From Chordicoccus furentiruminis (GTDB lineage Bacteria; Bacillota; Clostridia; Lachnospirales; Lachnospiraceae): 64,000 nucleotides of DNA. This document shows positions 1 to 64,000 of the stretch, in pieces. The notes under the pieces are model-generated. The model searched no databases and was not told where the DNA came from. It saw only the letters and a program-made list of their open reading frames with translations. The stretch is from positions 248,001 to 312,000 of the forward strand of contig NZ_CP048829.1 in assembly GCF_019355395.1 (NCBI RefSeq). The letters run 5' to 3'. A program made the translations under genes and the position numbers. Position 1 is the first letter of the stretch, and the number at the start of each line of letters is the position of its first letter.

Positions 1-420
1 CAGCCCGATAAACATATAGAGATACCAGAGATGCGCCCAGGAACGGCCCGTCAGCATATTGACGAAGGCCTGTCCCAGACCTGCCAGGGTGACCGTCCGG
101 CTGACCATGACGATTTCCATGAAAGCGAACAGCGTTCCGAACAGCGCCAGTGCCAGCACCAGTCTCCGGATATACCTGCAAAGAAGCTGTTTTACGCTGA
201 TCCGTCTCTTCTTTTCCAGGAAAAGGCTTCCGCTGATCATGACGAAAACCGGCACTCCGGATGCTCCGATCCCTTTCAGAAAATCATAAACTCTGATCTG
301 CATCGCGGTCATCTGATCCGGCATCACATCCCGTACGCCGGAACAGGTATGCACGAGAATGACCATCATCATTGCAGTCACTCTCGCCAGGTCAAGAAAG
401 GACTTTCTTTCCGATTCCAT
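1..420 (-). CDS. Acyltransferase 3 family membrane protein, partial (N-terminal 140 residues)
   Basis: The gene runs off the left edge, so only the N-terminal 140 codons are visible. The start follows a clear Shine-Dalgarno (AAGGGG, 8 nt away). The product opens with a short basic segment and the typical acyltransferase-3 beginning (FLDLARVTAMMMVILVHTCS, with the conserved histidine), followed by hydrophobic helices and WYLYMFIG near the cut. Known members are polytopic enzymes that O-acylate cell-surface glycans or other exported molecules. The substrate cannot be told. It is the last visible gene of the leftmost minus-strand run, 94 nt downstream of the GGDEF remnant. Confidence 0.8.
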   Translation of the reverse strand, partial: MESERKSFLDLARVTAMMMVILVHTCSGVRDVMPDQMTAMQIRVYDFLKGIGASGVPVFVMISGSLFLEKKRRISVKQLLCRYIRRLVLALALFGTLFAFMEIVMVSRTVTLAGLGQAFVNMLTGRSWAHLWYLYMFIGL

Positions 421-514
421 TGATATCCCCTTTTCCGCTTCCTCCCGGTTCACTGCACTTTTACCGGAAGCCATCCGCGTTCTCATCCACGCCGGTCTGT
501 CGGGCAGTCCGTCT

Positions 515-898
515 TCATTTTGCAATATCTCCCGCATTGAAATCCGTCACAATCTGATTGCCACGGATCTTTTTCGACTCGTACATATACCGGTCCGCCC
601 GATCAATCAGTGATTTCATCGTGTCGCCGTCCCGGACAACGGTGATGCCGATGGCGGACTGGCAGGCGATCTTCCTGCCGTGCACCCTGACTTCACATTT
701 CTCAGCTGCTGCCTTAAACCGGAGCGCCGCTCCTTCAATGTCCTGCGGATGCTTCAGCTGCAGAAGGCCGACAAACTCATCACCTCCCCAGCGGCAGAAA
801 CGGTCCGTCCTGCGCCCATATCTGCGCAGCATAAGACCGATCTCCCTCCTTGTTTCCTGATCCTCTTGCGGCAGGCCTCTCTGTCCTGCTGCACCGGG
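515..898 (-). pseudogene. GGDEF (diguanylate cyclase) domain remnant lacking its N-terminal half
   Basis: This frame carries the second half of a GGDEF domain: the signature RWGGDEFVGLL, a beta-strand AIGITVV and the terminal RADRYMYESKK. Intact domains start about 50 residues earlier with the substrate-binding D-x-D/N region. Here the frame is closed by a stop at 899-901, just after a degenerate linker. The first ATG is at 832, leaving 105 residues, too few for a cyclase. No sensor domain lies upstream; the HAD gene ends at 920. I infer a decayed fragment of a c-di-GMP synthase. A short expressed protein starting at 832 is possible but would lack half the active site. Confidence 0.6.
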
Positions 899-919
899 TC
901 AATATACCACAGTTCCGTT

Positions 920-1744
920 TTACAGTTCAACCCCGACCGAGCGAAGCTTCTCCAGCATATCGCTGTAGGATGTGAAATGGATGGCCGCCATCCCGCACGC
1001 TTTCGCGGCCTCCACATTCTCCGGCGCGTCGTCGATGAAGAGGCAGCGGCCCGGATCCAGACCATAACGGTCCGTCAGCATCCGGTAAATCATCGGATCG
1101 GGCTTCGCCTTGTGAACCTCGAAGGAAAACAGTCCGCCGTCCATTTTCTTTATGAAAGCCAGCGAACTGTCCTTCAGGTTGTCGTACCACTCCTTCGCCC
1201 AGTTGGAGAGGTAATAGACGCGGTAGCCTTTCCGCTTCAGCTCACGGATCAGATCCGCTGTGTACCAGAACGGCTTCACGATCTGATCCTCCGTCTCGAC
1301 CACCTGGCGGATTTCCTTCTCAAAACGGGGATCCAGCGCCACAAAGGAATTCACGATGTCCTCATAGGGACGGTCGTTGAGATCAAAGTCGCGCCAAAGC
1401 TCCGACGGCACGACCTTCTCGCGGATCACCTTCTCGGCTTCCGGACTGAGGTTCTGGCCGCCGGTATAAGTGTCCCACGGAAAATCCGTCAGCACCTTGC
1501 CGATATCGAAGATGACCGCGTCGATCACCTCGGACTTTTTCGGTTTCAGCACCTTCGCCATCATCAGAATCATATAAAGCAGAACGGGAACGATAAACGT
1601 GAGCGCCAGAGCCCCCCTGAAGAGTGCCTGCGCCAGATCGCTTTTCATGAGGGCAAAGACGAGCGTCAGCACATACATCGATCCGAGAATCACCGCGCCG
1701 CCCAGCGCGAGCGCTCTCTTCCACGTCCGGTTGCTCTTGTTCAT
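920..1744 (-). CDS. HAD-superfamily hydrolase with N-terminal membrane anchor
   Basis: A 274-residue protein. Residues about 10-33 and 41-62 form two hydrophobic helices. The rest is a HAD subfamily IA hydrolase with motif I FDIGKVLTDF (nucleophile Asp80; Gly at +2 as in YihX-like enzymes), motif II YYLSNW, motif III lysine in HKAKPDP and motif IV FIDDAPENVEAA. Such enzymes usually hydrolyse small phosphorylated metabolites in the cytosol, so a two-helix anchor is unusual and places the domain at the membrane. A GGAGG site lies 6 nt before the ATG. It starts 25 nt after the lipoprotein gene ends, so the two are probably co-transcribed. The substrate is unknown. Confidence 0.8.
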   Translation of the reverse strand: MNKSNRTWKRALALGGAVILGSMYVLTLVFALMKSDLAQALFRGALALTFIVPVLLYMILMMAKVLKPKKSEVIDAVIFDIGKVLTDFPWDTYTGGQNLSPEAEKVIREKVVPSELWRDFDLNDRPYEDIVNSFVALDPRFEKEIRQVVETEDQIVKPFWYTADLIRELKRKGYRVYYLSNWAKEWYDNLKDSSLAFIKKMDGGLFSFEVHKAKPDPMIYRMLTDRYGLDPGRCLFIDDAPENVEAAKACGMAAIHFTSYSDMLEKLRSVGVEL

Positions 1745-1768
1745 GCCATACCTCCCTGGATGCCGGTT

Positions 1769-2518
1769 TCAGCTGCTGACGGTAAAGGAGCTGACGATCC
1801 GGTCAAGTGTCTCGTCCATCATCGCGCTGTTGGCCGCCGTCGTCCAGCAGCAGAACTGATAGTAAATCCCGCTGCCTTCCGCGCCGTAGATCCGGTAGGC
1901 GATGCGCTGATCGGACGCCCCCTGCGGATGATAGTTCGCGGTAAAGGTGACCTTCTTGCCCTGCAGCCCGCTGGTCTTCAGCGTGATGGTCTCCGGATTC
2001 GAGGTTTTCACATCGCTGAGTGAGCTGCTTCCCGTAACGCCCTGCGTCAGCGTCGCGAAATAGTCGTCGAAAGAGGTCAGATTTGAGTCCTCCGACGGCT
2101 CCGCTCCGAAGATCAGAAAGGTCTGCTCGTCGAAACTTCCCGTCTCGATCAGAAATCCTTCCGAATCACCGCCCAGCCTGCCTTTCAGGTCCTGCCAGCT
2201 GTCCGGTACCGAGATCGAGTAGCGGCCGTCTCCGCCTGTGATCATCTTCATGTTGACTGTCGCGTCCGTTGCGTCCTTCGTCCCGCCATCTGACGTCTCA
2301 GATGAAGCAGCCCGATTGATGGCACTGGCCGCCGACTGGACACGGGCCAGCGCGGAGGCTGCATCGGCCGCTGCCGACTCGGCCCGGGAGGCCGCCGACA
2401 TCACGCCGGAATCCAGTTCGGCCGAGGGCAGCATTGAGCAGCCCCCGGAGGCCGCTGCCAGAACGCAAGCCGCGCAGACGGCGGAGATCATTCGTACTCT
2501 CACTTCGGCTCTCTCCAT
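1769..2518 (-). CDS. Predicted lipoprotein with DcrB/PsbP-like C-terminal domain
   Basis: The N-terminus has a basic stretch, a hydrophobic helix and a lipobox ending AASGGC, the mark of a lipid-anchored surface protein. An alanine/serine-rich segment follows, probably a flexible or coiled linker. Then comes a domain of about 150 residues beginning GDGRYSISVPDSW and ending DRIVSSFTV, which resembles the DcrB/PsbP fold of secreted bacterial proteins; the fold call is from sequence pattern only. Start choice is uncertain: ATG 2518, GTG 2503 and ATG 2491 all give a signal peptide, and the frame is open to 2611. The function is unknown. The HAD gene follows 25 nt downstream. Confidence 0.65.
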   Translation of the reverse strand: MERAEVRVRMISAVCAACVLAAASGGCSMLPSAELDSGVMSAASRAESAAADAASALARVQSAASAINRAASSETSDGGTKDATDATVNMKMITGGDGRYSISVPDSWQDLKGRLGGDSEGFLIETGSFDEQTFLIFGAEPSEDSNLTSFDDYFATLTQGVTGSSSLSDVKTSNPETITLKTSGLQGKKVTFTANYHPQGASDQRIAYRIYGAEGSGIYYQFCCWTTAANSAMMDETLDRIVSSFTVSS

Positions 2519-2648
2519 TTCCGCCGGACCGCGCCGGCCGGAAGCCGGCCCGGGCGCGCGTCCGCGCATATTCTGAATCTTCATCATACCTGTTCCGGGG
2601 CGAAAAGACAACCGGAAAGCAGACAGCGGGCGGGCAATGCAACAGACC

Positions 2649-2674
2649 GGCGGGCGTGCCCCCGCACGCCCGCC
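2649..2674. terminator. Perfect 11-bp inverted repeat between purA and the lipoprotein gene
   Basis: Arms 2649-2659 and 2664-2674 pair perfectly around a CCCC loop. It is one of two strong hairpins in the 230-bp gap downstream of purA. There is no strong T-tract on either strand, so termination is inferred from stem strength and position only. Confidence 0.4.
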
Positions 2675-2695
2675 GTCAGAATCATCGCTCTCCTG

Positions 2696-2728
2696 ACCCT
2701 GCGGCCGCCTCTCAGACGGCCGCAGGGT
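2696..2728 (-). terminator. Perfect 12-bp hairpin downstream of purA
   Basis: Arms 2696-2707 and 2717-2728 pair perfectly with a 9-nt loop, 22 nt after the purA stop on the minus strand. No U-tract follows, so it is either a weak or factor-dependent terminator or an mRNA 3'-end stabiliser. Confidence 0.5.
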
Positions 2729-2749
2729 AATACCTGAAAAAGCCTCACT

Positions 2750-4030
2750 TCAGCGGTTCCGGTAGATGATATCCTCCCGCGCCGGACCGTTGGAAACCAT
2801 GGTGATCGGGTGGCCGATCTTTTCCTCGATGAATTCAACATACTTCCGGCAGTTTTCCGGAAGATCCTCGTAGCGGCGGATGCCCCGGATATCGCACTTC
2901 CAGCCGGGGAGTTTCTCCCAGACCGGCTTCGCCCTCTTCAGTTCAGTCGTAGTCGGGAAATCCGTCGTGACACGGCCGTCGATGTCGTAGGCCACACAGA
3001 CCGGGATTTCGTCGAGATAGCCGAGTACATCCAGCACGGTCAGCGCCACATCCGTCGCACCCTGCAGACGGCAGCCGTAGGCGGAAGCCACGGTGTCATA
3101 GAAGCCGACCCTTCTCGGGCGTCCGGTCGTCGCGCCGTACTCTCCGCCGTCACCGCCCCGTTTCCGAAGTGTCTCTGCCTCATCACCGAAGATCTCGGAG
3201 ACAAACTCACCGGCGCCCACGGCGCTGGAGTATGCCTTGGTCACCGCCACGATCCTCCTGATCTCATACGGAGCCACGCCGGCGCCCACGGCGCCGTAGC
3301 CTGCCAGCGTGGAGCTCGAGGTAACCATCGGATAGATTCCGTGGTCCGGATCCTTCATGGTTCCCAGCTGTCCCTCAAGCAGAGCGGTCTTGCCTTCCTT
3401 CATCGCCCTCGAAAGATAAGCCGTCGTATCCGCCAGATACGGCTTCAGAATTTCCCTGTAGCGAACCAGCTCGGCCATAATGTCGTCGGTCTTCAGCTCA
3501 TCATGATGATAGAGATATTTCAGCATGATATTCTTCTTGACCAGAATGCCCTCCACCTTCTCGCGGAGCGTATCCATGTCCGCCAGCTCACTGACCTGAA
3601 TCCCGATTTTTGCGAACTTGTCACTGTAGAAGGGCGCGATGCCTGACTTCGTGGACCCGAAAGACTTTCCGGCAAGCCGCGCCTCTTCCAGCGTATCAAA
3701 GAGCACATGATAGGACATCACGATCTGCGCGCGGTCGGAAATCATCAGCCGCGGGGCCGGAACACCACGGGACTCGATCTCCTTCAGCTCCTCCGCGATC
3801 TTATCCACGCTCAGCGCCACGCCGTTGCCGATGATATTGACGACCTCCGGATGAAAGACGCCGGACGGCAGCGTATGAAGCGCGAACTTGCCGTACCCGT
3901 TCCTGATTGTGTGGCCTGCATTGGCTCCCCCCTGGAAGCGGATCACGATATCCGCCTGATCGGCGAGCATATCCGTGATTTTGCCTTTCCCTTCATCGCC
4001 CCAGTTCGCACCGACTACTGCTGTAACCAT
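2750..4030 (-). CDS. purA: Adenylosuccinate synthetase
   Basis: Catalyses the GTP-dependent joining of IMP and aspartate to adenylosuccinate, the first step from IMP to AMP. The N-terminal GTP-binding loop GANWGDEGKGK contains the catalytic Asp, and QGGANAGHTI carries the catalytic His. IMP-binding and GTP-specificity regions (for example TGRPRRVGFYD) follow. The length, 426 residues, is normal. An in-frame ATG at 4054 exists, but AAGGAGGA sits 8 nt before the ATG at 4030 and the family begins there. It lies downstream of purB, with 141 nt between them. Confidence 0.97.
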   Translation of the reverse strand: MVTAVVGANWGDEGKGKITDMLADQADIVIRFQGGANAGHTIRNGYGKFALHTLPSGVFHPEVVNIIGNGVALSVDKIAEELKEIESRGVPAPRLMISDRAQIVMSYHVLFDTLEEARLAGKSFGSTKSGIAPFYSDKFAKIGIQVSELADMDTLREKVEGILVKKNIMLKYLYHHDELKTDDIMAELVRYREILKPYLADTTAYLSRAMKEGKTALLEGQLGTMKDPDHGIYPMVTSSSTLAGYGAVGAGVAPYEIRRIVAVTKAYSSAVGAGEFVSEIFGDEAETLRKRGGDGGEYGATTGRPRRVGFYDTVASAYGCRLQGATDVALTVLDVLGYLDEIPVCVAYDIDGRVTTDFPTTTELKRAKPVWEKLPGWKCDIRGIRRYEDLPENCRKYVEFIEEKIGHPITMVSNGPAREDIIYRNR

Positions 4031-4109
4031 ACAAGAATCCTCCTTTGGAATCATTCATCGGATCCGCCCTATTCGTTATGCCTTTTCGATGTATTGAAGG
4101 TAACTGACC

Positions 4110-4131
4110 GGCGCCGCACACTCGCGGCGCC
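4110..4131 (+). terminator. GC-rich hairpin in the purB-purA gap
   Basis: Arms 4110-4117 and 4124-4131 (GGCGCCGC/GCGGCGCC) form an 8-bp stem with a 6-nt loop. The T-rich flank TTTCTTATT is on the plus-strand side, so it is oriented as a plus-strand terminator although both neighbours are on the minus strand. It may insulate against antisense transcription or act as a weak purB terminator. Confidence 0.4.
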
Positions 4132-4171
4132 TTTCTTATTATATAATCGAAAAAAATCCTGTCAAACGGTT

Positions 4172-5605
4172 TCAGACGTCAATCTCCGCTTTCCAGCCGA
4201 GCGCGTCCCGGTTCGCGTCCAGCACGGGCTGAACCGTCTCGGCAAGATAGCGGGCCGTCTGATACGGCGCGCGCCCGATATACTTCGCCGGATCCATGGA
4301 TTTCTCGAGATCGGCGAGCGTAAGATGGAACATCGGATCCGCCGCGATCAGCTCCAGCAGCGGATTGTCCCGGCCTTCCTCCTTCACCGCACGGCCGGCC
4401 TGCATGCTGAGCTCACGGATCCGCTCATGGAGCTCCTGACGGTCTCCTCCCGCCTTCACTGCGTCCATCATGATGTTTTCGGTCGCCATAAACGGCAGCT
4501 CGGCCATCAGGTGTTTCCGGATGACCTTCGGGTAGACCACCAGGCCGTCCACCACGTTCGCCACAAGATCCAGCACACCGTCGCAGGCGAGGAAGCCCTC
4601 CGGCACGGAAAGCCGCTTGTTGGCGGAATCATCCAGCGTCCGCTCGAACCACTGTACCGAGGAGGTGACCGCCGGATTCACCGCGTCCGCTATCAGGTAG
4701 CGGGACAGAGAGGCGATCCGCTCGGAACGCATCGGGTTGCGCTTGTAGGCCATCGCCGACGAGCCGATCTGATTCTTCTCGAAGGGCTCCTCCACCTCTT
4801 TCAGATGCTGAAGCAGGCGGATGTCATTGGAGAACTTCGTGGCGCTGGCGCCGATGCCGGCAAGAACGTTCAGCACACGGGTATCCACCTTGCGGGAATA
4901 GGTCTGGCCGGACACCGGATAACAGGCGGAAAAGCCCATCTTCTCCGCAATCATCGGATCAAGACGGTCGCATTTTCCCTGATCTCCCGCAAACAGCTCG
5001 AGGAAGGAGGCCTGCGTGCCGGTGGTCCCCTTGCAGCCCAGAAGCTTCAGCGAACCGCGGACGTAGTCCAGATCCTCCAGATCCATCATGAACTCATTGA
5101 TCCACAGCGTCGCCCGCTTGCCTACGGTCGTAGGCTGGGCCGGCTGAAAATGCGTGAACGCCAGCGTCGGAAGATCCTTGTAGCGGTCCGCGAAGCGTGC
5201 CAGCTCGGCAATCACGTTGATCAGCTTCCGCCGGATGATGTCCAGCGCGTCGCGCATCAGGATGATGTCGGTGTTGTCCCCGACGTAGCAGGATGTGGCG
5301 CCGAGATGGATGATTCCCTTCGCCTTCGGGCACTGCAGCCCGTAGGCGTAAACATGGGACATCACATCGTGACGCACTTCCTTCTCCCGGCGTTTCGCGT
5401 CCTCATAGTTGATGTCGTCCGCGTGGCTTTTCAGTTCCGCGACCTGCTCATCGGTGATCGGAAGCCCCAGTTCCTTCTCCGTCTCGGCCAGCGCGATCCA
5501 GAGTTTTCTCCAGGTCCGGAACTTTCTGTCCGGCGAGAACACTTCCTGCATCTCCGGGCTCGCGTAGCGTTCCGAAAGCGGACTTACATATCTGTCACTG
5601 CTCAT
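4172..5605 (-). CDS. purB: Adenylosuccinate lyase
   Basis: Cleaves SAICAR to AICAR plus fumarate and adenylosuccinate to AMP plus fumarate, so it serves both the common pathway and the AMP branch. The fumarase/aspartase signature GSSAMAYKRNPMRSE is present and holds the flexible catalytic loop. HLGATSCYVGDN and TTGTQASFLELF match other conserved regions. At 477 residues it is typical of the longer Clostridial form. The ATG follows AGGAGG at good spacing. The purF stop is 61 nt upstream, with a small GC-rich hairpin (5623-5640) in the gap, so the two are probably one transcript. Confidence 0.97.
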   Translation of the reverse strand: MSSDRYVSPLSERYASPEMQEVFSPDRKFRTWRKLWIALAETEKELGLPITDEQVAELKSHADDINYEDAKRREKEVRHDVMSHVYAYGLQCPKAKGIIHLGATSCYVGDNTDIILMRDALDIIRRKLINVIAELARFADRYKDLPTLAFTHFQPAQPTTVGKRATLWINEFMMDLEDLDYVRGSLKLLGCKGTTGTQASFLELFAGDQGKCDRLDPMIAEKMGFSACYPVSGQTYSRKVDTRVLNVLAGIGASATKFSNDIRLLQHLKEVEEPFEKNQIGSSAMAYKRNPMRSERIASLSRYLIADAVNPAVTSSVQWFERTLDDSANKRLSVPEGFLACDGVLDLVANVVDGLVVYPKVIRKHLMAELPFMATENIMMDAVKAGGDRQELHERIRELSMQAGRAVKEEGRDNPLLELIAADPMFHLTLADLEKSMDPAKYIGRAPYQTARYLAETVQPVLDANRDALGWKAEIDV

Positions 5606-5666
5606 AGCTCCTCCTGTCCTTGGCCGGCCGGACGGCCGGCTTCTCCGGGTCTTCCCGGTCCGTTCT

Positions 5667-7082
5667 TTATTCCAGCGCGTCGTGTATATTGATCTCCGGT
5701 GTCTTCATCGGGTAGACGCCGGTGAAGCATCCCTCGCACAGATGCACGCGCCCGTCCACCAGCTGGGGCAGACGCTCGGTTCTCAGATAGTGGAGGGAAT
5801 CCGCTCCGATGATGCTGCAGATCTCCTCCACCGACCGGTTGTAGGCGATCAGCTGATGTCTCTCCGGAATGTCCGTTCCGAAATAGCAGGGCCAGAGGAA
5901 CGGCGGGGAGGAAACCAGCATATGCACCTCCTTCGCCCCGTGGTCGCGGAGCATCCGGATGATCCGGTCCGAGGTCGTACCGCGGACGATGGAGTCATCC
6001 ACCAGAATCACCCGTTTCCCGGCGACCGCTTCGGAAAGCGCATTCAGCTTCACCTGAACCCCCTGCTCCCGTGCGCTCTGCTTTGGCGAGATGAAGGTCC
6101 GGCCCACATAGCTGTTCTTGTAAAACGCCTGCCCGAAGGGAATGCCGGATTCCAGCGAGTAGCCGAGGGCGGCTGCATTCCCCGATTCGGGAACGCCGCA
6201 GACGACATCCGCGTCGATCGGCGCGTCCTGGGCCAGAAACCGCCCCGCGCGGATTCTGGACTGGTACACGGAAATTCCGTCGATGTGGCTGTCGGGCCGC
6301 GCAAAATAGATGTACTCGAAGCTGCAGTGCGCCTGACGCGCCGCCGGCCTCACACGGCTCCGGTCGGAACGGACGCCGTCCTTCGTGATGGTGACGATCT
6401 CACCCGGCTCCACGTCCCGGACGAACTCTGCCCCGATCGTGTCGAGCGCGCACGTCTCGGAGGCGAGGATCCACGCGTTATCGCGGCGGCCGAGCACAAG
6501 AGGCTTGAAGCCGTCCGGATCGCGCATACCGATCAGCTTTCTCGGAGACATGACGATCAGAGAATAGGCTCCCTTCAGCTTGTCAGCCGCCTTCCCCACT
6601 GCCTCCTCGACGGACGCGGAACGGACCCGTTCCCGCGCGATATGATACGCGATCACCTCCGAATCGATCGTTGTCTGGAAAATGCAGCCGTTGTATTCCA
6701 GTTCCTCCCTCAGGTCCAGCGCGTTGATCAGGTTCCCGTTGTGGGCCAGCGCGAGCGTTCCCTTGATATAGCTGAGAACGAGGGGCTGGGCGTTCTCCCG
6801 CGTACTGGCTCCTGCCGTCGAGTAGCGGACATGGCCTACGCCGATGTCGCCGTACAGCGCGTCCAGATCCTCCGGACGGAAGTTCTCATTGACCAGCCCC
6901 ATCCCCTTGTGCGCGCGGACCTTGCCCTTAGGGCCCTCCGTGTCGCTCACCGCGATGCCGCAGCTCTCCTGGCCGCGATGCTGCAGGGCGAGCAGTCCGT
7001 AGTAGATCGTCCGGGCCACATCCTTGCGGCCCGACAGGTCATAGATTCCGAATACACCGCATGCTTCGCGAAGTTCTCTCAT
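5667..7082 (-). CDS. purF: Amidophosphoribosyltransferase
   Basis: The committed enzyme of purine synthesis: glutamine plus PRPP gives phosphoribosylamine. The N-terminal class II glutaminase domain begins with a short propeptide, MRELREA, before the nucleophile Cys of CGVFGIY, as in self-processing Gram-positive enzymes. RHRGQESCG and the oxyanion region HNGNL follow. The C-terminal phosphoribosyltransferase domain carries the PRPP loop VILVDDSIVRGTT. Conserved cysteines toward the C-terminus (HYLR...CEGCF) fit the iron-sulfur type. It is first gene of the purF-purB(-purA) run, about 85 nt downstream of a good promoter. Confidence 0.97.
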   Translation of the reverse strand: MRELREACGVFGIYDLSGRKDVARTIYYGLLALQHRGQESCGIAVSDTEGPKGKVRAHKGMGLVNENFRPEDLDALYGDIGVGHVRYSTAGASTRENAQPLVLSYIKGTLALAHNGNLINALDLREELEYNGCIFQTTIDSEVIAYHIARERVRSASVEEAVGKAADKLKGAYSLIVMSPRKLIGMRDPDGFKPLVLGRRDNAWILASETCALDTIGAEFVRDVEPGEIVTITKDGVRSDRSRVRPAARQAHCSFEYIYFARPDSHIDGISVYQSRIRAGRFLAQDAPIDADVVCGVPESGNAAALGYSLESGIPFGQAFYKNSYVGRTFISPKQSAREQGVQVKLNALSEAVAGKRVILVDDSIVRGTTSDRIIRMLRDHGAKEVHMLVSSPPFLWPCYFGTDIPERHQLIAYNRSVEEICSIIGADSLHYLRTERLPQLVDGRVHLCEGCFTGVYPMKTPEINIHDALE

Positions 7083-7173
7083 TCCGGTCTGTCCTTTTCT
7101 TCTGCGGCGGCCGTCACCGGCCGCTTCGGTCGCGTTTCGTCCGTCGCTGCCGGCGGACGCTTATACCGCGGCT

Positions 7174-7202
7174 ATCATAGCCTATCCGTGAAGACATTTC
7201 AA
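7174..7202 (-). promoter_or_regulatory. Sigma-A promoter of purF
   Basis: On the minus strand: -35 TTGAAA (7197-7202), exactly 17 bp, then -10 TATGAT (7174-7179). The -10 sits in the near-palindrome GGCTATGATAGCC. The -35 abuts the T-tract of the preceding terminator. No purine riboswitch is recognisable in the 85-nt leader. Confidence 0.7.
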
Positions 7203-7245
7203 GAAAAAGACCGGAAGGGACGCCGTCAGGCGTCCTCTCCCGGTC
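7201..7245 (-). terminator. Intrinsic terminator of the amino-acid ABC operon
   Basis: A two-tier stem: outer GACCGG/CCGGTC (7209-7214, 7240-7245) and inner GACGCC/GGCGTC (7219-7224, 7229-7234), followed on the minus strand by TTTTTCTT. The stop codon of the ATPase gene (7226-7228) lies in the apical loop, so the last codons are inside the hairpin. Confidence 0.85.
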
Positions 7246-8008
7246 CTTTCGCGTAATTTGAAAGAAACTCCTGTGTCCGTTTTTCCTTCGGATGATCAAT
7301 CACATCCCGGGACGCGCCCTGCTCGACGATCCTCCCTCCGTCCATGAAGATCACCCGGTCCGCCACGTCGCGTGCGAAAGCCATCTCATGTGTCACGATG
7401 ATCATCGTCGTGTGCTGCATCGCAAGATTGCGGATCACGCGGAGCACCTCACCCGTCAGCTCCGGGTCGAGCGCCGAGGTCGGCTCGTCGAAGCAGAGAA
7501 TATCCGGATGAAGAGCCAGCGCGCGGGCGATCGCCACCCGCTGCTGCTGTCCGCCGGAGAGCTGATGCGGGTAGCTGTTGATCCGGTTGGAAAGTCCCAT
7601 CTCCCCGAGAAGCGCCTCCGCCTGATTCCGGATCTCCGCGTCCCGGTTCTGATGCTTCTCTTTCGCCGCCAGACGCGGCGCCAGCATCACGTTCTCAATG
7701 GCGGTGTACTGGGGAAAGAGATTAAACTGCTGGAAGACCATGCCGAAGTGAAGTCGCCGGCTCCGCGCCTCCGCGTCCGTAAGGCGCCGGCTGTCCGATC
7801 CGTCGAACAGCGTCTCGCCCTTCACCCGGATGACGCCTCCGTCCGGCGTCTCGAGAAAATTCAGACAGCGAAGCAGCGTCGTCTTTCCGCTTCCGGAGGA
7901 TCCGATGATCGAAACCGCCTGACCTTCCTCCATGGAAAAGCTGATGTCTCTGAGGACGTCCGTCGCGCCGAAATGCTTGCTGATATGCTCTGCTTCAAGA
8001 AATGCCAT
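7226..8008 (-). CDS. Polar amino-acid ABC transporter, ATP-binding subunit
   Basis: Powers uptake of a polar amino acid. Walker A is GSSGSGKTT, the signature is LSGGQQQRVAIARAL, Walker B is ILCFDEPTSALD and the switch His is in VTHEM, all intact. The length, about 260 residues, is normal for this PAAT-type family. I place the start at 8008, where GGGGGAGA lies 5 nt upstream. An ATG at 8026 overlapping the permease stop (ATGA) is an alternative. It is the last gene of the binding protein-permease-ATPase operon. The family resembles glutamine, cystine or basic amino-acid systems; the substrate is not decidable from sequence. Confidence 0.93.
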   Translation of the reverse strand: MAFLEAEHISKHFGATDVLRDISFSMEEGQAVSIIGSSGSGKTTLLRCLNFLETPDGGVIRVKGETLFDGSDSRRLTDAEARSRRLHFGMVFQQFNLFPQYTAIENVMLAPRLAAKEKHQNRDAEIRNQAEALLGEMGLSNRINSYPHQLSGGQQQRVAIARALALHPDILCFDEPTSALDPELTGEVLRVIRNLAMQHTTMIIVTHEMAFARDVADRVIFMDGGRIVEQGASRDVIDHPKEKRTQEFLSNYAKGPGEDA

Positions 8009-8022
8009 CGCGTCTCCCCCGC

Positions 8023-8679
8023 TCATCTGAAATAATCCAGCTTTTTCTCGATATAGTGGAACAGCAGCGTCAGGAGGCCGCTGAACACAAGATAAAATAC
8101 CCCGGTGTAGAACAGCGGCCAGATGATGCCCGCTCTCTTGATGAAACGTTCGCCGCTCCAGATGATCTCATAGACCGCGATCACTCTCGCGAGGGACGTG
8201 TCCTTGACCAGTGTGATGATCTCGTTGGCCATCGGAGGCACAATGGCCTTGATGACCTGAAGCAGCACGATCCGGCGGAAGATCTGGCCCTTCGTCAGTC
8301 CGAGCACCTGGCCCGCCTCATACTGGCCCACCGGAATTCCCTGAATGCCGCCACGGTAAATCTCCGAGAAGTAGCAGGCATAGTTGATGACGAAGGCAGC
8401 CAGTGCCGCAATGAAGCGGCCGGTATCTCCCGAGCCCCAGATGTTCTTCTGCAGAAGGATTCCGGGCCCGTAATAAATCACCAGAAGCTGCAGCAGCAGC
8501 GGCGTTCCGCGGATGATCCAGATCAGAAATTTCAAAGGATATTTCAGAACGGCGATGCGGCTCATGGAGCCGAGACTGATCAGCAGTCCCAGCGGAAGCG
8601 AGAACAGCAGTGTGAGGACGAACAGCTTCAGCGTCATCAGAAAGCCGTCCCAGAGAGAGGATGTGACAGTCCAGAACAT
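8023..8679 (-). CDS. Polar amino-acid ABC transporter, permease subunit
   Basis: A 218-residue inner-membrane permease of the HisM/GlnP family with about five transmembrane helices. The EAA loop that docks onto the ATPase is visible as EAGQVLGLTKGQIFRRIVL. RGTPLLLQL is the conserved cytoplasmic motif of this family. Only one permease gene is present, so it probably works as a homodimer. It starts 144 nt after the binding-protein gene ends, with a strong hairpin in the gap that probably lowers permease expression relative to the binding protein. Confidence 0.93.
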   Translation of the reverse strand: MFWTVTSSLWDGFLMTLKLFVLTLLFSLPLGLLISLGSMSRIAVLKYPLKFLIWIIRGTPLLLQLLVIYYGPGILLQKNIWGSGDTGRFIAALAAFVINYACYFSEIYRGGIQGIPVGQYEAGQVLGLTKGQIFRRIVLLQVIKAIVPPMANEIITLVKDTSLARVIAVYEIIWSGERFIKRAGIIWPLFYTGVFYLVFSGLLTLLFHYIEKKLDYFR

Positions 8680-8722
8680 GATCAGATATCTCCTTCAATG
8701 CAGAATGGCTGACAGCAGGAAA

Positions 8723-8758
8723 CGATTCAGGCAGGCGGCGGACCGCCTGCCTGAATCG
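8723..8758 (-). terminator. Perfect 16-bp intercistronic hairpin between binding protein and permease
   Basis: Arms 8723-8738 and 8743-8758 pair without mismatch around the tetraloop CGGA (plus strand). On the minus strand it is followed by TTTCCTGCT, a poor U-tract. It probably causes partial termination or protects the 3' end of the binding-protein mRNA, giving the usual excess of binding protein over permease. Confidence 0.65.
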
Positions 8759-8823
8759 CAGGTTCACGGGGCAGGGAAAGACTTCCGGTACCGGCCGTTT
8801 TTCCTCCCGCTCTTTGGCTTAAG

Positions 8824-9666
8824 TCACTTCTGCTCGATCAGCGCGTCCTGCACGCCGTACTTCTCCGCGATCTTCTTCATCGTCCCGTCCTTGTACAGCT
8901 TCACGAACTCTCCGTTGATGCAGTCGCGGAGATCCGATCCCTGGCGGCATCCGACGCCGTATTTCTCGGTCGTCAGCTCAAGCGTATGGGTCAGATCCGG
9001 ATAGGACGTCCCCTTCCCGATCATCGCGCCGGCCATCAGAAGATCGATGATCGCCGCATCCGACGTACCGGCTTTCACTTCCATCAGTGTGTCCGCCTGA
9101 GACGTCACCGACGTGCAGCTGAAGCCCTTTTCCTCCGCCGCGGCCTCGCCGGCCGATCCGGCTTCCACGGCGAACTGCAGATCCTTCAGGCTGTCCTCGT
9201 CCTTGTACTTGTCCGCCTTGTCGGAGGGAAGCACGACCACCTGAGCGTTATTGCAGTAGGCGTTGGTGCAGTCCATGGACTTCGTCACCTCGTCCGTCAG
9301 CGTCATACCGTTCCACACGCAGTCGATGCTCTTGTTGTTCAGCTCAAGGATCTTGTTGTCCCAGTCGATCTCGACGAACTTCACGTCAACGCCCAGATCC
9401 TCAGCCACCTTCGCGGCGAGATCCGCGTCAAATCCGATCCACTTTCCGTCGTCATCCTTGTAATCCATCGGCTCGAAATCCGTGATGCCGACAATCAGGT
9501 CTCCCTTGTCTTTGATATAGGCAAGATCGCCCTTCGGATCGAAGCTCTCCGCCGCGGATTCCGCTCCGGACACGGCTGCCGTATCCGAATCCGCCGCCAG
9601 AGCCGGCACCGCGCAGGAAACCGTCATCATGGCGGCCAGCATCAGACTCAGCATTTTCTTCTTCAT
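8824..9666 (-). CDS. Polar amino-acid ABC transporter, substrate-binding protein
   Basis: An exported solute-binding protein of family 3 (SBP_bac_3). The first 25 or so residues are a signal peptide (MKKKMLSLMLAAMMTVSCA...ALAAD); a Cys lies inside the hydrophobic stretch, so a lipoprotein cannot be excluded. The mature part starts with GDLIVGITDFEPMDYKDDDG and contains GFDADLAAKVAEDLG and DCVWNGMT, which form the ligand cleft in this family. The start at 9666 is chosen because GGAGG lies 6 nt upstream; an ATG at 9672 touches the ribosome-binding site. It is first gene of the operon, transcribed from a strong promoter about 140 nt upstream. Confidence 0.93.
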   Translation of the reverse strand: MKKKMLSLMLAAMMTVSCAVPALAADSDTAAVSGAESAAESFDPKGDLAYIKDKGDLIVGITDFEPMDYKDDDGKWIGFDADLAAKVAEDLGVDVKFVEIDWDNKILELNNKSIDCVWNGMTLTDEVTKSMDCTNAYCNNAQVVVLPSDKADKYKDEDSLKDLQFAVEAGSAGEAAAEEKGFSCTSVTSQADTLMEVKAGTSDAAIIDLLMAGAMIGKGTSYPDLTHTLELTTEKYGVGCRQGSDLRDCINGEFVKLYKDGTMKKIAEKYGVQDALIEQK

Positions 9667-9790
9667 AATCATCCTCCCGTTTCAGTCCGCTCCCGCCGCG
9701 CCTTCCGGACCGCTCCGGCGTTTCCGCCTCCGCCGTCTCCGCGGGTGCGATATGTCCCCGCCCTGCGCGCCGAACGCTGTTGTATCGCTC

Positions 9791-9800
9791 TACCATGGTA
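9791..9800. promoter_or_regulatory. Palindromic candidate operator TACCATGGTA
   Basis: A perfect 10-bp palindrome just downstream of the predicted transcription start of the amino-acid ABC operon, where a bound repressor would block clearance. A second GGTAGTG half-like element lies beside it. No regulator gene is adjacent. Confidence 0.35.
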
Positions 9801-9812
9801 AAGCACTACCAC

Positions 9813-9841
9813 AGCATAGCATAGGGCATCGGGGAGGTCAA
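9813..9841 (-). promoter_or_regulatory. Sigma-A promoter of the amino-acid ABC operon
   Basis: On the minus strand: -35 TTGACC (9836-9841), 17 bp, -10 TATGCT (9813-9818), with a TGC extension before the -10. It overlaps the last codon of the upstream TPR-like gene, so the operon is independent of the polC run. Confidence 0.75.
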
Positions 9842-10644
9842 GAAAGAATCCTCCTGTCGGAACGGCCGGCTTCCCGGTGATAGGCCGCCCGCAGTTCATC
9901 CGCCTCGGCGGCCAGCAGGCCGGAGTCGGCCGTCTCCTCGGCCCCGGGAGGACCGGAAAGCGCTTCCGACGCCTCCCTGAGCGCCGCCTCCGCCGCGTCC
10001 TCCGGTACACCGCGCGTCTCCGCTTCCCAACGGAACCGTTCCGCCGGATAAGCGACAGCCAGTGCCAGCAGCCAGATCCGTCTGTCCGCCTCACGCCCTG
10101 TCAGTGCCCACGCGCGCTCAAAGTCCGCCAGTGCCTCCTCGTATTCGAGCAGCTGCATCGACGCGGCGCCGCAGTTGTGCCAGATCTTCGCCAGCAGCTC
10201 CGTTCCGTCCTTCGGAGCGGCTCCGGCCGCCTCCTGATACAGCGCGATCGCCTGGCCGAAACGTCTCCAGCCGGCGAGCGCATCCGCCTTCAGCAGGAGC
10301 CGTTCCGGCAAGGACGCCTTCTCCAGCTTCTCCAGCCTCTGAAAATAAGCGCGCATTTCCAGTGGTGTCAGATAATCCGCATCCACCAGAAGCGGGCCGA
10401 GATAGTCCGTCAGCGCTCCTCCGTTTTTCATGGCCCGCTCCATTCTGATCGCCGTGCCGGTCATCGCAAATTCCTCGACCAGCCAGCGGGTCAGCGCCTT
10501 TGACGTGATCGATTCGTCGATGAGAGCCGGCTGCTCTGTCACCAGCCAGCACAGCTCCTCCACGGACCGGAGATTCCGCGCCAGATCCGGAAGATAGTAG
10601 GGATGGCGGGCCGTTCCCGTCTTTGACAGCCGATATCCGGTCAT
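9838..10644 (-). CDS. TPR-like cytosolic protein of the polC-linked cassette
   Basis: About 268 residues, with no signal peptide or membrane helix. Its centre (residues about 100-215) reads as helix-turn-helix repeats of TPR type: ALAGWRRFGQAIALYQEAAG, then LLAKIWHNCGAASMQLLEYE and EALADFERAWAL. The N-terminal 90 residues are unlike anything I can name. The start at 10644 overlaps the stop of the upstream gene as ATGA, with GAAGGAGCG before it, indicating translational coupling to the actin/Hsp70-like protein. Such spacing usually means the two products work together. A client-binding or adaptor role is inference. The frame stays open to 10731, but a start there would invade the neighbour. 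Confidence 0.7.
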   Translation of the reverse strand: MTGYRLSKTGTARHPYYLPDLARNLRSVEELCWLVTEQPALIDESITSKALTRWLVEEFAMTGTAIRMERAMKNGGALTDYLGPLLVDADYLTPLEMRAYFQRLEKLEKASLPERLLLKADALAGWRRFGQAIALYQEAAGAAPKDGTELLAKIWHNCGAASMQLLEYEEALADFERAWALTGREADRRIWLLALAVAYPAERFRWEAETRGVPEDAAEAALREASEALSGPPGAEETADSGLLAAEADELRAAYHREAGRSDRRILS

Positions 10645-11933
10645 GTTGATGACGCTCCTTCCTTCGCCTTGAATGATGAGAATGCAAGCGGCACCGTATA
10701 GGTCCATCGCTTTCCGGAAGACGGGAACCATTCCCCGAAGCCCAGATCCGTCACCTCAAGGCGGGCCTCGTCCGTGCCAGTACAGGAGGCGGCCAGTCTG
10801 AGCCGCGTCGCACGGTTCGGCCTGTCCGGAAGGCCGTCCGGGAGATATCGTTCGTTCCGATGCTGGGTGCCGTCCATCGAGATGACCGTGACGACCAGAT
10901 CCTTCCTTCCGTCCGGGATGATCTCACAGACCGATTCGTTCTCGAACCAGTTGACGCCGGCCCGGATCAGCGGATACACCGTCTGCCCGCTGCCGTCGAT
11001 CAGATCGATGCAGAGGGAAGAGCGGACAATATCCGGTCCGAGATAGACGCGTCCGCGGAAAGCGTGGCGTTCGAGTCTCTCCAGCACGGTCCAGCAGGCC
11101 CCCTTGACAAAAAGGTTTCCTCCCTCGAATACCTTCGCGCCCCGGGCGCTGAGCGCGCGGACAGACCGTTTCGCCCAATCCTGACTGAATCCGTCTCCTG
11201 TGATGAAGATACCTGAAAGGCCTCCCGCACCGGTCCATCTGTCGACCGCCGCAGCGAAGGTCCCGTCCCTCCGGAGCGGATCCTGTTCAAGCGCAAGCCG
11301 TTCCGGCTCCGTGATCGTCACTGTGAACGGCTTCCGGCTCCGGTGTTCGTCCATCCGCTGGTATGTGACGGTATCGCCGCGAAACCGGATCAGCGCCATG
11401 CCGCGGACCGATATCTCCGGCTTCTGAGAATAGCCGTAATAGTAGAAGCTCTCAAGAGAATCCTGAACGAAGCAGCGCGCCGGGGGAAGCCCGAGTGCCG
11501 CCAGCGCGGAGCGGATTTCACTTGCGAGCCGTCCGGTCAGTTCCCCGGTCGTGACACAGATCCCGGCGATACAGCGTACCGGGTCCGTCACACCCAGCAG
11601 TTTCAGCGCCTCCCTGAAGAACGCAGCCAGCAGCTGTTCCGCCGTATACACTTTTCCGCCCACATCCGCACTGTCACCCCGTTTCAGGAGATCAAACAGG
11701 TCTGTGACCAGAGCGGCCTCCTTCCGTGAGGAAAAATACTCCGCTTCCCGCCCGAAGTACCATTCATCGGAACAGTTTTTTCTCGCGACGGCAGTAGGAA
11801 AGAAGAACAGATTCGTCCCGGTCCGTGTGGAAACGGACACCGGCTCCTTCCTCTTCCGGTCGTAGCACGTGATCTGAGACTCCTTCTCTCCGAGTTCAAA
11901 TCCGATCAGCAAATTCCGCACTTCATTCATCAT
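10641..11933 (-). CDS. Actin/Hsp70-fold protein (DUF5716-like, unknown function)
   Basis: A 430-residue soluble protein. The N-terminus LLIGFELGEKESQITCYD matches the phosphate-1 loop of the actin/Hsp70/sugar-kinase fold (as in GIDLGTT). Later, IFITGDGFSQDW and EGGNLFVKGACW correspond to the adenosine loop and the terminal helix (as in VGGSSR and PDEAVAKGAA of DnaK). The family, possibly the Clostridia-restricted DUF5716, has no known function that I can cite. It lies between the large solenoid protein (90 nt upstream) and the coupled TPR-like protein. I infer an ATP-dependent assembly or chaperone-like role; catalytic ability needs testing, since the phosphate-2 loop is not clear. Confidence 0.7.
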   Translation of the reverse strand: MMNEVRNLLIGFELGEKESQITCYDRKRKEPVSVSTRTGTNLFFFPTAVARKNCSDEWYFGREAEYFSSRKEAALVTDLFDLLKRGDSADVGGKVYTAEQLLAAFFREALKLLGVTDPVRCIAGICVTTGELTGRLASEIRSALAALGLPPARCFVQDSLESFYYYGYSQKPEISVRGMALIRFRGDTVTYQRMDEHRSRKPFTVTITEPERLALEQDPLRRDGTFAAAVDRWTGAGGLSGIFITGDGFSQDWAKRSVRALSARGAKVFEGGNLFVKGACWTVLERLERHAFRGRVYLGPDIVRSSLCIDLIDGSGQTVYPLIRAGVNWFENESVCEIIPDGRKDLVVTVISMDGTQHRNERYLPDGLPDRPNRATRLRLAASCTGTDEARLEVTDLGFGEWFPSSGKRWTYTVPLAFSSFKAKEGASST

Positions 11934-12023
11934 CCGCTCATCCCTTCTTCCGGTCCGACGTCCTCAGGCTTCCGTTATCCTGATCTTCAGTCCTGCCGCA
12001 CCGCCTCATCGTCCCCGGGCTCG

Positions 12024-15000
12024 TTATTCCGGCCGGAAGAGCCGCTCCGCCTGACGTCTCGCTCTCCTGAACGACAGAAGCTCCTTACGAAGCGCGTCCG
12101 TGTCTCCGTCCGCCTTCGCCTTCAGCATCCGGTTGATTCTCTGGTAGCAGCCCGTCCCCTGCAGATCCGACGCGGAGGATGTGACGGCGGTACGGGGTCC
12201 GTCCGTCTCTTCTCCCTCATGCGTGACAGTCAGATAATACTCCAGCGTCTCCCCGTAGAAAAGCGTGAATGTCCGCGAACAAATTCCCCGGAAAATCCGC
12301 TCACAGTTCTCTGTCTGCCAGGGCTCCTCTTCCTTTCCGCCGTCAGCGGACAGCCTGTAGTGAATCGTTACCCGGTCCGCCGGAGAAACCTTCTTCTCGA
12401 TGAAAATCCGGTCGCGGACAGGAAGCCCGCTCACAAACGAATCCGGAAGATCCTGATAGAAACGGAAAAACAGGCCGCGTGCCCGGCTCTCCTCCAGCAG
12501 GATTTCTGTCAGCTGTTTCTCCTCCGCTGTCAGCTCCTCCCTGTCGAGGCTGTACTTCTCGGATACAGCCCTGAGATACAGCAGCTTCACCGCGCCGTCC
12601 GTGATGTCTCCGGACCGCAGCTGGCTGCCCGCGAAGGATGCTGTCCACGGATCGATCCGTCCCGGCTCCCCGAGCATTGCATCCGCGTAAAATGCCAGAT
12701 AGCGGCGGGCAAGCGCCGCGTCCCCGCCGGCCCCGACATAAGTGCGAAGCACGGAAGGCCCCTCGGCGTCCGATGACTTCGTAAAAATCATCCGGGCCAG
12801 AATCCGTTCGTCCATCGACCGGGTGCCGGCGGAAAAGGCCGCGGCTTTCTCCCGGACGGCGAGCATCTCCTTCAGTCCGCCCCTGAAGTACAGCATCAGA
12901 TAATGCAGGATCTCCTCGTCGAAGCGGCCGCTTCGGAAAGCATAGACGGAAAGCTGAAGAAGCTCCTCATCCTCCCGGTCCTCCGCATTCCGGATGAGAT
13001 GCGAGGCCAGCTGCGCGATCAGCGCCGGATCCACCCGCTCGAATCCGTGAGACGCCAGCGCCCGTGCGGCGGACTGATACTGACCCCCGGCTGTCAGAAC
13101 ACGAACCAGCAGCGCAGGGTCAGCCTCCGCGTACCGTTCCAGCACAGACGGATCCGTCTCGTCCGTGAAGAACGAATTTTCCGGGTGCACAAGAATATAT
13201 CCGAGAATACGCCTCCGGACCTCCTCCCGGAACGCATCGCTCATCTCTTCTGATGCCTCGGCCCGTTTCCACATCCGGAACGCCTCGGCGTCAGCGATCT
13301 CCTTCCGCTCGAATTCCCGAATCCGGCTCACGATGATTCCCGGATCGGACGGACAGGACCGGACGCACATCTCGCGGAACCGGTCATCTTCCATCAGCCT
13401 TCCGCAGGCGTACGCTTTGGTCACCGCGTACCGGCGTCCTTCCCTGTCCTCGAGAAGAATCCGGGCATCCGGCGTGTACCACTCGATCCACGCGACGCCG
13501 TGCGAGAAGGGCACGGAGGTTTCTTTCGCCAGTTCCCGGTGGATGACAACCGCCGAGGTCACCGTGCGGTCATCGGTATACAGCCTGAATGTGAAGAGCA
13601 GCCTCGTCATCGTCGCGGCGGAAGCCTCGTCCGGCAGCCGTTCAATCAGCTCCTGATACAGCGCGGCGTAATTCACGGAAATCCTTCCCTGACGGAGTGA
13701 CGCGGCGGCGAAGGCTTCCATCGTGTCATGATAACGGCGGAAGGTCTCCGGATCATCCGCTCGGCTGCGGACAACGGCTGCATAGAGCGAAGCACGTCCC
13801 TCATCAGACAGCGTATTGTTGTAAGCAAAGTAACGGCGGATCACCGCCGGCAGGATGCCTGTGCTTTCGGGGGGCATCGACTCCACATAATATTCGTAGA
13901 GGCGGAGCACACGGATCTGCTTCGCGACAGCCCGTTCGTACCACGGAAAGCAGCGGCTGTCGCGGGGATCCCCCTTCATAAGAAGCCGGACGATCGCCTC
14001 GAGCACGCCGTCCAGCGGCATCCGGCGGTATCCTTCCGTCAGGACCCGGAATAAAAGGCCGTTGAACGTCTTCTCATGATCCGAAAGAAAGGCGGCGCGG
14101 AGAAGCAGGCCTTCCGTCAGCATTTCTCTGCGCGCCGCAAAGAGAAGTATCCGGAGCATGAACGGATCCAGCCTCTCCAGAAGATCCTCTTCCTGCTTAA
14201 GAACGGAGAAAGCCTGAGCATAAAGGAACGGGCTGCGGCAGCCGCTTACGAAGGCGTTCCGCGTGAGCTCAAGGATACGCCGCCCGGACCTCCAGAGATC
14301 CGGGGACGTCCGGACCATCAGGCGGAGCATCAGCCAGCTGTCCGGCCGGCGCGCGGCGCAGGACCGGACGCGGGAGGCAAACGCTTCCCGCTTCAGCTTC
14401 GCCAGTCCGGTGAAACCCTCCATATAGTCGATGGCCATCAGGATCTCTTCCGGCTCTCCTGCCTTTTCCCCCTCCGTCACCCCGCGGAGAACCGTCTGCG
14501 CGTCGGCATGTCGGCCTCCCGTCTCCAGAGCAAAGGACCAGAGAAGCTTCAGCGCCGCCGTGCGCTCCGGGCGGATCTGCCGCAGCCGGTCGATCGTCTC
14601 CTCAAGACGGTCCGCCAGAGCGGCATTGTCCGTCCGGCCGCAGCACCAGTCCGTCATCTCCCTGAAAAGCGTCAGTTCGAGACGATCCGCGGCCACCGCC
14701 GGATCCGCCTCGTCCTTTTTCATCGCCGTCGCGGTGACACGTACCTCAAACGTTCCCTGCGGCGCGCGAAAACGGATACGTCCGAAGCGCATTCCCGTTC
14801 CAAGACGGCTCCTGTCAATGAGAAAGGAGAAGATACACGTCCGCCCCACAAAGTCTTCATCCGTGAGCACGGATTTCGGAAGAGACAGAAAATCCCCCTC
14901 GGTTTCGGCCAGGATCAGCAGGCTTCCCCACGACGAACGGCGCAGCGTCACCTGCTCCATCACCGTCTCCTTTATCCGGTCATACCGCACCTCGGAGACA

Positions 15001-15542
15001 TCCGCCGTCACCGTCACCGGCTGCTTCAGTCCGGCCGCCAGCAGAAATTCCTCCATCGCCAGCATGGACGCGCCCGGAACGGCCAGCCCCCGGTGAAGGG
15101 CAAGGAGGGATGCGCGTTCCGGATCGTCCGCCGGAATCAGGTTCCCGAATCCCGGGCTCATGAACAGCCCGAACGCCTCCTCCGGTCCCTGTTCCGCCAG
15201 GGATGCGAACGAGGCGAGGTCCTTCGCCTCGCTTTCTCCGGTTCTCCTTTCCGCCCGGCGGATCCGGACGGCGACCGGAACCGACTGTTCCCCGGAATCC
15301 GTTACCACCAGCAGATGGCCGTTCACGGTATCCCCGTCACGAAGTCCCGTCACATCCACGCCGAAGCGAAGCCGCATTTTCCGTCCCGAAAACTGCTCGA
15401 GCTCCGGAATGATCCGCGCATGATCCGAGTAAAGCTCTCCCCGCACGCGGTCCGCATCCTCCGCCTCCAGATGAAGCGCAGACCGGATGCTCCGGCCCGG
15501 CTCCGTCTCCAGCCGGATCTCCGATTCCGTAATCTTTACCAT
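12024..15542 (-). CDS. Large beta-sandwich plus alpha-solenoid protein (DUF5717-like, unknown function)
   Basis: An 1172-residue protein without signal peptide or transmembrane segments. Residues about 1-270 form two beta-rich segments: one starting IRLETEPGRSIRSALHLEAE, a second around EQVTLRRSSWGSLLILAETE. Residues about 290-1000 are almost all amphipathic helices with irregular repeats, consistent with an alpha-solenoid. The last 150 residues are again beta-rich (RVTIHYRL, RTFTLFYGETLEYYLTVTHEGEET). The layout resembles the Lachnospiraceae DUF5717 family, from memory. The start at 15542 has GGAGAGGGAAG upstream; the frame is open to 15593. It follows polC by 47 nt and probably shares its transcript. 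A scaffold role is inference. Confidence 0.7.
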   Translation of the reverse strand: MVKITESEIRLETEPGRSIRSALHLEAEDADRVRGELYSDHARIIPELEQFSGRKMRLRFGVDVTGLRDGDTVNGHLLVVTDSGEQSVPVAVRIRRAERRTGESEAKDLASFASLAEQGPEEAFGLFMSPGFGNLIPADDPERASLLALHRGLAVPGASMLAMEEFLLAAGLKQPVTVTADVSEVRYDRIKETVMEQVTLRRSSWGSLLILAETEGDFLSLPKSVLTDEDFVGRTCIFSFLIDRSRLGTGMRFGRIRFRAPQGTFEVRVTATAMKKDEADPAVAADRLELTLFREMTDWCCGRTDNAALADRLEETIDRLRQIRPERTAALKLLWSFALETGGRHADAQTVLRGVTEGEKAGEPEEILMAIDYMEGFTGLAKLKREAFASRVRSCAARRPDSWLMLRLMVRTSPDLWRSGRRILELTRNAFVSGCRSPFLYAQAFSVLKQEEDLLERLDPFMLRILLFAARREMLTEGLLLRAAFLSDHEKTFNGLLFRVLTEGYRRMPLDGVLEAIVRLLMKGDPRDSRCFPWYERAVAKQIRVLRLYEYYVESMPPESTGILPAVIRRYFAYNNTLSDEGRASLYAAVVRSRADDPETFRRYHDTMEAFAAASLRQGRISVNYAALYQELIERLPDEASAATMTRLLFTFRLYTDDRTVTSAVVIHRELAKETSVPFSHGVAWIEWYTPDARILLEDREGRRYAVTKAYACGRLMEDDRFREMCVRSCPSDPGIIVSRIREFERKEIADAEAFRMWKRAEASEEMSDAFREEVRRRILGYILVHPENSFFTDETDPSVLERYAEADPALLVRVLTAGGQYQSAARALASHGFERVDPALIAQLASHLIRNAEDREDEELLQLSVYAFRSGRFDEEILHYLMLYFRGGLKEMLAVREKAAAFSAGTRSMDERILARMIFTKSSDAEGPSVLRTYVGAGGDAALARRYLAFYADAMLGEPGRIDPWTASFAGSQLRSGDITDGAVKLLYLRAVSEKYSLDREELTAEEKQLTEILLEESRARGLFFRFYQDLPDSFVSGLPVRDRIFIEKKVSPADRVTIHYRLSADGGKEEEPWQTENCERIFRGICSRTFTLFYGETLEYYLTVTHEGEETDGPRTAVTSSASDLQGTGCYQRINRMLKAKADGDTDALRKELLSFRRARRQAERLFRPE

Positions 15543-15589
15543 GTTGTCTTCCCTCTCCTCCGGCTGAAAACCTGATCCGGATCCGGCCG

Positions 15590-18500
15590 TCAAACAAGAT
15601 CAAACAGTGAGATCTGGTTGCTCTCCGGGATATCCTTCAGAACGCCCATCTCCTCCAGCAGATCGATGATCGTTTTCGATACCTTCGTGCGCTCCCGGAA
15701 GTCGTCCTTCGAAAGGAAGGGCCCCTTCTTCGTCTCCTCTTCCACGGCGATCGCCTGCGTGTCCCCGAGACCGCCCACCGAGTTCAGCGGAGGCATGATC
15801 TTTCCGTCGATGATGGAGCAGCGCGTCGCATGCGCACGGTACAGGTCGAGCCTGTGGAAGGAAAAGCCTCTGGCATACATTTCCCGCACAAGACGCATAT
15901 CATCGAGTTCTTCCTTCTCCTTCGCCGACGGATCGGCCTCCTTTTTGATCTGATCCGCGTAATAATCGAGCTTCTCCCGTCCCTGGCACATATGCTCGTA
16001 ATTGAACGTCTTCAGGCGGATCGAGAACATGGCGGCATAGTAGGCAAGCGGATAATTGATCTTGTAATAGGCGATGCGGAACGCGTTCATGACGTAAGCC
16101 GCCGCGTGCGCCTTCGGAAACATATATTTGATACGCTTGCAGGATTCGATGTACCAGTCCGGCACACCATGGTCACGCATCTCCTTCTCCTGCTCCGGGG
16201 AAAGCCCGCGGCCCTTCCGAACGGCTTCCATGATCTTGAAGCTGTGCTCCGGCTCGACGCCCCACTGAATGAGATTCAGCATGATATCATCACGGGTGCA
16301 GATCGCGGTGCCCAGCGTGCAATCTCCTCTCTCGATGAAATACTGCGCGTTGTCCAGCCAGACATCCGTCCCGTGGGAAAGACCGGAAATCCGGATCAGT
16401 TCCGAAAACGTTTTCGGCTTCGTCTCCCGCAGCATCCCCATGACGAAGCTGGTACCGAACTCCGGCACGCCCAGCGTCCCCAGATCGCACCCGTCAAGAT
16501 CCGCCTTCGTCACGCCGAGTGCCTCCGTTCCCTGAAAGAGGGAGAGAACGCCCTTGTCGTCCAGCGGCACATCATGGGGATCCGTTCCCGTCAGATCCTG
16601 CAGCATACGGATGATGGTCGGATCATCGTGTCCGAGAATATCCAGCTTCAGCAGGTTCGTGTCGATGGAATGATAATCGAAATGCGTCGTGATGAACGGT
16701 GAGTTCATGTCGTTGGCCGGGTGCTGAATCGGCGTGAACCAGTTGATGTCCATCCCCTTCGGGAGGACGATGACGCCGCCCGGGTGCTGGCCGGTCGTGC
16801 GTCGGACGCCGACGCAGCCCGCCGAGAGTCGTTCCAGCTCGCAGCTCTTCTTCGCCTCGCCCTTGTCCTCAAAATAATGCATCGCGTAACCGTAGGCCGT
16901 CTTGTCCGCCACCGTGCCGATCGTGCCCGCCTTGAAGGTCTGTCCCTTTCCGAAAATCACCTCCACGAACTGCTGCGCGACGCCCTGCTCGTCGCCGGAG
17001 AAATTCAGATCGATGTCCGGCTCCTTGTCTCCCTTGAAACCGAGGAAGGTCTCAAACGGGATATCGAAGCCGTCCTTGATCATCTTCGTCCCGCAGTGCG
17101 GACAGAACTTGTCCGGCATGTCGCATCCGCTCCGTCCCTCGGCGTGGGCGAGACGGGTTTCCTCCGAGTCGAATTCGCTGTACCGGCATTTCGGGCAGCG
17201 GTAGTGAGGCGGCAGCGGATTCACCTCCGTGATATGCGACATCGTCGCGACGAAGGAACTGCCCACCGACCCCCGGGAACCGACCAGATAGCCGTCATCG
17301 TTCGACTTCTTCACCAGCTTCTGCGCGATGATATACATCACCGCGTACCCGTTCCGGATGATGGAGCCGAGCTCCTTGTCCAGCCGCGACCGGACGAGTT
17401 CCGGTATCGGATCGCCGTACCACTCCCGGGCGGTCTCGTAGCACATCGCCTCCAGATCCTCCGCCGCGTGAGGAATCGACGGCGGACATTTGTACGGATA
17501 GATCGGCGACACATCCCCGATCTGTTCCGCGATCCGGTTGGTGTTCGTGATGACAACCTCCCGGCATTTTTCCTCCCCGAGATAGGAAAATTCAGCCAGC
17601 ATCTCCTCCGTCGTCCGGAGATAGAGCGGCGGCTGGCCGGACGCCTCCTCCGTGAAGCCGTGTCCGGCCTGAATGATCGACCGGTAGATCGCGTCCTCCG
17701 GATTCAGGAAGTGCACGTCACATGTGGCGCAGACCGGCTTGCGGAACTGGTCCCCGAGCCGGACGATCCGCCGGTTGATGTCACGGAGATCCTCCACCGA
17801 CCGGATCCCGCTCCTTGTCTCTCCGATCAGGTAGTTGTTGTTGCCTGTGGGCTGGATCTCAAGATAGTCGTAGTACCCGGTGATCCGGGCGATCTCCGCG
17901 TCCGAAGCGCCGCTTAAGATAGCCTGATACAGCTCGCCCGCCGAGCAGGCGCTCCCGAGAATCAGTCCCTCTCTGTGCGCGTTCAGAACGGAGCGCGGAA
18001 TCCGCGGCCTTGTCTTGAAATACTTCAGATGCGACTCCGAAACCAGCGTATAAAGGTTGCGCCGCCCGATCTCATTCTTCGCCAGCAGGATGATGTGGTA
18101 GTATTTCAGGTTCCGGATACGATCCACCGAGACAGCGCCCTTCGCATTGAGGTCTCCGAACGTGACGATGTTCTGGCTCTCCATCCCTTCGAGCAGCCGG
18201 AGATAGGCCATCGCCATACTCCTTGCCCGCGGGAACGCGCGCATCTCGTCCGTATTCGGCACCTTCAGATGGCGGATAAGCGTCCGGAACCGGATCTTGC
18301 CGAGTCCCGGGAGAAGGTAGCGGGCCACCGCGGGAATATCGATGAAAGTCCGGCCCGGTGGCTCGATTCCATACCGCTCGCAGGCGGCCAGGATAAAGTT
18401 CATGCCCTGATCCGCATCATAGGCGATCAGCGGCAGACTGCCGGCGAACTCCGCGAAAGCCCTCATCGCGTGTTCCAGATCCGGAGACGAAATCACCATA

Positions 18501-20071
18501 TTGTCGGTGATCCCCACCTCCGTCTGGATGGAGAACGGGATCGGCCGCCCGGGATTGACCAGCGTGGAAAACTCTTCCGTCAGCCGTCCGCCTTCGATCT
18601 TCTGTGCAGCAATCTCGATGATATCGTGCGTAAAAGGACTCTGACCGGTCGTCACGACATCGAACACGACACAGGGACCGTCGATTCTTCCCTCGACGGC
18701 GCCGCCGACCAGATTCTTCATGTCGTCGACCAGATAGCCCTCCATGCCGTAGATCACCTTGAGATCCGCGTCTTTCGGAATACCGCCCTTCCCTCCGAAG
18801 CACTTCTTTGCCTCCGGAAACGCCTGCACGACACCATGGTCGGTGATGGCGATCGCTTTCATGCCGAACCGGTAGGCCTGTTTGACGATGGAGGTCGCCG
18901 AGGCCACCGCGTCCATATCCGACATCTGCGTATGGCAGTGCAGCTCGACCCGCTTCACCGTCGCGTGATCTTCCCGTGCCTCGCGGAACGGCGGAATCCG
19001 GCGGATGCCGTACACGCTCTTGATCATCATCTCCCGGTCATAGGGGTCCAGATCCATCAGGCCCTTGATCACAAAACAGCTGCCCTTCCGGAAGGCCGAC
19101 TCGTATTCCGGGAGATCCTCCTTGTCAAACCACAACTTGAAACGGAGGCTGTCAGTGTAGTCTGTGACGGCAACCGTGAAAATGATGCGGCCGCTCCGTG
19201 TCTCCCGGCTCTCCGTCGCGAAAACTTCGCCCCGCACGGTCACTTCTCTCGGATCGTCTCCCAGTGAGCTGATCGGGTCGGGTTCGTCATCGAAGGCCCG
19301 TCCGTAGAGGACGGACGCATCCTTTGCCAGACTCTGGTGACGCCGGCTGTACTGCTTTTCCTCTTTCACAGGAAGCTTTTTCTCGACAGCCGCGCCGGCG
19401 TGACGCTTCTCGTTGCGTTCCATCACCTCGCGGATCTTCTCTTCGATCTGCAGGTCGTCCGCCTCCCTCGCGGATGCCGCCTTCTTCTCCGATACCTTTC
19501 CCAGCACTTCGACATTTTTGAAACCGGCGCGTTCGCAGAAAATCTTCTCCACGTAGGCAATCAGCCGGTCCTGCTCCCTCAGAAAGACGGCACTGTCCGG
19601 TACTGTGACCGTGACCGTCTGGAACGGGCTGCACCCGCCTTGCGGCTCAGTCTCTGCCTCCTCCGTGCTTTCCTTCCTTCCGGCCTCGTCCTCCGTCTCC
19701 CCGAACGTCAGTTCGGAATGCAGAAAGGCCTGCTCCAGCAGCGGGTCGACGTTCTTCAGCTCGGTCACCATGCTGGACCGGTACGCCTTGTAAAAATTGG
19801 ACGCGCTGTAGGATCCGGACAGCACAAAATGCTCGATGACCTTCACCTCCATGCGGCCCGCGTTTCCGAAGACCTGCGCGGAGATGGCATCCTCGAGCCG
19901 GTAGATATGCTGCTTCTTCAGCCAGTTTTCCGATACAATATAGATTTTGAGGCGATTCCTCGCATGATTGACCGTAATCCGCTCCACCTTCACATACTCG
20001 AGAAGAGCCCGGATCTTCGGATCGACATCAAGGCCAGGAAACGCCTCCAGAAATGGTTTTGCCTGATTCAT
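15590..20071 (-). CDS. polC: DNA polymerase III alpha subunit, PolC type, with degenerate proofreading exonuclease
   Basis: Replicative DNA polymerase of low-GC Gram-positives; 1493 residues. Order: N-terminal domains (1-250), OB fold (about 275-355), PHP domain (ELHCHTQMSD at 376), exonuclease domain inserted in PHP (about 467-630), PHP continuation (TCDVHFLNPED), zinc-binding knuckle (CPKC...CPHCG), palm with EPDIDLNFSGDEQ, then fingers. The polymerase appears intact. In the exonuclease, Exo I FDVETTG is FDVVTTG (Glu to Val473), the Exo II Asp is Gly556, and the Exo III His and Asp are Met610 and Arg615, leaving only Asp471. The frame is uninterrupted. It lies 12 nt downstream of ispG. Confidence 0.95.
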   Translation of the reverse strand: MNQAKPFLEAFPGLDVDPKIRALLEYVKVERITVNHARNRLKIYIVSENWLKKQHIYRLEDAISAQVFGNAGRMEVKVIEHFVLSGSYSASNFYKAYRSSMVTELKNVDPLLEQAFLHSELTFGETEDEAGRKESTEEAETEPQGGCSPFQTVTVTVPDSAVFLREQDRLIAYVEKIFCERAGFKNVEVLGKVSEKKAASAREADDLQIEEKIREVMERNEKRHAGAAVEKKLPVKEEKQYSRRHQSLAKDASVLYGRAFDDEPDPISSLGDDPREVTVRGEVFATESRETRSGRIIFTVAVTDYTDSLRFKLWFDKEDLPEYESAFRKGSCFVIKGLMDLDPYDREMMIKSVYGIRRIPPFREAREDHATVKRVELHCHTQMSDMDAVASATSIVKQAYRFGMKAIAITDHGVVQAFPEAKKCFGGKGGIPKDADLKVIYGMEGYLVDDMKNLVGGAVEGRIDGPCVVFDVVTTGQSPFTHDIIEIAAQKIEGGRLTEEFSTLVNPGRPIPFSIQTEVGITDNMVISSPDLEHAMRAFAEFAGSLPLIAYDADQGMNFILAACERYGIEPPGRTFIDIPAVARYLLPGLGKIRFRTLIRHLKVPNTDEMRAFPRARSMAMAYLRLLEGMESQNIVTFGDLNAKGAVSVDRIRNLKYYHIILLAKNEIGRRNLYTLVSESHLKYFKTRPRIPRSVLNAHREGLILGSACSAGELYQAILSGASDAEIARITGYYDYLEIQPTGNNNYLIGETRSGIRSVEDLRDINRRIVRLGDQFRKPVCATCDVHFLNPEDAIYRSIIQAGHGFTEEASGQPPLYLRTTEEMLAEFSYLGEEKCREVVITNTNRIAEQIGDVSPIYPYKCPPSIPHAAEDLEAMCYETAREWYGDPIPELVRSRLDKELGSIIRNGYAVMYIIAQKLVKKSNDDGYLVGSRGSVGSSFVATMSHITEVNPLPPHYRCPKCRYSEFDSEETRLAHAEGRSGCDMPDKFCPHCGTKMIKDGFDIPFETFLGFKGDKEPDIDLNFSGDEQGVAQQFVEVIFGKGQTFKAGTIGTVADKTAYGYAMHYFEDKGEAKKSCELERLSAGCVGVRRTTGQHPGGVIVLPKGMDINWFTPIQHPANDMNSPFITTHFDYHSIDTNLLKLDILGHDDPTIIRMLQDLTGTDPHDVPLDDKGVLSLFQGTEALGVTKADLDGCDLGTLGVPEFGTSFVMGMLRETKPKTFSELIRISGLSHGTDVWLDNAQYFIERGDCTLGTAICTRDDIMLNLIQWGVEPEHSFKIMEAVRKGRGLSPEQEKEMRDHGVPDWYIESCKRIKYMFPKAHAAAYVMNAFRIAYYKINYPLAYYAAMFSIRLKTFNYEHMCQGREKLDYYADQIKKEADPSAKEKEELDDMRLVREMYARGFSFHRLDLYRAHATRCSIIDGKIMPPLNSVGGLGDTQAIAVEEETKKGPFLSKDDFRERTKVSKTIIDLLEEMGVLKDIPESNQISLFDLV

Positions 20072-20083
20072 GAACCCTCACAG

Positions 20084-21157
20084 TCAGCTGAGACCGTCCG
20101 GACTGCTCACTCTCAGCAGCTCCTCCCGGAGCGCACCGAGCAGCTGATCCTCCGGCACTTTTCTGATGATCTCGCCATGGCGGATGAGCAGTCCCTCGTG
20201 CCTGCCGCCGGCAATGCCGAAATCCGCTTCTTTTGCCTCTCCCGGACCGTTCACCACGCAGCCCATCACGGCCACCTTCAGATCCAGCGGAATATCCTGC
20301 ACCATCTGCTCCACCTGATTCGCCAGCGTGATCAGATCGATCTCCGTCCGCCCGCAGGTCGGACAGGAAACCACCTCGATGCCGCCTCTCCGAAGTCCCA
20401 GTGACCGCAGAATCAGTTTAGCCGAGCGGACCTCTTCCAGTGGATCGCCTGTCAGAGAAACCCGGATCGTATCGCCGATTCCCTCGTGAAGCAGGATACC
20501 CAGCCCCACAGCCGACTTGACGTTGCCTGAGAAAACCGTCCCGGCCTCCGTGATGCCAACATGAAGCGGATAGGCCGTCTGCTCAGACATCAGCTCGTAG
20601 GCTTTGATACACATCAGTACATCCGACGACTTGATGCTGATGACCAGATTGTCGTAGTCAAAGTCCTCGATCATCCGCACCTTGTCGAGCGCGCTTTCCA
20701 CCAGTCCCTCGGCCGTCACGCGGCCGCCGTGGCGCCGGATCACGTCCTGCTCCAGCGAACCGGAATTTACGCCGACGCGGATCGGGATGTTCCGCATGCG
20801 GGCCGCGGCGACCACATCGCGGATATGCTCCGGGCCTCCGATGTTCCCCGGATTGATCCGGATCTTGTCCGCACCGTGCTCGATCGCCGCGATCGCGAGC
20901 TGATAATTGAAATGAATGTCCGCCACCAGCGGGATATGGATGCGCTTTTTGATCTGCTCCAGCGCCTCCGCCGCCTCTCTGGTCGGCACCGTGCAGCGCA
21001 CGATGTCGCAGCCCGCCTTCTCCAGGGCGATGATCTGCGCCGCCGTCGCATCCGCATCCTCTGTCTTTGTGTTCGTCATCGACTGGATCGCGATGGGATG
21101 GCCTCCGCCGATCACACGGCTGCCGATCCGGATCTCCTTCGTATGCTCCCGGTTCAT
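20084..21157 (-). CDS. ispG: 4-hydroxy-3-methylbut-2-en-1-yl diphosphate synthase
   Basis: Penultimate enzyme of the MEP isoprenoid pathway, reducing MEcPP to HMBPP with an oxygen-sensitive [4Fe-4S] cluster. The cluster cysteines are in SCPTCGRTEID and VMGCVVNGPGE. The N-terminal TIM-barrel start IRIGSRVIGGGHPIAIQSMT is typical. At 357 residues it is the short bacterial form without the plant insert. The ATG at 21157 has GGGAGGTG 5 nt upstream; the frame is open to 21205. It lies 13 nt after folA and 12 nt before polC, so it is inside one operon. Confidence 0.96.
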   Translation of the reverse strand: MNREHTKEIRIGSRVIGGGHPIAIQSMTNTKTEDADATAAQIIALEKAGCDIVRCTVPTREAAEALEQIKKRIHIPLVADIHFNYQLAIAAIEHGADKIRINPGNIGGPEHIRDVVAAARMRNIPIRVGVNSGSLEQDVIRRHGGRVTAEGLVESALDKVRMIEDFDYDNLVISIKSSDVLMCIKAYELMSEQTAYPLHVGITEAGTVFSGNVKSAVGLGILLHEGIGDTIRVSLTGDPLEEVRSAKLILRSLGLRRGGIEVVSCPTCGRTEIDLITLANQVEQMVQDIPLDLKVAVMGCVVNGPGEAKEADFGIAGGRHEGLLIRHGEIIRKVPEDQLLGALREELLRVSSPDGLS

Positions 21158-21170
21158 AAACACCTCCCGG

Positions 21171-21662
21171 TCATTTTCTGCGGTATGTATCAAACTCATA
21201 AACAAGATCGAAATACGTCAGTTCGTCCGTGGCGCGAACCTTCTCCCACTCCGGATCATGATCCAGGTCGGGGAGCCGCGTGTCCGCGTCATAGGCGAAA
21301 TCGATTTTCGTGATATACGCCGTATCGCAGTACGGAAGAAGGGAGCGGTAAACCTCGCCTCCGCCGATCACGAAGACGTCCCTCGTGTCATACCGGGCGG
21401 CCGCGTTCAGCGCTTCCTCCACAGAATGGACCACAGTGGCGCCCTCCGCCTGATAATCCATCTGTCTCGTGATGACGATATTCTCCGCCCGGTTCCGGAG
21501 CGGTTTTTTCTTCGGAAAGGACTCAAGCGTCTTTCGTCCCATAATCACCACTTTTCCCGTCGTCATCTGACGGAAATACGCCATATCCTGCGGAATCGAA
21601 ACCAGCAGCTTTCCGTTTCTGCCGATGGCCCAGTTCCTGTCCACCGCTGCAATCAGATTCAT
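21171..21662 (-). CDS. folA: Dihydrofolate reductase
   Basis: Reduces dihydrofolate to tetrahydrofolate with NADPH, regenerating the cofactor oxidised by the thymidylate synthase encoded just upstream. It begins MNLIAAVDRNWAIGRNGKL, has the NADPH-binding VVIMGRKTLESFP and the family motif VFVIGGGEVYRSLL. The 163-residue length is standard for the chromosomal type. thyA ends 20 nt upstream; thyA-folA pairing is common because the two reactions are linked. Confidence 0.96.
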   Translation of the reverse strand: MNLIAAVDRNWAIGRNGKLLVSIPQDMAYFRQMTTGKVVIMGRKTLESFPKKKPLRNRAENIVITRQMDYQAEGATVVHSVEEALNAAARYDTRDVFVIGGGEVYRSLLPYCDTAYITKIDFAYDADTRLPDLDHDPEWEKVRATDELTYFDLVYEFDTYRRK

Positions 21663-21682
21663 ATTCTTCCCTTTCCGCGTGC

Positions 21683-22531
21683 TCAGACGGCTACCGGTAT
21701 ATGCGTCACCTGGGGTCCGTGCTCATAGTGTTCCACGATCAGGTCGTCTGTGGTGAAATCGTAGAAATCCCGGATCTCCGGATTCAGCCGCACGAGCGGC
21801 GCCGGGTATGTCGGCCGGCGGATCAGTTCCTCGACGATGGGCACATGCCGGTCATAGATATGCGCGTCCGCGATCATATGCACAAGCTGTCCCGGAATCA
21901 TGCCGCTGACCTGGGCAAACATCATCAGAAGAATCGCATACTGCGCCACATTCCAGTTGTTTGCCGTGAGCACGTCCTGTGACCGCTGCGTCAGCACGGC
22001 GTTCAGAGTCGGCCGGTCGTCGCCCGGATGCTCGGTCACGTTGAAGGTGACCGACCACGCGCAGGGATAGAGTCCCATCTCGTGGAGGTCATGATGATTG
22101 TAGAGGGAGGTGACCATCCGGCGGCTGAATGGATGATGCTTCAGTTCATAAAGGATCCGGTCGGTCTGGTCGAACCAGCCCTCCGGATACTGGTGCTTCA
22201 CGCCCATCTGATAGCCGTAGGCTTTGCCGATCGAACCGTTCTCATCGGCCCATGAGTCCCAGATGCCCGAATGAAGATCATGAATATTGTTCGATTTCTT
22301 CTGCCAGATCCAGAGAATCTCATCCATGCAGCTCTTCAGTGCAGTCCGGCGGAGCGTAATCGCCGGAAATTCCTTTCTCAGATCATACCGGTTGCAGACG
22401 CCGAACTGCTTGATCGTATACGCCGGCGTCCCGTCCTCCCAGTGCGGGCGTACCTTTTCCCCCCGGGTATCTGTTCCGCTGTCCAGAATATCCCGGCACA
22501 TGGAAATAAAAACCTCATCCGCGTAGCTCAT
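21683..22531 (-). CDS. thyA: Thymidylate synthase (ThyA, B. subtilis ThyA/phage phi3T-like branch)
   Basis: Converts dUMP and methylene-tetrahydrofolate to dTMP and dihydrofolate. The catalytic Cys is in LYPCAWSVTFNV and the substrate Arg/Ser region is TQRSQDVLTANNWNVAQYA. These differ from the usual PPCH...Q and QRSxDxxLGxPFN forms and look more like B. subtilis ThyA (family memory, not an alignment). The C-terminal HGPQVTHIPVAV ends as in the family. The length is 282 residues. GGGAG precedes the ATG. It starts 21 nt after malQ ends, so malQ, thyA, folA and ispG are probably co-transcribed. Confidence 0.94.
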   Translation of the reverse strand: MSYADEVFISMCRDILDSGTDTRGEKVRPHWEDGTPAYTIKQFGVCNRYDLRKEFPAITLRRTALKSCMDEILWIWQKKSNNIHDLHSGIWDSWADENGSIGKAYGYQMGVKHQYPEGWFDQTDRILYELKHHPFSRRMVTSLYNHHDLHEMGLYPCAWSVTFNVTEHPGDDRPTLNAVLTQRSQDVLTANNWNVAQYAILLMMFAQVSGMIPGQLVHMIADAHIYDRHVPIVEELIRRPTYPAPLVRLNPEIRDFYDFTTDDLIVEHYEHGPQVTHIPVAV

Positions 22532-22552
22532 TCAATTTTTCTCCCTGATCGT

Positions 22553-24169
22553 TCAGGAAGCGGTCCCGCAGGCCGTCTCCGCCTGTCTCGCCGCTCCCTC
22601 CCCGCCGGATGTTTCCGCTTCGTCCGGCGCTGCCTTCTGATCCTCTGTCTCTCCGTCAGTATCTGCTTTCTCCGGTTCCTTCCGCATCCGCCCATAGAGA
22701 CGCGTCAGCTCGAGAATGGACCGCGCCAGATCATCCGAGAGAAAATGCGGCGCCACACGCCAGCGCCAGTTTCCTCCTCCCACTGACGGACAGTTCATGC
22801 GTGCCTCATTGCCTTTCACAAGAAAGTCCTGAATCGGGATGATGCAGGTATCCGCCACAGAACGGAACGCTTCGCGGATAAAATCCCATGTAAACTGACC
22901 GTAATCCGTATGAACTGAGTTGATGTACCGGCGGGCATAGTCGCGGTCATGATCGCTGATGCTCTCGATCCATCCGCGGGTCGTCATATTGTCATGCGTG
23001 CCCGTGTAGACCACGCAGTTCCGCTCATGCTTATAAGGCAGGTAGAGGGATGATTCACTCGAATCAAAAGCGAACTGCAGAACCTTCATACCCGGGAATC
23101 CCGTATCGGAAAGCAGTTTCCGGACACTGGGCGTGATGAAGCCGAGATCCTCCGCGACGATCCTCACGTCTCCCAGCTCCTCCCGGATCTGTTTAAAAAG
23201 ATCGAGTCCCGGTCCTTTCTCCCATTTCCCGTTCTCAGCCGTCCTGTCCCCGTACGGAACCGCGTAATACTCGTCAAAGCCCCGGAAATGGTCGATGCGG
23301 ATCACATCGAAAAATTCCATGCAGCGGGCAATCCGCCTGATCCACCAGTCATAGTTCCGGCGGGCAAGATAATCCCAGTCATAGACCGGGTTTCCCCACA
23401 GCTGCCCCGTGGACGAAAAAGCGTCCGGCGGGCAGCCGGCGACCTTCGTCGGCTCATACTCCTCATCGAAGGAAAACATCTCCGGATGAGCCCATGTATC
23501 CGCGCTGTCGAACGCCACATAGAAGGGGATATCGCCGATAATCCGGATTCCCCTGTCATTCGCGTAAGCGCGCAGCTTTTTCCACTGCCGCATGAACTCA
23601 AACTGCTGAAAACGGAAGAAGTCAACGGTCTCGCCGATCACCTCCTCCAGCACCGCCATCGCCTTGTGATCCCGGTTGCGGTAAGGCATATCCCACTCTG
23701 TCCACAGCTTGTTCCGGTATTTCTCCTTCAGCGCCATGAAGAGGCAGTAATCCTCCAGCCAGTCGCGGTTCTCCCGGACAAACGTCTGAAAAGGCTCATT
23801 CTCCTCCTCCGTCTCGCGGAAGCGGTGATACGCCGTCCGCAGCATGCGGAAGCGGTTCTGGTACATCGCGTCATAGTCCACTCTTTCCGGGTCCGATCCC
23901 CAGAAGAGAGAGTCGCATTCCTCTCTCGTAAGGAAGTCCTGATCAATCAGCTGATCCGGCGCGATGAAATACGGATTGCCCGCGAAGGTTGAGAAGCTCT
24001 GGTACGGAGAGTCTCCGAATCCGGTCGGTCCGAACGGCAGCACCTGCCAGTACGTCTGGCCGGACTCATACAGAAAATCGATAAATTCATATGCTTCTAT
24101 GGAAAAGCACCCGATCCCGTAGCGCGAAGGAAGCGACGAAACCGGATACAGAATACCGCTTGCTCTCAT
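22553..24169 (-). CDS. malQ: 4-alpha-glucanotransferase (amylomaltase, GH77)
   Basis: Transfers alpha-1,4-glucan segments in maltodextrin and glycogen metabolism in the cytosol. The start RASGILYPVSSLPSRYGIGC and the GH77 catalytic regions are present: nucleophile in IRIDHFRGFDEYY, acid/base in VAEDLGF, third carboxylate in YTGTHDN. After the normal end of the family (near LARSILELTRLYGRMRKEPE) there is an extra tail of roughly 40 residues rich in Glu, Ala, Asp and Gly with no recognisable domain. The start at 24169 is preferred on family grounds; 24187 lacks a Shine-Dalgarno. It is first gene of the run leading to polC. Confidence 0.93.
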   Translation of the reverse strand: MRASGILYPVSSLPSRYGIGCFSIEAYEFIDFLYESGQTYWQVLPFGPTGFGDSPYQSFSTFAGNPYFIAPDQLIDQDFLTREECDSLFWGSDPERVDYDAMYQNRFRMLRTAYHRFRETEEENEPFQTFVRENRDWLEDYCLFMALKEKYRNKLWTEWDMPYRNRDHKAMAVLEEVIGETVDFFRFQQFEFMRQWKKLRAYANDRGIRIIGDIPFYVAFDSADTWAHPEMFSFDEEYEPTKVAGCPPDAFSSTGQLWGNPVYDWDYLARRNYDWWIRRIARCMEFFDVIRIDHFRGFDEYYAVPYGDRTAENGKWEKGPGLDLFKQIREELGDVRIVAEDLGFITPSVRKLLSDTGFPGMKVLQFAFDSSESSLYLPYKHERNCVVYTGTHDNMTTRGWIESISDHDRDYARRYINSVHTDYGQFTWDFIREAFRSVADTCIIPIQDFLVKGNEARMNCPSVGGGNWRWRVAPHFLSDDLARSILELTRLYGRMRKEPEKADTDGETEDQKAAPDEAETSGGEGAARQAETACGTAS

Positions 24170-24237
24170 ATCTGAATACCCCGTCATTCTGAAAAGGCTG
24201 CACGGCCGTTTTGCGAAGTTCCGCGGCCGTCCGGTTT

Positions 24238-24243
24238 ATTATA
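24238..24243 (-). promoter_or_regulatory. -10 element upstream of malQ
   Basis: A perfect TATAAT on the minus strand about 70 nt before the malQ start. The expected -35 position has no good match, so the promoter may be weak or activator-dependent. Confidence 0.45.
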
Positions 24244-24292
24244 CACCCTGCGAAGTGAAACCGCCAGAAGGACCGGATACCGCAGAACAGAC

Positions 24293-24322
24293 GTGCGGAG
24301 CGGGCAGCCGCCCGCTCCGCAC
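24293..24322 (-). terminator. Perfect 13-bp hairpin after the GH2 gene
   Basis: Arms 24293-24305 and 24310-24322 pair perfectly around a 4-nt loop, about 95 nt beyond the GH2 stop and upstream of the malQ promoter. The minus-strand flank GTCTGTTCTG is only mildly U-rich. Confidence 0.55.
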
Positions 24323-24416
24323 GCCGATTCTCCTCATCCTCTCCGGTCTGTCCGCCTCCGGCACTGTACGGCTGTGCTTTCCTTCCCGGGTTCTTTCATC
24401 AGAAACCGTCATCCGT

Positions 24417-26195
24417 TCACGCATGGAACGCGGTTTCCCGGGTATTCACCTCCGCGATCTTCCCGGGATTTACCTTATACTCTCTGTCGGCGGTCATCAG
24501 CCCGTTGACCTCCTGCTCGACATCCGAAACCTGCGTGTAGCAGAATCCGCAGATCCACGGAATCTTCCGGATCGCCGTCGTGATCCGGTCGTAACGCCTG
24601 AGGAAATCCTCCTCATCCGCCACGCCGTGGCCGTAGCCCCATTCTCCCTCTCCGCGCTTCCGGAACGCGATGCCGCCGTATTCACTGATGATCACCGGCT
24701 GTCCGTGATAGCTGAAGCCATTCGCCATCGCAGACTTCCCTCGGCAGTGGTACATCTCCGTCGTCATAATCTCATCTTTATGCGTCAGATAGCGTTCAAG
24801 AAGTGTCTCTCCCTCTTCTTCATAATCGTGAAGCGTGATGATATCGGAGACGGTATGCTCCCAGCCGTCATTGACAATCACCGGTCGCATCGGATCGAAG
24901 CTCTTCGTCAGATGATAGATCGCTTCAGTAAAATGCTGCTGTGTCCGGTCCGTCTCGACGTCCGGGACGCCCCATGACTCGTTGAACGGCGTCCATGTGA
25001 TGATGGAAGGATGGCTGTAATTCTGGGCGACGACTTCCATCCACTCCTTTGTGAAGTTCCTGACTGCCTTGTCCGAGAACTGGTATGTCGCCGCCATCTC
25101 GCTCCAGACCAGCATGCCTTTCACATCGCACCAGTACAGGAAACGTTCATCCTCCACTTTCATATGTTTGCGGAGGCCGTTGAAACCAAGCTCGTGGATA
25201 CGGTCAATGTCCGTCACGAGCGCGTTCTCTGAAGGAGCCGTGAGGCCCGATTCCTTCCAGTACCCCTGGTCGAGAATCAGCCTCTGATAAAGAGGATGGC
25301 CGTTCAGCAGAATGTTGCCCTTGTCGATCCGGATCTCTCTCATACCGAAATAGGAATAAACGGTATCCAGGCACTTTCCATTCTCCGTCACCGTTACTTC
25401 CAGATCATAGAGTGCGGGCGACTCCGGGCTCCAGAGATGAACGCCCGCAGCCGTCTCGTCCGGACGGGCCACGCTGATCCGGAGCGGCGTCTGTGCAGAA
25501 GTGAGGGAACCGGTCAGCGTCGCAATCTCATGTCCTTCAAAGGAGACCTTTGCGGTCATAGCAAGGTTCCGTCCGGGCTCTTCTGCTCCTGCCACGTCTG
25601 ATTCGATTTCAAGCTCAAGACGATGAATATCCGGCGTCAGTTTCAGCGACCGGATGTACGTCTCCGGAACGCTTTCAAGCCAGACGGTCTTCCAGATGCC
25701 CGTCGTCTGAACATACCAGCATGCGAAGTTCTCATTCTGCCATCTCTGTTTTCCTCTCGGCTGCGTAAGAGCGAACGAATCATCCGCTTTCACGACGATC
25801 AGGTTGCTTCCGTCGACAATCGCATTTGTGACATCAAACGTGAAGCGCGCGTAACCGCCTTCATGTTCGCCGACGAACCGCCCGTTCACCCAGACGCGCG
25901 TCCGGTAGTCGCTCCCCTCAAAATGAATGAGGATCCGTTTTCCCGTCTCCGGGTGCATTTCCACTCTTCTCTGGTACCAGATATGGTCGTGTCGCGCCGG
26001 GTCATGAATTCCGCTCATCTCCGTCTCATAGGTGAACGGAACCAGGATCGTCTTCTGCTTTTCAAAGCCACCGGGATATCCGGAGCTCTCTCCCCGGTCA
26101 TCGTCATCAAATGCAAAATCCCATGCACCGTCCAGATTCTGCCAGTTCCGGCGGACCAGCTGCGGTCTGGGGTAGTTTTTGATATAAGTTTTCAT
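24417..26195 (-). CDS. Glycoside hydrolase family 2 enzyme (beta-glycosidase)
   Basis: A 592-residue cytosolic GH2 enzyme without signal peptide. It has the N-terminal sugar-binding jelly roll (IWYQRRVEM, FEGSDYRTRVWVNG), an immunoglobulin-like middle domain (residues about 180-285) and a TIM barrel. The acid/base is Glu406 in TPFNESWG and the nucleophile Glu505 in IISEYGG. GH2 includes beta-galactosidases, beta-glucuronidases and beta-mannosidases; I cannot choose among them. GGAGGAGA precedes the ATG. It follows the permease pair by 29 nt, so it probably hydrolyses the oligosaccharide or glycoside that this ABC system imports. Confidence 0.93.
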   Translation of the reverse strand: MKTYIKNYPRPQLVRRNWQNLDGAWDFAFDDDDRGESSGYPGGFEKQKTILVPFTYETEMSGIHDPARHDHIWYQRRVEMHPETGKRILIHFEGSDYRTRVWVNGRFVGEHEGGYARFTFDVTNAIVDGSNLIVVKADDSFALTQPRGKQRWQNENFACWYVQTTGIWKTVWLESVPETYIRSLKLTPDIHRLELEIESDVAGAEEPGRNLAMTAKVSFEGHEIATLTGSLTSAQTPLRISVARPDETAAGVHLWSPESPALYDLEVTVTENGKCLDTVYSYFGMREIRIDKGNILLNGHPLYQRLILDQGYWKESGLTAPSENALVTDIDRIHELGFNGLRKHMKVEDERFLYWCDVKGMLVWSEMAATYQFSDKAVRNFTKEWMEVVAQNYSHPSIITWTPFNESWGVPDVETDRTQQHFTEAIYHLTKSFDPMRPVIVNDGWEHTVSDIITLHDYEEEGETLLERYLTHKDEIMTTEMYHCRGKSAMANGFSYHGQPVIISEYGGIAFRKRGEGEWGYGHGVADEEDFLRRYDRITTAIRKIPWICGFCYTQVSDVEQEVNGLMTADREYKVNPGKIAEVNTRETAFHA

Positions 26196-26224
26196 GTTGT
26201 CTCCTCCAGGTCAATGATGATCCT

Positions 26225-27055
26225 TCATCCCTTGATGCTTCCGACCGTAATCCCCTCCGTGATCTGACGCTCAAAGACCAGATACAGGATGATGGCCGGA
26301 ATCGAAGCCACCATATTGGCCGTCATCGGAACCGAGTAGTTCGGGCGGGCGATGGACATGAACGTCGGCAGTCCTACCGGAAGTGTATACATATCATCGG
26401 TGAACACGCACAGCAGCGGCCACAGGTAATTGTTCCACGAACCGATGAACGACAGAATCGAGATCGTGGCGATAATCGGCCGCGAGAGCGGAAGGACAAC
26501 GGCACGGAAAATCGTAAATTCGCCGCCCCCGTCGATCCGGACCGCCTCAATCAGTTCATTGGGAAGTCCTCTGAAAAACGAGACGCAGATGACCAGATTC
26601 ATGGCTCCGGCCACGCCGGGAAGGATCAGGCCCGCGTAGGTGTTGATCAGATTCATCTTGTTCACTTCGATGAACAGCGGAACGATCGTCGCCTCGGTCG
26701 GAACGAGAAGCCCGACCATGATGTAGTAGTAAAGCGCCTTGGCCGCACGGAAACGGATCTTCGCGATCGCGTACGCGGCCATCGTTGAGATCAGAACGGT
26801 GATCACGGTGCTCAGAACCGATGTGACCAGCGAATTGATGAACCACCGGAACACGCTTGTTCCGGAAAGAATGTAGCGGTAATTGGTCAGCGTATAAGGC
26901 GGCTTGAACCAGTCCCAGATCACCGCAAACTGTTTGGACTCACTTTGAATCGAACAGAAAAAGGACCAGATGATCGGAAACAGCATGAAAAAGGCAAGCA
27001 GCAGGGATATGACGGTCAGCACCGTACCGCCGGCAGACTTCCTTGATCTGGACAT
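26225..27055 (-). CDS. Carbohydrate ABC transporter permease (CUT1, MalG-like)
   Basis: Second permease of the sugar importer, with six predicted transmembrane helices. The EAA loop is readable as ELIEAVRIDGGGEFTIFRAVVLPL. The C-terminus ends VFERQITEGITVGSIKG, typical of MalG-type subunits. The start at 27055 is favoured because AAAGGGG lies 9 nt before it; an upstream ATG at 27064 overlaps the first permease gene. No ATPase gene is present in the locus, so a shared MsmK-type ATPase elsewhere is expected. Confidence 0.93.
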   Translation of the reverse strand: MSRSRKSAGGTVLTVISLLLAFFMLFPIIWSFFCSIQSESKQFAVIWDWFKPPYTLTNYRYILSGTSVFRWFINSLVTSVLSTVITVLISTMAAYAIAKIRFRAAKALYYYIMVGLLVPTEATIVPLFIEVNKMNLINTYAGLILPGVAGAMNLVICVSFFRGLPNELIEAVRIDGGGEFTIFRAVVLPLSRPIIATISILSFIGSWNNYLWPLLCVFTDDMYTLPVGLPTFMSIARPNYSVPMTANMVASIPAIILYLVFERQITEGITVGSIKG

Positions 27056-27056
27056 A

Positions 27057-27947
27057 TCAGTCATCCCCTTTCTGCAGCTTCAGCTGAACGATCGTGCAGA
27101 CGATCAGAATCAGAAACAATGCGTAGGACATCGCAGCGGCATAGCCAAGCTTGTTCTTGTCGAACGCCTGCTGATAAATGTACATGATCAGCGGTCTTGT
27201 CTTGTTGGCCGGTCCGCCCTTCGTGATCAGCCGGATCTGTCCGAAGACCTTGAAGGACGCGATCACCTGAAGCATGATCACAAGATAGATCGTCCGCTTC
27301 AGAAGCGGAAGGGTGATCTGGAACAGTCTCTGGCGGGCATTGGCGCCGTCTACCTCGGCCGCCTCCATGATCTCCGGGGAAATGTCCTGCAGCGCCGACA
27401 GATACAGCAGCATCGGGAAGCCGAGCGTCCACCAGCCGGTCATGAAGACGATGGTGGCCCAGACAAGCTTCGGATCCTGAAGCCAGAGCGGCTCCGTCTT
27501 GGTCGTCACCGCGCCGAGCGATTCAAGAATCCCGTTGATCAGTCCGCGGTACGGCGCGAAGGTGTACTGCGCGACGTACGAAGCGACTGAGACAGAAAGG
27601 ATTCCCGGAAGATAAAAGCTGGTTCTCAGGAATCTGCGGAACCGGGTCTTTCTGTTCGCCAGCAGCGCCAGTACCAGAGACAGGATTACAACCAGAGGCA
27701 CGCAGAACACGACGAAGAGGCAGGTATGCTGAAGCGCCTCCCAGAAGTTTTTGTCTCCCAGCATCTTCTGGTAATTTCCGAGTCCGATAAAGCGCAGGCG
27801 CCCCATCAGCGACCAGTCATTCAGGCTGACCCAGACACCCTGCACGACCGGATAGATAATGAAAACCGTGAAAAGGATGAGAAACGGAAGGACGAAGGCC
27901 CAGCCCATCAGCGTTTCTCTTTTCTTGTAAACCTGTTTCGTCTTCAT
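27057..27947 (-). CDS. Carbohydrate ABC transporter permease (CUT1, MalF-like)
   Basis: First permease of the sugar importer; about 296 residues. After a short basic N-terminus the helices begin MGWAFVLPFLILFTVFIIYP, typical of UgpA/MalF-like subunits. The EAA loop is EIMEAAEVDGANARQRLFQI. I use ATG 27947, with GGGAG upstream; a TTG two codons earlier (27953) is possible. The binding-protein gene lies 99 nt upstream, and the second permease starts right at this gene's stop. Confidence 0.93.
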   Translation of the reverse strand: MKTKQVYKKRETLMGWAFVLPFLILFTVFIIYPVVQGVWVSLNDWSLMGRLRFIGLGNYQKMLGDKNFWEALQHTCLFVVFCVPLVVILSLVLALLANRKTRFRRFLRTSFYLPGILSVSVASYVAQYTFAPYRGLINGILESLGAVTTKTEPLWLQDPKLVWATIVFMTGWWTLGFPMLLYLSALQDISPEIMEAAEVDGANARQRLFQITLPLLKRTIYLVIMLQVIASFKVFGQIRLITKGGPANKTRPLIMYIYQQAFDKNKLGYAAAMSYALFLILIVCTIVQLKLQKGDD

Positions 27948-28045
27948 ATTCAATCTGCTCCCTTGTTTTCCTCTGCGGCCATGATTCCGAAAAATGCCGG
28001 GGAGAGCCTTCTCTCCCCGGCAAATCAGCGGTTCCCGAAGACCGG

Positions 28046-29443
28046 TCAGTCAAGGTTGTTGTCGATCGCCGTATAAACATTATTGTAGGCGGTGTCGAGA
28101 TCCGTCTCTCCGGTCCAGTAACCGTTGAGCGCATCGATGATCTCCGCCTTCATGCCGCCGTAATAGCTCGTGGTTCTCGGCGCATACTTGGCATGGGTCA
28201 GCTCATCGACCACATTGTATCCCTTCATCTGTTTGTACTCATCGCTCTGGTTCGCCTTCTTCGCGGACGGAATCTGACCGGATCCGGCCCAGATGATGCC
28301 GCCGTCATTCGACGCGTAGAAAAGGAATTTGGCCGCGGAGAGCGACTCGTCATCCGTTCTGTCCTTCTTGACCGGCAGAACCAGCGTGTGGGAGTCAGCC
28401 CAGCAGTACTGATTGTCACCCGTTCCGAAGAGCGCCGGAAAATCCGCATTGTTAAAGTTCAGTCCTTCTGTCTGTTCAAAGACGCCCGTCGCCCATGTAC
28501 CGGTGATGCAGAAAGCCGCCTTGCCGGCCTGGAACAGAGCCTGATGGTCATCAATCGCCGGAAGGATCAGACCGTCGTCATAGAGGCTCTTCTCCCACTC
28601 CATGACTTCCTTGCACTTGTCCTCGTCGATCGTCGTCTCGGAAGCGTCCTCGTTCACAAAATCCGCGCCGCCGTCCTGGAAATAGTCCGCGTACCACATA
28701 CGGAACGGATCGTCGCCCTGCTGTGTGATGGAAAGCGGAGAGACATCCGAAGGAAGCGCGTCCTTGCATTTCTTCAGAAGAGCGGTGAAGTCGTCCTTGC
28801 TCTTGATATTCTTCACATCATCCTCGGAGATGCCTGCCTGCTTCAGCAGGTCCAGATTGTAGTAGAGCACCTCCGCGTGCGTATCAAGCGGGATTGCGTA
28901 AATGTGGCCGTCGATGGTCACCGCGTCGATGGAAGCCTGCTCATAGTAGTCGCTCAGGTTGATGTCCATCTGCTTCAGGTAATCGTCAAGCGGTTCGATG
29001 GCTCCCGTCTCCGCCAGCTCATAGAGCTTGGAGACATGGGAGATGCCGATGTCAGGGCCGTTGCCCGTCGCGATGGCGGTCTGAAGTTTCGTATAATAAT
29101 CGTCCCAGACAAGCGTGATCGCGGTCACCGGGTGATCCGGATTCTGTGTCGAATTGTACTGATTGACAATCTTGGAGAACCACTCGCCGTCGCCGCCCGT
29201 GAAAAGTGACCACATCACAAGGTTGTTCTCGTTCACCTGCACCTTCTCGGGATTGTTGACGGTTCCGTCGCTGTTCACATCCGCATCCGCCCCGTAGGTC
29301 GCGCCTGATGTCACGCCTGCCAGCGCCTCGGCAGAAGACGTCGCCTCTGACGCGACCGCTGAATCCGCCTGAACAGCCATGCTTCCGATCATCGATACGG
29401 CCATCGCGCCGGTCAGTGCCAGACTAATCCATTTCTTCCTCAT
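28046..29443 (-). CDS. Carbohydrate ABC transporter, extracellular solute-binding protein
   Basis: A family 1 solute-binding protein of about 465 residues. The signal peptide is MRKKWISLALTGAMAVSMIG through VQADS; no lipobox cysteine is evident. The body contains NNLVMWSLFTGGDGEWFSKI, the periplasmic-fold core GNGPDIGISHVSKLYELAET and KAAFCITGTWATGVF, which match sugar binders. The start at 29443 has AAGGAGGA 6 nt upstream; the frame is open to 29524. It is the first gene of the transporter-GH2 operon, behind a strong promoter and a leader of about 145 nt with an inverted repeat and an operator-like site. Confidence 0.94.
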   Translation of the reverse strand: MRKKWISLALTGAMAVSMIGSMAVQADSAVASEATSSAEALAGVTSGATYGADADVNSDGTVNNPEKVQVNENNLVMWSLFTGGDGEWFSKIVNQYNSTQNPDHPVTAITLVWDDYYTKLQTAIATGNGPDIGISHVSKLYELAETGAIEPLDDYLKQMDINLSDYYEQASIDAVTIDGHIYAIPLDTHAEVLYYNLDLLKQAGISEDDVKNIKSKDDFTALLKKCKDALPSDVSPLSITQQGDDPFRMWYADYFQDGGADFVNEDASETTIDEDKCKEVMEWEKSLYDDGLILPAIDDHQALFQAGKAAFCITGTWATGVFEQTEGLNFNNADFPALFGTGDNQYCWADSHTLVLPVKKDRTDDESLSAAKFLFYASNDGGIIWAGSGQIPSAKKANQSDEYKQMKGYNVVDELTHAKYAPRTTSYYGGMKAEIIDALNGYWTGETDLDTAYNNVYTAIDNNLD

Positions 29444-29522
29444 GAAAGTTCCTCCTTTTCTCCCCGGTTTCCGTCCGGGATGTTTTCCCTCGTCATTTCG
29501 TTTTGTTCGCCGCGGCCACAGC

Positions 29523-29541
29523 ATACAACAGCATCATTGTT
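29523..29541. promoter_or_regulatory. Operator-like site A (downstream of the sugar-operon promoter)
   Basis: The 19-mer ATACAACAG-C-ATCA-T-TGTT matches site B (29690-29708) at 17 of 19 positions, in the same orientation. Its core CAACA...TGTTG is an imperfect dyad. It lies in the predicted leader, about 55 bp past the -10. Confidence 0.55.
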
Positions 29542-29573
29542 GCAAAATTGATGTCCTGTCAATATTTGCAACA
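29538..29573. repeat. Inverted repeat TGTTGCAAA / TTTGCAACA in the sugar-operon leader
   Basis: TGTTGCAAA (29538-29546) and TTTGCAACA (29565-29573) are exact inverted copies; pairing extends to about 13 bp with one bulge. It overlaps site A and could be a protein-binding dyad or an mRNA hairpin. Confidence 0.5.
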
Positions 29574-29594
29574 TTTCTGTCGCTTATATAATCA

Positions 29595-29623
29595 GTTATA
29601 TAGCAATAACGACGATATGTCAA
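29595..29623 (-). promoter_or_regulatory. Sigma-A promoter of the sugar ABC-GH2 operon
   Basis: On the minus strand: -35 TTGACA (29618-29623, consensus), 17 bp, -10 TATAAC (29595-29600). It is the best promoter in the window and is flanked by the two operator-like sites. Confidence 0.8.
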
Positions 29624-29689
29624 TCTATTGACTGCCAATTTTCGTCATAATATGGCTATTTTATGCTGTGAAGTGCAAATCTGTTATTT

Positions 29690-29708
29690 ATACAACAGTA
29701 TCACTGTT
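29690..29708. promoter_or_regulatory. Operator-like site B (upstream of the sugar-operon promoter)
   Basis: The 19-mer ATACAACAG-T-ATCA-C-TGTT contains a perfect dyad AACAGT-ATC-ACTGTT. It lies about 67 bp upstream of the -35 and 167 bp from site A, close to 16 helical turns. Confidence 0.55.
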
Positions 29709-29719
29709 ATATACAGGAT

Positions 29720-29754
29720 AAAAACGACCGCCGGAAACAATGATTCCGGCGGTC
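29720..29754 (-). terminator. Intrinsic terminator of the ArsR-like regulator gene
   Basis: A perfect 11-bp stem (29726-29736, 29744-29754) with a 7-nt loop, followed on the minus strand by GTTTTTATCC. It lies 25 nt after the regulator stop and separates it from the transporter promoter. Confidence 0.88.
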
Positions 29755-29779
29755 ATTCTGACTTAATCGTTTTCGCCCG

Positions 29780-30739
29780 TCATGTCAGCAGCTGGTCCGG
29801 CGTGAGGGCGTTCTGATGATACCCGATGCTCATGACGATGTCCTGTTCATAGTTTCCGAACGTCTTTCCGAACAGATTGAAGCCGCCTACGTGGCGGGCA
29901 TCCGGTTTGTTGCCGATGCAGAGTTCGACAAACGGCCGCGTTTCGGCGAACACCTCCCGGGCTGTGAGATCCGATGCTTTCTGGCGGTTCAGAAAACAGC
30001 CTTTCTCATTGACCTCGAGCACCACCAGATCACCGTACTGACTTTGCCCGCTCTGCCAGACCGGCGGGTTCAGCCGGCCGTGGAAGGCGCCGTAATCGCC
30101 CGGGCAGGTCCAGGTGGCGCACTCGACGCCATTGACCCAGAATGTCACGTCCGACTTCCAGTCCTCGCGGTACCCCGGCGCCTCCGAACAGAGTTCCATC
30201 GAAAAGCGCACACTGCGGATGGTATCGCTGACCCGCAGCGCAGTGCCGAATCGGTACGTCACGCTTCCGCGAGAGGTCCACAGAATCCCGGCGCGCTGTC
30301 TTTCCGGAAGATAAAAGCTGTACACCCGGTCTTCCATCCCGACCGGGCCCTCCGGTGCACAGAGACCGCAGGTCGGATACGGATCGACGGAGATATAGCC
30401 GCCCACCGGCATCTCCACGCTGTAAGACTCGTCCATATCGCCGTATCCTCCGACAAACTGGATATTTGTGAAATCCGGAACACGGCTGCACATCTTCGAG
30501 ACACCGTGGCGGCCCGGCTGCTCCTCCATCCGGATAAGTCCCGCCTCCTGAAGGATCTTCAGATGAAAGGCGACGGAGGACTGGGGAATTTTGAGCGCCC
30601 GGGAAATGTCGCTGATAATCATGTTGTCATGGGCGATCAGCTGAAGAATCCGGATCCGGTCAGGCGAGGAAAGCGCTCTGCCCAGTGCACAGATCGCTTC
30701 CGTATCCGAGTCGATGAAATAATTGCGGATTTTTGCCAT
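29780..30739 (-). CDS. ArsR-type HTH regulator with a large C-terminal sensory domain
   Basis: A 319-residue protein. Residues about 14-85 are a winged helix-turn-helix of ArsR type: ALGRALSSPDRIRILQLIAH, then the recognition region SRALKIPQSSVAFHLKIL. ArsR proteins are usually about 100 residues; here over 200 extra residues follow, beta-rich with many aromatics (VTFWVNGVECATWTCPGDYG, GGFNLFGKTFGNYEQDI), suggestive of a lectin-like or sugar-sensing sandwich, by inference. GAGGGG precedes the ATG. Its position directly upstream of the sugar ABC operon, in the same orientation with its own terminator, makes it the likely local regulator and the candidate ligand of sites A and B. Confidence 0.8.
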   Translation of the reverse strand: MAKIRNYFIDSDTEAICALGRALSSPDRIRILQLIAHDNMIISDISRALKIPQSSVAFHLKILQEAGLIRMEEQPGRHGVSKMCSRVPDFTNIQFVGGYGDMDESYSVEMPVGGYISVDPYPTCGLCAPEGPVGMEDRVYSFYLPERQRAGILWTSRGSVTYRFGTALRVSDTIRSVRFSMELCSEAPGYREDWKSDVTFWVNGVECATWTCPGDYGAFHGRLNPPVWQSGQSQYGDLVVLEVNEKGCFLNRQKASDLTAREVFAETRPFVELCIGNKPDARHVGGFNLFGKTFGNYEQDIVMSIGYHQNALTPDQLLT

Positions 30740-30748
30740 GCGATCCCC

Positions 30749-30958
30749 TCACTTTCCGCAGACTGTCTTTCGGCAGACGTCCTGACCGTTCCGCGTATAC
30801 GCCTCCATGGAAAACCGCTCCTTCAGCCGGAGCTGCGCCGGCTCTCCTGTCGTCGGCCCCATGATGGGATACGAAAACAGCCGTACGTCTCCAATCCGCC
30901 GGGATGCGGATATAAGATCCGGATCAATTCTTTCCTTCTGAATGCCCGCGCGCTTCAC
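30749..30958 (-). pseudogene. Possible small ORF or gene remnant before the ArsR-like regulator
   Basis: A 69-codon frame with GTG first and an internal ATG at about 30859. The codon use looks coding (GC-rich third positions) and it ends 9 nt before the regulator start. The readable part is RLFSYPIMGPTTGEPAQLRL and onward, which I do not recognise. The first codons overlap the polymerase-like gene. It could be a decayed gene end or a short leader peptide coupled to the regulator. Confidence 0.22.
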
Positions 30959-32132
30959 CGCTCTCTTTCTCCTGCGAGCCGCAGATCATGTCTCCCGCAA
31001 GCAGGACAAGCGCATCGCAGAAAAAGAACAGGAGGAAATTGTTGACAACGGAAATCAGCACAATCACACAGAACCACAGGTAGAGATACGGCTCCCTCTT
31101 CTTCCAGATCCAGAGGCCCAGCGCGGACAGAAGACCCAGAAACAGCACCGTGAAAACGGCGCCGTACACTACCGGAAGGTAGACATAGTTGCTGTCGATA
31201 TAAAGCCCTCCGGACATGGTCTTAAAGTTGACATAGCGGTTTCCCTGCAGCGTCACATGATTTCCGAACAGCCGGATCCCGTACTGATGATAGGCCGTGA
31301 CCGAAAAATCGAGGCGCGAAATCAGCGTATCGAACGAATTACGGAACGGATCGAACAGCTGCGCCTTATGGTCATACGTCCAGACCATCATCCACGTGCC
31401 TCCGAAGGCAAGCCACGGAAGCAGCAGGGCGATCCATTTCCAGATGCGTCCGCGGAACCGGAGCCACTGCCAGCGGACGGCGATGAGATAAAGCACAAGC
31501 AGGCCGCAGGCCGTAAGGACGACCAGATTCGTCGTGTGGACATACCGATAAAGCAGCACATGCGCGGCTGCCAGCAGGGCAATTTCGACGTACGTGCAGC
31601 GTTTTCCTCTCAGATACAGATAGAGGAACGTCAGTCCGAGGCAGAGGTAGGCAAAGCGGCTGTAGTAGTTGAATCCCATTCCTCTCGCGATCAGAACCCT
31701 CGTTCCGGATCCATGGTTAAACTCGTAGTTCTGCAGAATGCCCGCCTGCATGGAGCCGCAGACAAACAGCAGCACGAGAACCGTCGCCGTAAAAAGATGT
31801 GAGACAATTTTTCGAAAGGGAATTCCGTACAGAAACAGCACGAGACTCATCTGAAGAAAGAGCCGGTTGGAGCCGATTCTTTTTGAAACAAGAAGCGTCG
31901 TTCCCAGCAGGATCAGCCAGACCAGGATCTGTCTCAGCCGGTACGAATCCATCAGCAGTACTTTAAGAACCAGGCAGGCTATCACAGCCATCCAGAGAAG
32001 CCGGAACACATTCGGGCTCCAGATCGACGTATAATTGGTCGCATTCAGATTGTAATAAAACGTGTACAGGTAGAGAGCGAGGCAGCCGAAAAAAGAAGTA
32101 TCGGTACGCGTCACGGTCTGTGTCTGATTCAT
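30924..32132 (-). CDS. Polysaccharide polymerase/ligase-like polytopic membrane protein
   Basis: About 402 residues with roughly ten transmembrane helices and one larger extracytoplasmic loop (GIRLFGNHVTLQGNRYVNFK region, residues about 270-320) containing HQYG and a conserved-looking Arg/His set. This topology is that of Wzy polymerases and WaaL-type ligases, which act on lipid-linked glycans at the outer face of the membrane. Sequence alone cannot separate the two. The start at 32132 has AGGAGA 4 nt upstream. It lies downstream of the LtaS/MdoB-type gene, separated by a terminator that contains its promoter, so the pair may share a cell-surface glycan role. Confidence 0.7.
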   Translation of the reverse strand: MNQTQTVTRTDTSFFGCLALYLYTFYYNLNATNYTSIWSPNVFRLLWMAVIACLVLKVLLMDSYRLRQILVWLILLGTTLLVSKRIGSNRLFLQMSLVLFLYGIPFRKIVSHLFTATVLVLLFVCGSMQAGILQNYEFNHGSGTRVLIARGMGFNYYSRFAYLCLGLTFLYLYLRGKRCTYVEIALLAAAHVLLYRYVHTTNLVVLTACGLLVLYLIAVRWQWLRFRGRIWKWIALLLPWLAFGGTWMMVWTYDHKAQLFDPFRNSFDTLISRLDFSVTAYHQYGIRLFGNHVTLQGNRYVNFKTMSGGLYIDSNYVYLPVVYGAVFTVLFLGLLSALGLWIWKKREPYLYLWFCVIVLISVVNNFLLFFFCDALVLLAGDMICGSQEKESGEARGHSEGKN

Positions 32133-32215
32133 ATATTCTCCTGAAAATGCAGCCGCCCGCACTCACGCGCAGGGCTGTGCCGCGGAATCGTTTCATTCAG
32201 ATACCGGAGCGGATC

Positions 32216-32268
32216 AAACAAAAAGCGGCTGACTTGTGTATCAGTATAAGTCAGCCGCCTGTTTTTTT
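32216..32268. terminator. Bidirectional terminator between the LtaS-like gene and the polymerase-like gene
   Basis: A perfect 11-bp stem GCGGCTGACTT/AAGTCAGCCGC (32225-32235, 32248-32258) with T-runs on both sides: TTTTTGTTTG on the minus strand, GTTTTTTTC on the plus strand. It terminates the LtaS-like gene, whose stop is at 32289. Confidence 0.85.
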
Positions 32269-32271
32269 CAA
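32243..32271 (-). promoter_or_regulatory. Promoter of the polymerase-like gene, embedded in the terminator
   Basis: On the minus strand: -35 TTGAAA (32266-32271), 17 bp, -10 TATACT (32243-32248). The -10 forms the loop of the upstream gene's terminator hairpin and the spacer forms one arm. Confidence 0.6.
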
Positions 32272-32288
32272 TTGGAAAGGTTCTGGGA

Positions 32289-34259
32289 TCAGGCCTCGCC
32301 GTCTCCCGCCGCATTCTGCGCGTCGCCGCCCGTTGCTTCCTGGCCGCCGGCCGCCGCGTTCTGCGCGTCGCCGGTGCTGCTCTCCTCGAAGTAAGTGTGG
32401 CCAGGCAGGTTCCGGATCGTTCCCTGTGGCCCCAGATTGTAGCTCGTGCCGTTGTCGAACTTGATCACGAACTGATAATAGATCTCGGGGTAGCCGTCCA
32501 GGTCCTTCAGCGGATCGAAGGTGGTGTAGTAGCCGCCGCCGTCCAGTTCCTTCGTCTGGATCCACCGGCGGATGATCTGGCCGCCCTTTTCCACCCAGAT
32601 CTTCAGATGGATGTATTTGACCGGTTCGTCCGCCGGAATATCAAACGGATCCGTCGAGATCGAAATCCATCCGTGCGTCAGGTCATAGGTCTCGGACTTG
32701 ATCCGGACGCTTCCGTATTTCTTTACGTTCGCTTCCACCTCCGGATCCAGCTGCTCCATCTTCTCGATGAAGTCAGTCTTCTTTGAAACCTCCGCCTTGA
32801 CCGCATCATCTCCGTACGTTTCCAGAAGGGTCTTCTCATCTGAAAAGAGATTGACACCAAGCCCCAGCCGGTTGCCCTCGATCTTGACGCCCAGCGCCGC
32901 CAGCGTCGTGGGGAAGTTGTCGAAAGTGGAGAAATCCCGGCGCTGTTCCGGATCGCTCGCCTTCGCATCCGCGTTGATGTAGCAGGTATAGGTGCGGCGG
33001 GAATAGGAATCCGGCACCTTCGCGCAGTAATCAGCGTCCATCGTGGGGTGATCGCCGGTGATCATGATCGTCGTGTTGTCGTACCAGTCCTGCTGCTGAA
33101 TCCATTTCACCAGTTCGGAGATCTGCCTGCTTGAGCAGGCGAAGACGTTCGAGTACTGATCATCGAAAGTGTCGCCGCAAAGCTCGCAGACATACCCGTC
33201 CGGGAAATGCGTGTCCACCGTGAGAAGCGTCAGGTTGAACGGCTGGTCTCCGGAGGCGAGCTCCGTCAGCGTATCCTTCGCCATCGCGATGGTTTTCTCG
33301 TCCTCCATCCCCCACCAGACCTTGTAGTTCTCCGGAATGATCCCCTTCTCCTTGGCGTAGACATAGTCACGGATCTCAAAATCGCCGTGCTGCTGAAAAT
33401 ACAGCCGCCGGCCGCCGAACGTGGCGTCCGATCCGAGCACGAAGACCTGCCGGTACCCTTCGTCCTTCAGCAGGTCTCCCATCGTCGTGATCTGCGGGAA
33501 GAAGCTTGTCATCGCGGACATGGAGTTCCGCTCGATGTCGATGTTGAGCGGGAGTCCCGATGCCATGCCGAAAATCGCGCCCATCGTCCAGGTCGCGCCC
33601 GGAAGCGCCAGACCGCCGTTCAGCTTTTTCCTGTCTGTGCCCGCGAAGTCTTCGTTCTCCTGCGCGAGCTTTGTAATTTCCGGAATCACATTCTGATCAA
33701 AATCGCCGCCTTCGGCCTTGTCCGCGAACGTCACTTCGGTGGATTCCATATAGATCTGAACCAGATTCCGCTTCTTTTTCGGAAACGTGAGCTCCACCTT
33801 CGACGGATCCACATAATGGTTCTCGATAAAGTCCGACTTGGTGTTCCGGTCCCGGATGTAGTCCAGCAGCTTCACTTCGCGGCCGAAATAGACCACCGAA
33901 AAGACGAGCACGCCCACCATCGCCGCGAGGCCGATGCCGGCGATCCGGCTGTAATGCGCCTTCTTTCTGCGCGCCATCAGCAGCAGAACCGCCGCAGCCG
34001 TACAGACCAGCGCCGGAACGAGGCACTTGATCATATAGTCAGGCACCATATTGTTTCCCGTGCCTTCCAGCGGCGCCTCCAGCTGATAGATGATTTCATC
34101 CATCGTAAGACCGCTCCACTGAGACAGAACCCAGCGGAGAGACAGCACGGCAATCATGCCGAGAAAGGTAAAAATCGGGAACAGAACGGACAGTACCGTC
34201 CTCCCTGCTTTTCCTTTATGTCTGCCTTTTTCTTTGTTTTTATTCTCTGTGTAACCCAA
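32289..34259 (-). CDS. LtaS/MdoB-type phosphoglycerol transferase family protein (sulfatase fold)
   Basis: A membrane-anchored alkaline-phosphatase-fold enzyme. Transmembrane helices occupy roughly the first 160 residues, followed by the extracellular domain: metal-binding Glu in NLVQIYMESTEV, candidate nucleophile Thr in LPGATWTMGAIFGM, DTHFPDGY, and the metal ligands in ITGDHPTMDADY. Relatives polymerise lipoteichoic acid or transfer phosphoglycerol to glycans. The C-terminus ends in a low-complexity tail with GDAQNAA twice. Start: the frame is open to TTG 34337, but the promoter predicts transcription from about 34339, so I favour TTG 34259 behind AGGACAGGG. The start remains uncertain. 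Confidence 0.82.
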   Translation of the reverse strand: MGYTENKNKEKGRHKGKAGRTVLSVLFPIFTFLGMIAVLSLRWVLSQWSGLTMDEIIYQLEAPLEGTGNNMVPDYMIKCLVPALVCTAAAVLLLMARRKKAHYSRIAGIGLAAMVGVLVFSVVYFGREVKLLDYIRDRNTKSDFIENHYVDPSKVELTFPKKKRNLVQIYMESTEVTFADKAEGGDFDQNVIPEITKLAQENEDFAGTDRKKLNGGLALPGATWTMGAIFGMASGLPLNIDIERNSMSAMTSFFPQITTMGDLLKDEGYRQVFVLGSDATFGGRRLYFQQHGDFEIRDYVYAKEKGIIPENYKVWWGMEDEKTIAMAKDTLTELASGDQPFNLTLLTVDTHFPDGYVCELCGDTFDDQYSNVFACSSRQISELVKWIQQQDWYDNTTIMITGDHPTMDADYCAKVPDSYSRRTYTCYINADAKASDPEQRRDFSTFDNFPTTLAALGVKIEGNRLGLGVNLFSDEKTLLETYGDDAVKAEVSKKTDFIEKMEQLDPEVEANVKKYGSVRIKSETYDLTHGWISISTDPFDIPADEPVKYIHLKIWVEKGGQIIRRWIQTKELDGGGYYTTFDPLKDLDGYPEIYYQFVIKFDNGTSYNLGPQGTIRNLPGHTYFEESSTGDAQNAAAGGQEATGGDAQNAAGDGEA

Positions 34260-34345
34260 TGCTGTACACCCTGTCCTTCCGCCGACCGCAATTCCGTCTC
34301 GCAAAAGCCCGATTTTACGGAAAGGTAGATTAATCAAACGTGGGT

Positions 34346-34374
34346 ATTATAGCATAAAGCGGTTTATCTCCCAA
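34346..34374 (-). promoter_or_regulatory. Promoter of the LtaS-like gene, overlapping the lon terminator
   Basis: On the minus strand: -35 TTGGGA (34369-34374), 17 bp, -10 TATAAT (34346-34351) with the extended-10 TGC. The -35 spans the loop of the lon terminator hairpin. Confidence 0.7.
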
Positions 34375-34386
34375 GAGATAAACCGC
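34359..34386 (-). terminator. Terminator hairpin downstream of lon
   Basis: A perfect 12-bp stem (34359-34370, 34375-34386) with a 4-nt loop, followed on the minus strand by TTTATG, about 45 nt past the lon stop. The U-tract is short, so read-through is possible. Confidence 0.65.
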
Positions 34387-34431
34387 CTCTGACTGCAGAC
34401 AAAAGACACAATTCACACACTGTTCAAATTG

Positions 34432-36888
34432 TCAAACACTTCCCGAAGCCGGCTTTGCCGCCTCCTCCGCTGCCTGCGCAAGGCGGGGCACCGACACTTT
34501 CTGAAGCTCCACCATCCCGAAAGGATGCTGATCCGGTTCGGGCAGCCGGACGTGCAGCGCTTCGCGGATCACGTCCCGTACCGTGGACACCGAAATAATC
34601 TCCAGCTCCCTGCGTACTTCCTCCGGCACGTCTTCGAGGTCGCGTGCATTCTCCTTCGGAATCAGGACCTTGCGGATGCCGGCCCGGTTGGCGGCCATCA
34701 GCTTCTCCGGAAGCCCGCCGATCGGCAGCACCTGGCCGCGCAGCGAGATCTCGCCCGTCATCGCGAGCCGCGGATCAACCGGAATGCCTGTGACAAGCGA
34801 GGTCACCGCGGTGAACATCGTGATGCCGGCGCTGGGTCCGTCCTTCGGCACCGCTCCTTCCGGGATGTGAATATGGATATCCCGCTTGGCGAAATCGAGG
34901 CCGCTGTCCATAAACATGCTGCGGACCAGAGAGACGGCCGTCTCCGCCGACTCCTTCATCACGTCGCCGATCTGACCGGTGAGATGAATCTGACCGGTTC
35001 CGTTCATTGCCACCGACTCGATGAAGAGAATCTCACCGCCAGCCTGCGTCCAGGCAAGTCCGGTGACGACGCCAGCCGGATTGGCTTTCATCACCCGGTC
35101 GTGGCTGACCTTCTTCCGCCCCAGAAATTCCTCGAGGTTCTTCTCCCGGACGATCACCGGACCTGCTTCCGGCGCCTCCTCCTTCCCGCTGCCGTCGCCG
35201 ATCCTTCCCTCCACGATCCGGACGGCTGCTTTCCGGCAGACGGCCAGAAGCTGCTTCTTCAGTCCCCGGACGCCGGCTTCCATCGTATAATCGGAAATGA
35301 TCTTTCTCAGCGCGCCGTCCGTGAAGCGGATATCCTTCTTTGAAAGACCGGTCTCATGCAGCGCCTGGGGGACAAGATGCTCCTTTGCTATATGGAAATG
35401 CTCGGCCGGCGTGTATCCGGCGAGCTCGATTACCTCCATCCGGTCCAACAGCGGCTGGGGAATCGTATCCCATGTGTTGGCGGTACAGATGAAAAAGACA
35501 TGGGAGAGATCGTACGGCAGGTCCACATAGTGGTCTTCGAAGGTCGCGTTCTGCTCCGGATCCAGCGCCTCCAGCAGTGCTGCGGAGGGATCGCCGTCGA
35601 AGCTTGACTTGATCTTGTCCACTTCGTCCAGCACGACCACCGGGTTCATCGACCCGGAGCGCTTGATGCCTTCCATAATCCGTCCGGGCATCGCGCCGAT
35701 GTAGGTTCTGCGGTGTCCGCGGATCTCCGCCTCGTCACGGATTCCACCGAGGGAAATCCGGACATACTTCCGGCCGAGTGCCTCCGCGACAGACCGTCCC
35801 ATACTCGTCTTGCCTGTGCCGGGAGCTCCGACCAGCAGCAGGATCGATCCCTTCTGGTCCGGCGCGTCCGCATTCTCATTGAGCGACATCACAGCCAGAT
35901 GCTGCAGAATTCTCTCCTTTACCTTATCGAGGCCGTAATGGTCCCGGTCCATGATCTTGCGCGCCTTTTTCAGATCGATTGGATCCTGCTTCTCCACCTT
36001 CCACTTCAGCGTCGTGACGAAATCGAGATAATTATACAGCGAATTGTACTCCGCTCCGTTCGTCGGCTCCTGTTCGAAGCGGCGGAGCACGCGCTCCACC
36101 TCCTTCCGGACGTTATCCGGCATGCCGGAAGCCTCGATCCTCTTCTCGAAGGAGTCCTCATCCTCCTCCCGTTCCGGCTCCATTTCCTTCAGCTCTTTCT
36201 CGAGCAGGTTCATCTGCTTTTTGATGGCCGCCTTCTTGTAGGCGATCCCCTCCGGATCATCCGCGCTCTGAAGATCGACCTGAAGGTCAATGGCACCCTT
36301 GAACCGCTTGACCGCCTCGAGAATCAGCTTCCCGCGTTCCCGGAAGGATCCTGTCTCCAGCAGCTCATACTTCTCCTCCGCCGTCATGTCGAAGAACTGG
36401 CAGAAGACCGCCGCGTATTCGTTCACCGACTTGAGGTTCTTCAGGTATTCGATCGCATAGTCTCCGCCCTTGATCTTCGACGCCACCTCCGTGGTCGTCT
36501 TCTTCAGTGTATCGAGCAGCGTTTTCTCTCCGACGTAGGTGACATCCATCACTTCCTCAACCGGTTCAAACGTGCCCTCCAGCACATCCGCTCCGGTTTC
36601 GACAGACAGCGACCTCACCTTGCCGCGTGTCCGGGCGTGGAGAAACGTCCCCATCGGTCCTTCACTGATATCCAGAACCTCCGCCTCGACACCCAGCGCG
36701 TAGAAGTCATCCGCTGTCAGCTCTTCGCGCTTCTTCGCTTCCTTCAGCGGCATCAGCACCACATGTCCGTCATCTATCTTGACCCGGCTTTTTTCCGCCT
36801 CGGAAATTTCCTCAAGGCTCAGGCGATACTCCACATCCGGCAGAAGAACCGTATTGTAAAATGCAAGGATCATACTGCTTGTACTCAT
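34432..36888 (-). CDS. lon: ATP-dependent Lon protease
   Basis: AAA+ serine protease that degrades misfolded and regulatory proteins in the cytosol; 818 residues. The LonB-type N-terminal substrate domain (1-200) and coiled coil are followed by Walker A GAPGTGKTS, Walker B VVLDEVDKI and the proteolytic domain with catalytic Ser in PKDGPSAGIT and Lys in GGLPEKLMAANRAGI. AGGAGG precedes the ATG. A CIRCE element just upstream suggests repression by HrcA, unlike the CtsR or sigma-32 control known from model species. The C-terminal end (QAAEEAAKPASGSV) is slightly extended. Confidence 0.97.
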   Translation of the reverse strand: MSTSSMILAFYNTVLLPDVEYRLSLEEISEAEKSRVKIDDGHVVLMPLKEAKKREELTADDFYALGVEAEVLDISEGPMGTFLHARTRGKVRSLSVETGADVLEGTFEPVEEVMDVTYVGEKTLLDTLKKTTTEVASKIKGGDYAIEYLKNLKSVNEYAAVFCQFFDMTAEEKYELLETGSFRERGKLILEAVKRFKGAIDLQVDLQSADDPEGIAYKKAAIKKQMNLLEKELKEMEPEREEDEDSFEKRIEASGMPDNVRKEVERVLRRFEQEPTNGAEYNSLYNYLDFVTTLKWKVEKQDPIDLKKARKIMDRDHYGLDKVKERILQHLAVMSLNENADAPDQKGSILLLVGAPGTGKTSMGRSVAEALGRKYVRISLGGIRDEAEIRGHRRTYIGAMPGRIMEGIKRSGSMNPVVVLDEVDKIKSSFDGDPSAALLEALDPEQNATFEDHYVDLPYDLSHVFFICTANTWDTIPQPLLDRMEVIELAGYTPAEHFHIAKEHLVPQALHETGLSKKDIRFTDGALRKIISDYTMEAGVRGLKKQLLAVCRKAAVRIVEGRIGDGSGKEEAPEAGPVIVREKNLEEFLGRKKVSHDRVMKANPAGVVTGLAWTQAGGEILFIESVAMNGTGQIHLTGQIGDVMKESAETAVSLVRSMFMDSGLDFAKRDIHIHIPEGAVPKDGPSAGITMFTAVTSLVTGIPVDPRLAMTGEISLRGQVLPIGGLPEKLMAANRAGIRKVLIPKENARDLEDVPEEVRRELEIISVSTVRDVIREALHVRLPEPDQHPFGMVELQKVSVPRLAQAAEEAAKPASGSV

Positions 36889-36906
36889 GTTCTGCCTCCT
36901 GTTCTG

Positions 36907-36933
36907 TTAGCACTATAATTAAATGAGTGCTAA
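36907..36933. promoter_or_regulatory. CIRCE element (HrcA operator) upstream of lon
   Basis: TTAGCACTA-N9-GAGTGCTAA matches the CIRCE consensus (TTAGCACTC-N9-GAGTGCTAA) at 17 of 18 arm positions. It lies 19 bp upstream of the lon ATG. A minus-strand TATAGT -10 lies inside it, so bound HrcA would block transcription. Confidence 0.88.
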
Positions 36934-37068
36934 CACTGATTCGATCATATCACCACAGCCGGATTTGTCAAGCAAATATCGTTCTTTTTTGTGTTTCTGT
37001 AAATCATTTAGTCATTAAATTATCAGGCGATCTTTCCACTGCCTGATACCGTCGAGCCTCTTCCGTAC

Positions 37069-37094
37069 AAAAAAGACCGCCCCGAAGGACGGCC
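37069..37094 (-). terminator. Intrinsic terminator of the nitroreductase gene
   Basis: On the minus strand: an 8-bp stem (two G-U pairs) closed by a TTCG tetraloop (37075-37082, 37087-37094) followed by TTTTTT. It sits 6 nt after the stop at 37100. Confidence 0.85.
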
Positions 37095-37099
37095 GAAGG

Positions 37100-37909
37100 T
37101 CAGGTGCCGGATCCGGACGGGAAGGCGGAATCCTCCCCCAGCATATGGGATTCGACAATCGCGCTCAGCACATACTGATTGTTTCGAAAATTTTTCTGGC
37201 TGACATTCTCCAGCCGGATCAGATCCACTTCCAGCCAGAGCTCCTCCGATGCCACCGCGATATGCGAGAACATCACGCCGAAGCTGAACTCCATCCATTT
37301 CTTCGGCCGGTCCATCGCGTCCTTCTTCGAAAAAATGTGAATCCGGCTTCCCACCACCACGAACCGCCATGGCTGGCTGTTCTGCCAGGACGGGGCCAGC
37401 CGTGCCGCCTCGATGACCTGCGTCATCCAGTGCGTGGGCTGATCCTTGAATACACAGAGCTCCCTGGTCGGCAGACGTTTCGCCTCGCCGGCCCGCCTTA
37501 ATAGCGGCCCCTTCGGGAGACCGAAGGCCATCACGATGACCAGATGCTTCCCCTCTCTCTCCTGCGGCGCGCCTCTGAGGACTGCATTTCCAATAAAGCA
37601 GCTTCCGAGTCCCAGTGTCATCATATAGAGGCTCAGCTGCTCGCAGATATAGCCCGCGTTCATCTCAGCGCGGTCACGTATTTCCGAATAAAATGTCAGG
37701 TAATATGGAGCCTGAATGCCAAAGAACCCCGTCAGAAGGTGTCTGCCTTCCGTATTCTCCGTGATGCCGATTTCCGTATGGATCCCCGGGAAAAGCGGTG
37801 CTGTCTGCTCATAGAATGTACCGATCCGGGAAAGCACCTCGGGCGGCACGGGTGTCATGGAGAACTGTCTGACCGACTGTCGTAAAAAGATCGCTTCGTA
37901 TAAATTCAT
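37100..37909 (-). CDS. Nitroreductase family protein
   Basis: A 269-residue FMN-dependent oxidoreductase of the nitroreductase fold. The N-terminal FMN-phosphate contact region is NLYEAIFLRQSVRQF. The core contains MMTLGLGSCFIGN and VIEAARLAPSWQNSQPWRFV, the two halves typical of the longer Clostridial members. Physiological substrates are usually unknown; flavins, quinones or nitro compounds are possible. It has a near-consensus promoter and a leader that can form a terminator, so expression may be controlled by attenuation. The Shine-Dalgarno is weak. Confidence 0.88.
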   Translation of the reverse strand: MNLYEAIFLRQSVRQFSMTPVPPEVLSRIGTFYEQTAPLFPGIHTEIGITENTEGRHLLTGFFGIQAPYYLTFYSEIRDRAEMNAGYICEQLSLYMMTLGLGSCFIGNAVLRGAPQEREGKHLVIVMAFGLPKGPLLRRAGEAKRLPTRELCVFKDQPTHWMTQVIEAARLAPSWQNSQPWRFVVVGSRIHIFSKKDAMDRPKKWMEFSFGVMFSHIAVASEELWLEVDLIRLENVSQKNFRNNQYVLSAIVESHMLGEDSAFPSGSGT

Positions 37910-37921
37910 GAATGCCTGCTC

Positions 37922-37952
37922 AAAAGGACGCAGAGAGCGTCCTCTGTCCTTT
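37922..37952 (-). promoter_or_regulatory. Leader with two mutually exclusive hairpins before the nitroreductase
   Basis: On the minus strand GGACGC-TCTCT-GCGTCC-TTTT forms a small terminator (37922-37942). An alternative stem pairs AAAGGA (37947-37952 on the minus strand) with TCCTTT (37923-37928), and CAGAG with CTCTG inside it, consuming the terminator arms. It lies between the promoter and the ATG at 37909. Confidence 0.4.
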
Positions 37953-37960
37953 GTGTTCTT

Positions 37961-37989
37961 ATCATACCGATCCCGTTCCGCTCTGTCAA
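37961..37989 (-). promoter_or_regulatory. Sigma-A promoter of the nitroreductase
   Basis: On the minus strand: -35 TTGACA (37984-37989, consensus), 17 bp, -10 TATGAT (37961-37966). The start of transcription is about 45 nt before the ATG. Confidence 0.8.
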
Positions 37990-38033
37990 ACAGCTTTCGC
38001 AGGAAATGCCTTCCTGCGCTCCGGCCGGAAATA

Positions 38034-38063
38034 TTGCGTCCGGCCGTCCTTCTGGGTTAAAAT
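38034..38063 (+). promoter_or_regulatory. Candidate promoter of the small membrane protein gene
   Basis: -35 TTGCGT (38034-38039), 18 bp, -10 TAAAAT (38058-38063). The -35 lies at the edge of an 8-bp hairpin (38022-38029, 38039-38046). The match is only moderate. Confidence 0.4.
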
Positions 38064-38170
38064 GGAAAGGCAGCCGTCCGCGGAACGGAAATCCCCGCGG
38101 ATCCTCCGTCCGGATACTTCCGTCCGGTCCGGAACGGCCAGCCTTTCGAATGAAAGGAGGAGTCAGCTTT

Positions 38171-38479
38171 ATGGACATGAGAGCCTGGGATATCATCATC
38201 ATCGTCTTCCTCGCCGTCTTCATCGTGCTGTTTGCCACCGGCAACGGAGACAAGGTCAGCTCGCTGTTCGGCAGCGGTTCCGGCCGGGATCCGAACCGTG
38301 ACTATGACCGGAAGAAGACAGACCGCGCATCGCTGGTGTTCTGCTGCGTGCTGCTGGTCGTCGAGATTCTGCTGCTGGTGTTCCCGCATTCGCCCGTTAT
38401 GGGATATGTCTCGATCACGACGGGAATCGTATCGCTCTGCCTCTATATGTACTATCTGCGAAAATACTGCCGAAAATAG
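38171..38479 (+). CDS. Small membrane protein of unknown function
   Basis: A 102-residue protein with three hydrophobic segments: DIIIIVFLAVFIVLFATG, a polar linker with an NRDYDRKKTDR stretch, SLVFCCVLLVVEILLLVF and GYVSITTGIVSLCLYMYYL. AAAGGAGG lies 10 nt before the ATG at 38171. I do not recognise a family. It is on the plus strand, divergent from the nitroreductase and upstream of ilvE, which has its own promoter. Confidence 0.65.
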   Translation: MDMRAWDIIIIVFLAVFIVLFATGNGDKVSSLFGSGSGRDPNRDYDRKKTDRASLVFCCVLLVVEILLLVFPHSPVMGYVSITTGIVSLCLYMYYLRKYCRK

Positions 38480-38488
38480 AGCGGTTAT

Positions 38489-38516
38489 TTGACATCGGCG
38501 CAGGGGCGTTTATAAT
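38489..38516 (+). promoter_or_regulatory. Sigma-A promoter of ilvE
   Basis: -35 TTGACA (38489-38494, consensus), 16 bp, -10 TATAAT (38511-38516, consensus). The leader of about 70 nt contains a small CCTTCC/GGAAGG hairpin; it is too short for a T-box. Confidence 0.8.
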
Positions 38517-38595
38517 TAGAAACTGTTCCGCAGTCAGGTTCCGCGCGCCTTCCTTCGGAAGGGACCGGAACGATTGAGCATGGGAGGCTTGATTT

Positions 38596-39615
38596 ATGGA
38601 GAAGCAGCATATCGAATGGGACAAGCTCGGTTTCGGCTATCTCGAAACGTCCGCGAGCTACGTCTCGAACTATAAGAACGGCGCATGGGATGAGGGCGGC
38701 CTTACATCAGACCACACCGTCACGATTTCCGAGTGCGCCGCTGTGCTTCAATACTCTCAGTCCGTATTCGAGGGACTGAAAGCCTATACGACGGAGGACG
38801 GCCGTACGGTCTGCTTCCGCCCGGACCTGAACGCGCAGCGTATGGTCGATTCCGCGAAACGGCTGGAAATGCCGCCGTTCCCGGAGGATCGCTTTGTCGA
38901 GGCCGTCAGAGAGGTCGTAAAAGCCAATGAGAGCTGGGTTCCGCCCTACGGTTCCGGCGCGACGCTGTACATCCGTCCGTATATGTTCGGCTCCAACGCC
39001 GTCATCGGCGTGAAACCGGCTGACGAATATCAGTTCCGTATTCTGACCACACCGGTAGGTCCGTATTTCAAGGGCGGCGCCAAACCGATTCAGCTGAAAG
39101 TTCCGGACTTCGACCGCGCGGCACCTCACGGAACGGGTCACATCAAGGCCGGGCTCAACTACGCGATGAGCCTGCACCCGATCGTCATCGCGCACAGAGA
39201 GGGCTTCGCGGACAATCTGTATCCGGATTCCGCCACCCGCACCAACGTGGAGGAAACCGGAGGCGCGAACATCATCTTCATCAAGGGGAACAAATTCATC
39301 ACGGTCAAATCGGATTCCATCCTCCCGTCCATCACGAGACGTTCCCTTGAATATGTCGCGGAGCATTATCTCGGCATGGAGGTCGAGGAGCGGGTGGTCC
39401 CGTTCACGGAGCTGCCGGAATTCGAGGAAGCCGGCCTCTGCGGCACGGCGGCCGTCATCTCGCCGGTGGGCCGGATTGTCGATCACGGCAAGGTGATCAA
39501 CTTCCCCAGCGGCATGGAAAAGATGGGTCCGAAGATTCAGAAGCTCTACGACACGCTGACCGGCATCCAGATGGGCCGCATCGAAGCGCCGGAAGGCTGG
39601 ATTTTCGAGATCTGA
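38596..39615 (+). CDS. ilvE: Branched-chain amino-acid aminotransferase
   Basis: PLP enzyme that interconverts leucine, isoleucine and valine with their 2-keto acids. It is the 339-residue type II form. The PLP lysine is in GHIKAGLNYAMS and the fold-type IV region NVEETGGANIIFI follows. GGSGATLYIRPYMFG-like sequence (GSGATLYIRPYMFGS) carries conserved Arg. It has its own consensus promoter, a Shine-Dalgarno (GGGAGG) and a strong terminator, so it is a single-gene unit. CodY is encoded in the same window and often controls such genes; no convincing CodY box was seen here. Confidence 0.96.
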   Translation: MEKQHIEWDKLGFGYLETSASYVSNYKNGAWDEGGLTSDHTVTISECAAVLQYSQSVFEGLKAYTTEDGRTVCFRPDLNAQRMVDSAKRLEMPPFPEDRFVEAVREVVKANESWVPPYGSGATLYIRPYMFGSNAVIGVKPADEYQFRILTTPVGPYFKGGAKPIQLKVPDFDRAAPHGTGHIKAGLNYAMSLHPIVIAHREGFADNLYPDSATRTNVEETGGANIIFIKGNKFITVKSDSILPSITRRSLEYVAEHYLGMEVEERVVPFTELPEFEEAGLCGTAAVISPVGRIVDHGKVINFPSGMEKMGPKIQKLYDTLTGIQMGRIEAPEGWIFEI

Positions 39616-39684
39616 ATGGATCGATACCGCGGCATTTCGTCTGTAAAGAAGAATGGACGGCTGCGGGAATCATGGAAGAATAAA

Positions 39685-39726
39685 GGTGCTGCCGCCCGGC
39701 TTTAAGCCGGGCGGCAGCACCTTTTT
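39685..39726 (+). terminator. Intrinsic terminator of ilvE (bidirectional)
   Basis: A perfect 16-bp stem (39685-39700, 39706-39721) with loop TTTAA followed by TTTTT. It lies between the convergent ilvE and aldolase genes. The minus-strand side has only a short TTTA. Confidence 0.92.
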
Positions 39727-39746
39727 CCTGCTTCACTTCATCATCG

Positions 39747-40577
39747 TCAGGTCCGGTTTCCGAACAGGCGGATTTTTTCCGCCGCTACAACCCGCACCGC
39801 ATGCTCCTCATACGGAATCATCTCGCTGATCGTGTGGATTCCGTCATTGTATGCCTGAATCGCCCCCTGACAGCAGGCAAGATTGATATCGGTAAAAATG
39901 TCGATCTTCGAGATCCCGCTTGCGATAGCCTCCCGGATCGCCGTATCCGAAAGACCGGAACCTCCGTGCAGAACAAGGGGAACCTTCGCGGCTTCCGCGA
40001 TCGCCCGGATTCGATTGTAATCCAGCTTCGGCGTTTCCAGATACTGGCCGTGGGCCGTGCCGACGGCGATCGCAAGCGCATCGATCCCCGTTTCCTTCAC
40101 ATAATCCGCCGCCTGTGCGGGATCCGTAAGTTCCGCGGCGCCGGAACGCAGCTCCTCCGCTTCCGGCGTATGGCCCAGTTCCGCCTCTACGGCCGCTCCG
40201 AATGCATGGGCCGTACGGACCATCTCCGAGACCTTCGCCGCATTGACCTCCAGCACATCCCTTGAACAGTCAAAATTCACCGACGTGAATCCCAGCTTAA
40301 GCGCTTCAATACAGCGGGCAAAGGTCTGCCCGTGATCAAAATGCACCGCGACAGGCACCGCAGCCTTCCTCGCCATCGGAAGCACAAAAGCGGCAAATTC
40401 GTCCAGCGGACAGATTGACAGCTGGCTCTCCTCGATTCCGAGAATCACCGGCGCGTCCGCCTCCTCCGCGGCTGCGATCACAGCGCGCGCCATCTCCAGT
40501 GTCAGAACGTCAAAATGACCGACACAGTAATGTCCCGCTTCCGCAGGAACCAGAACCTCCTTCAAGTTCGCCAGCAT
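39747..40577 (-). CDS. Class II fructose-bisphosphate/tagatose-bisphosphate aldolase family
   Basis: A zinc-dependent ketose-bisphosphate aldolase of 276 residues. Zinc ligands and active site appear in VAVHFDHGQ, EAELGH, AVGTAHG, LVLHGGSG and the phosphate loop SKIDIFTDIN. The length and the motif set fit the FbaA/GatY/KbaY superfamily; the first zinc His region (HFDHG) is intact. Whether it serves glycolysis or tagatose, inositol or sulfo-sugar breakdown cannot be decided. GGGGAGG precedes the ATG. It follows the AICAR transformylase gene, with a terminator in the gap. Confidence 0.9.
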   Translation of the reverse strand: MLANLKEVLVPAEAGHYCVGHFDVLTLEMARAVIAAAEEADAPVILGIEESQLSICPLDEFAAFVLPMARKAAVPVAVHFDHGQTFARCIEALKLGFTSVNFDCSRDVLEVNAAKVSEMVRTAHAFGAAVEAELGHTPEAEELRSGAAELTDPAQAADYVKETGIDALAIAVGTAHGQYLETPKLDYNRIRAIAEAAKVPLVLHGGSGLSDTAIREAIASGISKIDIFTDINLACCQGAIQAYNDGIHTISEMIPYEEHAVRVVAAEKIRLFGNRT

Positions 40578-40601
40578 GAAAGGCCTCCCCTCTCAGTCGG
40601 A

Positions 40602-40636
40602 CCGGAAAAAGACGGATGCGGTCCGCTTTTTTCCGG
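40602..40636. terminator. Terminator between the AICAR transformylase and aldolase genes
   Basis: CCGGAAAAA...TTTTTTCCGG encloses the stem GCGGA/TCCGT; on the minus strand it ends CTTTTTCC, directly after the transformylase stop at 40647. The A/T-runs make it bidirectional. Confidence 0.75.
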
Positions 40637-40646
40637 GCTCATTCTA

Positions 40647-41825
40647 TCAGTGATGGAACAGGCGGATGCCGGTAAAGGCCATCGCGATTCCGTAGCGGTC
40701 GCAGCAGTCGATCACAGCATCGTCACGGACCGATCCGCCCGGCTCGGCGATATAACGGACGCCGGATTTTCTCGCGCGTTCAATGTTGTCCGGGAACGGG
40801 AAGAAGGCGTCCGATCCGAGGGAAACATCCGTCTGCTGATCAAGCCATGCCCGCTTCTCTTCCGCGGTAAAGACATCGGGCTTTACCCGGAACACTCTCT
40901 GCCACGCGCCGTCCCGGAGCACATCTTCGTACTCATTGCCGATGTAGACATCGATGGCGTTGTCTCTGTCCGCCCGCCGGATTCCGTCCACGAATGGCAG
41001 CTCCAGCACCTTCGGGCTCTGACGGAGCATCCAGTTGTCCGCCTTGCTCCCCGCCAGCCGGACACAGTGCACGCGGGACTGCTGACCGGCACCGACGCCG
41101 ATCGCCTGGCCGTCCTTCGCGTAGGCGACCGAGTTGGACTGGGTGTATTTCAGCGTGATCAGGGAAACCACCAGATCCCGCTTCGCCGCCTCCGGAATCG
41201 TCCGGTTCTTTGTCACCACATTCTCAAGCATTTTCTCATCGATCACAAGATCATTCCGGCCCTGCTCGAAGGTGATGCCGAATACATCCTTATGCTCAAG
41301 GGGCGCCGGCTGATAGTCCGGATTGATCTCGATCACCGTGTAATTGCCGTTCTTCTTCTCTTTCAGGATTGCCAGAGCCTCATCCGTGTACCCCGGCGCG
41401 ATCACGCCGTCAGATACCTCCCGGCGGATGACGGAAGCGGTATCCCTGTCGCAGATGTCGCTCAGCGAGACAAAATCACCGAAGGAACTCATCCTGTCCG
41501 CCCCTCTCGCCCTCGCGTAGGCGCAGGCCAGCGGGGAGAGATCGCCCATATCGTCCACAAAATAGATTTTCTTCAGCGTATCGGTCAGCGGGAGCCCCAC
41601 CGCGGCGCCGGCAGGCGAGACATGCTTGAAGGAAGCCGCCGCGGGAAGTCCGGTCGCACGTTTCAAATCCGAAACAAGCTGCCACCCGTTCAGCGCATCC
41701 ATGAAATTGATGTAACCGGGACGGCCCGACAGCACCCGGATCGGAAGATCGCGTCCATCGTTCACGAAGATGCGGGACGGCTTCTGGTTCGGGTTGCAGC
41801 CGTATTTAAGAGCAAGATCTTTCAT
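40647..41825 (-). CDS. Stand-alone AICAR transformylase (PurH C-terminal domain only)
   Basis: Transfers formyl from 10-formyl-THF to AICAR, giving FAICAR, the second-last step to IMP. The 392 residues correspond only to the transformylase part of PurH: LKYGCNPNQKPSRI at the start, SFKHVSPAGAAVG with the catalytic Lys-His pair, KYTQSNSVAYAKDGQAIGVGAGQQSRVHC, SDAFFPFPDNIE. The usual 200-residue IMP cyclohydrolase domain is absent. The cyclohydrolase is supplied by the PurO-type gene immediately upstream. A TGT-TAAAAT extended -10 lies about 45 nt before the ATG, so the gene can be transcribed separately from purO. Confidence 0.93.
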   Translation of the reverse strand: MKDLALKYGCNPNQKPSRIFVNDGRDLPIRVLSGRPGYINFMDALNGWQLVSDLKRATGLPAAASFKHVSPAGAAVGLPLTDTLKKIYFVDDMGDLSPLACAYARARGADRMSSFGDFVSLSDICDRDTASVIRREVSDGVIAPGYTDEALAILKEKKNGNYTVIEINPDYQPAPLEHKDVFGITFEQGRNDLVIDEKMLENVVTKNRTIPEAAKRDLVVSLITLKYTQSNSVAYAKDGQAIGVGAGQQSRVHCVRLAGSKADNWMLRQSPKVLELPFVDGIRRADRDNAIDVYIGNEYEDVLRDGAWQRVFRVKPDVFTAEEKRAWLDQQTDVSLGSDAFFPFPDNIERARKSGVRYIAEPGGSVRDDAVIDCCDRYGIAMAFTGIRLFHH

Positions 41826-41869
41826 TCTGTATTCATCCTCCTCGTGCGTTCGTTGCCTTCTGCATTTTT

Positions 41870-41878
41870 ATTTTAACA
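41870..41878 (-). promoter_or_regulatory. Extended -10 promoter of the AICAR transformylase gene
   Basis: On the minus strand TGT-TAAAAT (TGn extended -10). No good -35 is visible. It is about 45 nt upstream of the start codon. Confidence 0.5.
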
Positions 41879-41934
41879 TGAAACAGACGGATCCGGCATA
41901 CCCGTGCACTTTTTTCCATCAGGAAAATGCTGCC

Positions 41935-41950
41935 GTCCGGCATGCCGGAC
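41935..41950. repeat. 16-bp perfect palindrome downstream of purO
   Basis: GTCCGGCATGCCGGAC, 11 nt after the purO stop on the minus strand. As RNA it makes a 6-bp stem with a CATG loop, followed by GGCAGCATTTTCC; it could be a weak terminator. Confidence 0.4.
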
Positions 41951-41961
41951 CCGTCGTCCGG

Positions 41962-42678
41962 TCAATGGTTCTTATTCACAATGCGGCTCTCATACGTGCC
42001 GTCGGAAAGATTGATGAAGCGGGTAAACAGAGAAACCCTGTTATCCGGATTCAGCCCGTTCCAGATCCGTTCCGTGAATCCGTCAAGATCATCTTCCACG
42101 GCGATCCGGACCGGCTCGCCCTCAAAGCTCGGAAGAGGATTCCCGTTTCCCATATAAGTGCTGATGAAATGGCCCTCGCCCGGAAGCGCAGGCGCATAGG
42201 AGAAAGTGAATCGCTGATCCGACTCCGGCCGGCCGTCGGCGCTCTTCAGAATCGAAATGGCGTAGTTGAAGGAGCCGTCTTCAAGGCGGTGCAGGACACC
42301 GGAGATCCGGGGTGTATAGTTCGGCCTGTCCGGTTCGAAGCGGCGGGCGCGAAGCGACTGCTCGAAGGTCTTCTGGCTGTCGAGTCCTTCAAAGATCGTA
42401 TCCGTCTGATCACCGTTCGTGACGATCGTCTTGCTGCCCAGCACGCGGACCGGCGCATAGATGATCAGACTCGGATCCTCCATCTTCGACTCGTCGAAGG
42501 CCTGCGTACGGATGCCCTCACCGTCCTCGACGAAAATGCGGTTCCTCGAGTTCTCACTCCGTCCCATGATGAAATAGACGATCACCGCCTTCCGTCCGTC
42601 CGGTGTCAGCCCGATCGCGAGTCCCCGGCCCGGGTATTCATTCATGCTCAGAAGTTCCGGCAGATTCTGTTTTATCAC
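41962..42678 (-). CDS. purO: IMP cyclohydrolase, archaeal PurO type
   Basis: Closes FAICAR to IMP, the last step of purine synthesis. The 238 residues match the PurO-like family first found in archaea rather than the PurH N-terminal domain: SMNEYPGRGLAIGLTPDGRK, VIVYFIMGRSENSRNRIF, PNYTPRISGVL and YMGNGNPLPSFEGEPV. Family assignment is from recognition of these motifs. It is preceded by an ATGA-overlapping XRE regulator gene, so the two are translationally coupled. The stand-alone AICAR transformylase lies next downstream; the pair replaces bifunctional PurH. Confidence 0.88.
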   Translation of the reverse strand: MIKQNLPELLSMNEYPGRGLAIGLTPDGRKAVIVYFIMGRSENSRNRIFVEDGEGIRTQAFDESKMEDPSLIIYAPVRVLGSKTIVTNGDQTDTIFEGLDSQKTFEQSLRARRFEPDRPNYTPRISGVLHRLEDGSFNYAISILKSADGRPESDQRFTFSYAPALPGEGHFISTYMGNGNPLPSFEGEPVRIAVEDDLDGFTERIWNGLNPDNRVSLFTRFINLSDGTYESRIVNKNH

Positions 42679-42902
42679 GCTCTTCCTCCTTTTCTGGCCT
42701 GCCTGCGTTCCGGTATCCGGAGATACTCGATCGGCATCTGGTACAGATCCGAAAGGGCCTTCAAATCCGTGTATCGGATATCCGTCATTCCGTTTTCCCA
42801 GTTGACGATCGTCTGCTTCGTTCTGTGCAGGACGCGAGCCACATCGTCCTGCGTCATCTCGGCATTGACGCGCGCGGCCTTCAGTGAAATTTTTGGCATC
42901 AT
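42675..42902 (-). CDS. Small XRE-family HTH regulator coupled to purO
   Basis: About 75 residues. A single HTH-XRE domain covers most of the protein: SLKAARVNAEMTQDDVARVL, then HRTKQTIVNWENGMTDIRYT, then the LKALSDLYQMPIEYL tail. The basic C-terminus RRQARKGGRA may add DNA affinity. The ATG at 42902 is 8 nt after GAGGGG; a GTG at 42911 is too close to it. The last codons overlap the purO start (ATGA). It probably controls its own operon; the palindrome at 42946 is a candidate operator. Confidence 0.88.
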   Translation of the reverse strand: MMPKISLKAARVNAEMTQDDVARVLHRTKQTIVNWENGMTDIRYTDLKALSDLYQMPIEYLRIPERRQARKGGRA

Positions 42903-42945
42903 CCTACTCACCCCTCTTTACTTTCGGATGTCAATGCAGTGGTTT

Positions 42946-42958
42946 CCATTTTAAATGG
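42946..42958. promoter_or_regulatory. Palindrome CCATTTTAAATGG between the divergent HTH genes
   Basis: Perfect 6-bp arms around a central T, 44 bp upstream of the XRE-purO start, in an AT-rich intergenic region. A plausible operator for either HTH protein. Confidence 0.4.
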
Positions 42959-43087
42959 TTTTCTTCCCCTCCGCTCCGGGGAACTTCCGTCCCATCTGGG
43001 GACGGAGTATCCACTCAAAATATATATTTTTTAATGTACAGAAATTTGAACTTATCATTCTATTCAGCCCGGATGTGGAGCGCAACG

Positions 43088-43480
43088 ATGGAAATGAAGG
43101 AACGCGGGAGGAAAGAAATCCTCGCCGGGAATATCCTTGACTATCTGGCGGTTAATCATATGACCGAAAAGGAAGCCGCTGAAAAAGCCGGGATCAAGGT
43201 CACAACACTCAATTCATGGATCCGGATGGTCAGTTATCCGCGGGAGCCTCATCTGAAGCGTCTGGCCGATATGTTCGGCATTCCCGTCGAGGCGCTGACC
43301 GAGGATCAGTCACCGGCCGCCCTGAGGCGCCGCAAATACATGACAGTCGGCGAATCGCTTCTGCTGAAGCAGTTCCGCGAGGACGAGCTTTTCCGTGAAT
43401 ATGTTCAGCTGGGTCTGGACGCTTCCAGAAACCGCCGTCTTCTTCCCTATATCAAAGCGATCCGCGACATCCGGTCATGA
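43088..43480 (+). CDS. HTH (XRE-like) DNA-binding protein
   Basis: A 130-residue protein with one HTH near residues 10-65: ILDYLAVNHMTEKEAAEKAG, IKVTTLNSWIRMVSYPREPH and LKRLADMFGIPVEALTE, a lambda-repressor-like arrangement. The C-terminal half (MTVGESLLLKQFREDELFRE and beyond) is helical and unrecognised. The start at 43088 has GGAG 7 nt upstream; the frame is open further upstream without a good start. It is transcribed divergently from the XRE-purO pair and convergently with guaB. The target is unknown. Confidence 0.75.
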   Translation: MEMKERGRKEILAGNILDYLAVNHMTEKEAAEKAGIKVTTLNSWIRMVSYPREPHLKRLADMFGIPVEALTEDQSPAALRRRKYMTVGESLLLKQFREDELFREYVQLGLDASRNRRLLPYIKAIRDIRS

Positions 43481-43571
43481 GAATCATCGCCGGAAGCAAC
43501 CTGTCTGGCGGTACCGTTCCCGCGGATCCGGATGCGGGCAGGCGCCGCCCCGTCCGTGCCTTTCGCACCCT

Positions 43572-43601
43572 GCCGGCCGCCGTTATTTCATGGCGGCCGG
43601 C
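43572..43601. terminator. Hairpin between the convergent HTH gene and guaB
   Basis: A perfect 10-bp stem (43572-43581, 43592-43601) with a 10-nt loop and TTCGCGTTTCTC on the plus-strand side. It lies 20 nt beyond the guaB stop and 91 nt beyond the HTH stop, so it may serve both. Confidence 0.55.
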
Positions 43602-43620
43602 TTCGCGTTTCTCTTCCCGA

Positions 43621-45081
<1,461 letters not shown>

Positions 45082-45130
45082 TTACCTCCATGATGCACAG
45101 GTTAACGGGGTTTCCTGATTTGAAGCAAAG

Positions 45131-45160
45131 ACCGGAGAGAGTATCCGCTCTGCGTCCGGT
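45131..45160 (-). terminator. Hairpin after the DUF6106-like gene, upstream of guaB
   Basis: ACCGGA (45131-45136) pairs with TCCGGT (45155-45160), with AGAG/CTCT pairing inside, followed on the minus strand by CTTTGCTTC. It probably ends the upstream transcript before guaB. Confidence 0.5.
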
Positions 45161-45212
45161 TCTATAATGGAAACACCGGCCGCCGCCTTTACACGGCTGC
45201 CGATGGGATTCC

Positions 45213-45710
45213 TCATGATTCAGGATGCACTTTTCTTGGCATGCGCGTACGCAGATCCGACAGCATCGGATCGTTCAGCTGGACCAGAATCTTCTGTTTT
45301 GTTTCTCCTCCTTTGACTGCCACGAAGGGTCTTACGGATTCCTGACGAACCGAATAATCAACCGTTTTGAACGTGTCGCCGTAGGCATCCAGTTCGTGAG
45401 AACCGAGCGGCGCAATGCACTCCGCATCCGTCAGATCAATCTGGGCAAGCTCCTTACGGCTGGATTTGGAATAGATCGCGGCAATGTCCAGTTCGCCGTT
45501 CACATAGGAGTATTCGTATTCGACATTGAAACGCGGGAAAACGACTGAATCCACGATGATCATGACGAGCAGTCCGATGATAAAAAAAGGATGAATGAAA
45601 AAGCCCGCCACAGCCAGCAGCACCGTCACCAGAACCAGCAGCGGTTTTCGCATTGTCTCCAGCGGAGTCGGTTTCTTCGGCAGTACGAGCTCAATAAAGG
45701 TATCTTCCAT
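45213..45710 (-). CDS. Conserved membrane protein of unknown function (DUF6106-like)
   Basis: A 165-residue protein. Residues about 22-57 contain two adjacent hydrophobic helices (LLVLVTVLLAVAGFFIHPFF, then IIGLLVMIIVDSVVF), followed by a cytosolic beta-rich domain with YEYSYVNGELDIAAIYSKSS and KQKILVQLNDPMLSDLRTRM. I recall similar Lachnospiraceae proteins annotated DUF6106; the function is unknown. It has its own promoter (45770-45798) and a terminator before guaB, so it is probably a single-gene unit. Confidence 0.65.
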   Translation of the reverse strand: MEDTFIELVLPKKPTPLETMRKPLLVLVTVLLAVAGFFIHPFFIIGLLVMIIVDSVVFPRFNVEYEYSYVNGELDIAAIYSKSSRKELAQIDLTDAECIAPLGSHELDAYGDTFKTVDYSVRQESVRPFVAVKGGETKQKILVQLNDPMLSDLRTRMPRKVHPES

Positions 45711-45769
45711 CTTATCGTCCCTCCTGCCTCAGCATGAAGCGGCAGGTTTTCCTTTCTGAATTTTATTAG

Positions 45770-45798
45770 ATTTTAGCACCTATGCACCCGGGGCGCAA
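45770..45798 (-). promoter_or_regulatory. Promoter of the DUF6106-like gene
   Basis: On the minus strand: -35 TTGCGC (45793-45798), 17 bp, -10 TAAAAT (45770-45775) with the TGC extended -10. Confidence 0.6.
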
Positions 45799-45872
45799 CC
45801 CGTTGTCCTCCCCGCAAAAGCGCCTGTATCAGGCACTTTCGCGCCATTCGAGATCCCGCCGGGCGCAGCGAT

Positions 45873-45914
45873 GAAAAAAGGGAGACCCACTTTCCCGTGA
45901 GCCTCCCTTTTTTC
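45873..45914. terminator. Strong terminator of groESL (bidirectional)
   Basis: An 18-bp near-perfect stem (45873-45890, 45897-45914) with a 6-nt loop; the A6/T6 runs sit in the stem base, so it works on both strands. It is 51 nt after the groEL stop. Confidence 0.9.
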
Positions 45915-45964
45915 ATCTGATACTTTTATGCCGCTTCCGGCGCTTCGTCCGGACAGACAGAGCA

Positions 45965-47602
<1,638 letters not shown>

Positions 47603-47606
47603 TTAT

Positions 47607-47894
47607 TTACTCTTCCACAACAGCGAGAATATCGTTCTGTCTGACGACGACATACTTGTCTTCGCCCAGCTTCACTTCAGTGCCCGCGTACTTGGAATAG
47701 ATAACTTTCTGCCCGACCTTGACATTCATGACGACTTCCTTGCCGTCAACGACACCGCCCGGTCCGACCGCGATTACTTCAGCCTGCTGCGGCTTTTCCT
47801 TTGCCTGACCCGGAAGTACGATTCCGGATGCGGTCGTCTCCTCAGCTTCGAGTTCCTTCAGAACGACTCTGTCGCTAAGCGGTACTAACTTCAT
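47607..47894 (-). CDS. groES: 10-kDa chaperonin GroES
   Basis: Co-chaperonin lid of GroEL; 95 residues. It starts MKLVPLSDRVVLKELEAEE; the mobile loop is TTASGIVLPGQAKEKPQQ, and KVIYSKYAGTEVKLGEDKYV matches the family. AAAAAGGAGG precedes the ATG. It is the first gene of the operon. Confidence 0.98.
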   Translation of the reverse strand: MKLVPLSDRVVLKELEAEETTASGIVLPGQAKEKPQQAEVIAVGPGGVVDGKEVVMNVKVGQKVIYSKYAGTEVKLGEDKYVVVRQNDILAVVEE

Positions 47895-47941
47895 AAAAAT
47901 CTGCCTCCTTTTTATAGAAACAATTCAGATTTTCTATCTTG

Positions 47942-47968
47942 GTAGCACTCGATTTATTGGAGTGCTAA
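47942..47968. promoter_or_regulatory. CIRCE element (HrcA operator) upstream of groES
   Basis: gTAGCACTC-N9-GAGTGCTAA, one arm mismatch from consensus. It lies just downstream of the promoter, within the 5' untranslated region. Confidence 0.93.
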
Positions 47969-47980
47969 CATCTAGGACAT

Positions 47981-48009
47981 AATATACGACCTGCTTTTCC
48001 GGATGTCAA
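47981..48009 (-). promoter_or_regulatory. Sigma-A promoter of groESL
   Basis: On the minus strand: -35 TTGACA (48004-48009, consensus), 17 bp, -10 TATATT (47981-47986). CIRCE follows at about +5 to +35. Confidence 0.85.
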
Positions 48010-48257
48010 GCCATTTTCATAAAAATTGTGCAGCGGCTGTCCGTCTTCCCGCTCCGGCGGTCCCTGCCGCTGCAAGATCCGGAATCCGGCGGACTGCGGC
48101 GGATGTATCGGCCTGAATCCGCCTTCGCGGGCAGCAAAAAAGACTGCCGCACCGGACACGGACAGCGCTTTCTGCGGGAATCCGAAGATGATCCCGTATT
48201 CTGTCGCGGTCCCGGTTCCTGTAACGGCAGCCTCTTTTGCTGTATGCCTTCGGAAAC
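48010..48257. other. Intergenic stretch without a recognisable gene
   Basis: Between the groESL promoter and the codY terminator. Short open frames on both strands have no ribosome-binding site and no familiar sequence. A small imperfect hairpin with an A-run loop (about 48127-48150) is the only structure I saw. Confidence 0.5.
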
Positions 48258-48290
48258 GATCCGGCCCGAGCACAGCGGGCCGGACCGTTT
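48258..48290 (-). terminator. Terminator downstream of codY
   Basis: An 11-bp stem (48258-48268, 48276-48286; one G-U pair) with a 7-nt loop, 10 nt after the codY stop. The flank is GTTTCC on the minus strand and GTTTTCC on the plus strand. Confidence 0.7.
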
Positions 48291-48296
48291 TCCTGC

Positions 48297-49082
48297 TTAT
48301 TTCTTTGCCCGATGCAGCTTGATCTCATCAAGCTCATCAAATATATAATCATTCAGCACCTTGATATAGGTGCCTTTCATTCCTGAGGAACGGGACTCGA
48401 TCACGCCGGCGCTCTCGAACTTCCGCAGCGCGTTGACGATCACGGAACGGGTGATGCCGACCCGGTCCGCAATCTTGCTGGCAACCAGGATTCCTTCATT
48501 GCCGTCCAGCTCATCGAAAATATGAATGATGGCTTCGAGCTCGGAGAAGGACAGTGTGGAGAAGGCGGACTTGACCACCTGATGCTTCCGGGTTTCGGCT
48601 GCATTCTCCTCATCAACGGACCGCATCATCTCCAGTCCGACCACAGTCGTCCCGTACTCGCTGACGATGATGTCATCGATGTCATACTGCGCTGAGGAGC
48701 GGTAGCTGAACACCGTTCCGAGGCGTTCGCCGGCAATCTCGATCGGGTTGATAATGGCCGTATAGTGCTCCACGCCCTCTCCCGTGAAGCCCAGTGTCGC
48801 CAGATTCACATTTTCCTTGGTGGAGAGCACGCCGAGAAAACGCTCATTCAGCAGACTGTCCACAAAACTTCCGATCTCGCTGGTGATCATCTCGCTGAGT
48901 TCTTCCACGCCCTCGCACTTGCCGACTCCGAGCACCTTGCCCTTCTTGCTGATGACAAGAATGTTGGAGGAAAGCGTTTCGACGAGCACGGAGCAGATGT
49001 CATTGAACACAACCTTCGATGTGCTCGTGTTATGCAGCAGCTTATTGATCTTTCGTGTCTTGTCCAGCAGCTGTACGCTCAT
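48297..49082 (-). CDS. codY: GTP- and branched-chain amino-acid-sensing repressor CodY
   Basis: Global nutrient regulator of low-GC Gram-positives. The 261 residues comprise an N-terminal GAF domain (LLDKTRKINKLLHN through YRSSAQYDIDD) and a C-terminal winged HTH whose recognition helix region is VASKIADRVGITRSVIVNAL. Start: GGAG lies 5 nt before ATG 49082; a GTG two codons earlier is too close. It lies 300 nt downstream of topA, with its own promoter and a long leader. The likely regulon includes amino-acid biosynthesis and transport, but no clear CodY box was found beside those genes here. Confidence 0.96.
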   Translation of the reverse strand: MSVQLLDKTRKINKLLHNTSTSKVVFNDICSVLVETLSSNILVISKKGKVLGVGKCEGVEELSEMITSEIGSFVDSLLNERFLGVLSTKENVNLATLGFTGEGVEHYTAIINPIEIAGERLGTVFSYRSSAQYDIDDIIVSEYGTTVVGLEMMRSVDEENAAETRKHQVVKSAFSTLSFSELEAIIHIFDELDGNEGILVASKIADRVGITRSVIVNALRKFESAGVIESRSSGMKGTYIKVLNDYIFDELDEIKLHRAKK

Positions 49083-49325
49083 GTTCACTCCTTTCTAACT
49101 GAATCCGTCTGACCGGGATGCGAAGACGTGCCGTCCGGTCCTGCCGGCTTTATTGCGTCGTCCGCGGACACCGGAAGGGCCTGCCCCGCGCACCGGAAGA
49201 CCTGCATCTCCCTTCCGACGGACAGGAAGAGCGTCCGGTCCGGCGTGTCGAAGCCGCGTGCCGCCGCGTCCAAGGCTGACTGGTTCTGCAAATATCCACT
49301 CTGACCGATCCAATTTGACAATTCG

Positions 49326-49354
49326 ACTATAGCATAAACAGTCAGATCATACAA
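49326..49354 (-). promoter_or_regulatory. Promoter of codY
   Basis: On the minus strand: -35 TTGTAT (49349-49354), 17 bp, -10 TATAGT (49326-49331) with the TGC extended -10. AATTTGACAATT lies at about the start site, only loosely CodY-box-like. The leader to the codY ATG is about 235 nt. Confidence 0.65.
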
Positions 49355-49380
49355 GTCGATTCAGAATTATTTTGAAATTA

Positions 49381-51438
49381 TCAGACATCTTCCGAATAAC
49401 CGCAGGAAGGATCCGAGCATACGATCTTGCTGCCCTTTCTGATCATATAATGGCCGCATTTCGGACAGCTTTTTTCCACCGGCATTGACCACGACATAAA
49501 CGTACAGGCGGGGTTGTTTTCACAGCCGTAGTACCGGCGTCCCTTTCGGGTCCGCTTCAGCACCACTTCACCGCCGCACAGGGGACACCGGACGCCGACC
49601 TTCTCGAAGTACGGTTTGGTGTTCCGGCACTCCGGAAATCCCGGGCACGCGAGAAACTTGCCGTGCGGACCGTACTTGATCACCATATGCCGTCCGCAGT
49701 TTTCGCAGACCACATCGGTCTCCTCGTCCTCGATCTTCACTTCGGCGAGTTCTTCCTTTGCCCGGCTGACCTCTTCCTCCAGATCCGGATAGAAATTGCG
49801 CACGATGGTTTTCCAGTCAACCCGTCCCATCGCGACGCCGTCCAGCAGCGTCTCAAGGTTGGCCGTGAAATTCTCATCGACGATCTGGGGGAATGCCTTC
49901 AGCATGATGCCGTCGACCACCTCGCCCAGCTCTGTCAGATAGAGATTCTTCTGCTCCTTGGTGATATAATGCCGGGCGAGAATCGTGGAAATCGTCGGCG
50001 CGTATGTGCTGGGACGTCCGATTCCCTTCTCCTCAAGTGTCCGGACAAGGGATGCCTCCGTAAAATGAGCCGGAGGCTGCGTGAAGTGCTGCTCCGGCCG
50101 AAGCTCCGTCATCTCCAGCTTCATCCCTTTCTCAAGATTTTTCAGCATCATGCCGGAGGCGCTCTTCTCCTCATCCTCCGCGGCATAGACGTCAAGGAAC
50201 CCCGCGAAACGAATCCGCGACGCGGAAGCCGTAAACGTATACGGCCCGCCCGCGATTTTCACCTGGGCGGTGTCATAGACGGCCGCGGCCATACGGCTGG
50301 CCGCGAACCGGCGCCATATCAGCTGATACAGGCGGAACTGTTCTCTCGACAGCGAATCACGGACGGAGGCCGGTGTCCGCCGGATGTCCGTCGGCCGGAT
50401 CGCCTCATGGGCGTCCTGGGCGTTGCGGTTATGATTCGTTCCCTGCGGATGTCCGTAGTATTCCGCTCCGTACTGCTCCGTGATGAAGGCTTCGGCCGCC
50501 GTCTCCGCCTCGCCTGCGACACGCGTGGAGTCGGTGCGCAGGTATGTGATGATACCGACCGTTCCTTCGCCTTCGAGATCAACGCCTTCATAGAGCTGCT
50601 GGGCGACACGCATCGTCTTCGATGTCGAGAAGCCGAGCCGGTTCGAGGCGTCCTGCTGAAGCGTGCTCGTCGTGAAGGGAAGCGGCGGCTTCCTCACCCG
50701 TTCTCCCCTGCGGAGCTCGGAAACAGTAAAATCCGCCTGCTCCAGCTCCCGGACAATACGGTCCATTTCTTCCTTCGAGGAGACGGTCATCTTCCTGTCC
50801 GTCCCGAAGAACTTCGCTTCCAGTGGCTTCTTCTGTCCGGGAACCTGAAGCAGGGCGTCAAGCGTCCAGTACTCGGACGGAATGAAGTCCGCGATCTCCT
50901 TCTCCCGCCGTGCGATGATCCGGAGCGCCACCGACTGGACCCGGCCGGCGGAAAGCCCGCGCTTCACCTTTTTCCAGAGGACGGGGCTGATCTCATAGCC
51001 CACGAGACGGTCAAGCACGCGCCGCGCCTGCTGGGCGTTGACAAGATTCATATCGATGTCCCGGGGATTCTTGAGGGAGGTACGAACCGCGTTTTTCGTG
51101 ATCTCATTGAAGGTGATCCGGCGCATCTTCTTCGGATCGAGATTCAGCGCCGTGACAAGATGCCAGGAAATCGCCTCTCCCTCCCGGTCGGGGTCGGTCG
51201 CGAGAAACACATGATCCGCGTTCTTCGCTTCACGGCGGAGTCTGGCAAGCAGATCTCCTTTCCCGCGGATCGTGATATATTTCGGTTCAAAGTCATGTTC
51301 CACGTCAATGCCGAGCTGACTCTTCGGCAGATCCCGGACATGGCCCATGGACGCTTCCACATCGTAGCGCGAGCCGAGAAACTTACGGATCGTCTTCACC
51401 TTGGCCGGCGACTCCACGATGACCAGATTCTTTGCCAA
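49381..51438 (-). CDS. topA: DNA topoisomerase I
   Basis: Type IA topoisomerase that relaxes negative supercoils. It begins with the Toprim domain (KNLVIVESPAKVKTIRKFLG, DPDREGEAISWH). The catalytic Tyr is in GIITYLRTDSTR. Three C-terminal zinc ribbons are visible (CENCGRH...CPGFPEC, CPLCGGE...CENNPAC, CPKCGHY...CSDPSC). Start: the frame is open to ATG 51456, but GGAGG lies 6 nt before a TTG at 51438 that gives the canonical MAKNLV start, so I choose TTG. It is divergent from yifB across a 232-bp gap. Confidence 0.96.
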   Translation of the reverse strand: MAKNLVIVESPAKVKTIRKFLGSRYDVEASMGHVRDLPKSQLGIDVEHDFEPKYITIRGKGDLLARLRREAKNADHVFLATDPDREGEAISWHLVTALNLDPKKMRRITFNEITKNAVRTSLKNPRDIDMNLVNAQQARRVLDRLVGYEISPVLWKKVKRGLSAGRVQSVALRIIARREKEIADFIPSEYWTLDALLQVPGQKKPLEAKFFGTDRKMTVSSKEEMDRIVRELEQADFTVSELRRGERVRKPPLPFTTSTLQQDASNRLGFSTSKTMRVAQQLYEGVDLEGEGTVGIITYLRTDSTRVAGEAETAAEAFITEQYGAEYYGHPQGTNHNRNAQDAHEAIRPTDIRRTPASVRDSLSREQFRLYQLIWRRFAASRMAAAVYDTAQVKIAGGPYTFTASASRIRFAGFLDVYAAEDEEKSASGMMLKNLEKGMKLEMTELRPEQHFTQPPAHFTEASLVRTLEEKGIGRPSTYAPTISTILARHYITKEQKNLYLTELGEVVDGIMLKAFPQIVDENFTANLETLLDGVAMGRVDWKTIVRNFYPDLEEEVSRAKEELAEVKIEDEETDVVCENCGRHMVIKYGPHGKFLACPGFPECRNTKPYFEKVGVRCPLCGGEVVLKRTRKGRRYYGCENNPACTFMSWSMPVEKSCPKCGHYMIRKGSKIVCSDPSCGYSEDV

Positions 51439-51670
51439 CACGTGCCTCCATCTCATTCCTGCTTGATTTCAGTCCTAGAAACTATACAGCAAAAGGAAAA
51501 GGCGTGCAAGACGATTTTGCCGCCTCTGTCCGCTTCCGATATCATTTTTTATCCGAATATTAATCATATCGGATCGAATCGTCGCACTCTTATAGACAGG
51601 AATGAAGCGAAAGGCTATACTCCATGCACATCCGGGGAGCGGCCGCTCTCCTTCCTGCGAGGTGACGAAA

Positions 51671-53179
51671 ATGTACAACCGCATCCGCTCCGCCGCCGTC
51701 TTCGGCCTTGATATCCTTCCGATCACCGTAGAGGCCGACATCAGCGACGGTCTTCCCTGCTTCGTCATGGTCGGCTATCTGAGCGCGCAGATCCGGGAAT
51801 CGGAGGACCGGATCCGTACGGCCTTCCGCAACAGCGGGATCACGCTTCCCGCGCGCCGGATCACGGTCAACCTCTCCCCGGCCGATGTGCCGAAAAGCGG
51901 CTCTCTCTATGATCTCCCCATCGCCCTGACCGTCATCGCTGCGGCCGGACAGATCCCCGCCTCCTCGCTGGACGGTCTGATGGCCGTCGGAGAGCTCAGT
52001 CTGAACGGAGGCGTCAATCCGATCAGCGGCGTCCTTCCCATCGCGATCCGTGCACGGAAGGAAGGCCTGCGCGCACTGATCGTTCCTTCCGGCAATACAC
52101 GCGAGGCTCTTTCCGTAGACGGCATCACGGTAGTAGGGGTAAAGACCATCCACGAGGCCGTCGAATACCTCCGGAACGGAACGGCGCCGCCTCTCCCCGA
52201 AGAAAAGGACAGCGGCGATGAGGAAGGGACGGCGCCGGATTTCCGGGATATACGCGGCCAGTCCTTCGCCAGACGGGCCGCCCTGATCGCGGCCGCCGGC
52301 TTTCATAATCTGCTGCTCGCCGGGCCGCCCGGATCGGGCAAGACCATGATCGCCCGCCGCGTCCCCTCCATCCTACCCCGGCTGACCGGAGACGAACAGC
52401 TGGAGATCGAGCAGATCTACAGCATCGCCGGTCTGCTGGACCCGGAACACCCGGTCATCCGGAGAAGGCCTTACCGCCATCCCCATCACACCATCTCGCC
52501 TCAGGCGCTGGCCGGCGGCGGAAAGATTCCGCGCCCCGGCGAAATCACACTGGCTCACAGAGGCGTGCTCTTTCTGGACGAAATGCCGGAATTCTCAAGG
52601 CAGGCCCTGGAAATTCTACGGCAGCCCCTGGAGGACCGGGAAATCGTCATCTCAAGAGCGACCGGCAGCTTCCGCTTTCCGGCCAGCTTTCTCCTGCTGG
52701 CCGCGATGAACCGCTGCCCCTGCGGCTATTACCCGGATCTCAGCCGTTGCACCTGCACGCAGGCGGACATCCGGTCCTACATGGGGCGGATCTCAAAACC
52801 GCTGCTCGACCGGATCGATCTGTGCATCGAGCTGAGTCCGGTAAGCTATGACGACCTGACCGCCCGCTCGCCGGACGGCGAATCCTCTTCTTCCATGCGG
52901 AAGAGAGCGGAGACCGTGCGGCTGATCCAGGCGGACCGTTTTGCGTCCGTCTCCTGGCATTTCAACTCGGAGATTCCGGCCGGCCGGATCCCCGAATTCT
53001 GCGTGACGGATGAGCAGGCGGAACGGATTCTTTCCTCGTCCTTCCGGCGCTTTGCGCTCAGCGCCCGCGGATACCACCGGGTGCTTCGTGTTGCGCGCAC
53101 CATCGCCGATCTGGACGGCTCGGATGTCATACTCGGAAGGCACGCAGAGGAAGCGCTGGTCTACCGTATGCTATCATAA
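51671..53179 (+). CDS. YifB/ComM family AAA+ (Mg chelatase-like) ATPase
   Basis: A 502-residue protein. The N-terminal Lon-protease-like fold (FVMVGYLSAQIRESEDRIRT, PKSGSLYDLPIALTVIAAAG) is followed by an AAA+ domain with Walker A AGPPGSGKTM, Walker B GVLFLDEMPEFS and the zinc-like NRCPCGYY...CTCT stretch, then the C-terminal helical domain. ComM in naturally transformable bacteria is a branch-migration helicase for incoming DNA. The next gene is dprA, consistent with DNA uptake and recombination. The start at 51671 has GAGGTG upstream; the frame is open to 51602. Confidence 0.94.
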   Translation: MYNRIRSAAVFGLDILPITVEADISDGLPCFVMVGYLSAQIRESEDRIRTAFRNSGITLPARRITVNLSPADVPKSGSLYDLPIALTVIAAAGQIPASSLDGLMAVGELSLNGGVNPISGVLPIAIRARKEGLRALIVPSGNTREALSVDGITVVGVKTIHEAVEYLRNGTAPPLPEEKDSGDEEGTAPDFRDIRGQSFARRAALIAAAGFHNLLLAGPPGSGKTMIARRVPSILPRLTGDEQLEIEQIYSIAGLLDPEHPVIRRRPYRHPHHTISPQALAGGGKIPRPGEITLAHRGVLFLDEMPEFSRQALEILRQPLEDREIVISRATGSFRFPASFLLLAAMNRCPCGYYPDLSRCTCTQADIRSYMGRISKPLLDRIDLCIELSPVSYDDLTARSPDGESSSSMRKRAETVRLIQADRFASVSWHFNSEIPAGRIPEFCVTDEQAERILSSSFRRFALSARGYHRVLRVARTIADLDGSDVILGRHAEEALVYRMLS

Positions 53180-53276
53180 ACGCAGCAGAAGGGAAACGCG
53201 GAAGCTGCGCCGGACCGGGAGAAATCCGTATCCGTGAGTCACCCGCCGCAGAACATAATCGAAAGGGATCAGCGAA

Positions 53277-54245
53277 ATGACAGAAGAAAGAAATGCATTC
53301 GCCGACAGCGCGTCCGCGGATTTTCACCCTGCAGTCCGGTGTATCCGGGACACCGACACAGACTGGCCGGACCGCCTGAAGGGACTTCCCTCCATGCCGC
53401 ACGCCCTCTACTTCATCGGGGATCTGCCTCGCGACGACCAGCCAGCCTGTGCGATCATCGGATCGCGGATGTGCAGCCCGTACGGTCACCGGATCGCCGC
53501 GGAATTCGGAAGCGCGCTGGCCTCAAGGGGAATCCAGATCATCAGCGGGATGGCCGTCGGCGTCGACGGTTATGCGCAGGAAGGTGCACTCCGGGCGGGC
53601 GGTCGCAGCTTCGGCGTACTCGGATCCGGTCCGGATGTCTGCTATCCTCCGGCCAACGAGCCCCTCTACCGGCAGCTCATCGAATCCGGCGGCGTCCTGT
53701 CGGAGCTGAAGCCCGGGTCGCCGCCGATCGGCCGCCAGTTCGCCGCCCGCAACCGTCTGATCAGCGCGTTCGCCGATCTCGTGCTCGTCGTGGAGGCAAA
53801 GCTCCGTTCCGGAACGAATCTGACCGTGGACTTTGCCCTGCAGCAGGGAAAGAACGTGTTCGCCGTCCCGGGTCGGATCGGGGATCATCTCTCCGACGGC
53901 TGCAATTATCTGATCGCCCAGGGAGCCGGCATCGCGTATGCGCCCGAAGCGCTTCTGAATGAATTCCAGATGAGCCGCAGCACGCTGAGCTTCGCCGACT
54001 CCGCCGATTCCGCGATGGCGCTGAGGCGAAAGCAGGAGGAGCGGGTTCTCTCCGATCCGGCCCTTACCAAAGAGGCGCGCCGGATCTACCGCGCTCTGTC
54101 TTTCGAAGACACAGCGACACCGGACATACTGTCAGACGCTCTGGGAATGGAGATTTCATCGGTTCTGTCCGCTCTTACTTCTCTTGTGATCGAGGGCTAC
54201 GCCGAGGAGGAGCTCCGGGGCTGCTATGTGCGTTCAAGACCCTGA
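53277..54245 (+). CDS. dprA: DNA-processing protein DprA
   Basis: Loads RecA onto incoming single-stranded DNA in transformation. The 322 residues contain the Rossmann-like core: AIIGSRMCSPYG, IISGMAVGVDGYAQEGALRA, VLGSGPDVCYPPANEPLY and ARNRLISAFADLVLVVEA. A winged-helix-like C-terminal domain is present (ALSFEDTATPDILSDALGME). It lies 97 nt after yifB on the same strand. The stop is only 7 bp from the convergent U32 gene, with no terminator between, so transcripts probably overlap. Confidence 0.95.
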   Translation: MTEERNAFADSASADFHPAVRCIRDTDTDWPDRLKGLPSMPHALYFIGDLPRDDQPACAIIGSRMCSPYGHRIAAEFGSALASRGIQIISGMAVGVDGYAQEGALRAGGRSFGVLGSGPDVCYPPANEPLYRQLIESGGVLSELKPGSPPIGRQFAARNRLISAFADLVLVVEAKLRSGTNLTVDFALQQGKNVFAVPGRIGDHLSDGCNYLIAQGAGIAYAPEALLNEFQMSRSTLSFADSADSAMALRRKQEERVLSDPALTKEARRIYRALSFEDTATPDILSDALGMEISSVLSALTSLVIEGYAEEELRGCYVRSRP

Positions 54246-54252
54246 CTGTGCC

Positions 54253-55491
54253 TTATACCCCTTCCGGCTGCTCCGCCATCCGGAGAATATCTCCCGGCTC
54301 TGCTTCCGCATCCAGCGCAAGATGCAGCTCCTGCTGCGGATGCGGAGCCGAAGGCTGCTCCAGTCCGTCGCGGTCGAAGATTCCGAGTACCTGCACCTTC
54401 ACGTCCCTGCCGTCCGGCTTCATGATCTCGATGACATCCCCGGCAAGAAATTTATTCTTCTGCAGGATCACGGCACGTTCCCGGCTGTCGATGTCGTTCA
54501 CGGTTCCCAGATAGATATACGTCCTGCGATAGGTATTGCTGTCATAAATCAGGTCATCCCGGCCGGGCCGGCCGTAAAAGAATCCGGTGGTGAACCTTCG
54601 GTAAGTTCCCTCGGCAACCTTCCCGCGGTATGATGCGCGTCTCGATTCATACAGAGCCGGGTCTGTCTCATAGTCGCGCATCGCCATCCGGTACGCGCGC
54701 GCGCAGGTCGCCACATAAAGCGCTGTCTTCATCCGGCCTTCCACCTTGAAGCTGTCGATGCCGGCCTCGTAGAGATCCGGCAGATGATCGATCATGCAGA
54801 GGTCCCGGGAGTTGAAGATATAAGTGCCGCGCTCATTCTCCTCCACCGGCATATATTCGCCGGGGCGCGTCTCCTCCATCACCGCGTACCGCCACCGGCA
54901 GGGATGCGTGCAGGCTCCCCGGTTGGCGTCCCGGCCAGCCAGATAGCTGCTCAGAAGACAGCGGCCCGAATAGGAAATGCACATCGCCCCGTGAACGAAC
55001 ACCTCCAGTTCCAGATCCGGAGGAATCCGCCGGCGCAGCTCCTTCAGCTCGCTGATCGAAAGCTCTCTTGCCGTTACGATCCTTGAAGCGCCGAGATCAT
55101 GCCAGAAGACGGCGGACTCGGAATTGGTGGTGTTGGCCTGTGTACTGATATGGATCGGCACGGCAGGCGCACAGCGGCGGGCCAGCCGGAACATACCCGG
55201 ATCCGCGATCAAAAGCGCGTCCGGCTCCATTGATTCCAGCTCTCCGAAATAGCGTGCCGCTTCGTCCAGATCGCTGTCACGTGCGAAAATATTGGCCGTC
55301 ACATAGACCTTTTTCCCGTATCGGTGGGCAAACTCAATGCCCTCTCTCATCTCTCCGGCGCTGAAATTTCTCGCCTTCGCGCGAAGGCTCATCGTCTCGC
55401 CGCCGATATAGACCGCGTCCGCCCCATAGCGGACCGCAGTCTTCAGAACCGGCAGCGAACCGGCCGGAATCAGAAGCTCAGGATGTCTCAT
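54253..55491 (-). CDS. U32 family protein, probable tRNA uridine-34 hydroxylation protein (TrhP/YrrO-like)
   Basis: Annotated historically as peptidase U32, but relatives (TrhP, RlhA) hydroxylate RNA. The 412 residues begin HPELLIPAGSLPVLKTAVRYGADAVYIGG and contain the conserved cysteine set CISYSGRCLLSSYLAGRDAN with GACTHPCRW, likely an iron-sulfur site. FKVEGRMKTALY is also typical. It overlaps the trmR gene by 14 nt; TrmR methylates the 5-hydroxyuridine that TrhP makes, and B. subtilis keeps the same genes together (yrrMNO). That pairing is strong support for the tRNA role. Confidence 0.9.
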   Translation of the reverse strand: MRHPELLIPAGSLPVLKTAVRYGADAVYIGGETMSLRAKARNFSAGEMREGIEFAHRYGKKVYVTANIFARDSDLDEAARYFGELESMEPDALLIADPGMFRLARRCAPAVPIHISTQANTTNSESAVFWHDLGASRIVTARELSISELKELRRRIPPDLELEVFVHGAMCISYSGRCLLSSYLAGRDANRGACTHPCRWRYAVMEETRPGEYMPVEENERGTYIFNSRDLCMIDHLPDLYEAGIDSFKVEGRMKTALYVATCARAYRMAMRDYETDPALYESRRASYRGKVAEGTYRRFTTGFFYGRPGRDDLIYDSNTYRRTYIYLGTVNDIDSRERAVILQKNKFLAGDVIEIMKPDGRDVKVQVLGIFDRDGLEQPSAPHPQQELHLALDAEAEPGDILRMAEQPEGV

Positions 55492-56158
55492 CTTCTTCTC
55501 CTCTCAGACTGCCCCTTCCTTCGGCGCGGCATGACACTGCCAGCCCGTCTCCCACAGGCAGAATGGTCGTGGTCAGCTCCGGATTGGCGTAAACCGCCTC
55601 GAGGTATGCGCGGATTCTCGCGTGAATCGTCCGGTTCCGCCGTTCCACGGCAAAACGCGAATCCAGCGTCTCGCCGCCCTCGAGGATGTTGTCGGCGGCC
55701 AGCACTCCGTCCCCTGAAAGGAGCCTCAGAAGCTCCGGAAGAAGCGTGATGTACTGACCCTTCGCCGCGTCGAGAAAGATCAGGTCATAGGGACCGTCCA
55801 GCTGCGGCAGAATCGTCCGGGCGTCTCCCTCAAGCAGCCGGACGCCGCCTTCCGCTCCCGCGCGGACGATATTCCGGCGCGCCTCACGGATCCGTTCCGG
55901 ACGGTTCTCGATGGTCGTCACCGGCGCGCCGCCCTCCAGATACATGTAGACAGCAGAGAAGCCGACGGCGGTTCCGATCTCCAGAACCGTCTTCGGCTTC
56001 CTCAGTGCCAGCAGCATACGCAGTGCCCGGCGGGTCCCGCGGCGAATCACCGGAACGCCGTCCCGGACCGCCTCGTTCTCGATCGACCGGAGCACATCCG
56101 GCATCGGAGATTCCAGACTGTCGCAGAATACATCCAGCCGCCCCTCACCCGGCCTCAT
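55478..56158 (-). CDS. trmR: tRNA 5-hydroxyuridine methyltransferase (TrmR-like O-methyltransferase)
   Basis: A 226-residue class I SAM-dependent methyltransferase. The SAM-binding motif is VLEIGTAVGFSAVYM; the metal-binding and catalytic region is YDLIFLDAAKGQYITLL, then LAADNILEGGE. It resembles catechol O-methyltransferase-like bacterial enzymes, including B. subtilis YrrM/TrmR, which makes 5-methoxyuridine at tRNA position 34. It starts with an ATGA overlap on the YlbF-family gene, and its end overlaps the U32 gene. The tRNA assignment rests on that context. A second ATG at about 56104 is an alternative start. Confidence 0.88.
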   Translation of the reverse strand: MRPGEGRLDVFCDSLESPMPDVLRSIENEAVRDGVPVIRRGTRRALRMLLALRKPKTVLEIGTAVGFSAVYMYLEGGAPVTTIENRPERIREARRNIVRAGAEGGVRLLEGDARTILPQLDGPYDLIFLDAAKGQYITLLPELLRLLSGDGVLAADNILEGGETLDSRFAVERRNRTIHARIRAYLEAVYANPELTTTILPVGDGLAVSCRAEGRGSLRGEEDETS

Positions 56159-56496
56159 GGCTTCGGCACCCGCATCTTCACCGAATTGACCACGCTGGCG
56201 CTCACATTGTTCAGAATCCGCACCAGATCCTCCTCGGCTTCCAGAAAGGCGTTCACCTCCGGCAGCTTCTCCAGCCGCTCGTACTCTTTTCCGAGTTCGT
56301 CGGAATTTTCCATCAGATTTCCATTGTCCGGATCCTGATACAGTTCAATGGTCTTTTTGCGGAGTTCCATGACCTGATCGAAGACGCCCGGAAACTTTTC
56401 CAGCGCCTCCTCACATTCCAGATACCGCCTGTAATCACTGCTGTTTCTGATCGAATCGACCAGCTTTTCCGTACATTCCTCTATCTCGTAATCCAT
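56155..56496 (-). CDS. YlbF/YmcA family protein
   Basis: A 113-residue, entirely helical protein of the YlbF/YmcA family. Readable segments: KLVDSIRNSSDYRRYLECEE, LEKFPGVFDQVMELRKKTIE and FLEAEEDLVRILNNVSASVV. In B. subtilis, YlbF and YmcA form the Y-complex that steers RNase Y. Here the gene lies directly downstream of an RNase J gene, consistent with a role in RNA processing, by inference. It overlaps trmR as ATGA. Confidence 0.87.
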   Translation of the reverse strand: MDYEIEECTEKLVDSIRNSSDYRRYLECEEALEKFPGVFDQVMELRKKTIELYQDPDNGNLMENSDELGKEYERLEKLPEVNAFLEAEEDLVRILNNVSASVVNSVKMRVPKP

Positions 56497-56517
56497 TCCC
56501 CGTCTGCTCCAGAAACA

Positions 56518-56545
56518 GGCGTTCTGACTCGCCGTTCAGAACGCC
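56518..56545 (-). terminator. 10-bp hairpin between RNase J and the YlbF-family gene
   Basis: Arms 56518-56527 and 56536-56545 (GGCGTTCTGA/TCAGAACGCC) pair perfectly with an 8-nt loop, 12 nt after the RNase J stop. On the minus strand it is followed by TGTTTCTGG, so termination is at best partial. Confidence 0.45.
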
Positions 56546-56556
56546 CCGCATAATTC

Positions 56557-58230
56557 TTACAGAGAAGCTTCCATGATAATCGGAAGAATCATCGGCCGCC
56601 GCTGCGTCCGTTTCCACACGAAATCGCTGAGCGCGTCCTTGACCTCCGTCTTGATCTTCGACCAGTCCGTGATATTGTGATCCAGACACTTGTTCACCGC
56701 CGCCGAAGCCACGGCGTCCGCCTCCTCGAGAAGGCCCTCCGACTCACGGACGTACACGAACCCTCTTGAGACGAGATCCGGTCCGGCCAGAAGATGGTTG
56801 CTGTGCTGTTCGAGCGTCATGACCACGATGATGATGCCGTCCTCAGCCAGATGCTGACGGTCGCGGATCACGATGTTGCCCACATCGCCGACACCGAGCC
56901 CGTCGACGAGAATCCCGCCGGTCTGTACTTTGCCGATGATTCTTGCCGACTCATCACCGATCTCCAGCACGTCTCCCGTATGAAGGAGCCAGATCCGCTC
57001 CTTCGGGATCCCGAGGGATTCCGCGATATGAGCCTGAGCCTGAAGATGTCTCCGCTCTCCGTGCACCGGGATCGCGTACTTCGGCCGGACCAGCGCATAG
57101 ATGAGCTTGATGTCCTCCTGGCAGGCGTGTCCGGAAACATGCGTATCCTGGAAAATCACTTCCGCTCCGATCTCGGACAGCTCATTGATGACATTCGAGA
57201 CGGCTTTCTCGTTGCCCGGAATCGGATGGGAGGAGAAGACGATCACATCGCCGGGCATAATCTTGACCTTCTTATGAATATTGGCCGCCATTCTCGACAG
57301 CGCCGCCATGGACTCGCCCTGGCTGCCGGTCGTCACCAGCACGGTTTTCTCCGGCGGATAATTCTTCAGATCATCCAGCTCGACCAGCGTATGCTTTGAG
57401 TCGTCGATATAGCCCAGCTCGACGGCCGTGCCGATGACATTGACCATCGAGCGCCCCTCAAGACAGACCTTCCGTCCGTATTTGACAGCGGAATTGATGA
57501 TCTGCTGCACGCGGTCCACATTCGAAGCGAAGGTCGCGATGATCAGACGCTGTTTCTGATGCTCGGCAAAAATCCGGTCGAAGACGACTCCGACCGTCCG
57601 TTCGGACATCGTGAAGCCCGGACGCTCCGCGTTGGTGCTGTCGCAGAGAAGCGCCAGCACGCCCTTTCTTCCGATCTCGGCGAAGCGCTGCAGATCGATG
57701 GCATCGCCGAAGACCGGCGTGTAATCGACCTTGAAGTCCCCGGTATGGACCACGATCCCGGCAGGGGAATAAATCGCAAGCGCCGCGGCGTCCTGAATGC
57801 TGTGGTTGGTCTTGATGAATTCGATGCGGAAATCACCGAGATTGATCGACTGGCCGAATTTGACGACCTTCCGCTTGACGCTCTTCATCATCCCGTGCTC
57901 TTCGAGCTTTTTCTCGATCAGCGCCATCGTCAGCCGCGTCGTGTAGATCGGTACGTTCAGCTTCTTGAAGACATACGGGATCGCTCCGATATGGTCTTCA
58001 TGCCCGTGCGTGATGACGAAGCCCTTGACCTTTGAGTAATTTTCCACAAGATAAGTCACGTCCGGAATCACAAAGTCGATTCCGAGCATGTCGTCTTCCG
58101 GAAAAGCCAGCCCGCAGTCGACGACAATGATGCTGTCGCCGTACTCAAACGCCGTCATATTCATACCGATCTGCTCGAGGCCGCCAAGCGGTATGATCTT
58201 CAGCTTCTCCTTATTCAGTTTCTTAGCCAA
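56557..58230 (-). CDS. rnj: Ribonuclease J
   Basis: Metallo-beta-lactamase-fold RNase with 5'-3' exonuclease and endonuclease activity, central to mRNA turnover and rRNA maturation in Gram-positives. Zinc ligands are in FVITHGHEDHIGAIPYV, VHTGDFKVDY and the beta-CASP region (SGHACQEDIKLIYALVRPKY, PVHGERRHLQ). The length is 557 residues. The start is TTG: an excellent AAGGAGG lies 8 nt upstream and the protein begins AKKLNKEKLKIIPLGG. It lies 46 nt after the DUF1292 gene in one run with ruvX and ireB. Confidence 0.96.
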   Translation of the reverse strand: MAKKLNKEKLKIIPLGGLEQIGMNMTAFEYGDSIIVVDCGLAFPEDDMLGIDFVIPDVTYLVENYSKVKGFVITHGHEDHIGAIPYVFKKLNVPIYTTRLTMALIEKKLEEHGMMKSVKRKVVKFGQSINLGDFRIEFIKTNHSIQDAAALAIYSPAGIVVHTGDFKVDYTPVFGDAIDLQRFAEIGRKGVLALLCDSTNAERPGFTMSERTVGVVFDRIFAEHQKQRLIIATFASNVDRVQQIINSAVKYGRKVCLEGRSMVNVIGTAVELGYIDDSKHTLVELDDLKNYPPEKTVLVTTGSQGESMAALSRMAANIHKKVKIMPGDVIVFSSHPIPGNEKAVSNVINELSEIGAEVIFQDTHVSGHACQEDIKLIYALVRPKYAIPVHGERRHLQAQAHIAESLGIPKERIWLLHTGDVLEIGDESARIIGKVQTGGILVDGLGVGDVGNIVIRDRQHLAEDGIIIVVMTLEQHSNHLLAGPDLVSRGFVYVRESEGLLEEADAVASAAVNKCLDHNITDWSKIKTEVKDALSDFVWKRTQRRPMILPIIMEASL

Positions 58231-58276
58231 AAAGTAACCTCCTTTTCATAAAGCGCACGTTCCTGTCATGCTTCCG

Positions 58277-58540
58277 TCACATCAGGATATCCGTGTCATC
58301 ATCCGTCATCTCATTGAAGACCTTCATGAGGGCCGCCAGCTCGGCTTCGTCCTCCACGGGGACATACTCCGCCTCCGCGCTCGCCTCATCTGAGATATCT
58401 TTTAAAATGAGGGCATTCGCGTCTCCTTCCGGTGCATCCGACACCAGAAGATAATCCGTACCGTTCACACGCGCCTGCTCCTCAATATAAAAAACCGTCT
58501 GCTCACCGTTCTCGCCGGTAAATGTCACTGTCTCTGTCAT
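58277..58540 (-). CDS. DUF1292 domain protein
   Basis: An 87-residue acidic protein typical of the DUF1292 family: TFTGENGEQTVFYIEEQARV, NGTDYLLVSDAP, and the acidic C-terminus VFNEMTDDDTDILM. The function is unknown. Firmicutes commonly keep it next to ireB and ruvX, as here. It overlaps the end of ruvX by 38 nt, which implies translational coupling. Confidence 0.9.
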   Translation of the reverse strand: MTETVTFTGENGEQTVFYIEEQARVNGTDYLLVSDAPEGDANALILKDISDEASAEAEYVPVEDEAELAALMKVFNEMTDDDTDILM

Positions 58541-58949
58541 TGTCCAACCAGTCCTGAAGAATCACCGCCGCCGCGATGCGGTCCACATGTTTCCCGTACT
58601 CATCCTTCCGGATTCCGACTGCTTCCATGATTTCCTCCGCTTCCACGGTCGTCAGCCGCTCGTCGCAGTAATAGACGGGCAGTGAGAACTTCTGCTTCAG
58701 CATGTCGCCGAAAGCCTTTGTCTTCCGGGCGCGCTCGCCCTCAGAATCATCCATGTTAAGGGGATAGCCGAGCACCAGCGCCTGCGCGCCGTATTCCGCG
58801 CAGAGTTCTCCGATACGCCGCATCGTGCTCCGAAGATGGGTTTCCTGCTTTCTGCGGATAATTTCCAGTCCGCGGGCAAGCGTCCCGGTCGGATCCGAGA
58901 CGGCGACGCCTACTGTTTTGGACCCGAAGTCCAGTCCGAGCACCCGCAT
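58503..58949 (-). CDS. ruvX: Putative Holliday junction resolvase RuvX (YqgF)
   Basis: An RNase H-fold nuclease of 148 residues, implicated in Holliday-junction resolution and 16S rRNA 5'-end processing. Catalytic acidic residues are in LGLDFGSKTVGVAVSDPTG, the glutamate of YCDERLTT and the Asp of HVDRIAAAVILQDWL. The lysine- and glycine-containing region LVLGYPLNMD is conserved. The start follows the ireB stop by 3 nt. Confidence 0.94.
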   Translation of the reverse strand: MRVLGLDFGSKTVGVAVSDPTGTLARGLEIIRRKQETHLRSTMRRIGELCAEYGAQALVLGYPLNMDDSEGERARKTKAFGDMLKQKFSLPVYYCDERLTTVEAEEIMEAVGIRKDEYGKHVDRIAAAVILQDWLDNDRDSDIYRRER

Positions 58950-58952
58950 CCC

Positions 58953-59228
58953 TCAGCGGTCTTCCCAGGCCTTGTTGCGGATGTACTCCTTCAAAAGTTC
59001 CTCGACCAGCTCGTCGCGCTCCACTTTCATGATCATGCTCCGGGCTCCCTTGTAATTCGTGATATAAGTCGGGTCACCGGACATAATGTATCCGACAATC
59101 TGGTTGACCGGGTTGTAGCCTTTCTCTTCCATCGCCGTGTAGACGACGCTGAGAACATCCTTCACCCTGATCTCCGGCTCTGTCTTCACGCTGAAATACT
59201 GCGTGTTTCCTGCGTTCGAATTTACCAT
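58953..59228 (-). CDS. ireB: IreB family regulatory phosphoprotein
   Basis: A 91-residue member of the IreB (formerly DUF965) family. In enterococci it is phosphorylated by the PASTA kinase IreK and negatively controls cephalosporin resistance. Conserved sequence: VVYTAMEEKGYNPVNQIVGY and IMSGDPTYITNYKGARSMIM. AAGGAG lies 8 nt before ATG 59228; the frame is open to 59258. Threonines near the N-terminus could be the phosphosites. It is the first gene of the ireB-ruvX-DUF1292-rnj run. Confidence 0.93.
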   Translation of the reverse strand: MVNSNAGNTQYFSVKTEPEIRVKDVLSVVYTAMEEKGYNPVNQIVGYIMSGDPTYITNYKGARSMIMKVERDELVEELLKEYIRNKAWEDR

Positions 59229-59332
59229 GTCATCCACTCCTTGCGTATCTGGCACCATGCGGAAGCAGACTCCGCGGAAGTTCCGGCCCTCATCCGCAGC
59301 GGTGACAGATCCATCCGACTACACTTATTCAT

Positions 59333-59361
59333 ATTCTACACTGCTTTTCCGATATGATCAA
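59333..59361 (-). promoter_or_regulatory. Promoter of the ireB-ruvX-rnj run
   Basis: On the minus strand: -35 TTGATC (59356-59361), 17 bp, -10 TAGAAT (59333-59338). It overlaps the final codon of mtaB, and no terminator separates the two. Confidence 0.6.
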
Positions 59362-60719
59362 GCGCCGATCAGCGGGGTCAGGACGAGCGTCCCGTCCCCG
59401 AGCACCCGGGTCACGGTGAGACGGCGTATCTCACCCTCCCGCATGTCTCCGTCAAAAAGGCCCTCCAGCGCTTCTCTCGTATGGCCGCTGCGGCAAAGCC
59501 GCCCGTCCCGCACTGCTTCATCCTCGGCGAGAAACTCCACGTCCCGCCCGAGAAAGGCCGACGCGTACGCGTGACGCATCGTCCGGTCCATGTCGATCAG
59601 GCGGAGGCTCCGCTGGTGCTTCACGGCTTCCGGGATCTGATCCGGCATCGAGGCCGCCTTCGTTCCGGTTCTCCTGGAATACTTGAAGACATGCATCTTC
59701 GCGAAGTTGACCCGTCTGACGAAATCGACCGTTTCTTCAAACTCCTCCTCTGTCTCTCCCGGGAAACCGGTAATCACATCCGTCGTGATCGCGGGACAGG
59801 AGAATGTGCGGCGGAGCCTGCCCACGATCCGTTCGTAATCCGCCGCCGTGTAACGTCTCTGCATGCGGCGAAGCACCGCCTCCGATCCGCTCTGCAGCGA
59901 CAGGTGGAACTGAGGACAGATCTCCGGAATATCCGCGAGCGCCGCGACAAAATCCTCCGTCATGATGCCGGGCTCAAGCGATCCGAGCCGGACGCGCCGG
60001 ACGGACGGGACCGCCGCGACAGCCCGGATCAGCCGAAGCAGACGCTCGTTCGTTTCCGCCTCGGAGGCGAACGGAGTCTGCCTGTTCTCGCCCGGCGTGT
60101 CGAGATCCATCCCGTAGGAGCTGATGTGGATACCGGTCAGCACCACCTCGCGGTAGCCGTTTTCCGCCAGCCGTTCCGCCTCGCTCACCACGTCCTCCTC
60201 CGCCCGGCTCCGCACCCGTCCGCGCACATACGGAATCATGCAGTAGGTACAGAACTGATTGCATCCGTCCTGAATCTTGAGAAAGGCCCGCGCCCGTCCC
60301 TCCGCGGTGTCGATGCTGAGCGGATCATACGACGAAGCGCCGGCGACAGCGGGGGAGACGTTCCCGTCTCTCCCTTCGAGATACGCCCCGAGAAGTTCGG
60401 CAAGCCGGGATTTTGACTGGTTGCCGACGACCAGATCCACCTGAGGGTCCTTCCGGATCGCTTCGCCCGCGTCTTCTGCGTAGCACCCGCAGGCCACGAC
60501 AACGGCCTCCGGGTTCATCTCCTTCGCCCGGTGAAGCATCTGCCTTGACTTCCGGTCCGCAATATTCGTTACAGTACAGGTATTGATCACATAGACGTCC
60601 GCGCCGGAAGCGAACGGAACAATCTCATAGCCGGCCCGGCGAAGCTGCTCCGCCATCGCCTCCGTCTCATAGGCGTTCACCCTGCAGCCGAGATTATGAA
60701 ATGCAGCCTTTTTTTGCAA
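59358..60719 (-). CDS. mtaB: tRNA (N6-threonylcarbamoyladenosine(37)-C2)-methylthiotransferase MtaB
   Basis: Radical-SAM enzyme that converts t6A37 to ms2t6A37 in tRNA. The N-terminal UPF0004 domain holds the first cluster (LGCRVNAYETE, NTCTVTN, ACGCYAED), the radical-SAM motif is CNQFCTYCMIPY, and a TRAM domain closes the protein (GREVEF-like GRDVEFLAEDEA). The length is 453 residues. The start is TTG at 60719 with AAGGAG 9 nt upstream. It is divergent from the HPr-like gene. Confidence 0.95.
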   Translation of the reverse strand: MQKKAAFHNLGCRVNAYETEAMAEQLRRAGYEIVPFASGADVYVINTCTVTNIADRKSRQMLHRAKEMNPEAVVVACGCYAEDAGEAIRKDPQVDLVVGNQSKSRLAELLGAYLEGRDGNVSPAVAGASSYDPLSIDTAEGRARAFLKIQDGCNQFCTYCMIPYVRGRVRSRAEEDVVSEAERLAENGYREVVLTGIHISSYGMDLDTPGENRQTPFASEAETNERLLRLIRAVAAVPSVRRVRLGSLEPGIMTEDFVAALADIPEICPQFHLSLQSGSEAVLRRMQRRYTAADYERIVGRLRRTFSCPAITTDVITGFPGETEEEFEETVDFVRRVNFAKMHVFKYSRRTGTKAASMPDQIPEAVKHQRSLRLIDMDRTMRHAYASAFLGRDVEFLAEDEAVRDGRLCRSGHTREALEGLFDGDMREGEIRRLTVTRVLGDGTLVLTPLIGA

Positions 60720-60744
60720 CTTCGTACTCCTTCGATCAAAGGGC

Positions 60745-60773
60745 TTGACTCGCCTTTTGATTAAAGCTAAGAT
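60745..60773 (+). promoter_or_regulatory. Promoter of the HPr-like gene
   Basis: -35 TTGACT (60745-60750), 17 bp, -10 TAAGAT (60768-60773). The -35 sits inside an imperfect dyad (ATCAAAGG...CCTTTTGAT, 60736-60762) that could be an operator for this divergent region. Confidence 0.7.
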
Positions 60774-60830
60774 TAAAAACGGTAAGTCAGACAGAATCAG
60801 GCGATATGCCTGTCAATCAGGAGGATATGC

Positions 60831-61064
60831 ATGAAGAAGGTGAAAGTTTCGCTCAACTCGATTGAAAAGGTCAAGCGGTTCGTCAACGACATCAATCGCT
60901 TCGACTTCGATTTCGACCTCGTTTCCGGCCGCTACGTCATCGACGCCAAATCCATCATGGGCATCTTCAGCCTCGATCTCTCGCAGCCCATCGAGCTCGA
61001 TATTCACGCGGACGGCGAAAAACTCGACGAGGTTCTGAAGGTACTGGATCCTTACCTGGTCTGA
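60831..61064 (+). CDS. HPr-like protein lacking the phosphorylatable histidine
   Basis: A 77-residue protein with the HPr fold. The regulatory serine region is intact (AKSIMGIFSLDL, Ser41 equals HPr Ser46). The active-site loop, normally GxHARPA, reads NSIEKVKRF, so His15 is replaced (Glu12 by alignment) and it cannot carry phosphate in the PTS. This is the situation of B. subtilis Crh, which acts only through Ser46-P and CcpA. Similar short proteins occur in other Clostridia. GGAGG precedes the ATG. It has its own promoter and terminator, so it is a single-gene unit. Confidence 0.85.
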   Translation: MKKVKVSLNSIEKVKRFVNDINRFDFDFDLVSGRYVIDAKSIMGIFSLDLSQPIELDIHADGEKLDEVLKVLDPYLV

Positions 61065-61130
61065 ACGGATGCCGGAGGACACGACGCAGGCCGTGCTGTC
61101 GTTTCATAAATATAATAAGGAATATGTCCT

Positions 61131-61159
61131 GCTCTCCCGTTTCTGCGGGAGAGCTTTTT
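61131..61159 (+). terminator. Intrinsic terminator of the HPr-like gene
   Basis: A perfect 9-bp stem (61131-61139, 61146-61154) with a 6-nt loop followed by TTTTT. Confidence 0.9.
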
Positions 61160-61167
61160 GCTTCTGG

Positions 61168-61193
61168 AAAAACAGCAGGCGCCGGCGGACTGC
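61168..61193 (-). terminator. Probable terminator of the cysteine desulfurase-thiI unit
   Basis: On the minus strand GCAG(TCC)GCC...GGC(GC)CTGC forms a GC-rich imperfect hairpin followed by TGTTTTTCC, 50 nt after the thiI stop. It stands back-to-back with the HPr-like terminator. Confidence 0.5.
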
Positions 61194-61242
61194 GTTCCGC
61201 TTCCGGCCCTCCTCCGTCTGCCTGTCCTGCGCCGCCGGAGGA

Positions 61243-62424
61243 TCACGGCTTCACCGTGAAAATCTCCGTCGTCTCAATCGCCTTGTCCACCAGATCCTCG
61301 ATTCTTCCGCGAAGCTTCGCCTCGGACCGCTCGATCACCTCCGGTACCGGTTTTGTCACCGGATGCTTCGCGACGAAAATCGTGCAGCAGTCCTCGTACG
61401 GGAGGATCGACGTCGCATAGGTGCCGATACGCTGTGCCATCTCAACGATTTCACTCTTGTCAAAACCGATCAGCGGCCGATAGACCGGGAGGCTGACCAC
61501 CGCGTTGGTCGTAAGAAGAGACTGCATGGTCTGGCTCGCCACCTGACCGATGCTCTCCCCCGTCACAAGCCCGAGATCCTCATTCTGCCGCGCGAAGTGC
61601 TCCGCGATCCGCATCATATACCGGCGCATGATGATCGTCAGTTCCTCATGCGGACAGGTATCGTAGATTGCCAGCTGGATATCCGTGAAATTCACCACAT
61701 GAAGCCGGACCGGACCCGCGTACGCCGCCACCTGACGGGCGAGATCCACCACCTTCTGCTTCGCGCGCTCTGAGGTGTAGGGCGGCGCGTGAAAGTAAAC
61801 CGCGTCGATCACGACGCCGCGCTTTGCGATCATCCACCCGGCCACCGGCGAGTCGATACCGCCGGACAGACAGAGCATTGCCCGTCCGTTCGTGCCGACC
61901 GGCATGCCGCCCGGGCCCGGGATCGTCTTCGAGTAGATGTAAACCGTGTCCCGGATCTCCACGTCAAAGAGAACATCCGGATGATGCACGTCAACCGTCA
62001 GTTCCGGGAAGTGCTCCAGAATCGCCTCTCCGAGACCGGCGGCAATCTCCATGGAAGTCCCCGGATATTCCTTGTCCACGCGGCGAACCTTCACCTTGAA
62101 CGTCGCCTTTGTTCCGGCGTGCTCCTTCGAGACGTAATCCACGATATCGTCCTTCAGCTTCGCCGGATCCACCGCCGGATAGGTGTGCACCGGACAGATG
62201 CCGACGATGCCGAACACATGCCGGAGCGCTCCGACCGTCTCGGCGCTGTCCCAGTCTCCGCCGCATGTGACATAAACCCTTCCCCGCTCATGCGTGACCT
62301 CGAAGGTGCCCGGAATATGATCCAGCGCCAGCCGGATCCGCTTTGCAAGCGCATCCTCGAACACATGGCGGTTCTTTCCCTTGATGCCGATTTCTCCGTA
62401 TTTGATCAGATAGGTATGAAACAT
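61243..62424 (-). CDS. thiI: tRNA 4-thiouridine synthase ThiI (short form)
   Basis: Adenylates U8 of tRNA and inserts sulfur. The order is ferredoxin-like plus THUMP domain (residues about 1-165), then the PP-loop pyrophosphatase domain with LCLSGGIDSPVAGW. The C-terminal rhodanese domain of E. coli ThiI is absent; it ends near ETTEIFTVKP, as in Bacillus, where a dedicated NifS-like desulfurase passes sulfur directly. That partner is the gene just upstream. The start at 62424 has GGGAG upstream; the frame is open to 62481. Confidence 0.95.
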   Translation of the reverse strand: MFHTYLIKYGEIGIKGKNRHVFEDALAKRIRLALDHIPGTFEVTHERGRVYVTCGGDWDSAETVGALRHVFGIVGICPVHTYPAVDPAKLKDDIVDYVSKEHAGTKATFKVKVRRVDKEYPGTSMEIAAGLGEAILEHFPELTVDVHHPDVLFDVEIRDTVYIYSKTIPGPGGMPVGTNGRAMLCLSGGIDSPVAGWMIAKRGVVIDAVYFHAPPYTSERAKQKVVDLARQVAAYAGPVRLHVVNFTDIQLAIYDTCPHEELTIIMRRYMMRIAEHFARQNEDLGLVTGESIGQVASQTMQSLLTTNAVVSLPVYRPLIGFDKSEIVEMAQRIGTYATSILPYEDCCTIFVAKHPVTKPVPEVIERSEAKLRGRIEDLVDKAIETTEIFTVKP

Positions 62425-62437
62425 GTCTTTCTCCCGT

Positions 62438-63595
62438 TCAGTGCGCCTGATAGCGGCGGAGCATCGGCAGCACGTCCGCAAGCACGCGAAGCGCCGTATC
62501 GACCTCCTCCATCGTATTCGTCTCCGCGAAGCTGAACCGGATAGAGGAAGAAGTCTCCTCCTTCGGCGCGCCGATCGCGGTCATCGTAGGGCTCGCATGC
62601 CTCTTGTGGGTGGAACAGGCCGAACCCGCAGAGACATAAATTCCATGGTCCTCCAGCGTATGAAGCAGAACCTCCGACCCCACGCCGGGGAAAGAGGCGT
62701 TGACAATATGCGGTGCCCGCTCCGGCGCGTCCGCCCCGTGGATCACCACATCGGGCAGCGCACGGAGACCCTCCTCCAGATGATCCCGGAGAGCGGTCAG
62801 ATGGCTCCTCTTCTCATCAAAATCCGTGTACGCTTCCCGGCACGCCACACCCAGTCCGGCAATGCCCGGTACGTTTTCAGTCCCGGAGCGCATCCCGCCC
62901 TGCTGGCCTCCTCCGTAAATCAGCGGAAGCACCCGCGCTCCTTTCCGGATATAGAGGAATCCCGTTCCCTTCGGTCCGTGCAGCTTATGACCGCTGACGG
63001 AGAGCAGATCGATGCCGCTCCTGCGCGGCTGAATCTGAAACTTCCCGAAGGCCTGGATCGCGTCCACGTGGTAGAGCGCGTCCGGTGAGGATGCATGCAC
63101 CAGAGACGCGACCTCATTCACCGGTACGACGGCACCGATCTCATTGTTCACGTACATTGTCGAAACGAGAATCACATCCCTGTCCAGCATCGGCCGGAGC
63201 GCTTCCATATCCAGTGCTCCCGCCCGGCTCACCGGAATCGTCTCGACGGAAAACCCGAAGTCTCTGAGCACACGCAGAGGCTCGGATACCGCCGGGTGTT
63301 CCATCGCGGTTGTCAGGATCCGGCCGCCCTGCCTCCGCCGGGCCATCGCGCTCCCGATCAGCGCCCAGTTGTTAGACTCTGTACCGCCCGATGTAAAATA
63401 AATCTCCTCCTCCGAAACGCGGAGAATCCGTGCGATCACAGAACGGGCTTCCTTCAGGTACTGCTCGGCCTCCACGCCCTTCCTGTGAAGCGAGGACGGG
63501 TTGCCGTAATCCTCTGTCATCGTCTTCATCACAATCCGGCGCACTGCCTCGGAAGGCTGCGTCGTGGATGAATTATCAAAATAGATTTCGCTCAT
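62438..63595 (-). CDS. Cysteine desulfurase (NifS/IscS-like, thiI-linked)
   Basis: PLP enzyme that takes sulfur from cysteine and holds it as a persulfide. The PLP lysine is in SVSGHKLHGPKGTGF, the substrate His region in TTAMEHPAVSEPL and the catalytic Cys loop in VSAGSACSTHKRH. At 385 residues it is full length. It lies 13 nt upstream of thiI, so it most likely supplies sulfur for tRNA thiolation (as B. subtilis NifZ does). The start codon lies only about 8 nt past a strong extended -10, with no Shine-Dalgarno, suggesting a leaderless message. Confidence 0.95.
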   Translation of the reverse strand: MSEIYFDNSSTTQPSEAVRRIVMKTMTEDYGNPSSLHRKGVEAEQYLKEARSVIARILRVSEEEIYFTSGGTESNNWALIGSAMARRRQGGRILTTAMEHPAVSEPLRVLRDFGFSVETIPVSRAGALDMEALRPMLDRDVILVSTMYVNNEIGAVVPVNEVASLVHASSPDALYHVDAIQAFGKFQIQPRRSGIDLLSVSGHKLHGPKGTGFLYIRKGARVLPLIYGGGQQGGMRSGTENVPGIAGLGVACREAYTDFDEKRSHLTALRDHLEEGLRALPDVVIHGADAPERAPHIVNASFPGVGSEVLLHTLEDHGIYVSAGSACSTHKRHASPTMTAIGAPKEETSSSIRFSFAETNTMEEVDTALRVLADVLPMLRRYQAH

Positions 63596-63603
63596 AGCTG
63601 TCG

Positions 63604-63612
63604 ATTATAGCA
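63604..63612 (-). promoter_or_regulatory. Extended -10 promoter of the cysteine desulfurase-thiI operon
   Basis: On the minus strand TGC-TATAAT (perfect -10 with TGn extension). The predicted start of transcription (63596-63598) nearly coincides with the ATG at 63595. Confidence 0.65.
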
Positions 63613-63649
63613 CAGGACCGGTGTTTCTGACCACATTTTCATGAAAACA

Positions 63650-63658
63650 TGCTATGAT
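63650..63658 (+). promoter_or_regulatory. Extended -10 promoter of truA
   Basis: TGC-TATGAT with a poor -35. The predicted start of transcription is about 63665, leaving a leader of about 30 nt. Confidence 0.55.
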
Positions 63659-63693
63659 ACTTCCAAAACCAGAAGGTATGAAACGAGGCAGAC

Positions 63694-64000
63694 ATGAAGA
63701 ATTACCGTATGATCGTCGCCTATGACGGAACCAGATACAACGGCTGGCAGAAGCAGGGCGATACAGACAACACGATCCAGAACAAGCTCGAAACCATTCT
63801 CTCCCGTATGACCGGCGAGAAAGTCGATGTTCACGGCGCCGGCCGAACGGACGCCGGCGTGCACGCGCGGGGTCAGGTGGCGCAGTTCCGGACCGAAGGC
63901 GGGTATGAACCTGCGGAAATTCTCGCCTATCTCAACCGCTATCTTCCTGACGACATCGGCGTGCTGGAAGTGAAGGAAGCGGCTCCGCGGTTTCACAGCC
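63694..64000 (+). CDS. truA: tRNA pseudouridine(38-40) synthase TruA, partial
   Basis: The gene runs off the right edge; 102 codons are visible. The start has ACGAGG upstream. The sequence MKNYRMIVAYDGTRYNGWQK is typical of TruA, and the catalytic Asp is in the signature GAGRTDAGVHARGQ. It isomerises uridines 38-40 of the anticodon stem-loop. It is divergent from the cysteine desulfurase gene, with extended -10 promoters for both in the 98-bp gap. Confidence 0.94.
   Translation, partial: MKNYRMIVAYDGTRYNGWQKQGDTDNTIQNKLETILSRMTGEKVDVHGAGRTDAGVHARGQVAQFRTEGGYEPAEILAYLNRYLPDDIGVLEVKEAAPRFHS

Follow-up and report, generated by a model that had tools for sequence, protein, structure and literature searches.

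The DEDDh exonuclease of PolC, the replicative polymerase of the gut bacterium Chordicoccus furentiruminis, is almost certainly inactive as judged from its sequence, and the same loss is seen throughout its genus. The reading we favour, and hold to be rather more probable than its competitors taken together, is that in this bacterium and its close relatives the exonuclease is dead, the PHP site of the polymerase has taken over proofreading, and the old domain has been kept for structural reasons.

The polC gene and its product

The window, a stretch of 64,000 nucleotides from contig NZ_CP048829.1 to which all coordinates refer, carries polC at 15590..20071 on the minus strand, as do all features described below. 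The open reading frame has no internal stop and encodes a PolC-type DNA polymerase III alpha subunit of 1493 aa. Both diagnostic profiles matched well above their cut-offs (NF001688, 1581 bits against 873; TIGR01405, 1447 bits against 1043) and the domains followed the order typical of PolC: NTD, OB, PHP with an inserted exonuclease, Pol3 and HhH. The polymerase core (palm, thumb and fingers; 16142..17458) retained the catalytic residues D1019, D1021 and D1144, and alignment revealed a C-terminal clamp-binding motif, QISLF (residues 1486-1490; 15602..15616). Locus comparison identified the next gene upstream as ispG (GcpE; 20084..21205). Since ispG adjoins polC in 74 of the 110 loci searched, the polC of the window lies in its usual place. 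The core showed a mean identity of 0.81 across 33 members of the genus. As part of the favoured reading, and with the same probability, we take this PolC to be the native, functional replicative polymerase of a Lachnospiraceae genus.

Loss of the DEDDh site

A DnaQ-like exonuclease (residues about 458-640; 18152..18700; PF00929, 44 bits) interrupts the PHP domain of this PolC and is predicted to be catalytically dead. The original prediction had drawn attention to three altered motifs, and these were found where it had placed them: FDVVTTG at residues 470-476, AYDADQG at 550-556 and EMRAFPR at 609-615. An active DEDDh 3'-5' exonuclease carries the residues D-E-D-H-D; when PolC was aligned with its relatives these columns read D471, V473, G556, M610 and R615 (DVGMR). 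In other words, motif I is reduced to D471-V472-V473 in place of D-x-E (18653..18661), the Asp of motif II has become G556 (18404..18406), and the His and Asp of motif III have become M610 and R615 (18227..18244). D471 is the sole catalytic residue left, just as had been claimed, and the comparison with Lachnospiraceae PolCs, which the same prediction had proposed as a check, places the lost residues squarely in the D/E/D/H/D columns. For comparison, an exonuclease-null PolC of E. faecium is reported to have been made by mutating just the two acidic residues of motif I (D431A+E433A; PMC12592400).

It might be thought that intact catalytic residues have shifted elsewhere in the domain. Within the genus, an acidic residue or His is conserved at H482, D483, E486, E518, D523, D552, D554 and D578, and none of those listed restores the D-x-E of motif I, so such a shift appears untenable.

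Distribution of the loss

Our genus sample comprised 42 genomes, that of the window included, and the exonuclease domain was readable in 39. None of the 39 had the full D-E-D-H-D set. Counted by residue, E473 and D615 occurred in 0/39 rows, D471 in 2/39, D556 in 1/39 and H610 in 4/39. Outside the genus, matches in the family and order numbered 70; 67 of these PolCs were fetched, and 66 of the 67 kept the set; the 67th, from the same order (L115), is a real PolC without any exonuclease domain. As far as these alignments can tell, the loss is genus-wide among readable members, which confirms the original observation and extends it beyond one genome. In the PolC-core tree the genus formed one clade (34/34 rows, support 99), and the pseudo-exonuclease would most simply have arisen once on the genus stem.

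The class was also surveyed by DNA pattern. A match in this survey does not place the pattern in polC: the window genome scored positive through another gene, and several genomes with an exonuclease-less PolC were positive too. As a result the number of exonuclease-lost clades is a lower bound.

Retention of the inactive domain

Unlike an exonuclease-less PolC, that of the window has a full-size insertion, and the domain measured 198-217 aa in all 36 genus domains aligned (a 258-aa domain, L046, and a truncated one, L044, were left out). The domain alone matched PF00929 with 48 bits. Its AlphaFold model (pLDDT 93.6) had a normal exonuclease fold of the RNase H-like DnaQ type, with a PolC structure, 9qpc, as best Foldseek match (TMq 0.91).

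Substitution patterns show that the domain is still under purifying selection. In the four closest genus pairs dN/dS (Nei-Gojobori) was 0.06-0.14 for the exonuclease, against 0.01-0.04 for the core; four less close pairs gave 0.09-0.27 for the exonuclease at a dS above 1, which is too saturated to trust. At a core identity of 0.75-0.80 the exonuclease domain was 0.44 identical within the genus but 0.60 among exonuclease-intact members of the family, whereas the second PHP part was almost equally conserved in both (0.69 and 0.70). The relaxation is therefore local to the exonuclease domain.

The PHP domain as a second nuclease site

PolC contains a second, older nuclease site, PHP, which on sequence grounds probably corrects errors in place of the exonuclease domain. 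Its first part (18722..18946; PF02811) has the metal ligands H378, H380, D387, H412 and E444 intact, and its second part (17672..18121) H659, C709, D785 and H787. All nine ligands (HHDHEH[C/H]DH) were present in each of the 37 same-genus PolC rows covering them, and the DnaE1 of the genus, including that of the window genome, had its own nine in 28/28 such rows. Nine such residues are reported to form the proofreading nuclease of M. tuberculosis DnaE1 (PMC5636811). The original prediction is supported as regards the inactive exonuclease, but its choice between a DnaQ-like protein acting in trans and no proofreading at all is not, as it overlooked this site.

The favoured mechanism would work as follows. 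Misincorporated 3' ends would be excised by PolC itself, through the zinc-dependent nuclease site of its PHP domain, and the PHP site of DnaE1 would do the same for the share of DNA made by that enzyme. The dead exonuclease domain would stay since it is an integral part of the PHP fold, where it perhaps serves as a wall or DNA-binding surface guiding the primer end.

The PHP site was complete in all exonuclease-lost PolCs counted, 94/94 in the tree set (leaving aside a single truncated row) and 36/36 in the phylum set, 130 in total with 33 from the genus. It deviated in 4 of 116 distinct exonuclease-intact PolCs, so that all four deviating sites belonged to PolCs with an intact exonuclease (Fisher p = 0.048, with related rows and a partly chosen fetched set). 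However, since 112 of the 116 exonuclease-intact PolCs also have a complete site, retention of PHP after the loss carries little weight on its own. In the PolC-core tree the nearest relative, L057, shows the reverse state, with PHP broken and the exonuclease intact.

In the literature consulted, no PolC is reported to show nuclease activity of its PHP domain. The PolC of G. kaustophilus is described as lacking it, but this enzyme has a change at one of the nine ligands, and the E. coli PHP domain, whose site is damaged, has been credited with a structural role (PMC3666897). In the PolC-type replicases of the species studied, any proofreading by PHP would be hidden behind the DnaQ domain, or the site is damaged.

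Alternative explanations

The genus PolC might do without proofreading, fidelity resting on base selection and mismatch repair. We regard this as improbable, though it fares best among the alternatives. MutS matches were present in 40/42 and MutL matches in 37/42 same-genus genomes, with both in that of the window. Moreover, change along the genus stem was greater in the PolC core than in DnaE or IspG, and near the palm Q1033 (16973..16975) is invariant in the genus, at a position occupied by His in most of the other PolCs read; this H1033Q change and the core change could be compensatory. The perfect conservation of the nine PHP ligands fits poorly with such a view. In B. subtilis, a rise in mutation of about 6000-fold is reported when PolC proofreading and mismatch repair are lost together; the same paper states in a section heading that the highest mutation rates are counter-selected (PMC11890065). 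Nor is there a sign of a long-term mutator in the near-equal IspG distances to order outgroups (1.41 for the genus, 1.37 for other family genera), a weak test with one gene; in the midpoint-rooted IspG tree the genus was not recovered as a clade.

Slightly less probable still is proofreading for PolC by a stand-alone DEDDh exonuclease. Four RNase_T proteins besides PolC exceed the Pfam cut-off in the genome. One is a Cas2e-DEDDh fusion beside cas1e and another is weakly KapD-like; the rest are patchy, and RNase_T proteins of 190-260 aa occur in at most about 7/42 genomes. The KapD-like protein (L010; NF005838, 47 bits against a cut-off of 169) is present, by lengths and profile ranges, in roughly 35/42 same-genus genomes, but it also occurs outside the genus, with a 45% identical copy in G044 and weaker ones further out. 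It is conceivable, even so, that an old and conserved protein acquired this function. Among the PF00929 proteins of the 42 genomes, none was both common in the genus and particular to it, which leaves the in-trans half of the original prediction without a genus-wide candidate of its own. The genome search it had suggested did yield DnaE1 as well as stand-alone RNase_T proteins.

The presence of DnaE1 raises a further possibility, to which we give marginally less weight again: DnaE1 may have taken over bulk synthesis and proofread with its own PHP site, leaving PolC a lesser role in which accuracy counts for little. The enzyme is full length with all nine ligands, and the PolC core diverged more than DnaE on the genus stem. 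Nevertheless the conservation of that core (mean identity as above; dN/dS 0.01-0.05 in close pairs), together with the clamp motif and the catalytic Asps, marks PolC as a strongly constrained replicase.

A frameshift, assembly error or second, non-essential copy can be dismissed almost outright, as was foreseen for the frameshift: the C. furentiruminis genome, a single contig, has one polC, the gene is an unbroken frame beside ispG, and the same loss in 39 genomes argues against sequencing error or chance.

Comparison with known systems

PolCs without an exonuclease are already known, but a PolC that retains a dead one contradicts a 2026 survey, and our literature search, mainly of open-access sources, found no earlier description of an inactive PolC exonuclease. 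The finding corrects the published generalisation that it is the PHP site which replicative alpha subunits lose, the DnaQ site being kept. It is also a warning that an RNase_T match in a PolC does not imply proofreading by that domain. Both this genus and the lineages without the exonuclease offer natural experiments: PHP is the sole recognised nuclease site with intact residues in their PolC, which makes the question of PHP proofreading directly testable.

A wider proposal, on which we would lay even money, is that the zinc PHP nuclease regained proofreading from the inserted magnesium DnaQ domain, throughout the genus and independently in several lineages of Clostridia. PolCs with the exonuclease intact, dead but folded, present as a degenerate insert, reduced to a remnant or gone would then form a natural decay series, the dead domain serving temporarily as a scaffold. 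The insert in PolCs of another genus (g132, family f66) had no Pfam match in the two of nine inserts scanned, and profile comparison with the genus exonuclease alignment gave a probability of only 8%. Its model was of low confidence (pLDDT 59.1), but DnaQ-like exonucleases were still the first match (E 3e-4), and a DnaQ-like ancestry is likely but not firm. The PolC of L402 gave no RNase_T match in a Pfam scan.

The genus PolC resembles the intact-DnaQ PolCs (B. subtilis and E. faecium type; PolC with DnaE1 in Clostridia) in domain order, catalytic Asps, clamp motif and exonuclease fold, but has lost the DEDDh site. With the exonuclease-less PolCs of Clostridia and Negativicutes, given as 6% of PolC (PMC3919608), it shares a complete PHP site and the expected lack of DEDDh activity; those enzymes have no insertion, whereas here it is kept, predicted to be folded and under selection. 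A retained inactive DnaQ-like domain is also reported for PolA2/APEX and for Pol I with an inactive 3'-5' exonuclease (PMC12926913), which are A-family enzymes with a DEDDy site and not the replicase. The PHP-proofreading DnaE1 of M. tuberculosis (PMC5636811) is like the genus PolC in its nine-ligand site and in the proposed way of working, but it is a DnaE, with no DnaQ domain inserted in PHP.

Loss of the exonuclease site in the genus

polC (window 15590-20071, minus strand) is a single open frame for a PolC-type DNA polymerase III of 1493 aa, which matches the PolC-type model and has the expected domains. It is the only polC of the window genome (one 3.27-Mb contig, 98% complete). Directly upstream lies ispG, followed by the genes for DHFR and thymidylate synthase. 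Directly downstream (window 10641-15593) are genes for a DUF5717 protein (1189 aa) and a DUF5716 protein, neither with an assigned function. Named relatives are Lachnospiraceae MAG records from gut and rumen (e.g. RUG11216, RUG11217, UBA1066, UBA2860, UBA3689).

At the five catalytic positions of the exonuclease domain, normally D-E-D-H-D, the window PolC reads D, V, G, M and R, confirming the dead site of the original prediction. PolC was found in 112 of 117 genomes searched in the genus, family and order: in each of the 42 genus genomes, the window genome among them, and in 70 from elsewhere, 67 of whose PolCs were fetched. The exonuclease domain could be read, whole or partly, in 39 of the 42 genus genomes and was off the contig in the remaining three. 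When the window PolC was aligned with those of Lachnospiraceae and the order, the catalytic set was found in 66/67 PolCs outside the genus and in none of the 39 within it. In all 39 the motif I Glu is replaced by V, L or T and the motif III Asp by R, Q, K or L. The one exception outside the genus, L115 (genome G109, same order), cleanly lacks the insertion and has a complete PHP site; two PolCs of its family, L085 and L106, retain the insertion intact. Because the genus is a single clade in the PolC-core tree, the loss is most simply explained by one event. Judged by its residues, the domain is catalytically dead throughout the genus; the Asp and Glu of motif I are also the residues mutated in an exonuclease-null PolC of E. 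faecium, as described in PMC12592400.

Retention of the dead domain

The domain has kept a length of 198-217 aa (36 aligned sequences). AlphaFold, given this alignment, modelled the domain with a pLDDT of 93.6, and the top PDB match of the model was PolC itself (TMq 0.91, rmsd 1.4). Nei-Gojobori dN/dS in the four closest pairs was 0.08, 0.08, 0.06 and 0.14 for the exonuclease domain, whereas the polymerase core gave 0.011, 0.023, 0.014 and 0.040. The other four pairs, which are more distant, were saturated. These ratios indicate that the domain is evolving faster than that of exonuclease-intact relatives, yet not neutrally. With L057 left out of the comparison, 7 of 26 exonuclease positions near-invariant in other genera were lost in the genus, against 1 of 126 in the core, H1033.

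Candidates for proofreading in trans

For the idea that a separate DnaQ-like protein supplies proofreading, no RNase_T protein both widespread in the genus and confined to it was found. The window genome has four RNase_T proteins apart from PolC (L006, L007, L008 and L010), but only the L010 kind is common across the genus, and it occurs in other genera too. L006 is a Cas2e-DEDDh fusion adjoining cas1e; at its locus (G000:C1, about 1835058-1838522) cas1e is followed by the fusion and then by an apparent CRISPR array, whose repeats are known from repeated translation only. G013 has a 39% identical protein. L007 is a 193-aa RNase_T protein, and L008 and L010 are related to each other, the latter being weakly KapD-like. 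One dnaE accounts for all other C-family polymerase matches of the window genome. Most genus members have MutS and MutL. A second PolC-like gene, 35-43% identical, carrying an RNase_T domain and perhaps of phage origin, is present on G020:C230 and G045:C57.

Exonuclease decay in other Clostridia and the phylum

Among 391 class genomes scanned for a DNA pattern encoding D-x-E-T-T-G, 78 had no match. PolC was present in 63 of these, and 60 were fetched. In 39 the exonuclease domain was missing, with 34 residues left over in one of them; six retained a remnant of about 116-131 residues, and five had a full-size insert that was dead or unrecognisable. Eight kept the catalytic residues in variant wording (6 complete and 2 partial domains), and two were truncated. 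A further 31 hand-picked genomes, all pattern-positive except G116, gave 30 loci, of which 16 were intact, eight lacked the domain, five had the insert of family f66 and one was masked at motif III. The f66 insert was degenerate in all nine PolCs fetched (L303-L306, L344-L348, one genus). It measures 292-344 aa and has many invariant positions; no Pfam match was obtained for the two scanned, and the insert may have acquired a new function. Family f49 is mixed: the domain is dead in one genus (L282, RNase_T still scoring 34 bits) but intact in two more (L341, L342).

A FastTree phylogeny of 179 PolC cores requires at least nine changes of the intact or lost trait. This tree omits 20 of 199 rows (all that fall below 700 core residues, plus nine named by hand), among them L115, which would add one loss, and includes L047, a genus row on a truncated contig that was scored absent. 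From a draw of 139 genomes of the phylum, 106 with PolC, 68 PolCs were read besides that of the window (29 best-scoring and 39 hand-chosen, many for a short match); 32 were exonuclease-intact and 36 were not.

The PHP site and a possible new route for proofreading

Each of the 37 genus PolC rows that span the PHP ligands has all nine of them (HHDHEHCDH). The nine are likewise complete in all 28 covering rows of genus DnaE1 (best-scoring loci only; one further row was cut), the window genome included. According to PMC5636811, M. tuberculosis DnaE1 proofreads with a trinuclear zinc site formed by nine such ligands, and activity is absent from G. kaustophilus PolC, in which one ligand is changed. 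A 2026 survey takes the PHP motif as a sign of an active PHP (PMC12926913).

PHP was complete in all 130 counted exonuclease-lost PolCs (33 from the genus, 97 others), and also in seven lost rows outside this count (L046, L048, L049, L050, L115, L301, L307). It deviated in 4 of 116 exonuclease-intact PolCs, strongly in L057 and L103 and by a single Asp-to-Asn change in L415 and L416 (Fisher p = 0.048, with non-independent rows). Given how common a complete PHP is overall, the pattern fits a takeover by PHP but does not prove it. L057 (G045), which lies closest to the genus in the PolC tree, shows the reverse state, PHP broken (HHEFDSSDK) and exonuclease intact; its position is less sure because its branch is long.

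The PolC core of the genus is further from order-level outgroups than that of other family genera (1.52 vs 1.14), which is not so for IspG (1.41 vs 1.37). Compared with the mean within-group value, the divergence that separates the genus from its family is greater by about 75% for PolC, 44% for DnaE and 30% for IspG (computed from means), which points to change concentrated in PolC. This fits either compensation for, or adaptation to, a new arrangement, without a choice between them. Residue 1033 (window 16973-16975), 12 residues past the palm D-x-D, is Gln instead of His in all 39 readable genus PolCs; it is His in 143 of 145 other tree-set PolCs, and the phylum set has sporadic Q, F or L.

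By sequence comparison, then, the genus PolC is a replicase under constraint, in which the DnaQ domain is dead and every PHP ligand present. Mismatched primer ends would be routed to its PHP site. In M. tuberculosis DnaE1 the loop lining the groove to that site is the place of the DnaQ insertion in PolC (PMC5636811), and because of this position the dead domain may now act as a wall of the groove. Clostridia mostly have three active sites, as surveyed in PMC12926913: PHP in PolC, PHP in DnaE1 and DnaQ in PolC. The genus differs from this usual set in lacking the third.
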